Assembly: GCA_005116835.1 (NCBI GenBank)
Contig: SWDM01000016.1
Coordinates: 509,730-553,463, forward strand
DNA: 43,734 nt
Direction of reading: 5' to 3'
From: Nitrospira sp.
GTDB lineage: Bacteria > Nitrospirota > Nitrospiria > Nitrospirales > Nitrospiraceae
Part shown: positions 1 through 43,734 of the stretch, piece after piece
Position numbering within the stretch: position 1 is the first letter of the stretch
How the letters are laid out: every line of letters begins with the position of its first letter
Made by a program: the position numbers and the translations under genes
The notes under the pieces: model-generated
Told to the model about the DNA's origin: nothing
Databases searched by the model: none
The model's input: only the letters and a program-made list of their open reading frames with translations

Positions 1-1115
1 CTCCCGTTGTTCGTCGGGCCGCTGTCCGCATGCACCAGCACGTTATAGTTACGATCTGCAATGAGATAGCAGTTGCGCGGCATCTCCAGATCGCAAGGGT
101 CTTCCCCGTAAAACGGCACAGAATACACGGCCCCTCCGTCGAATGCCCAGCTCTCGCCATGGGCCAATTCAATCACCCGAACGAATCCCAGCTCCCGCAA
201 GAGCGACAGATAATCGTAAGAGAATGTGCGCCGATTCCTTCGGCTCGGCACGATGATCGGCGTGTCTTTGGGCAGGTGCAAGAGTGTGCGAGGGTCCACA
301 TGATCGTCGTGGTCGTGGGTCAAGAAGACGGCAGCCGGTTTGGGCAATAACGATCCCCAGAGCGACGGGACGGAAGACTCTGCAAACCAGGGAAGCAGCC
401 AGGGATCGAACCACAAGGCTTGATCGCGCTGCCGATAGAGCAGCGCGGCATGGCCGAGATGGACCATGTCTTGATCATGCAGCGTCTCAAACCAGTGGGA
501 TCTGACGGAGGAGGTGTTTGATCCGACCAAACACTCATGCTGGTGGAGCGACTCGATCAGTCGCGTGAGCAGACGCTCTCCGTCTCGCCCCGAAGTCGCC
601 ACCACCGTTTTGATTTCCTCTGCCTGGTACGTGCCGTCCAGGAACCCCAGGATCTTTCCAACCAGCGGTCCCAGCGGTCGCTGGTCAAACCCAATTGGAA
701 TCGCCTGCCGCTTTACGGAATTGAAGATCCGGAGCCCACCGTTGGTGACCGTAGCAGATTTGGCAGGGTCAGTCGGAAACTCCCAGTGAAACGTACCGTC
801 CGGTCTCCGCCCACATCGAATATGCTGCTGCAGATAGGGGCGGGCGCTGATCACTTCCGCGTAGGCATCTTCCAGACGCCGCTGACGATCAGGGTCGTCG
901 AGCGGAGCTCGCTTGGAAAAAACATCGCTGATGGCGGTATCAACTGCGCTAGAGAGAAGCCCATGAGCTTCATGGAGGCTCGCAACAACTTCAGGCGCCA
1001 CCCCTGCAATAAAGGGAAAGGGCCCAGGAGGGTCCGCGCTCTCCAGTTGCACCCAGGACCAGGGCGCGAGGCTCAGATACTGTCCGCGCGGTAAGTTGTT
1101 CCAGATCTGGCTCAT
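1..1115 (-). CDS. MBL-fold metallo-hydrolase, 3' end beyond window
   Basis: An open frame without stops runs from an ATG at 1115 to the left edge, about 371 codons, so the C-terminus is missing. The metal-binding signature THDHDDHVD (the H-x-H-x-D-H motif of metallo-beta-lactamase-fold hydrolases) lies about 270 residues in. It is followed by strands typical of the fold and a second His/Asp segment (LVHADSG) near the edge. The first roughly 200 residues contain no MBL motif; one part (around FLDGTYQAEEIKTVV) looks like a small winged-helix or PqqD-like domain, so this may be a two-domain enzyme. The substrate cannot be inferred. The start lies six bases from a period-7 repeat array at 1121, which therefore forms its upstream region. 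Confidence 0.8.
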   Translation of the reverse strand, partial: MSQIWNNLPRGQYLSLAPWSWVQLESADPPGPFPFIAGVAPEVVASLHEAHGLLSSAVDTAISDVFSKRAPLDDPDRQRRLEDAYAEVISARPYLQQHIRCGRRPDGTFHWEFPTDPAKSATVTNGGLRIFNSVKRQAIPIGFDQRPLGPLVGKILGFLDGTYQAEEIKTVVATSGRDGERLLTRLIESLHQHECLVGSNTSSVRSHWFETLHDQDMVHLGHAALLYRQRDQALWFDPWLLPWFAESSVPSLWGSLLPKPAAVFLTHDHDDHVDPRTLLHLPKDTPIIVPSRRNRRTFSYDYLSLLRELGFVRVIELAHGESWAFDGGAVYSVPFYGEDPCDLEMPRNCYLIADRNYNVLVHADSGPTNNG

Positions 1116-1120
1116 AGATA

Positions 1121-1153
1121 TGAGTGCTGAGTGCTGAGTGCTGAGACGTGAAG
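1121..1153. repeat. Period-7 array (TGAGTGC), left arm
   Basis: Three perfect TGAGTGC units are followed by TGAGACG and TGAAGAC. The array ends next to the stop codon of the four-helix-bundle gene at 1155. An inverted counterpart lies beyond the other end of that gene at 1573-1606, sharing the exact core AGTGCTGAGACGT. Related arrays occur at 29289-29386 and 33616-33643. Confidence 0.85.
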
Positions 1154-1154
1154 A

Positions 1155-1556
1155 CTAGCAACCATGTGATTTCTGTTCTGCACGGCGGCGTTGGACCGCC
1201 GACCTGAGTCCGCCGAGGACAAGAGAAACTTCCTTCGCGAGACTCATCAGTTCGTTGAACGTCCCGTCATCGACATACTTGGCGTCATGCGCGACGTACA
1301 AGTGAGAGCGACGCTCCGCGCAAGAGGACTTGGCAATGCTCAAGAACTGGTGAAACTCCGATTGCCTGGCTCGCTCAAACCCCTCGGCAATATTGGCCAT
1401 GATGGAGACTGACGAACGTCTGACCTGATCTCGTAATCCAAAGTCTTTCGCAAAATGCCCTTTCCCAGTTACCTCGTACACTTTCTTAGTCAACTCCCGC
1501 GCCTTTTGCCATGCAATGAGATCCTCAAACCGCCTTGCTGCGCTGCGCTCAGGCAT
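1155..1556 (-). CDS. Four-helix-bundle protein (S23/bAvd-like)
   Basis: A 133-residue, largely helical basic protein. It carries the family hallmarks: an N-terminal [19 protein letters not shown] helix, the [20 protein letters not shown] segment, and the [13 protein letters not shown] and E-x3-L helices. Members of this family (23S rRNA intervening-sequence protein, bAvd of diversity-generating retroelements) form four-helix bundles. Most have no known function, and some sit in 23S rRNA insertions. No rRNA or reverse transcriptase is nearby. Inverted period-7 arrays flank the gene closely on both sides (1121-1153 and 1573-1606). A weak ribosome site, GGGA, lies seven bases before the ATG. The enclosed arrangement suggests a cassette rather than a resident gene. 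Confidence 0.9.
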
Positions 1557-1572
1557 TATCGTTTCCCTATAT

Positions 1573-1606
1573 TCTCAGCACTCAGCACTTACGTCTCAGC
1601 ACTGAA
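1573..1606. repeat. Period-7 array, right arm
   Basis: CTCAGCA/CTCAGCA-type units, then an ACGTCTCAGCACTGAA core that is the inverse of part of the left arm at 1121. The array overlaps the 3' end of the VOC gene and supplies its last codons (RFSAET and stop). It also lies just upstream of the four-helix-bundle gene's start, so it is that gene's promoter-side flank. Confidence 0.85.
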
Positions 1607-2026
1607 CCTCAGCTTGCCGATCATAGGTTCGTACAGAGCTTGAATGACAATCCCGTCGGGATCGGAGAAGTAAAAGGAATAGCTGCCGTCGCGATGCTGC
1701 TTCGGCGGTGTCACAACCTGCCCGCCCAGCTGTGGCAGACGCGGCTCGACTTCCCGATACATCCGATCGACTGCCTCGGGGCTCTCAAGGATCACGCCGA
1801 TATGATCCAATAATTGCCCCTTCGAGGGTTGATACGTGGCGAGTTCGGACGAAGGAATCTGGTGTAAAGCAAAATTATCCGGTCCGGAACTGAAATACAC
1901 ATTGTCGGGATCCGGCTCCCACACCACCTTCATCCCCAACAGCTGTTCATAGAATGCGCGAGAGCGCGCGAGGTTCGTGACGCGCAGCGCCACATGGCGT
2001 AATCCTCGATGGAGCGGAGCAGTCAT
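1589..2026 (-). CDS. VOC/glyoxalase-family protein
   Basis: About 145 residues with the paired beta-alpha-beta-beta-beta modules of the vicinal oxygen chelate fold: LRHVALRVTNLARSRAFYE at the start, then DHIGVILES, then FYFSDPDG near the end. His11 and the His of DHIGV are likely metal ligands. The position normally held by the terminal metal-ligand Glu (after DPDG) reads IVIQAL, a Gln, so metal chemistry may differ. I prefer the ATG at 2026 over 2032 because AGGGG then has a six-base spacing. The last codons (RFSAET) are encoded by the period-7 repeat at 1573-1606, so the native C-terminus was probably different. The substrate is unknown. Confidence 0.85.
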   Translation of the reverse strand: MTAPLHRGLRHVALRVTNLARSRAFYEQLLGMKVVWEPDPDNVYFSSGPDNFALHQIPSSELATYQPSKGQLLDHIGVILESPEAVDRMYREVEPRLPQLGGQVVTPPKQHRDGSYSFYFSDPDGIVIQALYEPMIGKLRFSAET

Positions 2027-2177
2027 AGTCATCCCCTGTTAAACTCGTATAGTAGGGAGCGACCTCCGCTCCGTCAATTGAAAATCCTTGAGGCTCGCTC
2101 CCCCCACTCGAACCAACAGGCGCACTTCGTCTTTGGCTAATTATGGTACGATGTACGCGCCCAAGACAGGCAAGTAG

Positions 2178-2205
2178 GATTTGGCGATCTGGCGATTTGG
2201 TGAAG
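2178..2205. repeat. Period-8 array (GATTTGGC), left arm
   Basis: Three 8-base units, GATTTGGC, GATCTGGC and GATTTGGT, then GAAG. The array ends one base before the ATG of the four-helix-bundle gene at 2207, so its GGTGAAG tail is the only candidate ribosome-binding sequence. The inverted counterpart is at 2618-2649; the two arms match at 24 of 28 positions by hand alignment. Confidence 0.85.
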
Positions 2206-2206
2206 T

Positions 2207-2572
2207 ATGGGAACCGTTGGAGCTGAAGATCTGAGGCAACGGACCAAGCGCTTCGCTCTTCTCATAGTGAAATTGTCTCAACAACTCACGCATGGAAGGG
2301 AAGCGAGGGTCATTGGTGATCAGCTACTTCGGGCAGGGACAGCGGTCGCTGCAAACTATCGAGCAGCTTGTCGCGGACGATCGAGAGCGGAGTTTATTGC
2401 TAAGCTCGGAATTGTGGTTGAAGAAGCGGACGAGACAGTGTTCTGGTGTGAGCTTCTTGAAGAGGCCGGAATCGCCACTCCTGAAGTAATTCAGCCCGTC
2501 ATGGGTGAAGCGAGAGAACTTCTGGCAATATTCTCGGCAGCTCGAAAAACGGCCAAGGCTCGAAAAGTTTAG
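2207..2572 (+). CDS. Four-helix-bundle protein (S23/bAvd-like), second copy
   Basis: 121 residues with the same family signature as the gene at 1155: an N-terminal RTKRFALLIVKLSQQL helix, then QLLRAGTAVAANYRAACRG, then FIAKLGIVVEEADETVFWCELLEEAG. The two proteins are clearly diverged, so this is not a recent tandem duplication. The gene is enclosed by inverted period-8 arrays at 2178-2205 and 2618-2649 and begins immediately after the left one. The function is unknown; family members are helical bundles, some involved in binding nucleic acid or retroelement reverse transcriptase. It is co-directional with hemD, 41 bases downstream. Confidence 0.9.
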   Translation: MGTVGAEDLRQRTKRFALLIVKLSQQLTHGREARVIGDQLLRAGTAVAANYRAACRGRSRAEFIAKLGIVVEEADETVFWCELLEEAGIATPEVIQPVMGEARELLAIFSAARKTAKARKV

Positions 2573-2613
2573 GCCGTTACTACAGACTCTTCTGAGCAAC
2601 TACATCAATACCC

Positions 2614-3492
2614 ATGGCTTCACCAGATCGCCAAATCACCAAATTACACTTTCAAGGGCTCACCGTCGCCTCATTTGAGTCTCGCATGGCGGCAGAGATC
2701 GCCAGGCTCATTGAGCGCCATGGGGGAAAGCCTCTCGTCACTCCTGCCCTTCGCGAGATTCCACTCGATGACAATTCCGCAGCGCTGAAGTTTGGGGACC
2801 GGCTGACGACCGAGCGGGTCGATATGCTCATTCTTCTTACCGGCGTCGGGACAACCGCACTGTTCGATCTCCTCAAAACACGCAATCCCTGGCCGTCGAT
2901 TGTGGCAGCCCTCAAACAGACGGTTATCGTTGCCAGAGGACCCAAGCCGGTCTCAGCCCTCAAATCACTCGGCCTCCAACCGACTCTGACAGTGCCGGAA
3001 CCGAACACCTGGATCGATCTGATCTCCACGCTGGATGAGTATCGGCCGGTGAAGGGATTGCGCGTCGCCGTGCAGGAATATGGGACGTCAAATCATGATC
3101 TGCTAGAGGCCTTAAAACAGCGCGGGGCTGAAGTCTTTCAGGTTCCCATCTATCGCTGGACGCTCCCAGAAGATCTGGGGCCGCTGCGGCAGGTTCTCGA
3201 CGAAATTATCGCTGAGAATGTGCCAGCACTGCTCATCACCAATGCTGCCCAAGTAGATCATGTGATGCAGGTATTGGAGAAAGACGGAAAGGCAGAGCCC
3301 TTTCGTGCCGCGCTCAAGAAGATGGTCATCGCCTCCATCGGCCCGACTGCCAGCGAACGGCTGCGCCATTACGAGTGGCCGATCGACCTCGAACCCTCCC
3401 ACCCGAAGATGGGAGTGCTCGTCAAAGAATGTGCCGAGCAGGTACAGACGCTGCTGAACACCAAACGCTGTGCGATGTATCCTAAACTGTGA
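2614..3492 (+). CDS. hemD: Uroporphyrinogen-III synthase
   Basis: 292 residues with the bilobed HemD pattern. The N-lobe has the GLTVASFESRMAAEIARL opening and MLILLTGVGTTALFDLL. The C-lobe has VAVQEYGTSNHDLLEAL, PALLITNAAQVDHVMQVL and VIASIGPTASERLRHY. HemD closes hydroxymethylbilane to uroporphyrinogen III in tetrapyrrole (haem, sirohaem) synthesis. The family is poorly conserved in sequence and the call rests on the overall pattern. The first 12 residues (MASPDRQITKLH) are encoded by the right arm of the period-8 array at 2618-2649, so the start codon appears to have been supplied or displaced by that repeat; the family-like part begins at about residue 13. No other haem genes are adjacent. 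Confidence 0.85.
   Translation: MASPDRQITKLHFQGLTVASFESRMAAEIARLIERHGGKPLVTPALREIPLDDNSAALKFGDRLTTERVDMLILLTGVGTTALFDLLKTRNPWPSIVAALKQTVIVARGPKPVSALKSLGLQPTLTVPEPNTWIDLISTLDEYRPVKGLRVAVQEYGTSNHDLLEALKQRGAEVFQVPIYRWTLPEDLGPLRQVLDEIIAENVPALLITNAAQVDHVMQVLEKDGKAEPFRAALKKMVIASIGPTASERLRHYEWPIDLEPSHPKMGVLVKECAEQVQTLLNTKRCAMYPKL
2618..2649. repeat. Period-8 array, right arm, inside the hemD start
   Basis: The inverse of the array at 2178: CACCAGATCGCCAAATCACC and a further unit. It lies within codons 2-12 of hemD. Together the arms enclose 2207-2572, giving an element of roughly 470 bp. Confidence 0.85.
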
Positions 3493-3542
3493 CCATCAAA
3501 CTCCTGCTGGTAGCAATGGTTTTTCACAGTCTGCCAAGCCGG

Positions 3543-4544
3543 TTACGACAGAACGAGCACCCCGGCTCCCGAATAGCCCCCGGCTTTTAGCTCTTGCAGC
3601 GCGCGGTTGGCATCGGCGAGGGGGAACATCACGGTATGGGGTTTGATGGGAATGGCTGCTGCCTCGCGCAGGAGATCGAGCCCGTCCTGCCTCGTGTTGG
3701 CCGTGACGCTTCGAATGACCTTCTCTCCAAAGACCTCGCGATCATAATCGAGCGACGGAATCGGCGTCATATGAATACCGGCAAGGACGAGCGTGCCGCC
3801 GCGCTCTAATGCACGTAAGGCAGGCGGTATCAATTCCCCGGCCGGTGCAAAGATGATCGAGCTGTGGAGCTTGTCCGGCAGCTGGTCGGTCGCTCCACCC
3901 ACCCATGTGGCACCCAACTCATGTGCGAGACGTCGGTGTTCGGGTTTCAACGAGCTGACATAGACCTGGCAGCCCCAATGGCGCGCGATCTGGATGGCAA
4001 TGTGAGCGGACGCTCCAAACCCATAGAGACCCAGCCGCTGACCTGGCTGAATTCCGCTCAGGCGCAACGCGCGGTAGCCAATGATCCCGGCACAGAGAAG
4101 AGGGGCCGCCGCTGCATCGCTGAAGACCCGTGGAATCGGATAGGCAAAGTCGGCTGGAACAATCGCATATTCCGCATACCCGCCATCGATCTGATAGCCG
4201 GTAAACCTAGCGCGCTCGCACAAGTTCTCACGCCCGCTCGTGCAAAATTCGCAGGCACCGCACGTATGCTGCAACCAGGCAATCCCCACTCGCTCTCCGA
4301 CCCTCCGCTCGCTCACCCCAGCGCCAACCCGACTGACAACTCCAACGGCTTGGTGGCCGGGAATGAGCGGAAGCGAAGGATTCGGCAACTCACCTTCAAT
4401 GACGTGAAGGTCCGTCCGGCAAATCCCACAGACCGTGAGACGAACCAAGACTTCTCCAGATCCTGGCTCTGGAATTGGAAGCTCACGCAACTGTAGCGGG
4501 GCAGTTCCCACATCTGCTGTGCTCGATAACACCATCGCCTTCAT
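3543..4544 (-). CDS. Zinc-dependent alcohol dehydrogenase (MDR superfamily)
   Basis: 333 residues, the usual length. The catalytic zinc site is visible at Cys42 (CGICRTDLH) and His64. The residue after His64 is Gln (PGHQAVG) where many relatives have Glu. The structural zinc cysteines are at about 95, 98, 101 and 109 (CGACEFCTSGRENLC). The Rossmann region has GLYGFGASAHIAIQIA around 170-185. It should oxidise an alcohol or reduce an aldehyde with NAD(P); the substrate is not evident. The gene stands alone, convergent with hemD and separated from yceI's neighbourhood by a hairpin element. No strong ribosome site is visible before the ATG. Confidence 0.9.
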   Translation of the reverse strand: MKAMVLSSTADVGTAPLQLRELPIPEPGSGEVLVRLTVCGICRTDLHVIEGELPNPSLPLIPGHQAVGVVSRVGAGVSERRVGERVGIAWLQHTCGACEFCTSGRENLCERARFTGYQIDGGYAEYAIVPADFAYPIPRVFSDAAAAPLLCAGIIGYRALRLSGIQPGQRLGLYGFGASAHIAIQIARHWGCQVYVSSLKPEHRRLAHELGATWVGGATDQLPDKLHSSIIFAPAGELIPPALRALERGGTLVLAGIHMTPIPSLDYDREVFGEKVIRSVTANTRQDGLDLLREAAAIPIKPHTVMFPLADANRALQELKAGGYSGAGVLVLS

Positions 4545-4598
4545 CGTTGATCGCTTTCAGAAGAATGAACTGTTGACGAGGCGGCTCATGCAGAGCCT

Positions 4599-4726
4599 GC
4601 AGGATGCTCAAAAAGCCCGTCCAGCAAGGCCGCAGCCGATGAAAGCACCGGAGGCGTAGCCTCTGGGCTACGTTGAGGATGCTTTCGAGGGGAGAACGCC
4701 GCTGGCGGGCTTTTTCAGCATCCTGC
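4599..4726. repeat. Hairpin element, type E copy 1
   Basis: A 128-bp element with terminal inverted repeats of 21 bases and one mismatch (GCAGGATGCTCAAAAAGCCCG at the left). The centre is a second small hairpin, GGCGTAGCC..GGCTACG, followed by TTGAGGAT. It ends exactly where the yceI stop codon begins and could form a strong transcript-ending hairpin for yceI. It is homologous along its length to 17988-18109, and its centre matches the 40790 element. Confidence 0.85.
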
Positions 4727-5328
4727 TAGGGTTTCGCCTTGATACATTCAATCTCAAGCCGTATCTGGACCTCATCCCCGACGACGAGCCCACCGCTATC
4801 CAACGTTTTGTTCCAGATCATCCCGAAATCTTTGCGGTTGAGTTTCCCTTCCGCGCTGAAGCCGGCCCTCGTGTTGCCCCAGGGATCCTTCGTCGCCCCG
4901 TTATACTGGCCCGCCAAGGTGACTTCTTTGGTCACCCCGTGAAGCATAAGGTCTCCCAAAGCGACAAAACCCTCTGCGACCTTCTTGTAGCTCTTCATCT
5001 TGAAGGTGATCGTCGGATAGTGTTCCACATCGAGAAAGTCGACATTCCGTATATGAGCATCTCGTTTTTCATGATTTGTATTCACCGAGCCAGCCTTGAT
5101 CGTCACCTCAATGGCCTTCACCATACCGGCCTCGGCATCCATGTCGATAAATCCGGCATAGTCCGTAAACCGGCCAGTGGTCTTGGACACAATCATATGG
5201 GCCACCCGAAACTCGATCGTCGAATGGTCAGGGTCCAGGTTCCAACGAGCCTGTTCGGCGTGAGCCGGCAACGGGAGCCAGGCCAGCGCTCCAAACAACA
5301 CGAGCACGAGCCAACTTTTCTTCAGCAT
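4726..5328 (-). CDS. YceI family periplasmic protein
   Basis: 200 residues. A cleavable signal peptide (MLKKSWLVLVLFGALAWLPL, ending PAHA/EQ) precedes the mature domain. The mature domain opens with WNLDPDHSTIEFRVAHMIVS and has GRFTDYAGFIDMD and FLDVEHYPTITFK, all classic for the YceI lipocalin-like fold that binds isoprenoid-type lipids. It should be periplasmic. It begins 67 bases downstream, in transcription order, of the TonB-C-domain gene on the same strand (stop at 5396), so they may share a transcript. The type E hairpin abuts its stop codon. Confidence 0.92.
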   Translation of the reverse strand: MLKKSWLVLVLFGALAWLPLPAHAEQARWNLDPDHSTIEFRVAHMIVSKTTGRFTDYAGFIDMDAEAGMVKAIEVTIKAGSVNTNHEKRDAHIRNVDFLDVEHYPTITFKMKSYKKVAEGFVALGDLMLHGVTKEVTLAGQYNGATKDPWGNTRAGFSAEGKLNRKDFGMIWNKTLDSGGLVVGDEVQIRLEIECIKAKP

Positions 5329-5395
5329 AAATTACTCCTCCTCGGTTACGCTTAACCGCGACCTCAGTCTGCCTCAATGGCTCTTCCGAGGCCTG

Positions 5396-6391
5396 TTATT
5401 TCTTCGAAGGCTGGCCAGCACTACCGGACCTGCCGGGCGAAAGAGTCCCGCTCGACTGCGCCTCGCGAGACCGTTCCCGACCGCCGGTCCTCATCCGAAT
5501 ATGCACGTCCACGACGTCCTCCCCCAACTCGCTGGGAACCGGTGGAAAGGGTTGGGCATTGACGACCGCATAAATTCCTGCTTCGTCGATGTCGCGCGAA
5601 CCGGAACCTTGTTCAACCTTGATCAGCTGGGCGCGGCCATTGGGAAACATTTTGAAACGAACCTTCACCGCTTCGCCGCTCGGCTCACGGCGGATTCCGC
5701 GGATCAGGCGGGCCCAACTCTGACTGATGAGGTAACTCACATTCTGCCAGTACGCCTTCTCATCTGTCACGGAGGCAGCCGTAACCAGATCTTCCTCGGC
5801 TAACACATCCGTCTCGACCGCCGCCACAGCAGGTTTCGCTTCATCCAGAATAATATCTTCGCTCTGCGATTCCTCCGGATGAACAGGTAGTAATTCACTA
5901 CTTTCACTAGCCGGTTCCAATCGATCCATAGTCACATAGACAATCCGCTGCATGAACCGCTCCAGCCTGCCATGGTGGGACTGAGCAAATGTCACTTGGA
6001 TTCGCGCCGCCCTGAGCGGCACGGAGGTTCGACTCATCAGGATCGGCTCGAGCGTGACCGTCCCCTTCAGTGCCATTGCCTCTGCATCTCGCTTCAAGGT
6101 AACCGTTTGGGTTTGAAACGCAATCGACTCACAGACCGCCACCACCGACGTCATGCCTGCGGTCTCGCCTCCAAGAACAATCGTCAGCGTGGCTGATTTG
6201 CCGGTTTGCGGATTCCTCATCGATTCTGCTTGGCTCAGTTCAAACTCTACCCAACGCTTCGGAGGAGCGGACGGGGAAGCCGTCTGTAGCGATGAGGCTG
6301 AATAGACTGTCGCAATGAAGCCTGGAGAAAAGAATAGAACACCGCACATCCCTGCCAGCAACACATGCATGTGATGGTGCAACGTCTTCAT
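5396..6391 (-). CDS. TonB/TolA C-terminal-domain envelope protein
   Basis: About 331 residues from the ATG at 6391, chosen because GGTAGG sits nine bases upstream. The frame stays open further, but that stretch is the period-9 repeat at 6431-6526, not real protein. A signal-anchor segment (MHVLLAGMCGVLFFSPGFI) is followed by a beta-rich middle domain and an acidic, alanine-rich linker. The C-terminal domain runs from ISQSWARLIRGIRRE through VRFKMFPNGRAQLIKVEQGSG to AVVNAQPFPPVP, the TonB_C/TolA pattern. Such domains contact outer-membrane partners. No ExbB/ExbD is nearby, so it may be structural rather than energising. It is divergent from tdh. Confidence 0.75.
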   Translation of the reverse strand: MKTLHHHMHVLLAGMCGVLFFSPGFIATVYSASSLQTASPSAPPKRWVEFELSQAESMRNPQTGKSATLTIVLGGETAGMTSVVAVCESIAFQTQTVTLKRDAEAMALKGTVTLEPILMSRTSVPLRAARIQVTFAQSHHGRLERFMQRIVYVTMDRLEPASESSELLPVHPEESQSEDIILDEAKPAVAAVETDVLAEEDLVTAASVTDEKAYWQNVSYLISQSWARLIRGIRREPSGEAVKVRFKMFPNGRAQLIKVEQGSGSRDIDEAGIYAVVNAQPFPPVPSELGEDVVDVHIRMRTGGRERSREAQSSGTLSPGRSGSAGQPSKK

Positions 6392-6430
6392 CTGTCGCAT
6401 CCTACCGATCTTGCGAACCATGACGCAACC

Positions 6431-6526
6431 CGTCTGGTTGATCTGGTATGTTTGGTTTGTCTCGTTTATTTGGTTGAATGAATCTAACCAGATAAACCAA
6501 ACAAACCAGATCAACCAGATATACCG
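6431..6526. repeat. Period-9 palindrome, copy 1
   Basis: Left arm units of nine bases (TTGATCTGG, TATGTTTGG, TTTGTCTCG, TTTATTTGG) face a right arm of CCAGATAAA, CCAAACAAA, CCAGATCAA, CCAGATATA. The arms are imperfect inverse copies around a roughly 10-base centre. It occupies the divergent promoter region of the TonB-C gene and tdh. Confidence 0.85.
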
Positions 6527-6556
6527 GGCTAGGAGCTCGTGGTATACAATGAACCC

Positions 6557-7591
6557 ATGCGTGCGCTCGTCAAGACATCCGCACAACCGGGATTGACCGC
6601 CACAGACAGACCGGATCCCAAACCGGGCCCTGGCGATGCGGTCATCCGAATCACCGCCACATCTCTTTGCGGGACGGATGCCCATATCTACAATTGGGAT
6701 CCCTGGGCACACAGCCGGATCCAGCCACCGCGCATTATCGGCCATGAAATGTGCGGCGAGGTCGTGGAGGTCGGGACCGGCGTGACGCTCGTCAAGGTGG
6801 GAGATTACGTCGCCGCCGAGTCTCACCTCACATGTGGTCATTGTTTCCAGTGCCGCACGGGACAAGCGCATGTGTGCAAGAATTATCGTATCCTCGGCGT
6901 CGATCGCGACGGATCGTTCGCGGAATACGTCGTCTTGCCTGAAGCGGTGCTCTGGAAAACCTCCCCTATTCTTCCACCAGAACTCGCCTGTCTCCAGGAA
7001 CCACTCGGCAACGCCGTCGATGCCGCTTTGGTCGAAGACCTAACCGGACAGACAGTCTTGATCACCGGCTGTGGCCCGACTGGGCTCTTCGCGGCTGCTG
7101 TTGCACGGACGGCTGGCGCCGCCAAGATCATCGCAATGGATGTCAGTGCCTACCGCCTGGACCTTGCCAAGCAGGTCGGCGCCGACCACCTGCTCAACGC
7201 CAAGACCGAATCTCCAGATCGAATCGCCGAGGCCATCCGAGAAATTACAGACGGCGAAGGCGTCGATGCCTCGCTTGAAATGTCTGGAAACCCTGCGGCA
7301 TTGCATCAAGCCTTCAGCGCCGTGAAGAACGGCGGGCGCGTGACACTCTTCGGCATTCCAACCGGGTCCGTGTCTTTTGATTTGCCAAACGAAATTATTT
7401 TCAAGGGCATCCGCGTATATGGGGTGACAGGCCGCCGACTCTTCAAAACCTGGTATCGCTTGACCGGTCTCTTCCAGGCCGGACTCAATATCAAGCCGGT
7501 GATCACCCATACGTTCCCCATGAAAGACTTCGCCCAGGGATTCGAGTTGATCAATTCCGGCCAATGTGGAAAAGTGGTGCTGTTTCCCTAG
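6557..7591 (+). CDS. tdh: L-threonine 3-dehydrogenase
   Basis: 344 residues from the ATG at 6557; starting here gives MRALVKTSAQPG, the family's normal N-terminus, rather than the GTG at 6539. Cys38 (SLCGTDAHIY), His63 and Glu64 (GHEMCGEV) form the catalytic zinc site at the positions known from E. coli Tdh. The structural zinc cysteines follow in CGHCFQCRTGQAHVC. The NAD-binding region has ITGCGPTGLFAAAVA. The enzyme oxidises L-threonine to 2-amino-3-ketobutyrate with NAD. The next gene, kbl, encodes the partner that cleaves the product to glycine and acetyl-CoA. A period-7 palindrome lies between them. Confidence 0.95.
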   Translation: MRALVKTSAQPGLTATDRPDPKPGPGDAVIRITATSLCGTDAHIYNWDPWAHSRIQPPRIIGHEMCGEVVEVGTGVTLVKVGDYVAAESHLTCGHCFQCRTGQAHVCKNYRILGVDRDGSFAEYVVLPEAVLWKTSPILPPELACLQEPLGNAVDAALVEDLTGQTVLITGCGPTGLFAAAVARTAGAAKIIAMDVSAYRLDLAKQVGADHLLNAKTESPDRIAEAIREITDGEGVDASLEMSGNPAALHQAFSAVKNGGRVTLFGIPTGSVSFDLPNEIIFKGIRVYGVTGRRLFKTWYRLTGLFQAGLNIKPVITHTFPMKDFAQGFELINSGQCGKVVLFP

Positions 7592-7595
7592 AAAG

Positions 7596-7692
7596 CTTTC
7601 AGCTGTCAGCCTTCAGCTATCAGCCTGGATTTCATGCGAAAATGTTCTGCTTCTGCGTCCATCCGAAGCTGACAGCTAATCGCTGACGGCTG
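7596..7692. repeat. Period-7 palindrome between tdh and kbl
   Basis: Left arm units CAGCTGT, CAGCCTT, CAGCTAT, CAGCCTG at 7600-7627. The right arm is their inverse (GCTGACAGCTAATCGCTGACGG region, 7668-7692). About 35 unrelated bases lie between the arms. It is the same design as the other periodic palindromes, with a different unit, and it lies inside a likely operon. Confidence 0.8.
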
Positions 7693-7709
7693 TATGCTCA
7701 GTTAAGAAG

Positions 7710-8900
7710 ATGGCTTACCACTCATTCAAACAAAATATTACAGAGCGACTCGCTGACATCCGCGCGGCAAGCCTCTACAAATCTGAGCGGGAGATCCTCG
7801 GTCCTCAAGGGGCCGAGATTCTGGTGGCACAAGGTACCGTCCTCAACCTCTGCGCCAACAACTATCTTGGGCTTGCCAACCACCCGGATATCAGACAGGC
7901 GGCCGAAGCTGGACTGCGCGAACATGGTTACGGCATGGCCTCTGTCCGGTTTATCTGCGGCACGCAGGATCTCCACACACAACTCGAACAGGCGATCAGC
8001 ACCTTCCTGGGCACCGAAGACACTATCCTCTATAGTTCCTGCTTCGACGCCAACGGCGGGCTCTTCGAGGTCCTGCTGGGCGAGCACGATGCCGTCATCA
8101 GCGACGCATTGAACCACGCCAGCCTAATCGACGGCATCCGGCTCTGTAAGGCCACCAGGCTCCGCTATGCCCACTCAGATATGGCAGACCTGGAAGCCAA
8201 GCTGCGCGATGCGACATCCTATCGCCTTCGTCTGGTTGTGACCGATGGGGTCTTTTCTATGGACGGTGACCTCGCGAAGCTCGATCGAATCGCCGAGCTG
8301 GCAGATCGATACGATGCAGCAGTGATCGTGGACGACAGTCACGCGACTGGTGTGCTCGGTCGCAATGGACGCGGTACGCCAGACCATTTCGGCGTCGCTG
8401 ACCGGATTGAAATCGTCACCAGCACACTGGGCAAGACGTTGGGCGGTGCGACGGGTGGGTTTACGTCTGGACGGAAGGAAATCGTCGAGCTGTTGCGACA
8501 GCGGTCGCGCCCCTACCTGTTTTCGAATTCGCTCCCCCCGGTCATCGCGGCGGCGGCCAGACGGGCTCTGAATCTCGTGGCCCAAGGCGATCGGTTACGG
8601 GCCAGGCTACGGGAGAATGCAGCCTTCTTCCGCGCACGACTCACGGTTCTCGGATTTCGACTCATTCCCGGCGAGCACCCCATCATCCCGGTCATGCTGG
8701 GCGACGCCTCACTCGCCACCAGGATGGCAGAGCGGCTATTGCAAGAAGGGGTCTATGTCGTGGGGTTCAGCTACCCGGTCGTGCCAGAAGGGCAGGCGAG
8801 GATTCGTGTACAGATGTCGGCAGCCCACACAGAGGAACAGCTTGAGCGAGCCAGCGCCGCCTTTTCAACAGTTGGACGGGAACTGGGTGTGATACGGTAA
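7710..8900 (+). CDS. kbl: Glycine C-acetyltransferase (2-amino-3-ketobutyrate CoA ligase)
   Basis: 396 residues, the usual length for this PLP-dependent alpha-oxoamine synthase. Visible are [15 protein letters not shown], the [12 protein letters not shown] segment, DDSHATG (PLP ring and pyridine-nitrogen contacts), and the Schiff-base Lys242 in [14 protein letters not shown]. It converts 2-amino-3-ketobutyrate plus CoA to glycine and acetyl-CoA and works with the upstream tdh. AAGAAG immediately before the ATG is the ribosome site. 118 bases separate it from tdh, filled by a palindromic repeat, so the pair is probably co-transcribed across it. Confidence 0.95.
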
Positions 8901-8903
8901 AAA

Positions 8904-8995
8904 TGTTTATTTAGTTTATTTGGTCTATTTAGTTCATCTGGTTTCTCTCATTCACAACCAAACAAACCAAACCAACCAGATGAACTAAACAAACC
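8904..8995. repeat. Period-9 palindrome, copy 2
   Basis: Left arm TTTATTTAG, TTTATTTGG, TCTATTTAG, TTCATCTGG. The right arm is the inverse (CCAAACAAA, CCAAACCAA, CCAGATGAA, CTAAACAAA). It lies between the convergent kbl and mlaA genes, where the hairpin could end transcription from both sides. Confidence 0.85.
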
Positions 8996-9003
8996 GCGCT
9001 TCG

Positions 9004-9882
9004 TTATTCTCGGATTGCCTGTGTACGCTTCTGCAAATAGGCATTGCGAACAGCAGAATAGAGATCCAACGTCGCTTCCTCGACTCCCTGAAACTTTTCA
9101 AGATTTCTCGACCGATCGTTGATGATCTCTCCCACACGTCCCCCAAACTGGATGATGCTCGTTGTCGTACGGTTCTTGTGGGCGATCACAGAAGGTACGT
9201 CGTCGACTTCAATGATCGGTAGGACTAGCCAGTTGATCGGATTGAGAAACACATCCCCGACATAGCCGACAAAGTCCCTGACAGTGAAGGGTTGAAGCAG
9301 CGGCAAAACGAGATAGGGGCCCGGCTTGACCCCATAGAAGCCCAACGTCTGCCCGAAATCCTCTTCTGGCGTGACCAGATCGACTTTTGCCGCAACATCG
9401 AAGAACCCGGCCAGTCCAACCGTGCTATTGATAAGGAATCGCCCGACCTCAATGCCTGCACCCTTGATCTTGCCTTGAAACATATTGTTCAAAAATCTTG
9501 GGGCGAACCGGAGATTGGAAAAGATATTGCTGACACCGACTTGGACCAGGTCGGGCATGACATAATTATATCCCTTCGCCACAGGCTTGAGCACATAACG
9601 ATCGACCTTGAGGTTAAACTCGAAGATGTTGGAGTTCACCGATTCCCAGGGATCGTACTCCTCACCGTTTCCCTCATCGGCCTTAGCAAAGGGATCAAGT
9701 GGTTCGTTGGATTGAGTCTCTACCCGCGACACGGGGTTCTGCGCCGGAGCCTGATCCGCAGCCGGCATCGAGTCAGTCAATCCCTGTGGCTTGACCGTGC
9801 CGGATTTCCCCGCACAGCCAGTAGCCACCACGATCGAAACCCCCAGCAAACAGAACGCCAGCAGACGAAAGGGAATCTTCAC
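9004..9882 (-). CDS. mlaA: MlaA (VacJ) outer-membrane lipoprotein
   Basis: 292 residues from a GTG at 9882, chosen because AAGGAGG lies five bases upstream; a TTG at 9900 is the alternative. A lipoprotein signal ends in the lipobox VATGC (Cys at about 23). After a proline-rich linker, the MlaA domain starts at YDPWESVNSNIFEFNLKVD and continues through NNMFQGKIKGAGIEVGRFLINS and EDFGQTLGFYGVKPGPYLVLP. MlaA removes mislocalised phospholipid from the outer leaflet of the outer membrane and passes it to the Mla transport chain. No mlaBCDEF genes are nearby. The gene has a longer N-terminal linker than enteric MlaA. Confidence 0.93.
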   Translation of the reverse strand: MKIPFRLLAFCLLGVSIVVATGCAGKSGTVKPQGLTDSMPAADQAPAQNPVSRVETQSNEPLDPFAKADEGNGEEYDPWESVNSNIFEFNLKVDRYVLKPVAKGYNYVMPDLVQVGVSNIFSNLRFAPRFLNNMFQGKIKGAGIEVGRFLINSTVGLAGFFDVAAKVDLVTPEEDFGQTLGFYGVKPGPYLVLPLLQPFTVRDFVGYVGDVFLNPINWLVLPIIEVDDVPSVIAHKNRTTTSIIQFGGRVGEIINDRSRNLEKFQGVEEATLDLYSAVRNAYLQKRTQAIRE

Positions 9883-10055
9883 CCCGGCCTCCTTAACCAA
9901 CCCGCATGGTTCATGAAAACGTCAACTCTGACAGCCGGAAAGCCTCCCCTCTGAATTGGCTCTCAGCGCCAGCTGACGCGCACTGTACCAAATGCCACGG
10001 CAATCTCCAATCAATTTCTATGAAGATATGGCGTGGAGCGCAAACCCTATCCCTA

Positions 10056-10090
10056 TTTGTCTCGCAAGTCTCGCTCGTCTCGCTTGCGCG
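10056..10090. repeat. Period-9 array, short copy
   Basis: Units TTTGTCTCG, CAAGTCTCG, CTCGTCTCG and CTTGCGCGC, with CGCAAG and CTTGCG able to pair. It shares the TTTGTCTCG unit with the 6431 palindrome. It lies eight bases beyond the stop of the alpha/beta hydrolase gene and may act as its hairpin terminator. Confidence 0.65.
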
Positions 10091-10097
10091 CAGGCCC

Positions 10098-10859
10098 CTA
10101 GGGCTGGAGGGCCGTCTGGATGAATTCAGCCAACCGTCGGAAATAGGCCACGCCCCCGATCTGGTAGGTATTGTTATGGTCGGCGCCCTCAATGACATAG
10201 AAAGACTTGGGGGGCTGGGCCGCCTCGAAGACCTGCCGGCCCAGCTCGATAGGGATAATGTCGTCTTTGTCTCCGTGAATGATCAGCTTCGGAAGCGAGA
10301 GCTGCGGCAGGCGATCGATCAAGGCGAAGTCTGCCCCGAGCAACCAATGGACCGGCATCCCTCCGTAATGGAACTTGGCCACAGATCCGATCGACGGAAA
10401 GGCTGATTCAAGAATCAGCCCAGCGGCAGGCTTTTGCACGGCAACTTCCCCAGCGACGGCCGCGCCGAGCGAGCGCCCAAAGATCACGATGCGCTCAGGG
10501 CGAATCATTCTGGTACGCGTCAGATAATCGTGGGCTCCCATCGCATCCTGATAGAGCCCCTCTTCTGACGGCTTCCCCTGGCTCCTGCCATAGCCACGAT
10601 AATCGAACAGGAATACCGACAGCCTCAACTGATAGAGGAGCTTCAGATTCTCCAGCCGGTTGATGATGTTCCCAGCATTGCCGTGGCACCAGAGTACGAC
10701 CGGACGATCTGCCGGCGCTTCAACGTACCAGCCGAACAGCTTCATTCCATCGGCTGCTGTGAACCAGACATCTTCCAGCGGCAAGCCGCTGTGGGCTTTC
10801 CAGTCCTGATCTTTCCAAGGTTCAGGATGATAGACGAAGAATTGGTCGAGGATGCTCAT
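10098..10859 (-). CDS. Alpha/beta hydrolase (serine hydrolase)
   Basis: 253 residues. The core is complete: oxyanion segment CHGNAGN at about 58-64, nucleophile Ser130 in FGRSLG, Asp200 in HGDKDDIIP, and His228 in GADHNN. This is the BEM46/YfhR-like subgroup. There is no convincing signal peptide, although the N-terminus MSILDQFFVYHPEPW may associate with the membrane. The substrate is unknown. It is the last gene before a long envelope-gene block on the same strand, separated from the DUF4105 gene by about 20 bases, so the two may be co-transcribed. Confidence 0.88.
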   Translation of the reverse strand: MSILDQFFVYHPEPWKDQDWKAHSGLPLEDVWFTAADGMKLFGWYVEAPADRPVVLWCHGNAGNIINRLENLKLLYQLRLSVFLFDYRGYGRSQGKPSEEGLYQDAMGAHDYLTRTRMIRPERIVIFGRSLGAAVAGEVAVQKPAAGLILESAFPSIGSVAKFHYGGMPVHWLLGADFALIDRLPQLSLPKLIIHGDKDDIIPIELGRQVFEAAQPPKSFYVIEGADHNNTYQIGGVAYFRRLAEFIQTALQP

Positions 10860-10879
10860 TCGACACCTACATTCTGATT

Positions 10880-12892
10880 CTAAAAAAATGCCTGCACCGA
10901 GAACATGACGTCATTGTCACGGTCGCGGTGGTTGTACTCCAGCCTGAGCGCTGAGTTCTGCGTGAGTGTGTAGCGCGACCCAACAAACCACCGAATATCA
11001 TCAGACTTTTCCCCTAGCGCATACTTTAAATATGTACCGGTGGCCATCAGCCTCCAATCTTCTGTCATGTCGGCCAGCATCCCCGCTGTTCCACCGCCGC
11101 CGACGCGATGTCGCTCTCCATAGGCCCTGCTGTAGTTCGCTTCTGTCTCCGCAAAGGCAAAATAGACTTCCCGTTTCAGCCAGTAAGACTCCACCGACGC
11201 CCCGATTCCACCGTTCAGCACCCCGTTACTGCAGAGCTGACAGCTGCCGAAACGAATTGTGTTCATCCCCACATTGAACTTCCACGACGGCCCATGGGAT
11301 AGCGCATCCATAGGCGAGAGCGAAAGAATGTTGACTAGCGTGGCTCGCTCAATCCTCGTTTGATCGGCTCGATTATAATGCCGAAGTGATATGGAGCCAA
11401 TTTCGACCTGCGCGTCCTGCGTGTGGCCAATTTCAGGATCCAGGAGATCATGGTAACCAGCCCGGATCGACAACTCCTCAAACGTATCGTTGTTGTGCCA
11501 CCCGGCCCCTACACTTGCGCGCGATGTGCTATGACCAAGATCCGGTTGTTTGGAAAAGGGATCGATTTTTATCTCCACTGACGGAATTCTGATGGCGCTC
11601 CTGGCGGTGAGAACCGCTCGGTTTCGCTCTTTGTACACAGCCGCGTGGGATTTATCCGTTTCACTTCGATACCGCAGATAGTCGGACGCTACGTCAAGAA
11701 TGAAAGCTTGTCTTTGGATCGACAACTTGCCGAGCGCCTCATCTTTCATCGACTCAACGTGCTCTGTAATATCAACGAATAGACGATGCTCTTGGCCTAA
11801 AAGCCTTTCACGCTTCCTCTGAATTACCGTTCTGCGTGAGGGTCGGTACATTGTCTCCGTGACAAGGCCAGGCTGAGCCGCGACGAGCCGAACGGTATCA
11901 GCAGGAACCGTCCAGACATGAAACTGGTCCGTGAGATGCAACGTGGGATCAGCGTATTCCAGCAGCGAGAGGATGTGATAGGAACAATTCTCCTTGAAAA
12001 AGAAGTAGTCAAAATATGCGTTCCCCAATTCCCATGCATGCTCAAGCAACCGCCGTACTTGATGCTCCGAAAAGCGTAACCGATACTCCCAGATATCGCG
12101 ATTTTCAATGTCCCGATACTCCTGCACCTTCAGATAGTAGGGCGGCGTCGAGAAGTAGCCCTTGAACCCTCCGAAAATGCCTTTGAGCGGATACAGGACA
12201 CCTTCGTTGGGAGGTACTTCCGCCGCATAGTTGATCGTATAGGCCAGAATTCTGGTCTGTTCGGTCTGGCCCTTCTGGTCGACCCGAAGAAACGTGTGGC
12301 CGAACATCGAAGCGGGGTTATCGAGGTAGGCCGAGGCAAAAATCAGCGTGATCGACTCAGCATTGAGTTCGTTGATCCACAAGTCAAATCGTTCACAGGA
12401 AATCACCGGAAGTTTAGTCTCGTCGATGGCGAGGCGGTCTTTTAGCCAATGGTAGCGAGCAATAAATGAGCACTGGGCCGGCTGTTTCGAACTTCCTACC
12501 GGCTCTGAAGAAAACAAGGAACGTATCGTGCCTTCAAGCTCAGCGTACGAATCGTTCCTGCCGAGAGGAGATAGAAAAAATTGCGGGTCGTCCGCTTCGC
12601 TCGTATAGCCGCCTAATAGGTTTGGCCGGTAATGAAGAAGCAGATGCCATTCTCGTTCGTCAGCGAGCTGCAACTGGACAGCCTGACTGATTAGTTGTGC
12701 CAGGTAAGGATTGCCCTTTGTCTCCTCGGCGTTTACCGATGAGAGATGAGCGAAGAACAAGCTGATAAGAATGAGAACGGCGTACAAGCAGTGGACAAGA
12801 AAGGCGCAGGACTTCGACCATGTGGTCGAAGCCCTGTCCTGATTATTAACGAGTGGAAACCTGGGCAAGGACTGGATGCGCGGCAATTGCAC
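10880..12892 (-). CDS. DUF4105-family envelope protein
   Basis: 670 residues. A membrane segment or signal (CLYAVLILISLFFAHLSSVNA) precedes an N-terminal helical part. The DUF4105 core contains ASAYLDNPASMFGHTFLRVD, YPLKGIFGGFKGYFSTPPYY and YFFFKENCSYHILSLLEYA. The His of FGHTFLR and the Cys of ENCSYH suggest a cysteine-peptidase-like active site (inference). The C-terminal 200 residues look like outer-membrane beta strands (alternating pattern, terminal Phe). The gene overlaps the end of the DUF3015 gene by 47 bases on the same strand, which implies co-expression. A 20-base palindrome centred at 12822 lies inside its start region. Confidence 0.8.
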   Translation of the reverse strand: MQLPRIQSLPRFPLVNNQDRASTTWSKSCAFLVHCLYAVLILISLFFAHLSSVNAEETKGNPYLAQLISQAVQLQLADEREWHLLLHYRPNLLGGYTSEADDPQFFLSPLGRNDSYAELEGTIRSLFSSEPVGSSKQPAQCSFIARYHWLKDRLAIDETKLPVISCERFDLWINELNAESITLIFASAYLDNPASMFGHTFLRVDQKGQTEQTRILAYTINYAAEVPPNEGVLYPLKGIFGGFKGYFSTPPYYLKVQEYRDIENRDIWEYRLRFSEHQVRRLLEHAWELGNAYFDYFFFKENCSYHILSLLEYADPTLHLTDQFHVWTVPADTVRLVAAQPGLVTETMYRPSRRTVIQRKRERLLGQEHRLFVDITEHVESMKDEALGKLSIQRQAFILDVASDYLRYRSETDKSHAAVYKERNRAVLTARSAIRIPSVEIKIDPFSKQPDLGHSTSRASVGAGWHNNDTFEELSIRAGYHDLLDPEIGHTQDAQVEIGSISLRHYNRADQTRIERATLVNILSLSPMDALSHGPSWKFNVGMNTIRFGSCQLCSNGVLNGGIGASVESYWLKREVYFAFAETEANYSRAYGERHRVGGGGTAGMLADMTEDWRLMATGTYLKYALGEKSDDIRWFVGSRYTLTQNSALRLEYNHRDRDNDVMFSVQAFF

Positions 12893-13367
12893 TGTTAATC
12901 GCCTTCACCATCGCAACTGGTGAGGCTTCCCCTGCCTTCACTAAAGAGATATATCGATCCTGGGTCATGGAAAAGAACTCAGCCTGATGCTCAGCCGGTA
13001 CGCCCATCAGAGTCGCCAACGAAGCCAGATGTTCACCCTGTCCCTGAGCCATCTCCTGCGAAAGATTCTCGAAGTTGATGGCGGCAAACATACTAGTCTT
13101 TTCTTCGGCCCACACTTTACCATTGTTCTTGCAGCCGAAGATTCCGGTCGTGATCCCAAATGCCTGCCATGGAAGGATCGTGTTATTCGTTGTGGAGATT
13201 AGGAGTTGGGCACCTACCGTGTTGGTATCGATTCTAGACCCTTCCCATGCAACTTTACCAAGGCCACAACCGGGTCCGAGATCAGATGTCCCACTCGCCA
13301 AAGCAACCCCTACCTGGGCAACAAGAAACGCTGCAACAATCTGGGCCACAATGAATTTCTTGGACAT
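12846..13367 (-). CDS. DUF3015-family exported protein, copy A
   Basis: 173 residues from the ATG at 13367, fixed by an AGGAGGA site seven bases upstream. The signal peptide (MSKKFIVAQIVAAFLVAQVG, ending ALA/SG) is followed by the DUF3015 pattern: GPGCGLGKVAWEG, then TSTNNT-like and FGITTGIFGCKNNGK segments, then a helical GEHLASLATLMGVP tail. The conserved cysteines (GPGCGLG and FGCKN) may form a disulfide. The function is unknown. It overlaps the downstream DUF4105 gene, and a paralogue lies upstream at 13515. In other Gram-negative bacteria these two families are often neighbours (from memory), which supports a joint envelope role. Confidence 0.85.
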   Translation of the reverse strand: MSKKFIVAQIVAAFLVAQVGVALASGTSDLGPGCGLGKVAWEGSRIDTNTVGAQLLISTTNNTILPWQAFGITTGIFGCKNNGKVWAEEKTSMFAAINFENLSQEMAQGQGEHLASLATLMGVPAEHQAEFFSMTQDRYISLVKAGEASPVAMVKAINSAIAAHPVLAQVSTR

Positions 13368-13514
13368 AGAACATCCTCCTGATGAATGTGGTTGTGTGAG
13401 AAAGCACACTACTCAGCTCTATATACAATAAAAGGGAGCCATCGGCTAGAAAAATTTTGTGGGCTGGATAGACTCCTCGGAACAGATCGGCAGACAAACA
13501 TTCCTCAGATTACA

Positions 13515-14030
13515 TCAGTGCCCGACCTGCGTCTTGGAACGCATTATAATATCGGCGACGTGAGCCTCGCGTAGAACCTCCTGAATCAGGGCAGCATCAT
13601 CTTCTCCGTAGCGCACCAACGACACATAGCGCGCTTGGGCCATTGCAAAGAATTCAGGTTGCTGTTCCAACGGCACGTGCATCAGAGTTGCCAGCGAAGC
13701 GAGGTGCTCGCCGCCTCCACGAGCCATATCCTCTGAAAAGCTGGCGTAATTGATTCCGATGAACAGGCTCGCCCTTTCGCTATCCCATATTCTTCCATCA
13801 TGGCTGCAGCCAGAAGTTCCCGAACTGATGGAAAATGAGTAACTGCCCGTCACATTGGTGCTGGCCATGAACATTTGCGGCGCAATTTGCTTTTGACCTT
13901 TCCAACCCTCCCACAACATTTTACCGAGCCCACAGCCAGGACCTGTGTCGGGATTGGATGTAGCTAGCGCGAAACCTATTGGCAAACAGATCAAGGACAG
14001 GACGAACAGTACGGAAATTAACAGCCTCAT
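13515..14030 (-). CDS. DUF3015-family exported protein, copy B
   Basis: 171 residues with a signal peptide (MRLLISVLFVLSLICLPIGF, cleaved after ALA). The DUF3015 core repeats that of copy A: GPGCGLGKMLWEGWKG, SISSGTSGCSHDGR, and GGGEHLASLATLMHVPLEQQ. The two copies are diverged but collinear, which indicates an old tandem duplication. 147 bases separate them. A purine-rich GGGAGA site precedes the ATG. Codon use in this block looks somewhat AT-richer than in the flanking housekeeping genes. Confidence 0.85.
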   Translation of the reverse strand: MRLLISVLFVLSLICLPIGFALATSNPDTGPGCGLGKMLWEGWKGQKQIAPQMFMASTNVTGSYSFSISSGTSGCSHDGRIWDSERASLFIGINYASFSEDMARGGGEHLASLATLMHVPLEQQPEFFAMAQARYVSLVRYGEDDAALIQEVLREAHVADIIMRSKTQVGH

Positions 14031-14307
14031 CGTAAAGTCTCCCTTCTCTCCTCCCCAGCTCCAAATAATCTATATAGAAATCCAAGAATGGATGAAGTAT
14101 AACATCGCGCACTACAGGAATCTGAAAATGTCTGATTCGGCCTGAACAAAAAGATCCAAGGTTCCAGGCTTTCCGGGCGCATATCTTTCACAATTTGCAG
14201 GACAATATCGAAAAAGCATTCCTCGGTATGGAACCTAGTTCCCTTGGAAGAATTCATGGTGTGTCCGCACTTCATCAAGATTTAACATGATTGGAAGGAG
14301 GCACCCA
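14031..14307. other. Divergent intergenic region
   Basis: About 277 bases between the DUF3015 gene (minus) and the lipoprotein at 14308 (plus). It is AT-rich and presumably holds both promoters. I see no convincing gene, hairpin or repeat in it. Confidence 0.5.
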
Positions 14308-14754
14308 ATGAGATCCTTGATAATTTCGGTTCTTATTGTTTTGGTTACAGTACAAGGCTGTTCCGTCCACATGGCGCTCAACCAACCCGAGAAAGTGGAT
14401 GTCAATTCCTTTGCCCAGGGAGGAATGTCTCGCGATATGCTGATCGCTAGATTTGGCTTGCCTGTGTCCTCAACAAAGAATGAGGATGGCACTCGATCAG
14501 ATGTGTATGAATTCTATGAAGGGTCGGAGCCTGGGTGGAAATATGGCCGAGCAACATTTAATCTCCTCGCCGATATTGTCACTATTTGCTTATGGGAACT
14601 CATCGCATGGCCAACTGAAGCGGCGCTGAGAGGCAGCAAGATTCAAGCCACGGCACCCTTCGATAAAAAAGACATCTTAGTCCAGTTTAATGTTCTCGGA
14701 GGTAAAAAGATTAGCAACGAGTCAAGTCTAAACCTCTCACCAAGGAAAGGCTGA
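14308..14754 (+). CDS. Small lipoprotein, OmlA/SmpA-like
   Basis: 148 residues from the ATG at 14308, chosen because AAGGAGG lies six bases upstream. The N-terminus (MRSLIISVLIVLVTVQGCSV) is a lipoprotein signal with Cys at about 18. The segment GGMSRDMLIARFGLPVSST, followed by DVYEFYEG, resembles the BamE/OmlA-type motif in which a G-x-s-rd-l...fG-P pattern packs on an outer-membrane partner. A hydrophobic stretch (LLADIVTICLWELIAW) follows and could be a second membrane-facing helix. The exact role is unknown. It stands alone on the plus strand. Confidence 0.65.
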   Translation: MRSLIISVLIVLVTVQGCSVHMALNQPEKVDVNSFAQGGMSRDMLIARFGLPVSSTKNEDGTRSDVYEFYEGSEPGWKYGRATFNLLADIVTICLWELIAWPTEAALRGSKIQATAPFDKKDILVQFNVLGGKKISNESSLNLSPRKG

Positions 14755-15014
14755 TAAGAAGGAGGGTAGGAATCGGCTAACTTATGCCGCCTGGGGGAGT
14801 ACGGACTTGCGTGATGGGAACGGCTGTGATTGTCAGTGAACCTACTCCTCTTGGCAGCGTAAATCGTTTCGGTCTCGCCGAATCGTTTCGCCTTGAGTTG
14901 ATACGTGTGGCCAAAGACGAAGATACCCGACTGTTCGCGCTCAAGAAACGCTCGTTCGTCCTTCCTGAGCTTCCCATCTTCGTACAGAATAGACGGATGG
15001 CGATGTGGGGCCCG
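14755..15014. other. Intergenic region with possible degraded coding sequence
   Basis: On the minus strand a start-less open stretch reads ILYEDGKLRKDERAF, then GIFVFGHTYQLKAKRF, which has protein-like composition. It follows directly in frame after the stop of the beta-barrel gene at 15015. I cannot identify it, and it may be the remnant of a lost gene or chance. Confidence 0.3.
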
Positions 15015-15686
15015 CTAGAAACTCAACCCGACTCCAACCAGCCCGTAGTTTGCTCGATAGTCGAGGGATAACGCCTTCCAGTGAAGATCGGAAACCAGAT
15101 GTTTGTACTCTGCAAACAGAAACGCCCCCTCACTGACCTTCCACTGAAGCCCTCCCATAAACTGATAGGAAAAGCCGGACGTCGAATCAATATCTTGATT
15201 CGATCGTCCAGGAAAATCGGCGCCATGCAGAATCACCCCAGAGTATCCGAGACCGAACCCGCCATAGGGGAGGATCTCCCCCGATGGTCGCCTGAGAACG
15301 ATATTGAACATGCTATTAAGAACTGTCAGGCCCGCCTTACCTTCTGTGCCACTACTATTCGACGATGATAATCTTCCTGTCGTACCAAAGTACTCCAGTT
15401 CGATTCCCAACATTCGCTGAGTCACTTGAGGGAATATTCCAACTTTGAACCCTCCCCCAACGCTCTTATAGGCATTACTGCTACTAATCTCTCTTCCCGC
15501 AAGGTTCATTCCCGGAATCTCAGGAAATCCACCTATCACCGACGCACTAATATAAACATCAGCTGACTCTGCTGCACTTACTTGAGAAGGCTCTATTGTG
15601 TGGCCTTGAACGGTCAGGCCCCCGACAACTCCTCCTACTATCATGATTCTGAGCAGCATCAAGACCACCTTTACGGGCTGACTCAT
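15015..15686 (-). CDS. Outer-membrane beta-barrel protein
   Basis: 223 residues from the ATG at 15686; a GTG at 15710 is the alternative. A hydrophobic N-terminus (VVLMLLRIMIVGGVVGGL) serves as signal. The mature part has alternating strand patterns (VYISASVIGGFPEIPG, GGFKVGIFPQVTQRMLGIELEYFG, EILPYGGFGLGYSGVIL, YQFMGGLQWKVSEGAFLFAEYKHL) and ends in a terminal Phe (VGVGLSF), the usual barrel C-terminal signature. It resembles the eight-stranded OmpA/OmpW-type small barrels. A second barrel of similar size and design is at 31971. The function is unknown. Confidence 0.8.
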   Translation of the reverse strand: MSQPVKVVLMLLRIMIVGGVVGGLTVQGHTIEPSQVSAAESADVYISASVIGGFPEIPGMNLAGREISSSNAYKSVGGGFKVGIFPQVTQRMLGIELEYFGTTGRLSSSNSSGTEGKAGLTVLNSMFNIVLRRPSGEILPYGGFGLGYSGVILHGADFPGRSNQDIDSTSGFSYQFMGGLQWKVSEGAFLFAEYKHLVSDLHWKALSLDYRANYGLVGVGLSF

Positions 15687-15798
15687 CGAGAGACTAGGCC
15701 TCCCACTCACGTAGAGCTAACTCAGACTTTCTGCGACGAACCCAATGGAGCTGTTCGACTGAACAACGTGGAACCATAGCAGAAGTCGGGATAAAAAA

Positions 15799-15829
15799 AA
15801 GCGTGGATGACAACCCGTCATCCACGCTT
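15799..15829 (-). terminator. Rho-independent terminator
   Basis: A perfect 13-base stem (AAGCGTGGATGAC and its inverse) with a short loop, followed on the minus strand by a run of eight T. It lies 36 bases beyond the stop of the TRL-like gene and should terminate it. The stem could also work for plus-strand transcripts, but no T run follows on that side. Confidence 0.9.
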
Positions 15830-15865
15830 CAGCTCCCCCGTAATAGGGATCTACCTTGCTAGCAA

Positions 15866-16210
15866 TTAGTTGCCCCTGGCAATGGTGCAAATTTCGACGT
15901 ATGCCCCCCAAACGAAATACCTAATGTGCTGGTTCGTAAAGACGGCTTTCTTAATACCGCCATTGGCCATTGCTGCCTCAACCGAAGTATCACCGGAAGC
16001 TACAACTCCAAGGACACTGGTTCCGCACGCCCTACCAGTCTTAGTCGGGGTCACTCCATTGTCATGTAGGATACCGCCAGAAGTTGTATCCATCACGATT
16101 CCAGCCACAGGGGTAACCCCACCCGGTTGGGTGTATGCCGCTCCAATTCCGCATCCGGCGAGAGAACCTACGGCTACAAGCACACCCAGCGACATTAACA
16201 ATCTTTTCAT
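15866..16210 (-). CDS. TRL-like lipoprotein
   Basis: 114 residues from the ATG at 16210, with an AAGGGGGGT site upstream. The lipobox is SLAGC (Cys at about 20 after MKRLLMSLGVLVAVG). The mature protein is glycine-rich and has the TRL-family pattern: TPVAGIVMDTTSGGILHDN, then KTGRACGTSVLGVVASGDTSVEAA and a final KKAVFTNQHIRYFVWGAYVEICTI stretch. TRL-like proteins are small envelope lipoproteins of unknown function, sometimes linked to stress. A strong terminator follows at 15799, so it is probably monocistronic and well expressed. Confidence 0.8.
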   Translation of the reverse strand: MKRLLMSLGVLVAVGSLAGCGIGAAYTQPGGVTPVAGIVMDTTSGGILHDNGVTPTKTGRACGTSVLGVVASGDTSVEAAMANGGIKKAVFTNQHIRYFVWGAYVEICTIARGN

Positions 16211-16334
16211 GAGATACCCCCCTTTGTTAGTTGGAATAGATACGCACGACCTTACAACATGGAACAAAGTATGATCGTTTAAACTACTTAGTAGCACTGA
16301 AACCAAATATATGCGTAGTTTTTTGGATTGTCAA

Positions 16335-16350
16335 CAACTCGATCAACTAC
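16335..16350. repeat. Target-site duplication, left copy
   Basis: CAACTCGATCAACTAC, repeated exactly at 16530-16545 on the other side of the element. A perfect 16-base direct repeat immediately outside matched inverted ends is the mark of an insertion event. Confidence 0.85.
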
Positions 16351-16529
16351 TGTAGATAGCACATCATCTGTCCGGTTTTTGTAGCACGTGATCTGTCCGG
16401 TTTAGTCCGATCGTTGATCCTAGGGCCACGGTGTGCGAGACATGTTCGGCGCACGGCTGAAATAGGTGGAGAGAAGAACCGGACAGATCACGTGCTACAA
16501 AAACCGGACAAGTTAACTTGCTATCTACA
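16351..16529. mobile_element. MITE-like element with IS1202-type ends
   Basis: A 179-bp element without a gene. The ends read TGTAGATAGCA and the inverse TGCTATCTACA. Inside each end is an inverted copy of TGTCCGGTTTTTGTAGCACG followed by TGATCTGTCCGG, so TGTCCGG occurs twice per end, 25 bases apart. The core is about 70 bases. Perfect 16-bp duplications flank it. The end layout (TGTA, 18-19 bases, TGTCCG, about 24 bases, TGTCC) matches the insertion sequence entering at 43610. I recall IS1202-type elements with long target duplications, but this was not checked. Confidence 0.8.
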
Positions 16530-16545
16530 CAACTCGATCAACTAC
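16530..16545. repeat. Target-site duplication, right copy
   Basis: An exact copy of 16335-16350, starting directly after the ACA end of the element. Confidence 0.85.
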
Positions 16546-16641
16546 TTGGACCTCTCTGAATCATACGTTCGCAAAGTTTCATGCGGTAGAATTCACTTTC
16601 CTGTCTTCGTGAACAATGTGGCGACGCAATACGTGGGCTAG
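16546..16641 (+). pseudogene. Possible helix-turn-helix gene remnant interrupted by the element
   Basis: Reading across the empty site (joining 16350 to 16546) gives NNSINYLDLSESYVRKVSCG, followed by RIHFPVF. This resembles the excisionase-type helix-turn-helix found in small DNA-binding proteins (xYLxVSxSYVRKL..GRI). The element would split it between the Tyr and Leu codons. The frame ends at 16641 and no start is apparent upstream. This could be chance, since the segment is only about 38 codons. Confidence 0.35.
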
Positions 16642-16836
16642 CCAGATTCGAGGACGCGCCCGGACGGAAATCCGAACTGTCCATCGTTGTCGATGTTACC
16701 AAAAATGGCGGTGACTGGAGCGATCTGCTCTAGCTGTTCAATCACAGACCGATAGCCGATGTCGCCGGATGGCCGGATCAAACAGGCGGTGGGTATCGGC
16801 GATGACCCCGATGCGAATGTCTCTTTTCTGGTTCAT
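16638..16836 (-). pseudogene. Degraded YfcE/MJ0936-type metallophosphoesterase
   Basis: It starts with an ATG at 16836 that overlaps the M48 stop (ATGA), and reads MNQKRDIRIGVIADTHRLFD, the normal opening of this phosphodiesterase family. The frame then breaks. A +1 shift resumes with GDIGYRSVIEQLEQIAPVTA and IFGNIDN, later conserved blocks of the same family. The segment between the two (about 15 codons carrying further metal ligands) and everything after about residue 70 are missing. The enzyme cannot be functional. The tight overlap shows it was once translationally coupled to the M48 protease. Confidence 0.75.
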
Positions 16837-17975
16837 GGGGCAACGACCGGCTGAGATCCGAGTGATACCTGCACCTGTTTCCAGTCAAACGTAAAGGGCT
16901 CCGGGGATTTCTTCGGCAAAGCCGCAAGCTCTGCCTTCAATCGATCAGCCCTGGCGGCGTTCATCGGGTGCGTCGAGAGCCACTCCATCCGGCCTTCGTC
17001 TTTTTCCGAGAGCCGTTCGAAAAACGTGATCATGCCGGCGGGGTCGATCTTCGCCCGCTGAAGCAACTGTAATCCCTTCAGGTCGGCTTCGGTCTCCTGC
17101 TCCCGGCCGAACTTGAGGGTGAACAGCTCGACGCCGAGTTGTTTCATCATCCCAACGAGGCCCTGTTGATTGCCGAACACAATGGCTGCCACCGTCATGA
17201 TCCCGAGACTTTTCACGATCCGTTCAAGCCCATGCCGCTGTAGCACGTGGTTCAATTCATGGCTCAGCACCCCTGCCACTTCTTCGCCACTTTCTGCCTT
17301 TTTCATCAGCCCGGTGAACACCACCACATACCCGCCTGGCAGCGCGAACGCATTGACGACATCGCTCTTCACCACCGTCACTTCGAACTTATAGGGATTA
17401 TCCAGAATCTGCGCCGTCATTCGTTGGGTCATTTCTCCCAATGCTGCGACCGCGGGCCCCTCTTTCATCACCTCCTGATGGCTGAGAAAATCCCGATAGG
17501 CCGATTCCCCCAGCTTTTGCTCCCACTCCACCGGAATCCGGCTCACGGCGATTTCGACAAGGATATCGGACCCGAACCAGAGGCCCAACACGGTGGACAA
17601 AATCATTCCACCGGCTAGACTCCAGACGAGCCTGCGTCGGTGGCGCACCTGTCGAACCTGCTCCGCAGCCTGCGCAAAGGGAAGACTGAGGTGGGAGGGG
17701 ACCGTCTCCCGAAAGGCGCGAATCACATCGGGGTTCTTTAGGTAGAGCGTCCGTTCCCCTTTTTCCCCGGCCCACTTCACGACAAGCTGGTCATGGTCGA
17801 GTCCGCCTGCCGAAACAGCAAGACTTGAATAAGGAACGGATTCCGGCTGGCCATCGGCAGGATCAGATGCAAATGTAATGGTGAGTCCATGTTCCTCGAC
17901 TTGAACTAGACAAGGCGCACCGGCAGCAGGAAACTCATCACCAAAACAGAGGGCGTTGGGGCTCATGGTGGTCAT
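16833..17975 (-). CDS. M48 family metalloprotease
   Basis: 380 residues. An N-terminal cytoplasmic domain (about 1-110) is followed by a transmembrane helix (WSLAGGMILSTVLGLWFG, about 118-135) and the M48 peptidase domain. Zinc ligands are His239 and His243 in HELNH, and Glu296 in ETEAD; the catalytic Glu is 240. The CFGDEFPAAG N-terminal domain is not one I recognise. Such proteins (HtpX/BepA-like) degrade misfolded envelope proteins. The stop codon overlaps the start of a broken phosphoesterase by four bases. Upstream, a type E hairpin element separates it from the AIM24-like gene. Confidence 0.9.
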   Translation of the reverse strand: MTTMSPNALCFGDEFPAAGAPCLVQVEEHGLTITFASDPADGQPESVPYSSLAVSAGGLDHDQLVVKWAGEKGERTLYLKNPDVIRAFRETVPSHLSLPFAQAAEQVRQVRHRRRLVWSLAGGMILSTVLGLWFGSDILVEIAVSRIPVEWEQKLGESAYRDFLSHQEVMKEGPAVAALGEMTQRMTAQILDNPYKFEVTVVKSDVVNAFALPGGYVVVFTGLMKKAESGEEVAGVLSHELNHVLQRHGLERIVKSLGIMTVAAIVFGNQQGLVGMMKQLGVELFTLKFGREQETEADLKGLQLLQRAKIDPAGMITFFERLSEKDEGRMEWLSTHPMNAARADRLKAELAALPKKSPEPFTFDWKQVQVSLGSQPVVAP

Positions 17976-17987
17976 TTTAAATCGTAC

Positions 17988-18109
17988 GGTTGCTCAAAAT
18001 GGCTGCGAACGAGGCCGCAGGCAAGCAGAAACCGGAAGCGTACCCTCCGGGGTACATTGAGGATTTCCTGCGAGCCGAGAACGAAGTTGGCGGCCATTTT
18101 CAGCAGCCG
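17988..18109. repeat. Hairpin element, type E copy 2
   Basis: A degenerate homologue of 4599-4726. The outer arms GGTTGCTCAAAATGGCTGC and GGCGGCCATTTTCAGCAGCC pair imperfectly. The shared GAGGCCGCAGG block and the central hairpin AGCGTACCC..GGGTACATTGAGGAT align along the whole length. As with copy 1, it abuts the stop codon of the neighbouring minus-strand gene (18110). Confidence 0.8.
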
Positions 18110-18793
18110 TTATTCGGAGACTGGGATGAACTGTCTGATCCACGCTCCAAAACTTCCCGGGTTTCGGCTTTGAATGAATACGAGTCCCGGCCCTCGGAAC
18201 CGGCAGACAAACCCCTCTCCTGACGTGAAGCTGGCCACCCAGCCGGACGTGGCTTTTTCGATGTTGTACGAGGTTGTGGAGGACCAGGCCACGAGGTGGC
18301 TATTATCCACGATGTATTCCTGATTGGGCTTCAGCTCGATCTTGTGAATGGCCCCGAAGCTATTCAGCACGAGCATTCCCTTGCCGCTGATATTCAGAAT
18401 GAAGAACCCCTCCCCGCCCAGCAGTCCTCGGCTCAGCCCCTGCATTTTGTTTTCAATCACGATCCCCTCGGCCCCGGCAAGAAAACCGTCTTTCTGCACC
18501 ATGTAGTCGTTCACGCCGTCGAGTTCCAAGATGACAATTTCGCCCGGCACTGTCGGGGCCAGCAAGGCTTCGCCGGGGCCGCGGGTGGCTCGCAGCGTCT
18601 GGAAGAAGAACTTCTCCCCCGTCAGAAACTTTCTCGACAGGGCTCCGAGAAAGCCGCCCTCCATTTTGCTTTCAATATCGATAGTCGGCGAACAAGCCAC
18701 CATCGCGCCCGATTCGGCTTTGATATTTTCACCAGCCTCCAATTCGACCCGCACCATCGGAAACGCACCTGGATATAAGATTTCGCTTTTCAT
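18110..18793 (-). CDS. AIM24 / TIGR00266 family protein
   Basis: 227 residues, all beta-rich, with the family's repeating blocks: PMVRVELEAGENIKAESGAMVA at the start, LSRKFLTGEKFFFQTLRATRGPGE, then GEIVILELDG, GLLGGEGFFILNISGKGMLVLNSFG and the closing SGEGFVCRFRGPGLVFIQSRNP. This is the single-domain bacterial form of the AIM24 fold (a trp-RNA-binding-attenuation-like beta sandwich); its function is not known. No signal peptide. A purine-rich GGGAGGAAAG precedes the ATG. It lies upstream of the M48 protease on the same strand with a repeat element between. Confidence 0.9.
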   Translation of the reverse strand: MKSEILYPGAFPMVRVELEAGENIKAESGAMVACSPTIDIESKMEGGFLGALSRKFLTGEKFFFQTLRATRGPGEALLAPTVPGEIVILELDGVNDYMVQKDGFLAGAEGIVIENKMQGLSRGLLGGEGFFILNISGKGMLVLNSFGAIHKIELKPNQEYIVDNSHLVAWSSTTSYNIEKATSGWVASFTSGEGFVCRFRGPGLVFIQSRNPGSFGAWIRQFIPVSE

Positions 18794-18836
18794 TTACTAC
18801 TTTCCTCCCTTCCTCACTTGTTCAGATGACGCGGGT

Positions 18837-18922
18837 GACAGCGAGCAGGGTGCCCACCCGCCCGCAGCGGGGTCCCTACACCGGGCGGGGTGCGAGGACG
18901 GATGGGCACCCTGCTCGTTGTC
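18837..18922. repeat. Long imperfect palindrome
   Basis: 24-base arms with two mismatches (GACAGCGAGCAGGGTGCCCA at the left; inverse at 18899-18922) enclose a GC-rich 38-base centre, itself able to pair (CCCGCCCGC / GGGCGGGG). It lies between the amidohydrolase and AIM24-like genes and may be a terminator or a small repeat element. No T run follows. Confidence 0.75.
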
Positions 18923-18936
18923 AGAACCCGCCCCAT

Positions 18937-20370
18937 CTACCCCGCCACCCATCCATATACCCGACGACTCGGCTCCAACCCTTCTTCCAAATAGCTCATT
19001 CTGAGTTGCCCCAGAACGTCTTTCTGCAATTCATTCCGCTTCGCCTTGGCGTCGACGCCAAACACTCGTGCGGCATTTAGTCCAAAGATCTGTTCCTTCA
19101 CCTGGCGGGTAAGGGGCTGGTACCGATGCTGCTCGATCAGCCGATCCGGAATTTGAAACCGTCGAAAGGCTTCGATCTGCCATTGCGGCGAGCCATACCA
19201 AATCGAGTCAGTCCCCCAGAGCACATGATCGACTCCGAATGCATCGATGATCTGCCCAAGCAGATGCGCACAGACAACCGGATGGGTCGTGACGAGTTGG
19301 GCAAAGGTCGAGCCGAGCTCCATGTATATGTTCTTGATTCCAGGCTGCGCCTGCTTCATGCGGCAGAACTCGGTGGTCCAGGGAATCTCTCCTGTCTTGG
19401 TAAACACCCCATCCACCGTTGCAGTACTCTTGAGCCCCGAATGATAGACCAGGAAATCGATGTCCGGAAAATCTTTTGCCGCCTTGATCAAATCTTTGGG
19501 GTGATTGTAGTCCGGCACCGGACCCAGCGGCAGTCCCTTGTGGACACAGACACGCTTAATGTTGAGCTTTCTCGCCTGCTCCAGCATCGGATAGGCGATC
19601 TTCTCGTCGTCCATCCACCAACCACGATCGAATCCCTGGGGACAAGACCCGGTGTAACATTTCCAGGCATCGACCTTGAGCGTCTCCGCCTGCATCGCCA
19701 TAAATTCCAAATCAGCTGCTCCCAGCTGGGGAGTAGCCAGTCCGTGCGCGAGCATTCGTTGGGACTGCGCAAGACGGTTGACCTCGTCACGGATGTGAGC
19801 CATTTCGCTCGGCGGCACAACCGCTTCCTGAGGATAGGGGCCCGGCGGCGTACTGATGAGGCCGATAGTGGTCTCACTATCGAGAAACACTTCTTTGACA
19901 AAATTCTCCCACGACAGATCGTCGATGGTTCCTCGATCGCCGGCAAGCTTCGGGTTGAGGCCCGATTCCCTGATCCATCTCCGGAGCGACAGCAACCCCT
20001 GTTTAGACACCGCTCCCTTTCGATTGTTTTCCGCATCGGTCGGATCGAAGTGCGAACCGACATAGTGCGTCTGCACATCGAAGATGAAATAGGGTGTTCC
20101 CTGCTGCTCGGCAAAGGCTGCCGTTTCGAACAATTCGATCCCTCTAACGTCAAAGAACTTTCCAAAGATCGAGTTCATGGCGAGCAAGGAGGCTGCCATC
20201 CCACCGGTCGTCTTGAGAAAGTCTCGACGAGTGAGACCTCGTCGAGCTGAGGTCTGTTCCACAAACGCAGTGGCAAGCTGTTCCGCGCGAGCCTGCGCTG
20301 CAGTCTGGCAGAAGGGAGCGAATTCTTCGTTCGAGACGATCTGCGTCGGAAGAGCGGATTCGAATGACAT
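18937..20370 (-). CDS. Tat-exported amidohydrolase (amidohydrolase 2 family)
   Basis: 477 residues from the ATG at 20370, supported by GAGGAAGG just upstream; a longer start at 20508 is less likely. A twin-arginine motif (LTRRDFLKTTGGMAASLLAM) lies near residues 45-60, so the folded enzyme is exported by Tat. The catalytic domain has FDVQTHYVGSHFD (an H-x-H-like start modified to T-H-Y), the CVHKGLPLGP, LVYHSGLK and HVLWGTDSIWYGSP segments, and a Gly-Thr-Asp near the C-terminal end of the barrel. Amidohydrolase-2 enzymes use a metal in a TIM barrel for hydrolysis or decarboxylation; the substrate is unknown. Confidence 0.82.
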   Translation of the reverse strand: MSFESALPTQIVSNEEFAPFCQTAAQARAEQLATAFVEQTSARRGLTRRDFLKTTGGMAASLLAMNSIFGKFFDVRGIELFETAAFAEQQGTPYFIFDVQTHYVGSHFDPTDAENNRKGAVSKQGLLSLRRWIRESGLNPKLAGDRGTIDDLSWENFVKEVFLDSETTIGLISTPPGPYPQEAVVPPSEMAHIRDEVNRLAQSQRMLAHGLATPQLGAADLEFMAMQAETLKVDAWKCYTGSCPQGFDRGWWMDDEKIAYPMLEQARKLNIKRVCVHKGLPLGPVPDYNHPKDLIKAAKDFPDIDFLVYHSGLKSTATVDGVFTKTGEIPWTTEFCRMKQAQPGIKNIYMELGSTFAQLVTTHPVVCAHLLGQIIDAFGVDHVLWGTDSIWYGSPQWQIEAFRRFQIPDRLIEQHRYQPLTRQVKEQIFGLNAARVFGVDAKAKRNELQKDVLGQLRMSYLEEGLEPSRRVYGWVAG

Positions 20371-20592
20371 CCCCTTCCTCGCCGAAGAAATGTGCGGAAA
20401 TGGTGACGGTGAGGACGCCATGATGCCTATTCTTGTGAGTGGTGTGCCGTGATTCTGTGGAATACGTCCGGCAGAGTCAAGCAACCGGATTGGGGTAGGA
20501 ATCAGCAATCTTCGACTGGGGACGGGAGGGGGGCCGATGGATGATTTGGACCGGAATGGGAAGCTGGAGTGGCTGGTCTCAGGTACAGCCGA

Positions 20593-23500
20593 TTACAGCT
20601 TGGGAATTGTCGCGACGACATCGCGTATAGCGTCACCCTCTTGGTCTTTACCGTCTCGTCCGACGCTATACATCACGCCCTTCTTCTGATTGACCAGCAT
20701 CGGAAGGCCGGTAAAGGGATCGTAGTGAGACTGCCCTGCCTTCGCAAGACGCGTGAGCATATTTTCCTCTTGCGTCCCTCGTCTGACCCAAACTTGCAGA
20801 CTTGCCAAACGAAGCTGGGCATCGGTCTCCAGCATCTGCCCGACATAGGGATCCCACGAAGGAAGTGGCTCGACTCCGATGATGTTCTCCATCGGGTTCG
20901 TCACATAATCCATCACACCGGCAGCAGGAGTCCGAATGAAACTGGACAGTTTCGGCAAGCTCGTATAGCGCCCTTCCGCCACTGCCTTGCTCGCCGCCTC
21001 GTAATAGTCCGCATAGGCATTGGATCGCCGCTGCACCGGTAGGGGCATCGCCGCTGCCAAAGTAACGTACAGGGGCCGGTCATCCGCCTTGCCATTCTTT
21101 AGATTCGTTGTCGAGGCTTTCGTCGCCCACAGGAGATGGCTCTGCATCGGCCATCGGAGGGACAGCTCAACCTGGTCAAGGGGGCGAACGATCTTGCTGA
21201 GTTGAGCGATCGCTGCCCCATCGAGGTCATGTTGGGACAAGAGCCCGGATGCAATGGCGATACTATCTTGAACTGCGGTCGCTGCCAACATCTTCACCAT
21301 CAGGGTCTTCGATTGTCCCAGCGCAACACGCCAGGACGCCATATCGGTTTGGAGACGTTCGAGACCTGTGCCGAGATCCTGCGCAAATCCTTCCGCCAGA
21401 TACAGCCGATGGGTCGCCAGAATAAGGGCGCAGTTCGGACTCAGGATTTGCCCGTAACCCGCATCTTCAAACGGCATTGAGAGCCATTGCTGGTAGCGCC
21501 TCAGCGCAACGGATTCTTGAGCCGCCCATGATCGGACAGCTGCAGCATGAGGCTTTAGCTGTCCCACTGGATCGGGACTGGTGAACCATCCTCGTGTCAC
21601 GTTGGCGGAGGCATCTGTCGTTGTCATCCCCTTTCCCTCATCGCCAAGCATGCAGCTGTTCGCTGCCGGGAGATCGCTCCCATCCACCCTCCGTCCATAG
21701 CCGGCTTGAACTGGATCCTGTTCTTCAGAGGCATCGAAGCCGAGCAGTAAGAAATACCCATTTTTTCTTGAGTCGGTAAGTACCGATGGGGGACTCGCTG
21801 TGAGGCTCTGATAGGCCGGAGACGGAGGAGCTTCCATCGCGATCCAAGCCACGATGACTGCCCCGATGCCGATCGCCGCTAACAGGAGGGAGGCAAACGC
21901 CAACCCCACACACAACAACACAATCGATCGTGTCGTGGAAAAACAGGATCCGATAAACGATGAGAGGCCGATGCGGACCCGCGCCGCTCGTACGGCAAGC
22001 CCGGAACGTGGTTTCGGCGATGTCACACGATCATGCGTAGAGACTTGGGGGCTTTCTCCCGCTGAGTCAAAAAGAACATCGACGGCCGATGCAGCAGCGG
22101 ATACTACCGGTTCTGGCTGCGACAGAGGGGCTTCGATACCAAGATCCCGCCATGCGATAGGAGACGGTGGAGGGGGATTCACAAACGTGACCGATTCACT
22201 GGCCCGAACCCAGTCCGGTCTCGTATCTTCCTTCATCACAACCGGTTCAGGGACTGGGACCTGCGCTTCAACGATAGGAGCAGCAGCGAGGGAAGGAGCT
22301 GATTCCCATCCACCACTGCGTGAGAGTTCAGCGACCGCTTCAGGAGACTCAACCACCGGAGATACCGATGGAGGGACAACTGGGGCATCCCCCTTTTCTT
22401 TGTCCCAATTTCGTTTTTTCTCAGACGGACGATGCGACTGAACCTCGACTTCGCCTGTGCTCCAATTCGACTGTGCATCTGTTGAGGCGACCGATACCGG
22501 TGAACTATCGCTCGCTGCCACGGGAGACGGCTCCGTCAATGACGGGGATAGAGTCGGTTCAGATTCAAGAGGTGGTTCAATTGGCTCTGACAGAACCGGC
22601 ACCGAAGGGGCCAGGTTGAAAGGGCTTGGGGTATCGTTCGAGAAAGTCGTCGGCTGCGCCAACCTGAATGGCTCTTCGGATACAAGCGCTGTTGTCGGCT
22701 GCGGAAGATCGGATGTTCTGCTTGTACCTGTATCTTCAATCGACCCACTCACCTCGATCGAGAGCAAAGGATTGTCCGATGGCAACGGCTCCGATTCGCT
22801 GACTGAGGCGAGCGAGAAAGAAGGCTCCGGCTCCTGGTCTGGCACGGATTCCGGTTGCGCTGACTCTAATTCCCTCACATCCTGTTCGCTCGTACCAAGT
22901 TCGGACAGTGGGGCAGGCGAACTCGACGACGAACTTCCTGCGTCAAACTTCCATGGACCGTCAAACAGGGTGTTCCATGAAAATGCGGCCTCGGGCGAGG
23001 AATCAGCAGCTGGTGGGGTCGAAACTTCAGGTTCTTGATGCATTACGGGAATCGTCGATGGCTCTGCCGCAAAGATCGACTCACGAGGCTCCGTCGGATC
23101 CGGCATAGGTGCCTGATTTGTCGACGTATCTGAGACAGATTCAGGCTGAATGGCGGCAGGCGGAACTAAGACGGATTCACCGCCTGATGGGGATACCTCC
23201 GCTGATTGTTCCAGCGGAGACGTCAACGGGGTTGGTTCCTCAATCATGACGGTAGACTGCTCTATCTGCTCCCAGGGCATAGGAGCAGATAATTCTGGCG
23301 AGTCGACAGCGGAAGCGATGATTCCCCCGACATCCGATTTGGGCTCCTCTGAAGAGCTAGGGGTATGCCCCTGCTCCACAACAGGGGTATGTTCAACGAG
23401 CGGAATCTCCTGCCCCTGTTGAACCAAATCAATCGGCGCCGGATCTATAGAAACATTGGGACTATCGTGGGATTCAATGATGGGGTTTGACAAGGTGGGC

Positions 23501-24225
23501 GCTGGAACCTCGCGGCTCAAGGAAGCCTCGTCGAATTGCTCCCACGGCATCACCGTAGATGCTTCGGCAGTAGCAAGAGCTTCGTCCTGGGGCTGTGCGG
23601 TAGCAGCTTCCAACGATGTCACTGCAGCAGAAGCCCCTGGGTGCACGGCAAGAAGCTCGCCGGTTTGGATATCGAAGAGAGAGGCAAGCTGACAGGCCAC
23701 CGCGCTGGCCGGGGCAAGCTCCCTTATTTTGGCATAGAGCTGGGACGGCTTCGTGGGATTTTCAGAATCAGCATCTTCGATGAGAATGCCAATGGCCTTG
23801 CCCAATTCGGCCACTGCCGCTACGGCATCCCCCTTCTCCTCATACACATGGGCCAAGCGTTCGAGGAACGGGACGCACCGAGGTCCTGCGGCCAAGTACT
23901 CGCGTAACAAGGATTCGGCCAGCCAGAAATCCTGTCGCTCAATCGCGTCGTTGGCCAGGGACTCAAATGCTTGGCGAGCTGCGACAAGACTGCCTAACCG
24001 TAAATGTAATGTAGCAAAAAGCCGTCGCGCCTCCACGTTCTGAGGATCAATCACGAGCAGCTCTTTCAACACAGTGGACGACCGGCCGTACTTGCCGGTG
24101 TTCATGTTGGTGATGGCTTCCTCGAGAAGCGCGCTCTTTTTGCTATAGCCGACCACACCCTGTTTATGGACACGGGGGGGGGTCTTCTTATCAGCTTTTG
24201 GGGGGAATTTCTTATCGGTCCGCAC
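20593..24225 (-). CDS. Large TPR / acidic low-complexity / membrane protein
   Basis: 1210 residues in four parts. Residues 25-175 look like tetratricopeptide repeats (LEEAITNMNTGKYGRSSTVL, VAARQAFESLANDAIERQ, LERLAHVYEEKGDAVAAVAE). Residues about 200-770 are an acidic Ser/Pro/Glu-rich linker that repeats the short motif MPWEQ(F/I) and has FSWNTLF and GPWKF variants. A transmembrane helix follows (SIVLLCVGLAFASLLLAAIG). The last 380 residues form a globular, probably periplasmic domain with no motif I recognise. The tethered, motif-studded linker suggests a scaffold. It is divergent from the secretin at 24667, which hints at a shared envelope-secretion role (inference only). Confidence 0.75.
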   Translation of the reverse strand: MRTDKKFPPKADKKTPPRVHKQGVVGYSKKSALLEEAITNMNTGKYGRSSTVLKELLVIDPQNVEARRLFATLHLRLGSLVAARQAFESLANDAIERQDFWLAESLLREYLAAGPRCVPFLERLAHVYEEKGDAVAAVAELGKAIGILIEDADSENPTKPSQLYAKIRELAPASAVACQLASLFDIQTGELLAVHPGASAAVTSLEAATAQPQDEALATAEASTVMPWEQFDEASLSREVPAPTLSNPIIESHDSPNVSIDPAPIDLVQQGQEIPLVEHTPVVEQGHTPSSSEEPKSDVGGIIASAVDSPELSAPMPWEQIEQSTVMIEEPTPLTSPLEQSAEVSPSGGESVLVPPAAIQPESVSDTSTNQAPMPDPTEPRESIFAAEPSTIPVMHQEPEVSTPPAADSSPEAAFSWNTLFDGPWKFDAGSSSSSSPAPLSELGTSEQDVRELESAQPESVPDQEPEPSFSLASVSESEPLPSDNPLLSIEVSGSIEDTGTSRTSDLPQPTTALVSEEPFRLAQPTTFSNDTPSPFNLAPSVPVLSEPIEPPLESEPTLSPSLTEPSPVAASDSSPVSVASTDAQSNWSTGEVEVQSHRPSEKKRNWDKEKGDAPVVPPSVSPVVESPEAVAELSRSGGWESAPSLAAAPIVEAQVPVPEPVVMKEDTRPDWVRASESVTFVNPPPPSPIAWRDLGIEAPLSQPEPVVSAAASAVDVLFDSAGESPQVSTHDRVTSPKPRSGLAVRAARVRIGLSSFIGSCFSTTRSIVLLCVGLAFASLLLAAIGIGAVIVAWIAMEAPPSPAYQSLTASPPSVLTDSRKNGYFLLLGFDASEEQDPVQAGYGRRVDGSDLPAANSCMLGDEGKGMTTTDASANVTRGWFTSPDPVGQLKPHAAAVRSWAAQESVALRRYQQWLSMPFEDAGYGQILSPNCALILATHRLYLAEGFAQDLGTGLERLQTDMASWRVALGQSKTLMVKMLAATAVQDSIAIASGLLSQHDLDGAAIAQLSKIVRPLDQVELSLRWPMQSHLLWATKASTTNLKNGKADDRPLYVTLAAAMPLPVQRRSNAYADYYEAASKAVAEGRYTSLPKLSSFIRTPAAGVMDYVTNPMENIIGVEPLPSWDPYVGQMLETDAQLRLASLQVWVRRGTQEENMLTRLAKAGQSHYDPFTGLPMLVNQKKGVMYSVGRDGKDQEGDAIRDVVATIPKL

Positions 24226-24666
24226 GTTACAACCTTAGCAGATCATCGAAAAATGCGGAGCAGCTCCTCTAGCCACTTTGCGCCAGAACTTGCGTCCGTT
24301 CTCCGTTCAAGAGTTTGAGGGAAGGCAAACCAGACAGAGCACTGCAATCCTAGTGCCACTTTGGCATTCATGTCTGTTTTGAACATCCTTTACTATTAAG
24401 GTGTTAGATGAGTCTCTCCTTCTCATTTTCCCAATCGCTTTTCAAAAATGAACAAACCAGTCAAGAACTGCGGTTGAGAGAGCTTTTTCATCGGAGCGAC
24501 GATAGGGAAACTCCCAAGGGCGCAGATGCTGGCTCCCTGTACAGAAACACCAAACACGCAGTCTAGTTGTACCGATGTTGGCCTTATGGTACCGTCCATT
24601 ACGCCTTTTTCCATGTTTGACACGATCCGGGGAGGACTCACGCTCTCCCCATAGTTTGTTGCAATT
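24226..24666. other. Divergent intergenic region
   Basis: 441 bases between the TPR protein (minus) and the secretin (plus). It should contain both promoters. I find no clear gene, hairpin or repeat. A minus-strand open frame across 24423-25001 is the shadow of the secretin. Confidence 0.5.
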
Positions 24667-26262
24667 ATGAATTTTCCCTCGTTTGGACAATTACGGTGGA
24701 TCAGACAGGTCTCTCTCGTCTGCCTGTTGGCATTGCTGATAGGATTGCTGTTCCCACCTGCCCCACGGGCAGAATCAGGGGGCAACTCTTCCGGGCGCGT
24801 CTCCCTCGATTTTAACGACGTTGAACTATCTGTTTTTGTTCGATTTATCAGCGAGCTGACCGGCAAGAACTTCGTCTTGGATGACGTCGTTAAAAAGGCC
24901 GGGGGGAAAATCAGCGTGTACTCGCCTACCAAGGTCACCCACGAGCAGGCATACAGTATGTTCGTGGCGGCGCTCGAGGTCAGCCGACTGGCTGTCATCA
25001 CGAAGGGGAATATTCATCAAATCGTGGCGATGGGGGATCTTCCTCCGGAACGAGGGGCCTTCGTCTATAAACTCAAACATGCCAATGCGACTGACCTTGC
25101 AGCCATCCTGACCAATCTCGTCGCCCGGTCTCAGACCGTGGCGCAGACAGCACCGGGCACCAGGCCACTCTTTAGACCCTTGAGCGAATTCGAAGCCCCT
25201 GTCCAGGTCTTTGCTGACAAGGCCACAAACTCGATTATCATCAGTTCGACCAAGAGCGCCTATACCAAGTTACAGTCCGTTATTCGAGATTTGGATACGC
25301 GTCGGAACCAGGTCTTTGTCGAGGCTGTCATCTTGGAGGTACAGGTCGATCGGCTCAGACAGATCGGCAGTGACCCGATTCAGGTCATCGGTGCAGGTCA
25401 GAGCGGTTCACTGCGGGGTATCGCTGGTCTCAATACCGCACCAGAAAATTTGTCAACCATCGCGCAGGCCATTACTGGCGCTGCAACCGGAGGAGCCATA
25501 TCGGCCCTCAACACGATCAACGTGCGCGCCTTCTTACAGCTGCTGTTGAGCCTCACGGACACGAACGTTCTGTCGACCCCCCAAGTGCTCGCTGCGGATA
25601 ACCAAAAGGCCAAGATCGTCGTGGGTGAAAATCGTCCGTTCCCCACGGGGCAGGCCCAGGGAATTACGGGTGGTACCCAGGTCACGATCGAGCGAAAGGA
25701 TGTCGGCGTCACACTGGAAATTACTCCACAGGTTCTGGAGAACGACCTGATCCGATTAGAAATCAAACAGGAGATTACCGCGATTGCGGAAAATGTCGCA
25801 CAAACGATCGGAGCCACTTCGACCAGCAGCGGCCTCGCGGTCGGACCTACCACGACCAAACGGTCGATGGAAACGACCACCATCGCGAAAGATCAACAGA
25901 CAATCGTCATTGGCGGGCTCGTGCGGGATAACATCATCATCAACGAACGGAAGGTCCCTCTCCTTGGAGATATTCCATTCTTGGGCTGGCTCTTCCGCTT
26001 CGAAAGCCGATCGATCCAGAAACTCAATCTGCTCGTATTCCTGACCCCAACCCTTGTTAGGGATGAGATAGACGTGGTGGAGTTGAATGCCCGTAAATCA
26101 GCAGAATTGGGGACACTGCAGCGAGAAACTCGTATTGAGGAACCCACGAAGCTTAAGCAAGAGGTCTTAGAAAAACTCGATCGCCAGAATGGAGCTCCCC
26201 GTCCCCTTCCGAATACCGTAGATCCGTCCACTCCACTCCAGCCGCCCGTACGACCGGAATAA
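24667..26262 (+). CDS. GspD-like secretin (type II secretion/pilus secretin superfamily)
   Basis: 531 residues. Signal peptide (LVCLLALLIGLLFPPAPRA), then an N0-like domain (SLDFNDVELSVFVRFISELT, GKNFVLDDV), an N1-like domain (FVYKLKHANATDLAAILTNL), and a secretin barrel with VFVEAVILEVQVDRLRQIG, NVLSTPQVLAADNQKA and the hallmark VPLLGDIPFLGWLFR near 440. The C-terminus has a short proline-rich tail. It is shorter than a full GspD (fewer N domains) and lacks GspC/E/F neighbours, so it may serve a dedicated secretion or filament system elsewhere in the genome. The start ATG has no strong ribosome site. Downstream is tRNA-His on the other strand. Confidence 0.92.
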   Translation: MNFPSFGQLRWIRQVSLVCLLALLIGLLFPPAPRAESGGNSSGRVSLDFNDVELSVFVRFISELTGKNFVLDDVVKKAGGKISVYSPTKVTHEQAYSMFVAALEVSRLAVITKGNIHQIVAMGDLPPERGAFVYKLKHANATDLAAILTNLVARSQTVAQTAPGTRPLFRPLSEFEAPVQVFADKATNSIIISSTKSAYTKLQSVIRDLDTRRNQVFVEAVILEVQVDRLRQIGSDPIQVIGAGQSGSLRGIAGLNTAPENLSTIAQAITGAATGGAISALNTINVRAFLQLLLSLTDTNVLSTPQVLAADNQKAKIVVGENRPFPTGQAQGITGGTQVTIERKDVGVTLEITPQVLENDLIRLEIKQEITAIAENVAQTIGATSTSSGLAVGPTTTKRSMETTTIAKDQQTIVIGGLVRDNIIINERKVPLLGDIPFLGWLFRFESRSIQKLNLLVFLTPTLVRDEIDVVELNARKSAELGTLQRETRIEEPTKLKQEVLEKLDRQNGAPRPLPNTVDPSTPLQPPVRPE

Positions 26263-26291
26263 TCTCTGAGTACGAAGGTCTGCCAGGGGTT

Positions 26292-26369
26292 TGGGGTGAG
26301 TGACGGGTTTCGAACCCGCGACCTCCGGATCCACAATCCGGCGCTCTAACCAGCTGAGCTACACCCACC
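26292..26369 (-). tRNA. tRNA-His (GTG)
   Basis: Read on the minus strand, a full cloverleaf is present: acceptor GTGGGTG pairing with CACTCAC, D-arm AGCTCAGCTGGTTAGAGC, anticodon stem CCGGATT-GTG-GATCCGG, and T-arm CGGGTTCGAAACCCG. An encoded G precedes the acceptor stem (the G-1 specific to tRNA-His) and CCA is encoded at the 3' end. It lies 29 bases beyond the secretin stop on the opposite strand. Confidence 0.95.
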
Positions 26370-26523
26370 ACCCAAGGAGTGCGGGGAGCAAGGATCTTAA
26401 CAAAGAGGAGAACGCTGCCGCAACCAGTGGAATCGTCATGGAGTAGGAGTCATTCCTCACTGGAAGAGACCAGCCTCTTCAAATGTCAGCAATTGACCAG
26501 TGACTATTGACGGCTGGTTTCCT

Positions 26524-27237
26524 TCATCCCCTGGCATTGAAGGCCGCCTGCATTTCCTTAAGAATCGCGGCGGCGGCGGCAGCGGGATCCGACGCGTCTC
26601 TGATCGGTCGACCCACCACCAAGTAGTCGGCCCCTGCCGAAATCGCCTGGGTCGGCGTGGTTGCCCTGGCATGATCATCGACACCTTCGCCAACAGGGCG
26701 CACACCTGGTGTGACGATCAGAAATCGCGCACCGACCTTGGAGCGGAGGATCGCCGGCTCCTCGCCCGAAGCTACCACCCCATCGCATCCCACCTCGGAT
26801 GCCAACAGGGCACGCGCGGTCACCAAGTCCTGGACGCTCCGCTGAATACCCATATCGCGAAGATCCTGGCTGTCAAAGTTGGTCAGCACGGTCACGGCTA
26901 ACAGTTTCAGTGTGGACTGGCCGCGACCTTGGACGGCTGCGGCCAACGCCTTGCGATTTGCGTGGACAGTTAAGAATTCCACACCCATCGACGCGACTCG
27001 CGCAGTGGCCCGACGAACGGTCTCTTCGATATCGAGAAACTTGAGATCCAGAAACACCCGCTTCCCTCGCGCGATCAAGTGCTGAACCATCTCCGGTCCA
27101 GCCGCAGTGAAGAGTTCGAGTCCGACTTTCACGAACACGATCTGATCCTGCACGCGATCGAGAAGCCGCTCAGCCTCCTCGCGTGAGGGCACATCGAGGG
27201 CCAGAATTAAACGGTCACGAGCAATGATGGATGACAT
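26524..27237 (-). CDS. pyrF: Orotidine 5'-phosphate decarboxylase
   Basis: 237 residues, the normal length. LILALDVPSREEAERLLDRV opens the barrel. FLDLKFLDIEETV holds the catalytic Lys-Asp pair (family: DxKxxDI). GCDGVVASGEEP and PGVRPVGEG with TPTQAISAGADYLVVGRPI complete the phosphate site. It converts OMP to UMP in pyrimidine synthesis. It is divergent from rpsT with an 86-base shared promoter region. Confidence 0.95.
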   Translation of the reverse strand: MSSIIARDRLILALDVPSREEAERLLDRVQDQIVFVKVGLELFTAAGPEMVQHLIARGKRVFLDLKFLDIEETVRRATARVASMGVEFLTVHANRKALAAAVQGRGQSTLKLLAVTVLTNFDSQDLRDMGIQRSVQDLVTARALLASEVGCDGVVASGEEPAILRSKVGARFLIVTPGVRPVGEGVDDHARATTPTQAISAGADYLVVGRPIRDASDPAAAAAAILKEMQAAFNARG

Positions 27238-27267
27238 AGATTTTTTCCTTTGAAGAATAGCTTACCT

Positions 27268-27297
27268 TGACGCTTCATTGATCCCTATGGTACAAGT
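27268..27297 (+). promoter_or_regulatory. Likely rpsT promoter
   Basis: TTGACG and TACAAG, separated by 18 bases, resemble -35 and -10 boxes. AGAGGAG before the rpsT ATG is a good ribosome site. The position, 27-56 bases before the start of a ribosomal-protein gene, fits. Confidence 0.5.
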
Positions 27298-27323
27298 ACG
27301 CTCTTTTTTTAGAGGAGTATACT

Positions 27324-27602
27324 ATGCCGGTCGTACACAAATCGACGATTCGCCGAGCCCGCCAAGCTGTGAAGCGGCACAACCGTAATCGCGCGACTCT
27401 GGGCGCCCTCAAGAGTCTCGTCAAGAAAGTCCAAGCAGCCGTGGCCGAGAAGAAGACCGACGATGCGAAGACATCCCTGCGCCTCGCCACATCAGCCCTC
27501 GGCAAAGCCGTGACAAAGGGTGTGATGAAACCGAATACGGCATCACGCCGGATTGCTCGCCTCACGCTTCACGTCAACTCTTTGTCTGCTTCCCGCTCGT
27601 AA
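27324..27602 (+). CDS. rpsT: 30S ribosomal protein S20
   Basis: 92 residues, very basic. MPVVHKSTIRRARQAVKRHN is the S20 start, and the body has the family's KTDDAKTSLRLATSALGKAVTKG helix and NTASRRIARL end. S20 binds 16S rRNA early in small-subunit assembly. The last 29 bases overlap the 3' end of holA on the opposite strand. AGAGGAG is six bases upstream. Confidence 0.95.
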   Translation: MPVVHKSTIRRARQAVKRHNRNRATLGALKSLVKKVQAAVAEKKTDDAKTSLRLATSALGKAVTKGVMKPNTASRRIARLTLHVNSLSASRS

Positions 27603-28689
27603 TCGTCCGCACGTTCGAGATGGTTCTCACCTTCATCGGTTGCGGCGCCTCTGCGCCACGGCCGGATGAAGGGGAGCGGACGGTAACTTGTGCGCGATTA
27701 CATAACCGCAACAACAGATCCTCAAGAATTCGCGCAGGACGCCCCCCACTGCCACCCTTCAGCTTCGCGTCAGCATCCAAAAATAACCGAAGCGCCTCGT
27801 ACAGGTGGACGTCGGGGAACTGATCGAGAAACGCCCGCACCTTGTAGGGGTCCATCCGCAACGTCCGAGCAGCCTCCCCCTCACGGCCCCCTTGCCTGGC
27901 GGCTTCCTTGACCTTCCACAGTCTCCGATATTGCCAGGCTAGTGAGCCGAGAATTCTCAGTGGCGCCTCACCTGCCTCCAGATTCCTGGCCAGAATCGCC
28001 AACACCCGCCCGCGATTTCTCTCGCCGATCGCCAACGTCAGATCGAACACCGAAGCGCCTGGTTCCGTTCCACGCAGAGTCGCCACATCGACGGCTGTGA
28101 CCGTCTGTCCCGGTGAGACATAGGCAGCCAACTTTTCCAGTTCACGCCGGACCGAATAGAGCGAACCTCCACAAGCTTCTTTCAGCAACTCGAACGCCTC
28201 TTCATTGAGCCGGACCCCGACCCGTTCGGCATCCTGATTGAGCCAAGGAAGCCAATGCGCCTCACGGAGAGGAGCGCAATCGACGGTCACTGCCGCCTTC
28301 GCCAGAGCCTGCGTAAACTTGAGCCGTCCATCAAGTTTCTGCGCCAGAAAAATCACGGATGCGGATTCATTCGGTTCCTTCAGATAGGGGAGGATCGCCT
28401 CGCATTCACGAGCAGAGAGTTTATCGGTCGCCTTCACCACTACCACTCGCCGAGCCGCAAACACAGCTGCCTCCGAAGCACAGGAAACGATCTTCGCCCC
28501 GCTCACATCGTCTCCATAGAACAAATCGCTATTGAAGTCGCTCTCACCCTCTCCCAACAAGGCGGACCTCAATGAGTCCAACGCCATATCACGCAGCAAA
28601 TCCTCCTCACCGACGATCATGTACAGCGGCGCGAACGTGCCTTGTGCAAGCTGTGTTTTGAGCTGAGCAAGAGAAATAGACGAGGCCAT
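27574..28689 (-). CDS. holA: DNA polymerase III subunit delta
   Basis: 371 residues with the delta pattern: APLYMIVGEEDLLRDMALD, FAARRVVVVKATDKLSARECEAIL, ASVIFLAQKLDGRLKFTQAL, and the second domain AGEAPLRILGSLAWQYRRLWKVKE. Delta opens the beta clamp in the clamp loader. The C-terminal 35 residues (after LLRLCN) are an extension beyond typical HolA, and this part overlaps rpsT antisense by 29 bases. It is the last gene of the leuS-lptE-holA transcript. Confidence 0.9.
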   Translation of the reverse strand: MASSISLAQLKTQLAQGTFAPLYMIVGEEDLLRDMALDSLRSALLGEGESDFNSDLFYGDDVSGAKIVSCASEAAVFAARRVVVVKATDKLSARECEAILPYLKEPNESASVIFLAQKLDGRLKFTQALAKAAVTVDCAPLREAHWLPWLNQDAERVGVRLNEEAFELLKEACGGSLYSVRRELEKLAAYVSPGQTVTAVDVATLRGTEPGASVFDLTLAIGERNRGRVLAILARNLEAGEAPLRILGSLAWQYRRLWKVKEAARQGGREGEAARTLRMDPYKVRAFLDQFPDVHLYEALRLFLDADAKLKGGSGGRPARILEDLLLRLCNRAQVTVRSPSSGRGAEAPQPMKVRTISNVRTITSGKQTKS

Positions 28690-28703
28690 AGTGGATATCC
28701 GAT

Positions 28704-29330
28704 TTATTTGACGGTGGTGTCCGAGGTATCCGAGGACGGATCTTTATTCGGCTTTACGAGCAGCCCCGATTCTAACTGGAGCAGAAAGCGGGAAGCCAGA
28801 TCTTCGGCGATAAAACGGCCCGCTTGTTCCAAAGCCCGGTTCTGCAGGACGCGATTAAATTGCAGGTCGGGCGTTACGAAGAACTCCGAGGCGCCCTTGG
28901 CCGTTTGTGCCCAGACGAGACGTTTCGTCCTAGTCTCCTCCACTTTGACAATTACCACGACCTCTGCGCGGCTTTCGAGCGTGGTGGTCTGGCTAAAACT
29001 GAGCGTTGGAAGACTGACCGAGAGAATCTGCCCGGAGAGTACAAGATCGGCCGCCTCATCCTCCTGAACGATCTGGGCCCCGCTACCGGAGGAAAACTCA
29101 TGGCGCAGATAATTCGTATAGCGGGTTTCTAAATTTGGCTCAAAGGTTTTGTTCTCCAACGGCAATACGACCAGCCGCGGTGGTGGAACCCTTAGAGAAG
29201 AAGTCTCTGCAGCCCCCCCGATCGTAGGCCCGGCTCCCTCCACACGGAACTGATAACCGCACGCGCCCAGAAGTGCAAGGGTCAGACACAGTGCTGAGAT
29301 CTGAGTGCTGAGAATAGAAAGAGACCACAC
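28704..29330 (-). CDS. lptE: LPS-assembly lipoprotein LptE
   Basis: Start uncertain. From the GTG at 29330 the protein is 208 residues and opens with VWSLSILSTQISALCLTLAL and then the lipobox LLGAC (Cys at about 24). The first half of this signal is encoded by the period-7 repeat at 29289. The mature part has the LptE pattern: YQFRVEG, VVLPLENKTFEPNLETRYTN, AADLVLSGQILSVSLPTLSF and a QFNRVLQNRALEQAGRFIAEDL helix. LptE plugs LptD and helps insert lipopolysaccharide. Its position between leuS and holA is the classic gene order. The n-region lacks a positive charge from this start, so an upstream non-ATG start is possible. Confidence 0.85.
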   Translation of the reverse strand: MWSLSILSTQISALCLTLALLGACGYQFRVEGAGPTIGGAAETSSLRVPPPRLVVLPLENKTFEPNLETRYTNYLRHEFSSGSGAQIVQEDEAADLVLSGQILSVSLPTLSFSQTTTLESRAEVVVIVKVEETRTKRLVWAQTAKGASEFFVTPDLQFNRVLQNRALEQAGRFIAEDLASRFLLQLESGLLVKPNKDPSSDTSDTTVK

Positions 29331-29386
29331 TCTCTCGATCCGAATCGCACCATTTTTAGTCTCAGCACTCAGCACCCAGCACTCCC
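29289..29386. repeat. Period-7 palindrome between leuS and lptE
   Basis: Left arm CAGTGCTGAGATCTGAGTGC (29289-29308, extending to 29313). The right arm is the inverse, CTCAGCACTCAGCACCCAGC, at 29361-29380 and on to 29386. The spacer is about 45 bases. The unit is the same as at 1121 and 33616. The right arm abuts the leuS stop codon and the left arm lies in the lptE signal-peptide codons. Confidence 0.85.
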
Positions 29387-31822
29387 TTAGATGACAAAAT
29401 TGATGAGCTTTTTCTCCACATAGATCACTTTTTTGGGCTCGTGGCCCTGCAACCACTCCGCAACCTGCCCACGAGCCAATCCTTCAACCTGCTCGCGGGA
29501 GGCATCGGCTCCCACTTCGAGTTTGGCCCGCAGCTTCCCATTCACCTGGATCGGAATGGTCAACCGGTCGCTCACGGTCATGGCCGGATCAAAGACCGGC
29601 CATGGCTGCTGGGAGACGCTCGGCTTGTGACCCAGTTTCTCCCACAGCTGCTCACAGAGATGTGGCGCAAAGGGAGACAGGATAAGTACAAACGGTTCCA
29701 ACAGGGCCCGGGGCCGCTGCTCCAGCTTTGTCATTTCGTTGGTGAAGACCATCATTTGCGAAATAGCGGTGTTGAACCGCAAGTCCTCAATGTCCTCCGT
29801 CACCTTCTTGATGGTCTGATGCAGCAGGCGGAGTTGATCAAGGGTCGGATCATAGCCACCGACGGCCGGGCTCAGCGCGCCGTCTTCATTGGCAATCAAC
29901 CGCCAGACGCGGTCAAGGAACCGAGTGATTCCTTCCACGCCCCTCGTATTCCAAGGCTTCACAGCCTCCAGGGGCCCCATAAACATTTCATAGAGCCGGA
30001 CCGCATCGGCCCCGAACTGGTCCATGATCTCGTCGGGATTCACGACGTTGCCTCGGGATTTCGACATCTTCTGGTTGTCTTCTCCCAGCACCATTCCCTG
30101 ATGCACCAGCTTCTTAAACGGCTCCGGCGTACTGACCGCCCCGATGTCGTACAGAACCTTGTGCCAAAACCGCGAATAGAGCAAATGCAGCACGGCATGT
30201 TCGCTACCGCCGATATAGAGATCCACCGGCATCCAGTACCGTTCCTGCGCCGGATCGACGAGTTGCGCCTGATTCTTCGGGTCGATAAATCGCAGGTAAT
30301 ACCAGCAGGAGCCGGCCCACTGAGGCATCGTGTTGGTTTCACGGAGCGCTGCCGCTCCACTGATCGGGTCGGTGGTCGTCAGCCAGTCGGTGAGATTCGC
30401 GAGCGGGCTTTCACCGTTCCCCGACGGTTTAAAGTTGTTGGTCTTCGGCAACAATATCGGCAGTTGCTCTTCTGGGAGGGGAATAGCTTGGCCGTCGACC
30501 CACACAATCGGAAAAGGCTCGCCCCAGTACCGCTGGCGGGCAAACAGCCAGTCCCGCAACTTATAGTTCACGGCTTTGCGGCCCTTACCTTGCGATGCTA
30601 TCCAAGCTGTGATCTTTGGAATGGCGTCAGCCGGTGTCAACCCATTGATGGTAAAGTTTCCGTCCGGCGTCGTGGAATTCACCACGATCCCCTTGTCGGT
30701 CACCACGAAGGCTTCGTGTTCAACCTGACCGCCTGCGATTACTTCGCGGATCGGCAAACCATAAGTTTTCGCAAAGGCCCAGTCTCGCTCATCGTGCGCC
30801 GGCACCGCCATAATGGCCCCGGTTCCATAACCCATCAACACGTAATCGGCAATCCAAATGGGCAGCGGCTCCTTGTTCACCGGATTCACCGCATAGCCGC
30901 CGGTAAAAACCCCGGTCTTTTCTTTTTCAAGTTCCTGCCGTTGGAGATCGCTTTTTCTGGCTGCCGCTTCGCGATAGGCGGCAACCTCAAGGCGACGATC
31001 AGCAGTTGTCACAACCGTCACGAGCGGATGCTCCGGGGACAACACCATATAGGTCGCGCCGAACAGGGTATCAGGCCTCGTCGTAAAGACCCGAACCCTA
31101 CCAGGAGCGCCGACAAGATCGAACTCGACTTCTGCGCCGATCGATCGGCCGATCCAATTTTTCTGCATCTCCAATGTACTGGCAGGCCATTCGACCAGCT
31201 TCAAGTCTTCAAGTAGGCGATCGGCATAGGCCGTGATCTTCAACACCCACTGACGCATCGGCTTGCGCACCACATCGAACCCGCCGACCTCACTCTTTCC
31301 ATCGACAATTTCTTCATTGGCCAGCACCGTCCCCAGCGCGGGACACCAGTTCACCGGCACTTCTGCTACGTAGGCCAGGCCTCGCTCGAACAGTTTCAGG
31401 AAGATCCACTGTGTCCAGCGATAGTATTCCGGATCGATCGTGCTGATCTCACGTTCCCAATCGTAGGAGAGACCTACACGCTTCATCTGACGCTTGAAGG
31501 TCGCGATGTTTTCGGCTGTCGTAACGACCGGATGGATTCCGGTCTTCACCGCATACTGTTCAGCTGGGAGCCCGAATGCGTCCCACCCCATCGGATGCAA
31601 CACATTGAAGCCCCTCATACGCTTGTAGCGAGACACGATGTCGGTCGCGGTGTAGCCTTCAAGGTGGCCGACGTGGAGGCCGGAACCGGATGGATAGGGG
31701 AACATATCGAGGCAATAGAATTTTGGCTTGGCCCGGTCGTCAGCCACGCGGAAGGTCCGGTGCTGTTCCCAATAGGCCTGCCACTTCACTTCAAGGGCGT
31801 GATGATCGTAGGTCTTGCTCAT
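29387..31822 (-). CDS. leuS: Leucyl-tRNA synthetase
   Basis: 811 residues. The class I HIGH equivalent is HVGHLEGYT near residue 50, and [10 protein letters not shown] is at about 580. The editing (CP1) domain has [14 protein letters not shown] and [19 protein letters not shown]; its Thr-rich pocket ([16 protein letters not shown]) is intact. The C-terminal tail ends in [13 protein letters not shown]. The enzyme charges tRNA-Leu and hydrolyses mis-charged products. It is the first gene of the leuS-lptE-holA operon. Confidence 0.97.
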
Positions 31823-31917
31823 ACTGACATTGAATCGTACTTGTCTTGAAAAAGAGGATGGACTCTAACATAGCCCGGTGGGAGCAACAAGAATCGGCCA
31901 TGGAGGGGTTTACATGG

Positions 31918-31951
31918 AACAGGCCGGTCTTCGCAGGAAGACTGGCCTGTT
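31918..31951. terminator. Hairpin downstream of the beta-barrel gene
   Basis: AACAGGCCGGTCTTC and its near-inverse GAAGACTGGCCTGTT form a stem with one mismatch and a four-base loop. It lies 20 bases beyond the barrel gene's stop. There is no T run, so intrinsic termination is uncertain. Confidence 0.5.
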
Positions 31952-31970
31952 GATGCAGGTGAAATGGTCT

Positions 31971-32627
31971 CTAGAAATGATACGCGACGCCGAACACAAA
32001 GTTATGCGCGTTATAGTTTACCGACAGTTCATGTCCCTCAAATCCCATGAAATCATCGTACTTTAGACGGGCATGATTGAACTTCCATTCCCCAAAAACC
32101 GCCAGGTGTGTCGTCATCCGATACCTCAACCCGAGTTGGGTGTTCAGTCCTGGCCCTCCCCCACTACTGGCACCATCGCCAACCGAAAAGCGAGAAAAGT
32201 TAAACCCTAACCCTATTCCGGCGTAGGGCTCGAACGCTCCCATTTGATGCCTCACCACGATGTTCGCCGGAGCCCAGGTCCAGACATTCAAGTGCCCCCC
32301 AGGTGCGGTTAGGAAGTTGATGCCTCCTAGAGTTGTCACGTGTTGTTGCTTAAGATAAGGCGTCGTTTTGAATACTTCGGTTTCGACCCCTAGCCACTTC
32401 AGCGACTCAAAGTAGTATCCCAATTTGGCACCGTACATCAGGGAACTCCTCAACAATTGGTCGTTCTCATCGAAGGTGCTCCCTTCTCTACTGAACTCCA
32501 CATTGGTAAGACTTTGAGGAATGTTCACACCCACTTGACCCGCGACATACATTTCGGCCTTGGCCAGAGAACTAGTGAGAGCCAGAAGAAGGGAGAGAAG
32601 AGCGAACGCGGAGAGCCGTGCTGTCAT
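31971..32627 (-). CDS. Outer-membrane beta-barrel protein
   Basis: 218 residues from the ATG at 32627; the ATG at 32654 is the alternative, but it lies against an inserted element. The signal peptide MTARLSAFALLSLLLALTSS ends at AKA/EM. The mature domain opens with MYVAGQVGVNIPQSLTNVEF and has strands GAKLGYYFESLKWLGVETEV, EPYAGIGLGFNFSRFS and HLAVFGEWKFNHARLKYDDF. It ends FGVAYHF with the barrel-type terminal Phe. It looks like a small OmpA/OmpW-type or porin-like eight-stranded barrel, similar in plan to the gene at 15015. The role is unknown. A 98-bp mobile element lies 31 bases upstream of this ATG. Confidence 0.8.
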   Translation of the reverse strand: MTARLSAFALLSLLLALTSSLAKAEMYVAGQVGVNIPQSLTNVEFSREGSTFDENDQLLRSSLMYGAKLGYYFESLKWLGVETEVFKTTPYLKQQHVTTLGGINFLTAPGGHLNVWTWAPANIVVRHQMGAFEPYAGIGLGFNFSRFSVGDGASSGGGPGLNTQLGLRYRMTTHLAVFGEWKFNHARLKYDDFMGFEGHELSVNYNAHNFVFGVAYHF

Positions 32628-32657
32628 CCATTTACCCAAGATGAGGGTCTCCATTAG

Positions 32658-32755
32658 GGAAGGTCTGATTAATTCAGATTTCCGTGCAGACTCCAGTCAA
32701 ATTCCCTGTGTTCTGCATCTTGCCCGAGCGAAAACGAGAATTAATCAGACCTTCC
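32658..32755. mobile_element. IS5-group MITE
   Basis: A 98-bp element with perfect 17-bp inverted ends (GGAAGGTCTGATTAATT) and no gene. TTAG occurs directly outside both ends (32654-32657 and 32756-32759), a 4-bp target duplication of the YTAR type used by IS5-group insertion sequences. The GGAAGG terminus also matches what I recall of IS5 ends. It sits at the start region of the beta-barrel gene and may have altered its expression. Confidence 0.8.
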
Positions 32756-32858
32756 TTAGATTGGAAGTCGTCTGGCTAACAACCAGCGCATACTATCCAA
32801 CTGAAACCCTCACAACAAGAGAAACTATTCGGCGTCCTGTACAACTAGGACAAACCCT

Positions 32859-32936
32859 GTCTGGCTCATCTGGTTTGTTTAGTTCATTTAGTTGGTCTGG
32901 TTAAACCAAACAAACGAGACAAACCAAATAACGGGA
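32859..32936. repeat. Period-9 palindrome, copy 3
   Basis: Units CTGGCTCAT, CTGGTTTGT, TTAGTTCAT, TTAGTTGGT, CTGGTTAAA, then the inverted right arm CCAAACAAA, CGAGACAAA, CCAAATAAC. Same design and close relatives at 6431 and 8904. It begins about 100 bases from the IS5-type element and ends near the HAD gene's stop. Confidence 0.8.
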
Positions 32937-32951
32937 TTCTTCGGCACCCTG

Positions 32952-33650
32952 CTAAATCACAGGCCGTCCGTTAAGGAGTAAGGAAAAACCTGCCACCGAG
33001 ACGAACTGAGGGAGCGGGGCGGGAGGCAGCTGAGAACTCGATTTGGCACTATGAATGAGGTGAACGACGCCAAAACGTTGTGCCGCAACCAAGCAGCCTT
33101 CGTCATCATCCATGAAGAGAGACCTTGCCGGATCGAATCCCAACAACCGCTGACAATTAGGCCAATACTCCGGACGCATTTTTAAATAACCCACTTCAAA
33201 CGCATTCACGATGCGATCCACATGCCGATCGAGCCCGGTCTTGGCAACTTTCACCAACACACCCGCATCGTGCGCATTCGTCACAATCGTCACTCGCTTC
33301 CCAAGCTGGCGAAGATAGCGCAAAAATTCCTCCGCACCGGGCAGAAATCCGATCATGTGGTCCAGTTCCTTATGCATTGCCACGACATCGATGCCCACCT
33401 GCTTAGTCCAGTAATGCAGATCGGTCCAGGCCAATTCGCCTTCGACGGACCGATACATAGCCATTAACCGATCTCGCGAGTCCTCGAAGGTGAGGCTGTG
33501 GAGCGCGGCATAGCGACGCGGCAACTCTTCTTCGAAAAAGAAGTTGTCGAAATGGCGGTCCAGCAATGTGCCATCCATGTCGAGCAAAACATCGTCAATC
33601 TCATCCCAATGGAGGGAGTGCTGAGTGCTGAGTGCTGGGTATTGGGTCAT
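32952..33650 (-). CDS. HAD-superfamily hydrolase
   Basis: 232 residues. Motif I is DVLLDMDGTLLD near 20-31, giving the nucleophile Asp and general acid. Motif II is KRVTIVTNAHDAG at about 115, and MRPEYWPNCQ with SLFMDDDEGCLVAA supplies the Lys/Asp of motifs III and IV. It resembles GMP/IMP 5'-nucleotidase (YrfG) type HADs: a cap between motifs I and II and a Mg-dependent phosphatase role. The first 11 residues (MTQYPALSTQH) are encoded by the period-7 repeat at 33616; no other start is available before motif I. It is divergent from der. Confidence 0.88.
   Translation of the reverse strand: MTQYPALSTQHSLHWDEIDDVLLDMDGTLLDRHFDNFFFEEELPRRYAALHSLTFEDSRDRLMAMYRSVEGELAWTDLHYWTKQVGIDVVAMHKELDHMIGFLPGAEEFLRYLRQLGKRVTIVTNAHDAGVLVKVAKTGLDRHVDRIVNAFEVGYLKMRPEYWPNCQRLLGFDPARSLFMDDDEGCLVAAQRFGVVHLIHSAKSSSQLPPAPLPQFVSVAGFSLLLNGRPVI
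33616..33643. repeat. Period-7 array at the HAD start
   Basis: GAGTGCTGAGTGCTGAGTGC followed by a degenerate unit. It is a single-arm array with the same unit as 1121 and 29289, placed inside the first codons of the HAD gene. Confidence 0.8.
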
Positions 33651-33736
33651 CGGGAAAGTATAGCGGAGGCCGGATGAGAAGACGAGCCGGTTGTGTTTAC
33701 CAAAATTCTTATGTTACGTTCGAAGCACGATTCCCC

Positions 33737-35113
33737 ATGCCACGCACCAAGAAAGCCCCTGCACAAACATCACCGGCACTGATAGCCACACCAGGTCAAC
33801 CACCGATTGTGGCCATTATCGGCCGCCCCAACGTCGGCAAGTCGACGCTCTTTAATCGCATGCTCGGCAAACGCACGGCCATCGTAGACGACGTTCCAGG
33901 TGTCACCCGTGATCGTAACTATGCCGACGCCACCTATCGAAACCGGCCGTTCCGCTTAGTAGATACGGGGGGCCTGGACCCCTCCGCCTCAGAAGGCATG
34001 CTGGCCCTGATCAAGCGTCAATCGGAACTGGCCATTGCAGAAGCGGATATTCTGATCCTACTGATGGACGGACGGACCGGATTGACGACTCCGGACCAGG
34101 CAGTGGTCCGTCTCTTGCGCGGAACGACGAAGCCGTTATTTGTCGTGATCAACAAGCTTGATACTCCTAAGGTCGAGACGCTCGTGGCGGATTTCTATCA
34201 GTTGGGCACGGATACGCTCTATCCTATCTCTGCGGAACATGGTCTCGGCATCTCCGACCTTCTCGATGCAATCTATCCGCTCCTCCCAGTCCCGGATGAA
34301 AACCTTGAGCAGGCGACGATGCCCCGCATTGCCGTGGTCGGACGGCCGAATGTCGGCAAATCCACCCTGGTAAATGCCGTGCTTGGTGAAGACCGAGTCG
34401 TGGTCAGCGACGTCCCAGGCACCACCAGAGATTCAATCGATTCGATCGCGCTCCACAAAGGCCGACGATACCTCTTCACCGATACGGCCGGTATTCGTCG
34501 ACGCGGGAAAATCGACCGGGGAATCGAAGGTTATAGCGTCGTCCGATCGCACTTGGCCATCGGGCGATCCGACCTCGGAATCTTGTTACTCGATGCCACG
34601 GAAGGTGTGACCGAGCAAGATACCAAGATCGCCGGCATCATCATCAAGCAAGGGCGGGCCTGCTTCCTCCTGGTGAATAAATGGGATCTTCGGGAAGGCG
34701 ACAGCCAGGCCCGACAGGAGGTCGAACAGGAACTTCACCGGCGCTTTCCCTTCTTAGCCTGGGCGCCGGTCCTCTTCGCATCCGCAGCCCATCCCGATTC
34801 GCTTGGCCAGCTCTTTCCCACCATTGATCGAGTGTTTGCGGCTTTTTCAAAACGGATCCCGACCGGAGCATTGAACAAATTTCTCCAGGAAATCCTCGCT
34901 ACCCACCCCCTGCCGGTGCGCAAAGGTAAACCGACGAAGATCACCAAGTCCGCCTTCATAACGCAGGTTGCAACACAGCCACCCGTCTTTGCGCTGTTTG
35001 TCGGTCACCCGGACAACATCACTCCGGCCTATCTCCGATTTCTAGAAAATCGACTCCGCGAAGAATATGGATTCGAGGGGACTCCGATTCGCATGTTGGT
35101 TCGGAAGAAATAA
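33737..35113 (+). CDS. der: GTPase Der (EngA)
   Basis: 458 residues from the ATG at 33737 (MPRTKKAPAQ). Two tandem GTPase domains are clear: GRPNVGKSTLFNRMLG with DTGGLDP and NKLD, then GRPNVGKSTLVNAVLG with DTAGI and NKWD. A C-terminal KH-like domain ends with RIPTGALNKFLQE, then LENRLREEYGF and EGTPIRM. Der acts in 50S ribosome assembly. The open frame extends upstream to 33632, but that part shows no family similarity. Confidence 0.96.
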   Translation: MPRTKKAPAQTSPALIATPGQPPIVAIIGRPNVGKSTLFNRMLGKRTAIVDDVPGVTRDRNYADATYRNRPFRLVDTGGLDPSASEGMLALIKRQSELAIAEADILILLMDGRTGLTTPDQAVVRLLRGTTKPLFVVINKLDTPKVETLVADFYQLGTDTLYPISAEHGLGISDLLDAIYPLLPVPDENLEQATMPRIAVVGRPNVGKSTLVNAVLGEDRVVVSDVPGTTRDSIDSIALHKGRRYLFTDTAGIRRRGKIDRGIEGYSVVRSHLAIGRSDLGILLLDATEGVTEQDTKIAGIIIKQGRACFLLVNKWDLREGDSQARQEVEQELHRRFPFLAWAPVLFASAAHPDSLGQLFPTIDRVFAAFSKRIPTGALNKFLQEILATHPLPVRKGKPTKITKSAFITQVATQPPVFALFVGHPDNITPAYLRFLENRLREEYGFEGTPIRMLVRKK

Positions 35114-35272
35114 TCGGGTTCATTTTCTGCCACCCTGACACCGTCTTTGTGCATAAGCTGGCTCCAGAAGCCACATTGCAGTCCGTATTTGTGTGATTTT
35201 AACAGTTTCTGCCGCTGTCGCTTCGGTGTAACTCTTGCACAGTCGCAAGACCATTCCCCCGAAAGGACATGC

Positions 35273-35734
35273 GTGGCGCAATCATTTCCGGATAATCAAG
35301 CCGACTCCCCTCCCCTTCTCTCTTTTCCCAACTCGGGGATGATTGTATTCTCCTCGTCCGCTCGCATCCTGTACATGAATAAACCGGCCCGTATCTTGAT
35401 GGCGTCGTTCGGTTCGTCCCATGATCTCTGGGCGCAAATGGCGCCTGAATCCCTACCGTTCATTCTCACTGAACTCTGTTACGATGTGTTGGCACAGCTC
35501 CAACGGCGACTCGAGACGCAAGACTGGGCACAATTCGAAATACGCCGCATCTGCCACATCGTCAGACCGTCCCTCTTGCTCACAGGCTTCGGCATACGGA
35601 ATTCGACGAACAATGAGATCCGGGTCATCCTGACCCTCACCCCTCTGCCATCGGTCCCCTATGCAGCGGTGGATCCGCATCATATTTATCAATCGGCCGA
35701 CATAGAGGCCCCAGTCGGGGGCGCCATTTCATAG
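35273..35734 (+). CDS. PAS-like small protein
   Basis: 153 residues from a GTG at 35273, chosen because AAAGGA lies six bases upstream. The segment NSGMIVFSSSARILYMNKPA, then ARILMASF, is a PAS-like opening (first beta strands and the A-helix). The C-terminal half, with ICHIVRPSLLLTGFGIRNST and EIRVILTLTPL, provides the remaining strands. No effector domain is attached. It may be a sensor partner or a degenerate PAS protein. It follows der in the same direction but has no obvious link to it. Confidence 0.6.
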   Translation: MAQSFPDNQADSPPLLSFPNSGMIVFSSSARILYMNKPARILMASFGSSHDLWAQMAPESLPFILTELCYDVLAQLQRRLETQDWAQFEIRRICHIVRPSLLLTGFGIRNSTNNEIRVILTLTPLPSVPYAAVDPHHIYQSADIEAPVGGAIS

Positions 35735-35810
35735 AGGAAGCACGCCAAGTCGCTGTAGTAACCGTTTTCGCCTTGACTCCTCATAAGCATCATGTTATTC
35801 GCTCAATATA

Positions 35811-36683
35811 ATGATCATTTGCACCTATCCAATATCTTATGCCTCTGGGGTTCTCAGCAATTCCAAGACCCGTTGGATGAGCGCGATCCTCTTCGCCGGG
35901 ATGATCGTCGTGACCCTTCTTGGCCCAGTTCGCGCTGAAGAGCCTCCCGCGCCTGATGGCACGGTCCCGATCCCGGCTTCTGAAGTTCCAGATCCACCCT
36001 CCGCTCCCGCTTCCATTACTCCAAGCAGGAGCGATCCCTTTATCATGCTGCGGGGATCGGTGTGGCGGACCAAGGCCGGGATTGTCTTTCTAAAAACCCC
36101 GATCGGATTGCTGACGCTCAGTTCGAAAACCACGCTGAAAGATCTCAAAGCCTCTCAGGAAGTACTCTTTTGGGTGCATGATCGCCATTTCGTCGTCGAG
36201 ATCCGAAGGCGGACGGACGGATCACTCGTCCATCGCTTCCTCAGCGGGCCAATGACACCTGGAACCGATAACCCGAGAACGTTACGCTGGTGGGGACCCG
36301 ACGGTGACCAAATCGTCCAGGTCGGTACACAAGAAAGCCATCTGACCAGCCATCGCGAGGGAGACTCTCTGACCGTCGAAGTCGATGAAACGAATACCAT
36401 CAGCGGGGTGCATGACCTACAATTCGACCTGCAGGTCAGTCAAGCCCCGCCGGTCGGCGCCGATGTCCAACTTCTTCTCTCAGGCACCGTCTCCAAGCTC
36501 AAATCCAATTTCGTCTTTGTCCGAACCCCCGTCGGCCTGGTTATGCTCAATTCGAAGATCGGAATTCCTCAGGTGAAGGTGGGACAATCGTTGACGTTGC
36601 AGATCGACCGTGAGCGCGTGACCGTCACTCTACCACCCGTCGTGACAACCACTTCCAGGCGTAGCACCTCACGCGTCCAATAA
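35811..36683 (+). CDS. Exported protein with duplicated beta domain
   Basis: 290 residues; the start may instead be the ATG at 35877. A signal peptide (WMSAILFAGMIVVTLLGPVR, cleaved near AEE) is followed by a proline-rich linker. Two related blocks follow: GSVWRTKAGIVFLKTPIGLL with TLSSKTTLKDLKASQEV, and GTVSKLKSNFVFVRTPVGLV with MLNSKIGIPQVKVGQSL. Both share F/VFxxTPxGLxxLxSKxxxxxxKxxQ. The duplication suggests a two-repeat beta-barrel or OB-like fold. I do not recognise the family. The ECF sigma operon begins 90 bases downstream on the same strand. Confidence 0.65.
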   Translation: MIICTYPISYASGVLSNSKTRWMSAILFAGMIVVTLLGPVRAEEPPAPDGTVPIPASEVPDPPSAPASITPSRSDPFIMLRGSVWRTKAGIVFLKTPIGLLTLSSKTTLKDLKASQEVLFWVHDRHFVVEIRRRTDGSLVHRFLSGPMTPGTDNPRTLRWWGPDGDQIVQVGTQESHLTSHREGDSLTVEVDETNTISGVHDLQFDLQVSQAPPVGADVQLLLSGTVSKLKSNFVFVRTPVGLVMLNSKIGIPQVKVGQSLTLQIDRERVTVTLPPVVTTTSRRSTSRVQ

Positions 36684-36732
36684 CAACTCACCCGTCCACC
36701 GCCTACAGCGGGCCCGCATCGAGTACGCTGGC

Positions 36733-36762
36733 TTGACAGGCCTCTGCTAAGGCCCCTAGACT
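36733..36762 (+). promoter_or_regulatory. Possible promoter of the sigma factor operon
   Basis: TTGACA and TAGACT are 18 bases apart. The -10-like box ends 11 bases before the sigma factor ATG at 36774, so the leader would be very short. Nothing else in this gap looks like a promoter. Confidence 0.35.
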
Positions 36763-36773
36763 TTGCGGCAGCT

Positions 36774-37394
36774 ATGCGTACCCCTGTCCTCAAAACGCCC
36801 CCCCCACGTCCGGCCATACAAGAGTCTGACAAATTTGAAAGACTCTATCGGGACCATGTCGATCTGATTTATCGTTACGCATACCGGTTGTGCGGCGAAG
36901 CGGAGTCCGCAAAGGATCTCGTTCAAGAAACCTTTTTGAATGCCTACCAAGGACTCAAAGATTTCCGAGGCGACGCGCGAGTCTCCACTTGGCTCTACAC
37001 CATCGCCTCGCGGGCCTGCATACGGATGCGGCGCAAACGCAAAGGGGAGCCAGAACACGAACTGTCGATGGATGATTTCGTGCCCACCTCCGAGGGAGAG
37101 TTCCGCCTCCAGATTCCGATGGAAGGGCTCAGCCCCGAAGAAGCACTCCAGAACAAAGAACTCCGGCAGGCTCTCGATCAGGCGATCGAGAAACTGCCCC
37201 CCAAGTATCGGATGGCTCTGGTACTCCGGGATATGGAAGGGTTAAGCGCCAAAGAAGTGGGAACCATTATGGGTTTGAATGAACGGGCTGTAAAATCTCG
37301 GCTGCACCGGGCGCGCTTGTTTGTAAGACGCGAGCTGAGTGCCAGCGGCATCACTCATCACGATGACCAGAAGCCTGGAGGCTTGGGCTCATGA
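36774..37394 (+). CDS. ECF-type RNA polymerase sigma factor
   Basis: 206 residues. Region 2: FERLYRDHVDLIYRYAYRLC followed by DLVQETFLNAYQGLKDFRGDARVSTWLYTIA. Region 4: EKLPPKYRMALVLRDMEGLS, then KEVGTIMGLNERAVKSRLHRAR, the helix-turn-helix that binds -35. A charged spacer joins the regions (RKRKGEPEHEL..FRLQIPME). It directs RNA polymerase to a small regulon. The stop overlaps the start of the next gene by four bases (ATGA), the usual sign of a sigma/anti-sigma pair. Confidence 0.95.
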   Translation: MRTPVLKTPPPRPAIQESDKFERLYRDHVDLIYRYAYRLCGEAESAKDLVQETFLNAYQGLKDFRGDARVSTWLYTIASRACIRMRRKRKGEPEHELSMDDFVPTSEGEFRLQIPMEGLSPEEALQNKELRQALDQAIEKLPPKYRMALVLRDMEGLSAKEVGTIMGLNERAVKSRLHRARLFVRRELSASGITHHDDQKPGGLGS

Positions 37395-37696
37395 CCAAGA
37401 AAAAGACGCCGGCACAGAAGAACCGCTCCACACCATCGTCCCATGACCATCTGCACGGCCAAGGCCGTTGCGAGGATCTACTCCGACAATTGTCCTCTTA
37501 TATCGACGACGAACTCCCTTCCGATATTTGTGCGGAAATACGCCGACATGTGGGGGCCTGCCCGAACTGTGAAGTTTTCGTCGCATCTCTCCAACAGACC
37601 GTTACCCTTTGCCGACACCATCCAGCCCCACCATTGACGCCGGTCGACCGAATCAACATGCGCCGCGCGATCCTCGATGCGGCCAACGCAAGGTGA
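37391..37696 (+). CDS. Anti-sigma factor (zinc-finger type)
   Basis: 101 residues. The ZAS zinc motif is complete: Cys27 (GRCEDLL), then His53, Cys57 and Cys60 (RRHVGACPNC). Such domains bind and hold the partner ECF sigma in the cytoplasm. There is no transmembrane segment, so it is a soluble sensor, often redox- or metal-responsive. It starts inside the sigma stop and its own stop (TGA) overlaps the GTG of the cupredoxin gene. The three genes are therefore translationally coupled. Confidence 0.9.
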   Translation: MTKKKTPAQKNRSTPSSHDHLHGQGRCEDLLRQLSSYIDDELPSDICAEIRRHVGACPNCEVFVASLQQTVTLCRHHPAPPLTPVDRINMRRAILDAANAR

Positions 37697-38094
37697 ACGG
37701 AACAATCGGACTCATAGGTCTGGCGCTTGTACTGGCGACTCCTGCCTTTGCTCTCCCAACCGAGACCGAGGTGGAGTCCGCCACTGTAGAGATCCGCTCG
37801 CGGGTATTCAGCCCACAACAGATACATTTACATCATGATCGCAAGGCCCTGCTACGGTTCCGTAATCACGATACGGAACTCCATACCGTGGTGGCAATGG
37901 ATCTCTTCCTTCACCCAGATCTCAACCTGGGCGGCAACGGAGCCCCGGAGTTCGGACCGGATGGACTGAAGCGAGTCATCATCCCAGCTGAGGGTGTGAT
38001 TGAGTTTGAGTTCACGCCGGCACGTACGGGAACCTTCTCCTACCTCTGCGACATGCCTGGTCATAATATGCAAGCCGTCATCGTAGTCGAGTAA
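37693..38094 (+). CDS. Cupredoxin-domain periplasmic protein
   Basis: 133 residues from the GTG at 37693, which overlaps the anti-sigma stop (GTGA). A signal peptide (MNGTIGLIGLALVLATPAFA) exports it. The mature domain is a cupredoxin: HDTELHTVVAM (His64), then YLCDMPGHNMQ (Cys119, His124, Met126), the type 1 copper ligand set. The SRVFSPQQIHLHHDRKALLRF start is typical of plastocyanin/sulfocyanin-like domains. It should accept or donate single electrons, or bind copper, in the periplasm. Its coupling to an ECF sigma pair suggests copper- or redox-responsive control. Confidence 0.88.
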   Translation: MNGTIGLIGLALVLATPAFALPTETEVESATVEIRSRVFSPQQIHLHHDRKALLRFRNHDTELHTVVAMDLFLHPDLNLGGNGAPEFGPDGLKRVIIPAEGVIEFEFTPARTGTFSYLCDMPGHNMQAVIVVE

Positions 38095-38129
38095 GCAGAA
38101 CACAGGGCGTCCTCTTTGTGTATGGTTAG

Positions 38130-38171
38130 CCTGTTATTTGGTTAGTTGTGTTCAACCAAACAAATGAGACG
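38130..38171. repeat. Period-9 palindrome, short copy
   Basis: CTGTTATTTGGTTAGTTGTG facing AACCAAACAAATGAGAC. It is a shorter version of the period-9 palindromes at 6431, 8904 and 32859, located between the cupredoxin gene and the next plus-strand gene. Confidence 0.65.
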
Positions 38172-38266
38172 GCCGAACCTGCCTCCTCTGCCCCTTTCAG
38201 ATCATCAAATTAGCATGGTACATTGCTACCTTCTTTCCGTCCTTCGTACTTGGAGCACTCGACATC

Positions 38267-39982
38267 ATGCGCTTGCAGATCCTCCAACATGGTTGGTTCA
38301 GGAGTCTGCTCCTTGCCGGAGCCTTCTTGACTGTCACTGAGATGACCCTGGTCGAGGCGTCAGCGACATCAGCTTCCGCCGTTGCAAAGACATCGAGACA
38401 GGCTGCCACTGCAGCCGAAGCAACGGCCCAGCGGTATACCGAAGCGATGGGAGCGGGAAACAAGGTGGGTGTCGGCCAGCTTGACTTCGCCTGCCAATAT
38501 CCCATCGTGGCCGCAGCCCCCCATGGCATCATGGCCTATCCGACGGACTCCGACCCAGTCTACGACACCTGCTGGCAGCGCCTGAGGGAAGCCCATGCCC
38601 CCACCCTCGCAAGAACCGATGTCGGCATGGAGATCTTGTGGCCCAGCAATGGAGAACTGGTCTTTTTCAGCGAAGACTTACCTCGTTACCCTGCCTCGGC
38701 CTTCGTGACAAAATCGCTGGGTCTGACACCGCCTGGGACCGGATTCCACACCCACATTATCGGCAGCACACCGCTTCCTTCTGCCTCTTTCCGCCTGCGA
38801 CCGAACGACCCAATCGTGGCAGTACAGACGAGCTTGGTGAAATTGTCCATCAGTTACCAGGATCCCCTGACTGCCCCGGTGACTTACGCCCCTGGCTCAG
38901 TCAAATGGACGACAACGATTAAGCGGACCAGGCGCGCACTCAAAGAAATTACCGTTCAATGGGTTGTCCTCTCAGGGCTGAAGAAGCACGGTTTTGCTGG
39001 TGACACAGCCGTCGTGAACCTTCCAGTTACCAGCGGCGCCATCTTCGGCAGTGGCATCCAAGAGCAGATTCCGTTTGTCACGGAAACCAGCCATGCCCTC
39101 CCCGACTCGCTGGTCTGGTGGGGACCGACTGATGCTCCCGGCCTCTTGACCGCCGGAGTAGCCCGCGCTGCCGGTCTTCCAGAACTACGAGACCGCGTGG
39201 CCATGTTGAATCGGATACTCATCATCGATCCCCAGCAAGCCGAGGCCCTCAGGGTGCTGAGCCAACAACTCTATGCCATGGTTCTGCGAGAGGCCATTCC
39301 CTTCCACAAACTCACAGTGAAGGATCCGGCGCTCGCCTTGCTGGTGAACGAACATTTTTGGAACATCTACTCCCAATCAGTGAGGGTGGATCTGTCGCTG
39401 GGGATGGAGATGGGTGGGTTTGACAAACCGACAACCGCCGACTACCTATACCGGATGCTCTCAGCCATGCAAGCCCTGGCCGCCGTCCGGCCTGAACAAC
39501 TCGATAACAGAATTCGATTAGGCGTGGCGTTGCGCTGGAATAACGATCAAGAGCCCTCGATCGCGACTCACCAGTCTCTCGTCAAAGCCATCCTGCCTGA
39601 GCGAAAAGCCGACCGAGCGGAAGCGCTACTACAGCTGGCCTGGTCCCGCATCAATAAAGTGGCTTGGAACCGCATTCTTGACGACTCCGACATTCGAGCT
39701 GCCTATCAGGATGCCGACGCAGCGCTTACGCTCGCCAACCTGCCTCTCGATAAATTTATGGCAGAATACACTAAGGCCTACAGCTTGCTGTTCACCCCTA
39801 ACCGGGACAATCTGGCGCTCTTGGAACGGCTGGCAGAAGCCAAACGATGGTTCGCTGAAATTCCAGGACAGACGCCCGACATCTGGGACTTCTTTATCGG
39901 AGCAGAATCGCTGAAGGCGGTGCTGGACGCAGACCCTATATTCCAGCCCTTGCTGGCTCAGGCGAACGAAAAGAAAGGGTAA
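38267..39982 (+). CDS. Secreted protein of unknown function
   Basis: 571 residues. An N-terminal signal (FRSLLLAGAFLTVTEMTLVE, cleaved near ASA) is followed by an alanine-rich segment and the distinctive PHGIMAYPTDSDPVYDTCWQ. Residues about 130-280 look beta-rich (GMEILWPSNGELVFFSEDL, TGFHTHIIGSTPLP). Residues about 290-560 are helical and repeat-like (LTAGVARAAGLPELRDRV, RILIIDPQQAEALRVLSQQL, EALLQLAWSRINKVAWNRIL), suggesting TPR-like solenoids. I do not recognise the family. aat follows directly and overlaps or touches its stop region. Confidence 0.6.
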   Translation: MRLQILQHGWFRSLLLAGAFLTVTEMTLVEASATSASAVAKTSRQAATAAEATAQRYTEAMGAGNKVGVGQLDFACQYPIVAAAPHGIMAYPTDSDPVYDTCWQRLREAHAPTLARTDVGMEILWPSNGELVFFSEDLPRYPASAFVTKSLGLTPPGTGFHTHIIGSTPLPSASFRLRPNDPIVAVQTSLVKLSISYQDPLTAPVTYAPGSVKWTTTIKRTRRALKEITVQWVVLSGLKKHGFAGDTAVVNLPVTSGAIFGSGIQEQIPFVTETSHALPDSLVWWGPTDAPGLLTAGVARAAGLPELRDRVAMLNRILIIDPQQAEALRVLSQQLYAMVLREAIPFHKLTVKDPALALLVNEHFWNIYSQSVRVDLSLGMEMGGFDKPTTADYLYRMLSAMQALAAVRPEQLDNRIRLGVALRWNNDQEPSIATHQSLVKAILPERKADRAEALLQLAWSRINKVAWNRILDDSDIRAAYQDADAALTLANLPLDKFMAEYTKAYSLLFTPNRDNLALLERLAEAKRWFAEIPGQTPDIWDFFIGAESLKAVLDADPIFQPLLAQANEKKG

Positions 39983-39987
39983 GGGCC

Positions 39988-40695
39988 CTGTTCAGGCTCA
40001 GCGCAAACCCATCGGATCTTCGCTTCCCTCCCGTTGATTTGGCATCGCCAGAAGGACTGCTCGCCGTCGGGGGCGATCTGCGCCCCGAGCGGTTGCTCGA
40101 AGCCTACCGCCACGGCATCTTTCCTTGGTACGACGACGATCAACCCATCTTGTGGTGGTCGCCCGATCCCAGGACTGTGCTCTTTCCCGACAAACTCCAT
40201 GTTTCACGCAGCCTGAAAAGAAGCCTTCGTCCCGGCCTCTTCACCCTCACGCTCGACCGCTGTTTTCGCGATGTGATGCAACATTGCGCAGGACCAAGGC
40301 CGCAATACCCGGACGGCGGCACGTGGATCACGGCAGAGATGCTCGATGCCTACACGACACTACACGAACAAGGCTATGCCCATTCCGTCGAAACCTGGCA
40401 GGAAGGAAAATTAGTCGGAGGGCTCTACGGCGTGGCGCTCGGTGGCGCATTTTTCGCAGAGTCGATGTTCACCCGAGTGCCTGATGCCTCAAAAGTCGCG
40501 CTGGTTTTTCTTGTGCGCCAGCTGCACGCCTGGGGATTCCGCATCATCGACTGCCAACAAGCCTCTCCGCATGTCATGCGCTTCGGAGCGGAAGAAATCC
40601 CCCGCCGCGACTTTCTCGACCACCTCAATGCGGCGCTAGCACTTCCAGGTCGCCGCGGGCTCTGGCAGTTCGACATTCCATGCCATAAGTCGTGA
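39988..40695 (+). CDS. aat: Leucyl/phenylalanyl-tRNA--protein transferase
   Basis: About 235 residues if translation starts at the CTG at 39988; from a TTG at 40039 it would be 218 residues and lack FRLSANPSDLRFPPVDL, which matches the family's N-terminus. AAGGG precedes the CTG at a good distance. The core is diagnostic: SPEGLLAVGGDLRPERLLEA, YRHGIFPWYDDDQPILWWSP, HEQGYAHSVETWQ, LVGGLYGVALGGAFFAESMF and IIDCQQASPHVMRFGAEEIP. It adds Leu or Phe to N-terminal Arg or Lys of proteins for ClpS-ClpAP decay. An ATG/GTG start is absent in this frame, so the rare start codon is an inference. Confidence 0.92.
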   Translation: MFRLSANPSDLRFPPVDLASPEGLLAVGGDLRPERLLEAYRHGIFPWYDDDQPILWWSPDPRTVLFPDKLHVSRSLKRSLRPGLFTLTLDRCFRDVMQHCAGPRPQYPDGGTWITAEMLDAYTTLHEQGYAHSVETWQEGKLVGGLYGVALGGAFFAESMFTRVPDASKVALVFLVRQLHAWGFRIIDCQQASPHVMRFGAEEIPRRDFLDHLNAALALPGRRGLWQFDIPCHKS

Positions 40696-41054
40696 GACGG
40701 CAGCTCAGTAATAATCAATTACACCATGTGCAATCATCCGTAGCGACCAGCCCATGCCATTCCCCCACAAGCGGCCGCGAAGCCTATCCAGCCCGCATTA
40801 TTCATGAACACTTCTGCTGCAATCGCCGATCCGCTGCTACGACGAGCCTTCGGCCGGCGGGCTCGCCCCTCAAACCTTCAACGTACTGCACGAGTACGCC
40901 TCAGGTTCTCAGGGCTCCGCGCGCCGGGCTCGCGACGCGGCTCAGCGATTTCGTGACGAACTGTCATGAATAATGCGGGCTAGGCATCCTTGAACTTCTC
41001 TTCAAAATGGGGCACACTTCAGCAGTTTTGACGATCTTTCAGGAGAAATTCTCA
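40696..41054. other. Intergenic region with repeat element
   Basis: 359 bases between aat and the Sel1 gene, holding the 192-bp element (40790-40981). Just left of it is a CAGCCCATG..GGCCGCGAAGCC segment similar to one at 41634-41663. No gene is visible. Confidence 0.6.
40790..40981. mobile_element. MITE-like element with perfect 18-bp ends
   Basis: Perfect inverted ends AGCCCGCATTATTCATGA at 40790-40807 and 40964-40981. The GC-rich interior has a central hairpin (CAACGTACTGCACGAGTACG) that matches the core of the type E elements at 4599 and 17988. No coding capacity. Flanking target duplications are not clear. Confidence 0.75.
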
Positions 41055-41549
41055 ATGACACGGATGGTTCTTTCTGTAGGTATTGGGCTTCTGCTGACTG
41101 TTGGCACGGCGTGGGCAGGACCACTCAAAGATACGACTGCTGCAAATCCACCCGGTGATCACGCGACTGCGTTGAAAACATTGCAATCGCTTGCAGCCCA
41201 AGGGAATGCGGAGGCGCAGAACAATCTCGGGGAACAGTATGCCAAAGGACAAGGCGTGCCGCAGGATTATGCGCAAGCGCGTCAGTGGTACGAGAAAGCC
41301 GCGGCGCAGGGGAATGCGCTCGCACAGAACAACCTCGCGGAACTGTATTTCGCAGGCCTAGGCGTGCCGCAGGACTATGTGCGGGCGTATTTGTGGGTGA
41401 GCCTCGCAGCAGTTCACATGAAGGGGGACGAGCAGAAGCAAGCCGAGGAAAATCGAAACGATGTCGCCGGGCGCATGACTCCAGAGCAGATCGCAGAAGC
41501 CAAGCGGCTCACGCAACAGTGCATGGCACTGAAGTTCAAAGGCTGCTGA
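41055..41549 (+). CDS. Sel1-repeat exported protein
   Basis: 164 residues from the ATG at 41055, with AGGAG upstream. A signal peptide (MTRMVLSVGIGLLLTVGTAW) is followed by Sel1-type repeats: ALKTLQSLAAQGNAEAQNNL, then GEQYAKGQGVPQDYAQARQW, then YEKAAAQGNALAQNNLAELY and FAGLGVPQDYVRAYLW. Sel1 repeats form alpha solenoids for protein binding. It should be periplasmic. The function is unknown. Confidence 0.88.
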   Translation: MTRMVLSVGIGLLLTVGTAWAGPLKDTTAANPPGDHATALKTLQSLAAQGNAEAQNNLGEQYAKGQGVPQDYAQARQWYEKAAAQGNALAQNNLAELYFAGLGVPQDYVRAYLWVSLAAVHMKGDEQKQAEENRNDVAGRMTPEQIAEAKRLTQQCMALKFKGC

Positions 41550-41633
41550 GGAGGGGTTACCGCGCGCGCTACCCCAACCCTCGCACCACACTCACAGTAG
41601 ACCGCCGACACTCTTCGCAATCAGCCATTGCAA

Positions 41634-41663
41634 TCAGCCCATGTACCCCACAAGGTGCCGCGA
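41634..41663. repeat. Short repeat near the 3' end of the Sel1 gene
   Basis: CAGCCCATGTACCCCACAAG then GTGCCGCGAAGCC. It is similar, with small indels, to the segment at 40749-40784 (CAGCCCATGCCATTCCCCCA and so on). It may be a vestige of an insertion footprint. Confidence 0.4.
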
Positions 41664-41778
41664 AGCCGTTCCAAGTTTAATTTGAACTCTCCCACAAACG
41701 GGCGCAAACTACCGTCGTTCCTACTAGAAAGTAGTTTGATCGGAAATTTCTTCTCGATCTTGGGAAAGGAATCACCCA

Positions 41779-42675
41779 ATGGCAGTTCCAGATTTCCAGA
41801 GCTTCTTCAAGCCTTTGCTTGATCTTGCCGCAGACGGGAAAGAACACTCTGTCCAGGAGGCGCGAGAGGTGCTCGCCAAGATTATGGCATTGTCAGAAGA
41901 GGTTTTGAAAGAACCTCTTCCAAGCGGCATTCAGACGAAGTTTGAAAATCGAGTTGCCTGGGCTAAGAGTTATTTTATTCAAGCGAAAGTCTTGGAGTCT
42001 CCGCGGCGTAGTATGTTTCGCATTACTCAACGGGGCATGGAGCTTCACAAAGAAGGTCATATACGAATCGACATTAGAATCCTCAACCGATATCCAGAGT
42101 TTCTTGAGTTCCATAAACCGAAGTCGCCCAAGGAAGAAGAGCAGGAGACTTCGAGGGAGACGCCGGAGGAAACGCTTCAGAAATCCTATGAAAGTATTAG
42201 AGGCGATCTAGCTAGTCAGATCGTGCAACGCATTGCAAACAATTCGCCTCAGTTCTTTGAGCGGCTGGTCGTTGATCTGATGGTTGCCATGGGGTATGGA
42301 GGGTCACGAACTGATGCAGGAAAATCCATTGGTGGCTCTGGTGATGAAGGAATCGATGGCATTATCAAGGAAGATCGGCTCGGGCTTGATTTGGTGTACC
42401 TACAAGCGAAACGTTGGGAAGGGACCGTTGGACGACCTGATGTCCAAAAGTTTGTCGGAGCCCTTCATGGCAAACGAGCTAAAAAAGGTGTGTTCATAAC
42501 CACCAGCAAGTTTTCCGATGACGCAAAGAATTATGTTGAGACCATCGACCCCAAGGTCATTCTGATTGATGGACGGATGCTTGCTGAACTGATGATCGAT
42601 CATGGATTAGGGACGACCACAACAGCAACTTTCCAGGTAAAACGGATCGACTCAGATTACTTTGCTGAAGAATAG
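41779..42675 (+). CDS. mrr: Mrr-type restriction endonuclease
   Basis: 298 residues. The N-terminal half (MAVPDFQSFFKPLLDLAADG, then MFRITQRGMELHKEG) is the Mrr winged-helix DNA-binding domain. A charged helical linker (PKEEEQETSRETPEETLQKS) joins it to the Mrr catalytic domain: FFERLVVDLMVAMGYGG, SGDEGIDGIIKEDRLGLDLV and YLQAKRW, with the Asp and QAK residues of the PD-(D/E)xK nuclease site. Mrr-type enzymes cut methylated DNA without a partner methylase. No other defence gene is visible. Codon use looks AT-richer than in neighbouring housekeeping genes, consistent with acquisition. Confidence 0.93.
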   Translation: MAVPDFQSFFKPLLDLAADGKEHSVQEAREVLAKIMALSEEVLKEPLPSGIQTKFENRVAWAKSYFIQAKVLESPRRSMFRITQRGMELHKEGHIRIDIRILNRYPEFLEFHKPKSPKEEEQETSRETPEETLQKSYESIRGDLASQIVQRIANNSPQFFERLVVDLMVAMGYGGSRTDAGKSIGGSGDEGIDGIIKEDRLGLDLVYLQAKRWEGTVGRPDVQKFVGALHGKRAKKGVFITTSKFSDDAKNYVETIDPKVILIDGRMLAELMIDHGLGTTTTATFQVKRIDSDYFAEE

Positions 42676-42780
42676 GTCCTCGCCTTGCTTGGTGAAGAAA
42701 AAGATTGGCGTAAGACACTTATCGCCGCATGATGGATAGGGCAAAGACGATTCTCCTACGGAGGCATCCCAATAACAAGT

Positions 42781-43209
42781 ATGTTTCTACCCGCACTTTT
42801 GTTGGCGCTGTTACTCGCTGCCTGCGAGTCAACTCCAGTGCCAAAGTCCGAAGCTAAACAAACTCCTCCGGATCGAGTGCTGGCGTTTCAAACACCGAAG
42901 GGCGAAAAGACTGGCATCTTGACTGTAATACGAGACGATGGGTTCCCTGTTAGTGGTTGTAACATTGCGTTGTATATAAACCAGATTCTCGCCGCAAGAT
43001 TTGAAGCAGCCGAGTATGCACAGTTTTACGTGGAGTCTGGAGAAATACTACTTCGTGCCGGATGGGACCCTCAAGGTAAAGGACTATGTAGTTTTGGGCA
43101 AGACCAGTGGACGCAGCGCGAGACATTTTTGAAGCCTGGTGAGAGGAAATCTTTCCGTCTGTCTTTCGGTACCAGCGGAAGATTTGACATTCAGAGAACG
43201 AACTTCTAA
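42781..43209 (+). CDS. Small lipoprotein
   Basis: 142 residues. The start MFLPALLLALLLAACES is a lipoprotein signal with Cys at about 15. The mature domain is beta-rich (GILTVIRDDGFPVSGCNIAL, ILAARFEAAEYAQFYVESGE, RKSFRLSFG) and resembles the DUF2846-type immunoglobulin-like lipoproteins by strand pattern only. It lies about 105 bases downstream of the Mrr gene on the same strand. GGAGG is 15 bases upstream, farther than usual, so an upstream non-ATG start is possible. Confidence 0.65.
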   Translation: MFLPALLLALLLAACESTPVPKSEAKQTPPDRVLAFQTPKGEKTGILTVIRDDGFPVSGCNIALYINQILAARFEAAEYAQFYVESGEILLRAGWDPQGKGLCSFGQDQWTQRETFLKPGERKSFRLSFGTSGRFDIQRTNF

Positions 43210-43697
43210 AGACTTATCAAAACTCATGACTATCGGAAACGTTCTTCAGCGCTGAGGAGTTATGGATTCTGTCTATGTAGCAACGAGAGGTCGAATTGTC
43301 ACTCCAGCTCGGCTTCGTCGATCCCTACCGCGTGCATCCATTTCCTGACTCGCTTCATAAGAAGTGGCCTGGCTGACCATCACTGCGCTCATCGAGGCCA
43401 CACCTTTTCATCGTTTTCCTTGAGGGCGGGCTAGTATGGTCTCCCACTGCGCGTGTCCAACGAGGGTCTTCTGAGGCCGCGCGTTGCACGAGCACGGGAG
43501 ACCATCTAGTCTGCCCTCTCATGCTCCTTCTCTGTGCGCGCGTTCCGGGAGCACAGGACCAACGTGGGCGTCCTTCCCATCTTTTTCATCGTGTGCGTTC
43601 TGCGAGTTATGTAATCCCAAAATGATAATGTCCGCTTTGGCCCAAGTAGACATGTCCTCTTCGTTGCGAGACTGTCGGCTCTCACAAGGAGGGTCAG
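43210..43697. other. Non-coding region with hairpins up to the insertion sequence
   Basis: 488 bases without a convincing gene. It holds an imperfect hairpin at 43422-43518 and three or four variants of GCGCGTT-N3-CGAGCA (about 43449, 43479, 43537, 43593), then the left end of an insertion sequence from 43610. Confidence 0.6.
43422..43518. repeat. Imperfect inverted repeat
   Basis: GAGGGCGGGCTAGTATGGTC with the extension TCCC faces its near-inverse (GGGAGACCATCTAGTCTGCC, then CTC) at about 43496-43518. The centre contains two GCGCGT variants. It may be a further small repeat element. Confidence 0.6.
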
Positions 43698-43734
43698 ATG
43701 GTCAGAGAGGACAGGGTCATCATGAGTGTGAAGG
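43610..43734. mobile_element. Left end of an insertion sequence (IS1202/ISNCY-like), continues beyond window
   Basis: The presumed end begins TGTA at 43610. TGTCCGCTTTGG at 43629 and TGTCCTCTT at about 43653 give the same spacing as the ends of the 16351 element. A transposase-like start follows at 43698. The right end and target duplication are outside the window. Confidence 0.6.
43698..43734 (+). CDS. Start of a transposase gene, cut by the window edge
   Basis: Only MVREDRVIMSVK is visible. AAGGAGGG lies seven bases before the ATG. Openings of this kind (charged residues then VIMSxKE) are what I recall from ISNCY/IS1202-type transposases, in which a helix-turn-helix follows. The identity cannot be confirmed from 12 residues. 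Confidence 0.5.
   Translation, partial: MVREDRVIMSVK

What the first reader, a model, noticed from the sequence alone, without database searches (positions are those of the whole stretch)
1121..2649. Two four-helix-bundle genes, each enclosed by its own inverted periodic array
Seen: the gene at 1155-1556 lies between inverted period-7 arrays (1121-1153 and 1573-1606). The diverged homologue at 2207-2572 lies between inverted period-8 arrays (2178-2205 and 2618-2649). The arrays hug the coding ends, and the units differ between the two. Known: this S23/bAvd family has scattered genomic occurrences and largely unknown function. Inference: gene plus arrays form one mobile or formerly mobile cassette that captures or generates short-period ends, much as RAYT transposases relate to REP palindromes. 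I know of no description of this pairing.
Basis: partly seen in the sequence, partly recalled or inferred. Interest (0 to 1): 0.8.

Follow-up and report, generated by a model that had tools for sequence, protein, structure and literature searches.

The report
Tiny mobile gene with repeat-array ends
A 120-residue protein gene of unknown function, found across bacteria, turns out to be the only gene of a ~420-bp mobile DNA element whose two ends are mirror-image runs of a 7-9 base word, each protein subfamily having its own word; this gives a long-mysterious protein family a probable role and explains many stray short repeats in bacterial genomes.

Summary
Both window genes (PF05635/TIGR02436, the "23S rRNA intervening sequence protein", S23) sit between inverted short-period arrays, as do all ten S23 genes of this Nitrospira genome, each with its own unit. 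Among 213 S23 genes from many phyla, 195 have matching inverted flanks against 15 of 212 control genes; period 7 dominates. Array unit tracks protein subfamily, not host: L001-like proteins in about 15 phyla share TCAGCNN, while paralogues in one genome differ. Gene-less arrays use the same units, fold into short hairpins, and are abundant only in S23-bearing genomes. Related cyanobacterial plasmids give the decisive case: a 423-bp array-S23-array element is present in Trichormus plasmid C and precisely absent from plasmids >97% identical around it, with a 5-bp direct duplication (GTAAT) at the junctions and ends at the outer array ends. So gene plus arrays form one mobile DNA element, with gene-less derivatives. 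It resembles RAYT/REP in logic but is not a member: no HUH transposase, and a target duplication is made. S23 is a known homopentamer and arms have about five units, suggesting (inferred) a ring reading one unit per subunit. The catalyst is unknown. I found no prior description.

The parts
1121..1153 (+). Outer inverted array of element 1, unit TGAGTGC (period 7), downstream end of S23-1
1155..1556 (-). S23-1, 133-aa four-helix-bundle protein (PF05635/TIGR02436)
1573..1606 (-). Inverted partner array CTCAGCA, upstream of S23-1; also encodes the last residues and stop of the glyoxalase-family gene 1589-2032
2178..2205 (+). Array of element 2, unit GATTTGGC (period 8), upstream of S23-2
2207..2572 (+). 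S23-2, 121-aa diverged four-helix-bundle protein (PF05635)
2618..2649 (+). Inverted partner array of element 2; encodes the first residues of the HemD gene (2614-3492)
6433..6527 (.). Gene-less foldback of inverted period-9 arrays (TTTGGTTNN)
   Evidence: DNA fold -33.4 kcal/mol, z -9.1
7593..7701 (.). Gene-less foldback of TCAGCNN arrays between tdh and kbl, the same unit as the S23 element L001 of this genome
8904..8995 (.). Gene-less foldback, period 9
29290..29384 (.). Gene-less foldback, unit AGTGCTG, the same unit as element 1
33616..33637 (+). Single AGTGCTG array, overlapping the start of an HAD-type ORF (MTQYPALSTQHS...)

Best explanation
Each S23 gene with its two inverted arrays is one small mobile DNA element (about 400-500 bp) that encodes nothing but the four-helix-bundle protein. 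Shown: ends coincide with the outer ends of the arrays; insertion at a clean site made a 5-bp target duplication; unit and protein subfamily travel together; gene-less foldbacks with the same units accompany gene-bearing copies. Inferred: the S23 protein, a homopentameric ring, recognises the tandem units of its own element (a conserved core of about 5 nt plus about 2 free nt per 7-nt step, about five units per arm, so perhaps one unit per subunit) and brings the two ends together. Transposition is then catalysed either by S23 itself or by an unidentified partner acting in trans. Gene-less foldbacks are non-autonomous derivatives. 23S rRNA intervening sequences with S23 ORFs would be copies of the same kind tolerated inside rRNA.
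For: Inverted arrays at 195/213 S23 genes against 15/212 controls; both flanks periodic 169/213 against 5/212; Gammaproteobacteria 21/25; plasmids 9/9. Both flanks share the period in 152/165, shuffled maximum 120; period 7 in about 80%. Unit similarity follows protein identity: Mantel r 0.575, permuted maximum 0.083; holds without the L001 family and on upstream flanks alone; paralogues within this genome do not share units. Core TCAGC, spacer information 0.16-0.17 bit, modal 5 units per arm. Empty site with GTAAT duplication, 423-bp insert with a single 121-aa ORF, flanks 97-99.8% identical; the same S23 subfamily at further plasmid sites with the same ends. Gene-less arrays 70/Mb in S23 genomes against 15/Mb without, rho 0.80 over 17 genomes; they use S23-array units, p 2e-12. 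The Coxiella IVS S23 ORF is preceded by tandem heptamers GACAGAT and lies in a stem of inverted repeats (PMC4990558). S23 solved structure 2gsc is matched at E 3e-40.
Against: Only one site gives a fully clean 5-bp duplication; a second (TTCTA) is consistent but lies against array sequence; three others have eroded junctions. No catalytic motif is recognised in S23 and no partner gene is shared: reverse transcriptase, Y1 transposase and DUF559 are each missing from some S23-rich genomes. In Nitrospira the arrays mostly stay at fixed sites while unit and gene change, which simple insertion does not explain. Binding of S23 to arrays was not tested.
Confidence: 0.78

Rival explanations
1. RNA-level element: the arrays work as an RNA stem (as in 23S rRNA intervening sequences cut by RNase III), and spread goes through RNA and a reverse transcriptase, with S23 as an Avd-like partner.
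For: IVS precedent and RNase III processing (PMC4990558); weak similarity to bAvd (Pfam 13.9 bits).
Against: Arm mismatches show no excess of G.U over A.C in the sense strand (240 against 258, p 0.45). S23-rich genomes such as G001, G005 and G019 have no RVT_1 match. The clean insertion carries a short duplication and the element is complete at both ends.
Confidence: 0.12
2. Regulatory arrays: S23 is a TRAP-like repressor that binds arrays near start codons; arrays are operators, not element ends.
For: Arrays lie just before start codons and in intercistronic gaps; core-plus-spacer units resemble a ring-protein target.
Against: Does not explain the downstream inverted arm, the empty site with duplication, or the spread over phyla.
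Confidence: 0.07
3. Arrays are independent slippage products and preferred landing sites into which S23 genes insert.
For: Arrays without S23 are common and persist at sites where the gene is absent; copy number of units varies between close relatives.
Against: The empty site has no array; unit follows protein subfamily across phyla; S23-free genomes have few arrays; neighbouring units keep the core but mostly not the spacer.
Confidence: 0.06
4. Chance or hitchhiking: arrays are so common in intergenic DNA that S23 genes simply fall among them.
For: About 355 arrays per genome at the threshold used.
Against: Controls in the same genome: 4/1494 positions and 15/212 genes.
Confidence: 0.01

Closest known systems
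23S rRNA intervening sequences with S23p ORF (Coxiella, Leptospira; PMC4990558)
   Same: Same protein family, ORF inside a stem of inverted repeats, about 430 nt; Coxiella has tandem heptamers before the ORF with strain-variable number; long suspected to be mobile.
   Different: Here the elements lie outside rRNA, many per genome, with array units specific to the protein subfamily, gene-less relatives and a demonstrated empty site.
RAYT / REP (TnpA-REP, REPIN) system
   Same: Few gene-bearing copies flanked by inverted repeats plus many gene-less intergenic foldbacks.
   Different: No Y1/HUH domain, ends are tandem arrays and not tagged palindromes, target duplication made, S23-rich genomes may lack Y1 genes.
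MITEs and their autonomous partners
   Same: Short inverted-repeat elements with target duplication and non-autonomous copies.
   Different: No known transposase; terminal repeats are periodic and their unit differs from copy to copy.
Short tandem heptamer repeats of Xanthomonas, Nostoc and Beggiatoaceae (PMC4692102, PMC4679880)
   Same: Intergenic period-7 arrays, in Xanthomonas often as inverted pairs.
   Different: In the passages searched those reports give no link to S23 genes; they are candidates for the gene-less form.
DGR accessory protein Avd (bAvd)
   Same: Four-helix-bundle homopentamer, distant similarity.
   Different: Below the family cut-offs; no reverse transcriptase or template/variable repeats adjoin the elements.

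Membership tests
23S rRNA-IVP / S23 protein family | PF05635 / TIGR02436 match over the curated cut-off | tested here: met
   S23-1 121.6 and S23-2 55.1 bits against 33.8; 110.6 and 78.7 against 24
23S rRNA intervening sequence | Located inside a 23S rRNA gene | tested here: not met
   Both lie between protein genes; no rRNA in window 1-4500
23S rRNA intervening sequence | S23 ORF enclosed by terminal inverted repeats | tested here: met
RAYT/REP | HUH (Y1) transposase gene in the element | tested here: not met
   The only Pfam matches are PF05635 and a sub-threshold bAvd; the plasmid element holds one long ORF only, S23
RAYT/REP | Insertion without target duplication | tested here: not met
   GTAAT duplicated at the clean site
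MITE / TIR transposon | Terminal inverted repeats with short target-site duplication | tested here: met
   Met at one plasmid site, consistent at a second; not tested for the window copies, which have no array-free empty site
MITE / TIR transposon | Mobilised by an identified transposase | tested here: inconclusive
   No shared candidate among RVT_1, Y1_Tnp and DUF559; other transposase families not scanned
DGR Avd | Avd family score over the cut-off and adjacent reverse transcriptase | tested here: not met
   14 bits against 80; no RT gene among the Pfam-scanned neighbours in the first 3.5 kb of the window
TRAP-like ring reading tandem repeats | Protein binds the array, one unit per subunit | not testable with these tools
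   Supported only by unit pattern and copy number and the homopentamer reported for Xcc0516 (PMC4990558)

The most novel reading that the evidence does not exclude
S23 is itself a new type of transposase or strand-transfer protein: a 120-residue pentameric ring that reads one heptamer per subunit, so that a one-gene element of about 420 bp is a complete transposon, and unit specificity evolves with the protein.
Probability: 0.33. Interest if true: 0.95.

Novelty: categorically new. Interest (0 to 1): 0.88.

Why it matters
S23/IVP proteins have been known from 23S rRNA intervening sequences and structures (2gsc, 2rld) without a function. This places them in a widespread class of mobile element, with a protein-subfamily-specific code of short repeats at its ends, and offers one origin for intergenic heptamer arrays in many bacteria. 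The element is very small, so its mechanism can be tested directly in laboratory strains. If S23 alone suffices, it would be a new transposition architecture.

Tried and rejected
Looking for Xanthomonas XCC0516 context: no close homologue among 369 sampled genomes. RNA-stem selection: tested by G.U bias, negative. RT, Y1 transposase and DUF559 as necessary partners: rejected, each missing in some S23-rich genomes. Rfam: no known RNA at the elements. Phages: no match. Target duplications at plasmid sites 2, 3 and 5: junctions too eroded. Chance association: rejected by controls.

Full report
Observation. Both proteins are PF05635/TIGR02436; the family's solved structure 2gsc (Xcc0516) is matched by the Nitrospira profile at E 3e-40, and it is a homopentameric ring of four-helix bundles according to PMC4990558. 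The host is a Nitrospira: close relatives with named records are Nitrospira.

Own genome. PF05635 has ten matches in this genome. Reading the flanks of all ten shows short-period arrays in inverted orientation hugging both ends, each locus with its own unit: TCAGCNN, AAGTCNNC, GTGAGGG, AGTGCTG, CAGGCTGAAGG-type, GTGAGTG, TTTGGTTTG, GAGTTCT, TGACG-type and GATTTGGC. The unit names are readings by eye.

Statistics. The score is a local alignment of the upstream flank with the reverse complement of the downstream flank. In Nitrospirota 38/88 S23 genes reach 18, against 4/1494 positions of the same geometry in this genome and 9/600 mismatched S23 flanks. With flanks reaching slightly into the gene and with other phyla added, 195/213 reach 14 against 15/212 control genes of this genome, 160 against 3 reach 18, and both flanks are periodic in 169 against 5. 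Genomes from other phyla, found without reference to arrays, give 38/42. An independent gammaproteobacterial set gives 21/25, and all nine cyanobacterial plasmid copies are positive. Controls came from one genome only, and related loci are not independent.

Anatomy. Period 7 is called in 151 of 187 upstream and 156 of 192 downstream arrays, and the two flanks agree in 152/165 (shuffled maximum 120). In the L001 subfamily 780 units give the core TCAGC and two nearly free spacer bases (0.17 and 0.16 bit); the chain search used CAGC, so only the contrast of the unselected T (0.97 bit) with the spacers is unbiased. Modal number of units per arm is five, median about five over all loci (the threshold sets a floor near three). 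Adjacent units share the spacer in 17.5% of cases against 9.4% at random, so slippage contributes but does not explain the arrays.

Unit and protein travel together. Array similarity between loci without shared flanks rises from 0.05 below 45% protein identity to 0.48-0.52 above 75% (Mantel r 0.575, permuted maximum 0.083). Paralogues within this genome share little (0.085), while L001-like genes from about 15 phyla at 62% identity share the unit (0.32). The trend holds without the L001 family and on upstream flanks alone. There are 99 unit clusters at the threshold.

Gene-less arrays. The sampled tenth of this genome holds arrays at about 355 per genome, mostly foldbacks with loops of 10-70 nt; those of the window fold strongly. 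They use the units of Nitrospira S23 arrays more than a reversed control (p 2e-12). Over 17 genomes their density follows S23 number (rho 0.80): 7 in 466 kb without S23 against 73 in 1046 kb with it. The samples are small and the genomes related.

Orthologous sites in Nitrospira. Between the glyoxalase and lactamase-like genes, all 29 species examined have an inverted period-7 array pair, of five unit types, and only three species have the S23 gene. Arms match within a species (17.2) and within a type (16.2), not between types (9.8). On the host-gene tree the types need 12 changes. The tdh-kbl gap shows the same with other units. At the ThrH-RecQ junction the loop holds S23, S23 in the opposite orientation (G042), a DUF559 gene with its own ends, or almost nothing. 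So arrays are long-lived slots whose unit and content turn over. I cannot say whether this is replacement by new insertions or recombination.

Mobility. Cyanobacterial plasmids supply what Nitrospira did not. Trichormus plasmid C (L456) has ...TTAAAAAGTAAT, then a 423-bp insert, then GTAATTAACAAAT...; Nostoc linckia, N. carneum and Tolypothrix plasmids, 97-99.8% identical over 400 bp either side, have TTAAAAAGTAATTAACAAAT. The insert begins AAATCAGAATTCAG and ends ...CTGAGTTCTTCTTT, that is, at the outer ends of the arrays; its only long ORF is the 121-aa S23; GTAAT is duplicated. Brasilonema has a gene-less array foldback at the same site and Nostoc C052 a truncated copy. The same S23 subfamily sits in other plasmid contexts with the same ends, and one of them (L473 against L478-L480) is consistent with a 5-bp duplication TTCTA. 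Three further presence/absence pairs have eroded junctions.

Mechanism. Shown: array-gene-array is a mobile DNA unit with unit-protein co-inheritance and gene-less derivatives. Inferred: the S23 ring recognises its units. Unknown: the catalyst. Reverse transcriptase, Y1 transposase and DUF559 genes are each absent from some S23-rich genomes. The arms show no G.U bias (240 against 258), which speaks against selection as RNA stems. Nearly invariant S23 residues (N, S, E, Q, R) do not form a catalytic motif known to me.

Prior knowledge. The Coxiella IVS paper reports an S23 ORF between inverted repeats, preceded by three to four heptamers with strain-variable number (PMC4990558), and repeats the old proposal that IVSs were mobile. 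Heptamer arrays in Xanthomonas, Nostoc and Beggiatoaceae are described without this link in the passages searched (PMC4692102, PMC4679880). A CRISPR survey lists 23S rRNA IVP in a figure legend (PMC10910872). Searches of the open-access library found no description of the pairing; subscription papers and preprints were not searched, so the novelty rating is provisional.

Noticed in passing
window 1573-1606, 2614-2649, 33610-33653: Arrays have been taken into coding sequence: end of the glyoxalase-family gene, start of HemD, start of an HAD-type ORF (MTQYPALSTQHS). In G013 the HemD-side arm of element 2 remains although S23-2 is gone.
   Followed up: partly
L338, L339, L340, L343-L345, L350 (ThrH-RecQ junction): A DUF559 (PF04480) gene with its own CCTCCCCTTTGTAAGGGGAGG-type ends sits in the loop between TCAGCNN arrays where other species have S23.
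   Followed up: partly
L349 (G042): S23 gene in the opposite orientation between the same outer arrays at the ThrH-RecQ junction, suggesting inversion across the arms or a second insertion.
   Followed up: partly
L417 (G017), tdh-kbl gap: The two arms no longer match each other (score 6), possibly an intermediate of unit replacement.
   Followed up: no
L456 vs L457; L459 vs L460: Unit copy number differs between close plasmids (14-nt and 7-nt steps), so arrays also change by slippage.
   Followed up: partly
HemD-glyoxalase gap in L200-L218: Another repeated sequence (GCAGGATGCTGAAAAAG...CCGCCAGC) recurs in this gap in several Nitrospira genomes.
   Followed up: no
PMC10910872, figure legend: 23S rRNA IVP is named among domains in a survey of CRISPR-linked proteins; short arrays beside S23 genes might be miscalled as CRISPR. 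Conjecture only.
   Followed up: no

Follow-up and report, generated by a model that had tools for sequence, protein, structure and literature searches.

Inverted tandem arrays flanking PF05635 genes in Nitrospira, and a hairpin arm that appears to encode the N-terminus of HemD

The 23S rRNA intervening sequence lies in a helix of 16S or 23S rRNA and is excised by RNase III without ligation. RAYT/REPIN systems consist of a gene encoding a REP-associated tyrosine (HUH) transposase and of flanking palindromes, which are also dispersed without the gene. Rickettsia palindromic elements are found inside open reading frames; they carry no gene, and the palindromic repeat is translated within the host protein.

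In the accessible text of one report, the intervening sequence of the Coxiella burnetii 23S rRNA is described as an S23p/IVP gene within a stem of complementary borders, with a sporadic distribution (PMC4990558). The same text presents the S23p/PF05635 proteins as having no known function and the 2gsc-type proteins as pentamers of four-helix bundles, and it reports that the open reading frame of the Coxiella intervening sequence decays (PMC4990558). PF05635 is similar in sequence and structure to Avd, the accessory protein of diversity-generating retroelements, according to the accessible passages of a further paper (PMC10053308). A conserved tag, GTAG/CGTC, is placed at the base of the RAYT/REPIN palindrome in the accessible parts of two studies (PMC2817692, PMC3116915), and those of another describe the Beggiatoaceae TAACTGA sequences as intergenic heptamer direct repeats, with one inverted case (PMC4679880).

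The element upstream of hemD

The window, that is, the whole stretch of 43,734 nucleotides of Nitrospira DNA that was analysed, contains a PF05635 gene flanked by two inverted arrays of an 8-nt unit. This element is located between a glyoxalase-like gene and hemD and not in an rRNA helix. Its features, together with hemD, are as follows.

2178..2205, + strand: left array, 3.5 copies of the 8-nt unit GATTTGGY, with the 3' end GGTGAAG
2207..2572, + strand: PF05635/TIGR02436 four-helix-bundle gene, 121 aa, in the hairpin loop
2611..2617, + strand: inner extension of the inverted repeat, HemD ATG included, the predicted pairing partner of 2206-2211, where the PF05635 ATG lies
2618..2645, - strand: right array, inverted copy of the 8-nt unit, encoding HemD A2 (in part) to L11
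2614..3492, + strand: HemD (HEM4) gene with an array-coded N-terminus and a Pfam match from residue 28

The left array (2178-2205) reads GATTTGGC GATCTGGC GATTTGGT GAAG and the right array (2618-2645), in the inverted reading, AATTTGGT GATTTGGC GATCTGGT GAAG. In the original prediction the bundle gene was said to start one base after the left array and to have GGTGAAG as its sole ribosome-site candidate. Both points were borne out, since the array ends at 2205, T2206 alone forms the spacer and the ATG follows at 2207, and no other candidate was visible. The product of 2207-2572 matched PF05635, the "23S rRNA intervening sequence protein" family, with 55.1 bits (cut-off 33.8) and TIGR02436 with 78.7 bits (cut-off 24); solved structures of relatives are 2gsc and 2rld.

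The arm score of the hemD-site element was 47, a value reached by none of 5000 first-order Markov shuffles and at none of 2015 places of equal geometry elsewhere in the window. The RNA fold of 2160-2660 had a free energy of -193.4 kcal/mol compared with a shuffle mean of -156.4 (z = -5.97), and none of 100 shuffles was as low. The predicted RNA stem (2178-2211/2611-2645) holds the start codons of both the PF05635 gene and hemD and also covers the ribosome site of the bundle gene. An Rfam scan of the window gave a tRNA as its sole match, with no known RNA family at the arrays, and a known RNA family was therefore rejected as the identity of the element.

HemD starts at the ATG at 2614-2616. The claim that its residues 1-12 are encoded by the right array held for residues 2-11 only: M1 falls within the short inner extension that pairs with the left arm, and H12 lies just beyond the array. 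For comparison across the genus, 27 HemD loci with a readable N-terminus were available from 30 genomes with a match, the distant G007 and the truncated G016 and G010 having been left out. The array-coded start MxSPDRQIxKxH was found at three of these 27 loci (the window, G031 and G012), and in all three the frame was open through the array, in agreement with the expectation that hemD had been left translatable. The seven nearest other HemD proteins (L013-L019; 78-86% identity) begin with MAT(A/V)G or MTTTG directly before F13. Compared with these near relatives, the leader and codons 1-5 of hemD have been replaced and not merely interrupted. Residues 1-12 are not conserved among HemD orthologues that have no repeat, which upheld the predicted rewriting of the N-terminus. 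Judged from these sequences, the first dozen residues of HemD, a heme-pathway protein, appear to be written by one arm of a gene-carrying hairpin element.

Other genomes carried related arrangements. In G012, whose HemD is 63% identical, the N-terminus is array-coded in a similar way; the array there is longer, and the bundle gene is present. In G031 the array-coded start is accompanied by a little element-like leader and there is no bundle gene just upstream of hemD; since the array is found there without the gene, a rewritten start can persist after loss of the gene, provided that the gene ever stood at this site. The array ends at the hemD ATG in G021 and G023, and in G020 (L036, G020:C27) a proline-rich stretch joins the bundle gene and HemD into a single open frame of 426 aa. 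In G002, approximately 700 bases downstream of the intact hemD gene, there is another short HemD-like fragment (L016, G002:C9:122214-122336; residues 245-285, 59% identity).

A PF05635 gene was located just upstream of hemD in nine of the 27 genomes. Its distribution was patchy, required six changes on the HemD tree, and fits age, loss and re-insertion alike. A PF05635 tree was built from 127 of the 137 elements of the genus (rows of fewer than 80 residues were left out) and had long branches. In this tree the nine upstream genes belonged to a hemD-linked clade of 12 rows (support 98/98), the three other members being two genes just downstream of hemD and one on another contig in G018. The earlier description of an inserted element is too simple, given that the hemD-linked genes form one genus-wide clade and that G031 has the array without the gene; on the sequence comparisons, an old element that was repeatedly lost or re-made would account for the hemD site no less well than a recent insertion. 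The label of essential enzyme, which HemD had also been given, is doubtful. A further HEM4 match of lower strength, in a reading frame of roughly 520-550 aa, is present in most genus genomes; the single one examined was a TP_methylase-HEM4 fusion (CobA-HemD type). With this second HEM4 protein, there is probably another uroporphyrinogen-III synthase besides the array-coded HemD.

Arrays around PF05635 genes in the genus and in other phyla

A second PF05635 element with the unit TGAGTGC (window 1118-1606) was observed 600 bases from the hemD-site element, in the opposite orientation.

1120..1145, + strand: left array of the second element, 7-nt unit TGAGTGC
1155..1556, - strand: second PF05635 gene, 133 aa, in the loop
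1573..1603, - strand: right array, encoding the C-terminus (SAET, stop) of the glyoxalase-like gene at 1589-2032

Between the MBL-fold and glyoxalase-like genes, where this element lies, other genus members have gene-less hairpins built of several units other than TGAGTGC. Window positions 4599-4734 contain a dispersed intergenic repeat of another kind (AAAAAGCCCGTCCAGC...), which was also seen ahead of hemD in several relatives.

Each of the ten PF05635 genes in this genome is enclosed by inverted arrays of short tandem repeats. Every element has a unit of its own, examples being TGAGTGC, GTCATCAA, GTGAGGG, AGCTGTC, TTTGGTTTG and GAGTTCT. Across the genus, 144 PF05635 matches in 32 genomes were merged into 137 elements (seven genes were split over two rows, and two doubly fetched loci were left out); nine of these did not have enough flank, leaving 128. 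An arm score of at least 32 was obtained for 106 of the 128 elements, compared with 1.3% of 1000 control intervals from the window and 0.93% of 3000 from the contigs. The cross-phylum set comprised the best 80 of 586 confirmed relatives, of which three had no flank. Among the remaining 77 loci, 62 reached a score of 32 and 58 a score of 36; the corresponding values for 386 same-locus control intervals were 7.3% and 2.6%. When left and right arms were mismatched, 6.2% (genus) and 6.7% (cross-phylum) of the pairs reached 32. A few of the high cross-phylum scores reflected long weak alignments and not arrays; within the best 80 of 586, 54 of 61 loci were periodic, the shorter flank used in the periodicity test accounting for 61 loci rather than 62. 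Among the papers listed from the open-licence PMC literature, none described arrays around PF05635 genes outside rRNA.

The arms followed a common polarity. Read from the outside to the inside they were G-rich and C-poor, G exceeding C in 77 of 89 periodic elements of the genus and in 50 of the 54 periodic elements from other phyla (best 80 of 586 relatives). Because the arms are complementary, this polarity is a property of the hairpin and not of the strand. The commonest 4-mer, GTGA, was present in 28 of the 54 periodic cross-phylum elements (again from the best 80 of 586), the units themselves differing between elements.

PF05635 proteins that were at least 70% alike had the same unit in a by-eye listing, mostly at the same site and also at different sites. 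When protein similarity exceeded 0.6 and there was no flank homology, mean unit similarity was 0.51 (19 pairs) and 0.82 (2 pairs), compared with approximately 0.25 for the rest. Over the whole genus there was no significant relationship between unit distance and protein distance (rho = 0.023; 146 of 500 permutations as high); in the cross-phylum set (best 80 of 586) rho was 0.118, with 19 of 2000 permutations as high. At orthologous sites, the arms of one element resembled each other more closely than they resembled the arms of the other element in 155 of 224 pairs; the opposite held for 58, and 11 were tied. The comparison of L003/L109 with L042/L051/L054 provided a clear case, in which both arms had changed. 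The median dN/dS of PF05635 was 0.086 in 98 orthologous-site pairs, which are non-independent, and values in 27 groups ranged from 0.03 to 0.25, which points to purifying selection on the protein.

In 28 of 86 genus elements the right arm contained the stop codon of the PF05635 gene, and the proteins were often observed to have array-coded tails, such as SELRTQNSEL, THHSSPITTPL and STQHSAQSTQH (L003, L008, L044, L049, L060 and others). The start codon was inside or before the inner end of the left arm in just 13 of the 86. A translational gate of the hemD type is therefore not general, and a ribosome site within the stem was rejected as a general rule.

Gene-less hairpins and the maintenance of the arrays

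Hairpins with similar units and no gene were found in the window at four places.

6433-6520: gene-less hairpin, TTTGG unit, fold z of -9.78
7594-7698: gene-less hairpin, AGCTGTC-like unit
8905-8994: gene-less hairpin, TTTGG-like unit
29290-29382: gene-less hairpin, TGAGTGC unit

On contig C8 (773,569 bases) there were 76 arrays, compared with one in a Markov shuffle, and 54 gene-less hairpins with a median span of 89.5 nt, in 51 of which the left arm had more G than C. At a score of 30, 40 of the 54 hairpins matched an arm of the genome's own ten elements, 53 matched a genus element and 12 matched any of the 54 other-phylum elements (from the best 80 of 586). At a score of 34, the ten elements of this genome matched 33 hairpins, while ten random other-phylum elements matched 2.8 on average and six at most. 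More than half of the C8 hairpins belonged to the TTTGG family; without it, 14, 24 and 10 of 25 hairpins matched own, genus and other-phylum elements, respectively, at a score of 30. In the controls complemented arms were never matched, and reversed arms were also often matched (28 own, 34 genus), a result that we believe to be due to the TTTGG family being nearly its own reverse. When hits in the PF05635 elements were included, the Geobacter sp. AOG1 unit had 20 hits in its own genome and none in seven others, and the Oryzomonas japonica unit had 27 hits in its own genome compared with 0 or 1 in seven others.

Copy number did not track the gene, because the TTTGG-rich genomes G002 (128 hits) and G010 (121 hits) show no gene of that protein cluster, whereas TTTGG hits are few in G004, G025 and G028, which do have the gene. 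For TGAGTGC, the three genomes that carry the gene had 16, 8 and 11 hits, and no other genome had more than 8. Unit copy number was rejected as a proxy for gene presence, since TGAGTGC fits and TTTGG does not; the reversed control for TTTGG was high as well, this unit being nearly its own reverse. The PF05635 gene with the TTTGG unit (L007, G000:C5:200725-201045) was observed to have an in-frame stop in this genome; the presumed partner of 26 of the 54 hairpins may thus be broken here.

The reading that we favour, at a little short of an even chance, is that a hairpin element with a PF05635 gene in its loop is maintained and spread through recognition by the protein, and that at this locus it supplies the HemD start and couples translation. 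The PF05635 protein would recognise the hairpin of its own unit, as RNA or as single-stranded DNA, and this recognition would maintain or spread the hairpins. At hemD, the predicted RNA stem would mask both start codons together with the ribosome site of the bundle gene. Ribosomes that initiate on the bundle gene would unfold the stem and make hemD accessible; translation of HemD would hence be coupled to that of the element, while the element provides the first codons of HemD. What speaks most strongly against this reading is that copy number fits gene presence poorly and that unit and protein are only weakly linked at a distance. We put forward only tentatively, as a possibility well below even, the wider proposal that PF05635 proteins, four-helix bundles with no known nuclease, are sequence-specific partners of polarised short-tandem-array hairpins in a two-part element class across phyla, that each recognises the repeat unit of its own lineage, that they drive spread and arm matching, and that the rRNA intervening sequence is a special case.

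A self-made array with a passenger gene is a serious rival, which we consider possible, if on the doubtful side. Replication slippage and hairpin-templated correction from arm to arm would then produce the arrays, and the PF05635 genes would be passengers that survive well in the loop. This would account for the many hairpins that have no gene, the several gene-less unit types at the MBL-glyoxalase site, the failure of copy number to track the gene and the concerted change of arms at shared sites. It is harder to reconcile with the PF05635-array association in many phyla, with the 21 pairs of closely related proteins that have a common unit at non-orthologous sites, with the common polarity and with the strong constraint on the protein. 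It is unlikely that the hairpins are selected by the host as terminators or RNA stabilisers between genes, with PF05635 genes as incidental neighbours. Their uniform span would suit such a role, as would the mostly intergenic placement of the gene-less C8 copies (33 tandem, 12 convergent, 5 divergent and 4 inside open reading frames); however, a crude map of the genes has 236 tandem, 82 convergent and 80 divergent gaps, so that the hairpins are only slightly depleted in divergent gaps, and neither the sharing of units with PF05635 elements nor the gene-in-loop anatomy would be explained.

Two further alternatives concern hemD itself. The true start of HemD could be downstream, at M25, in which case the array would be a leader and the N-terminus would not have been rewritten. 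HemD residues 1-27 do lie outside the Pfam match, but array-free relatives begin right before F13, so that conserved residues would be cut, and the open frame through the array in each array-bearing genome also argues against this start, which we regard as improbable. It is very improbable that the element represents an ordinary recent IS or MITE event with terminal inverted repeats, even though inverted termini surround a small gene and the element is absent from the hemD site in near relatives. No transposase domain was found, only PF05635/TIGR02436-type models giving matches; the leader and codons were replaced, and no target duplication was apparent by eye, although there was no clean empty site. 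Moreover, the hemD-linked genes form one clade spread over the genus, and the unit pattern, present twice in this genome, was absent from all 31 relatives. With no transposase and an old clade, a recent IS or MITE insertion was set aside.

The anatomical rule of a gene in a polarised, lineage-specific hairpin array, together with gene-less copies, makes the function of PF05635 directly testable, and it would account for a class of degenerate heptamer-like intergenic repeats. Such repeats appear to rewrite the ends of proteins, as at the HemD N-terminus, at the C-terminus of the neighbouring protein and in the in-frame joining of the bundle protein to HemD in G020.

Comparison with described systems

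The palindromic repeat at hemD resembles the Rickettsia palindromic elements in being translated into a host protein; unlike those gene-less elements, which lie within open reading frames, it carries a gene. Like the Beggiatoaceae TAACTGA repeats, as described in the accessible text, there are short tandem 7-mers between genes, and four-helix or S23 proteins are not mentioned in that text (PMC4679880).

In common with the Coxiella intervening sequence, in so far as the accessible account describes it, the elements have a PF05635-type open reading frame, complementary borders that form a (predicted) stem-loop and a sporadic distribution. The differences from that account are that the element is found at protein genes, that its stem is made of short tandem units and that gene-less copies exist; furthermore, the protein here is under purifying selection, whereas the Coxiella open reading frame is reported to decay (PMC4990558).

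As in RAYT/REPIN systems, the palindromic repeats that flank the gene are also dispersed without it in the same genome. Unlike those systems, there is no transposase domain, and degenerate tandem arrays with a unit for each lineage take the place of one conserved palindrome; the conserved GTAG/CGTC base tag, as given in the accessible RAYT/REPIN descriptions, was absent from these elements, the units of which vary. Since RAYT/REPIN has a transposase, the PF05635 elements are not members of that family. We read them as a hairpin family of two parts, with an organisation that resembles RAYT/REPIN and a protein that is not a transposase.
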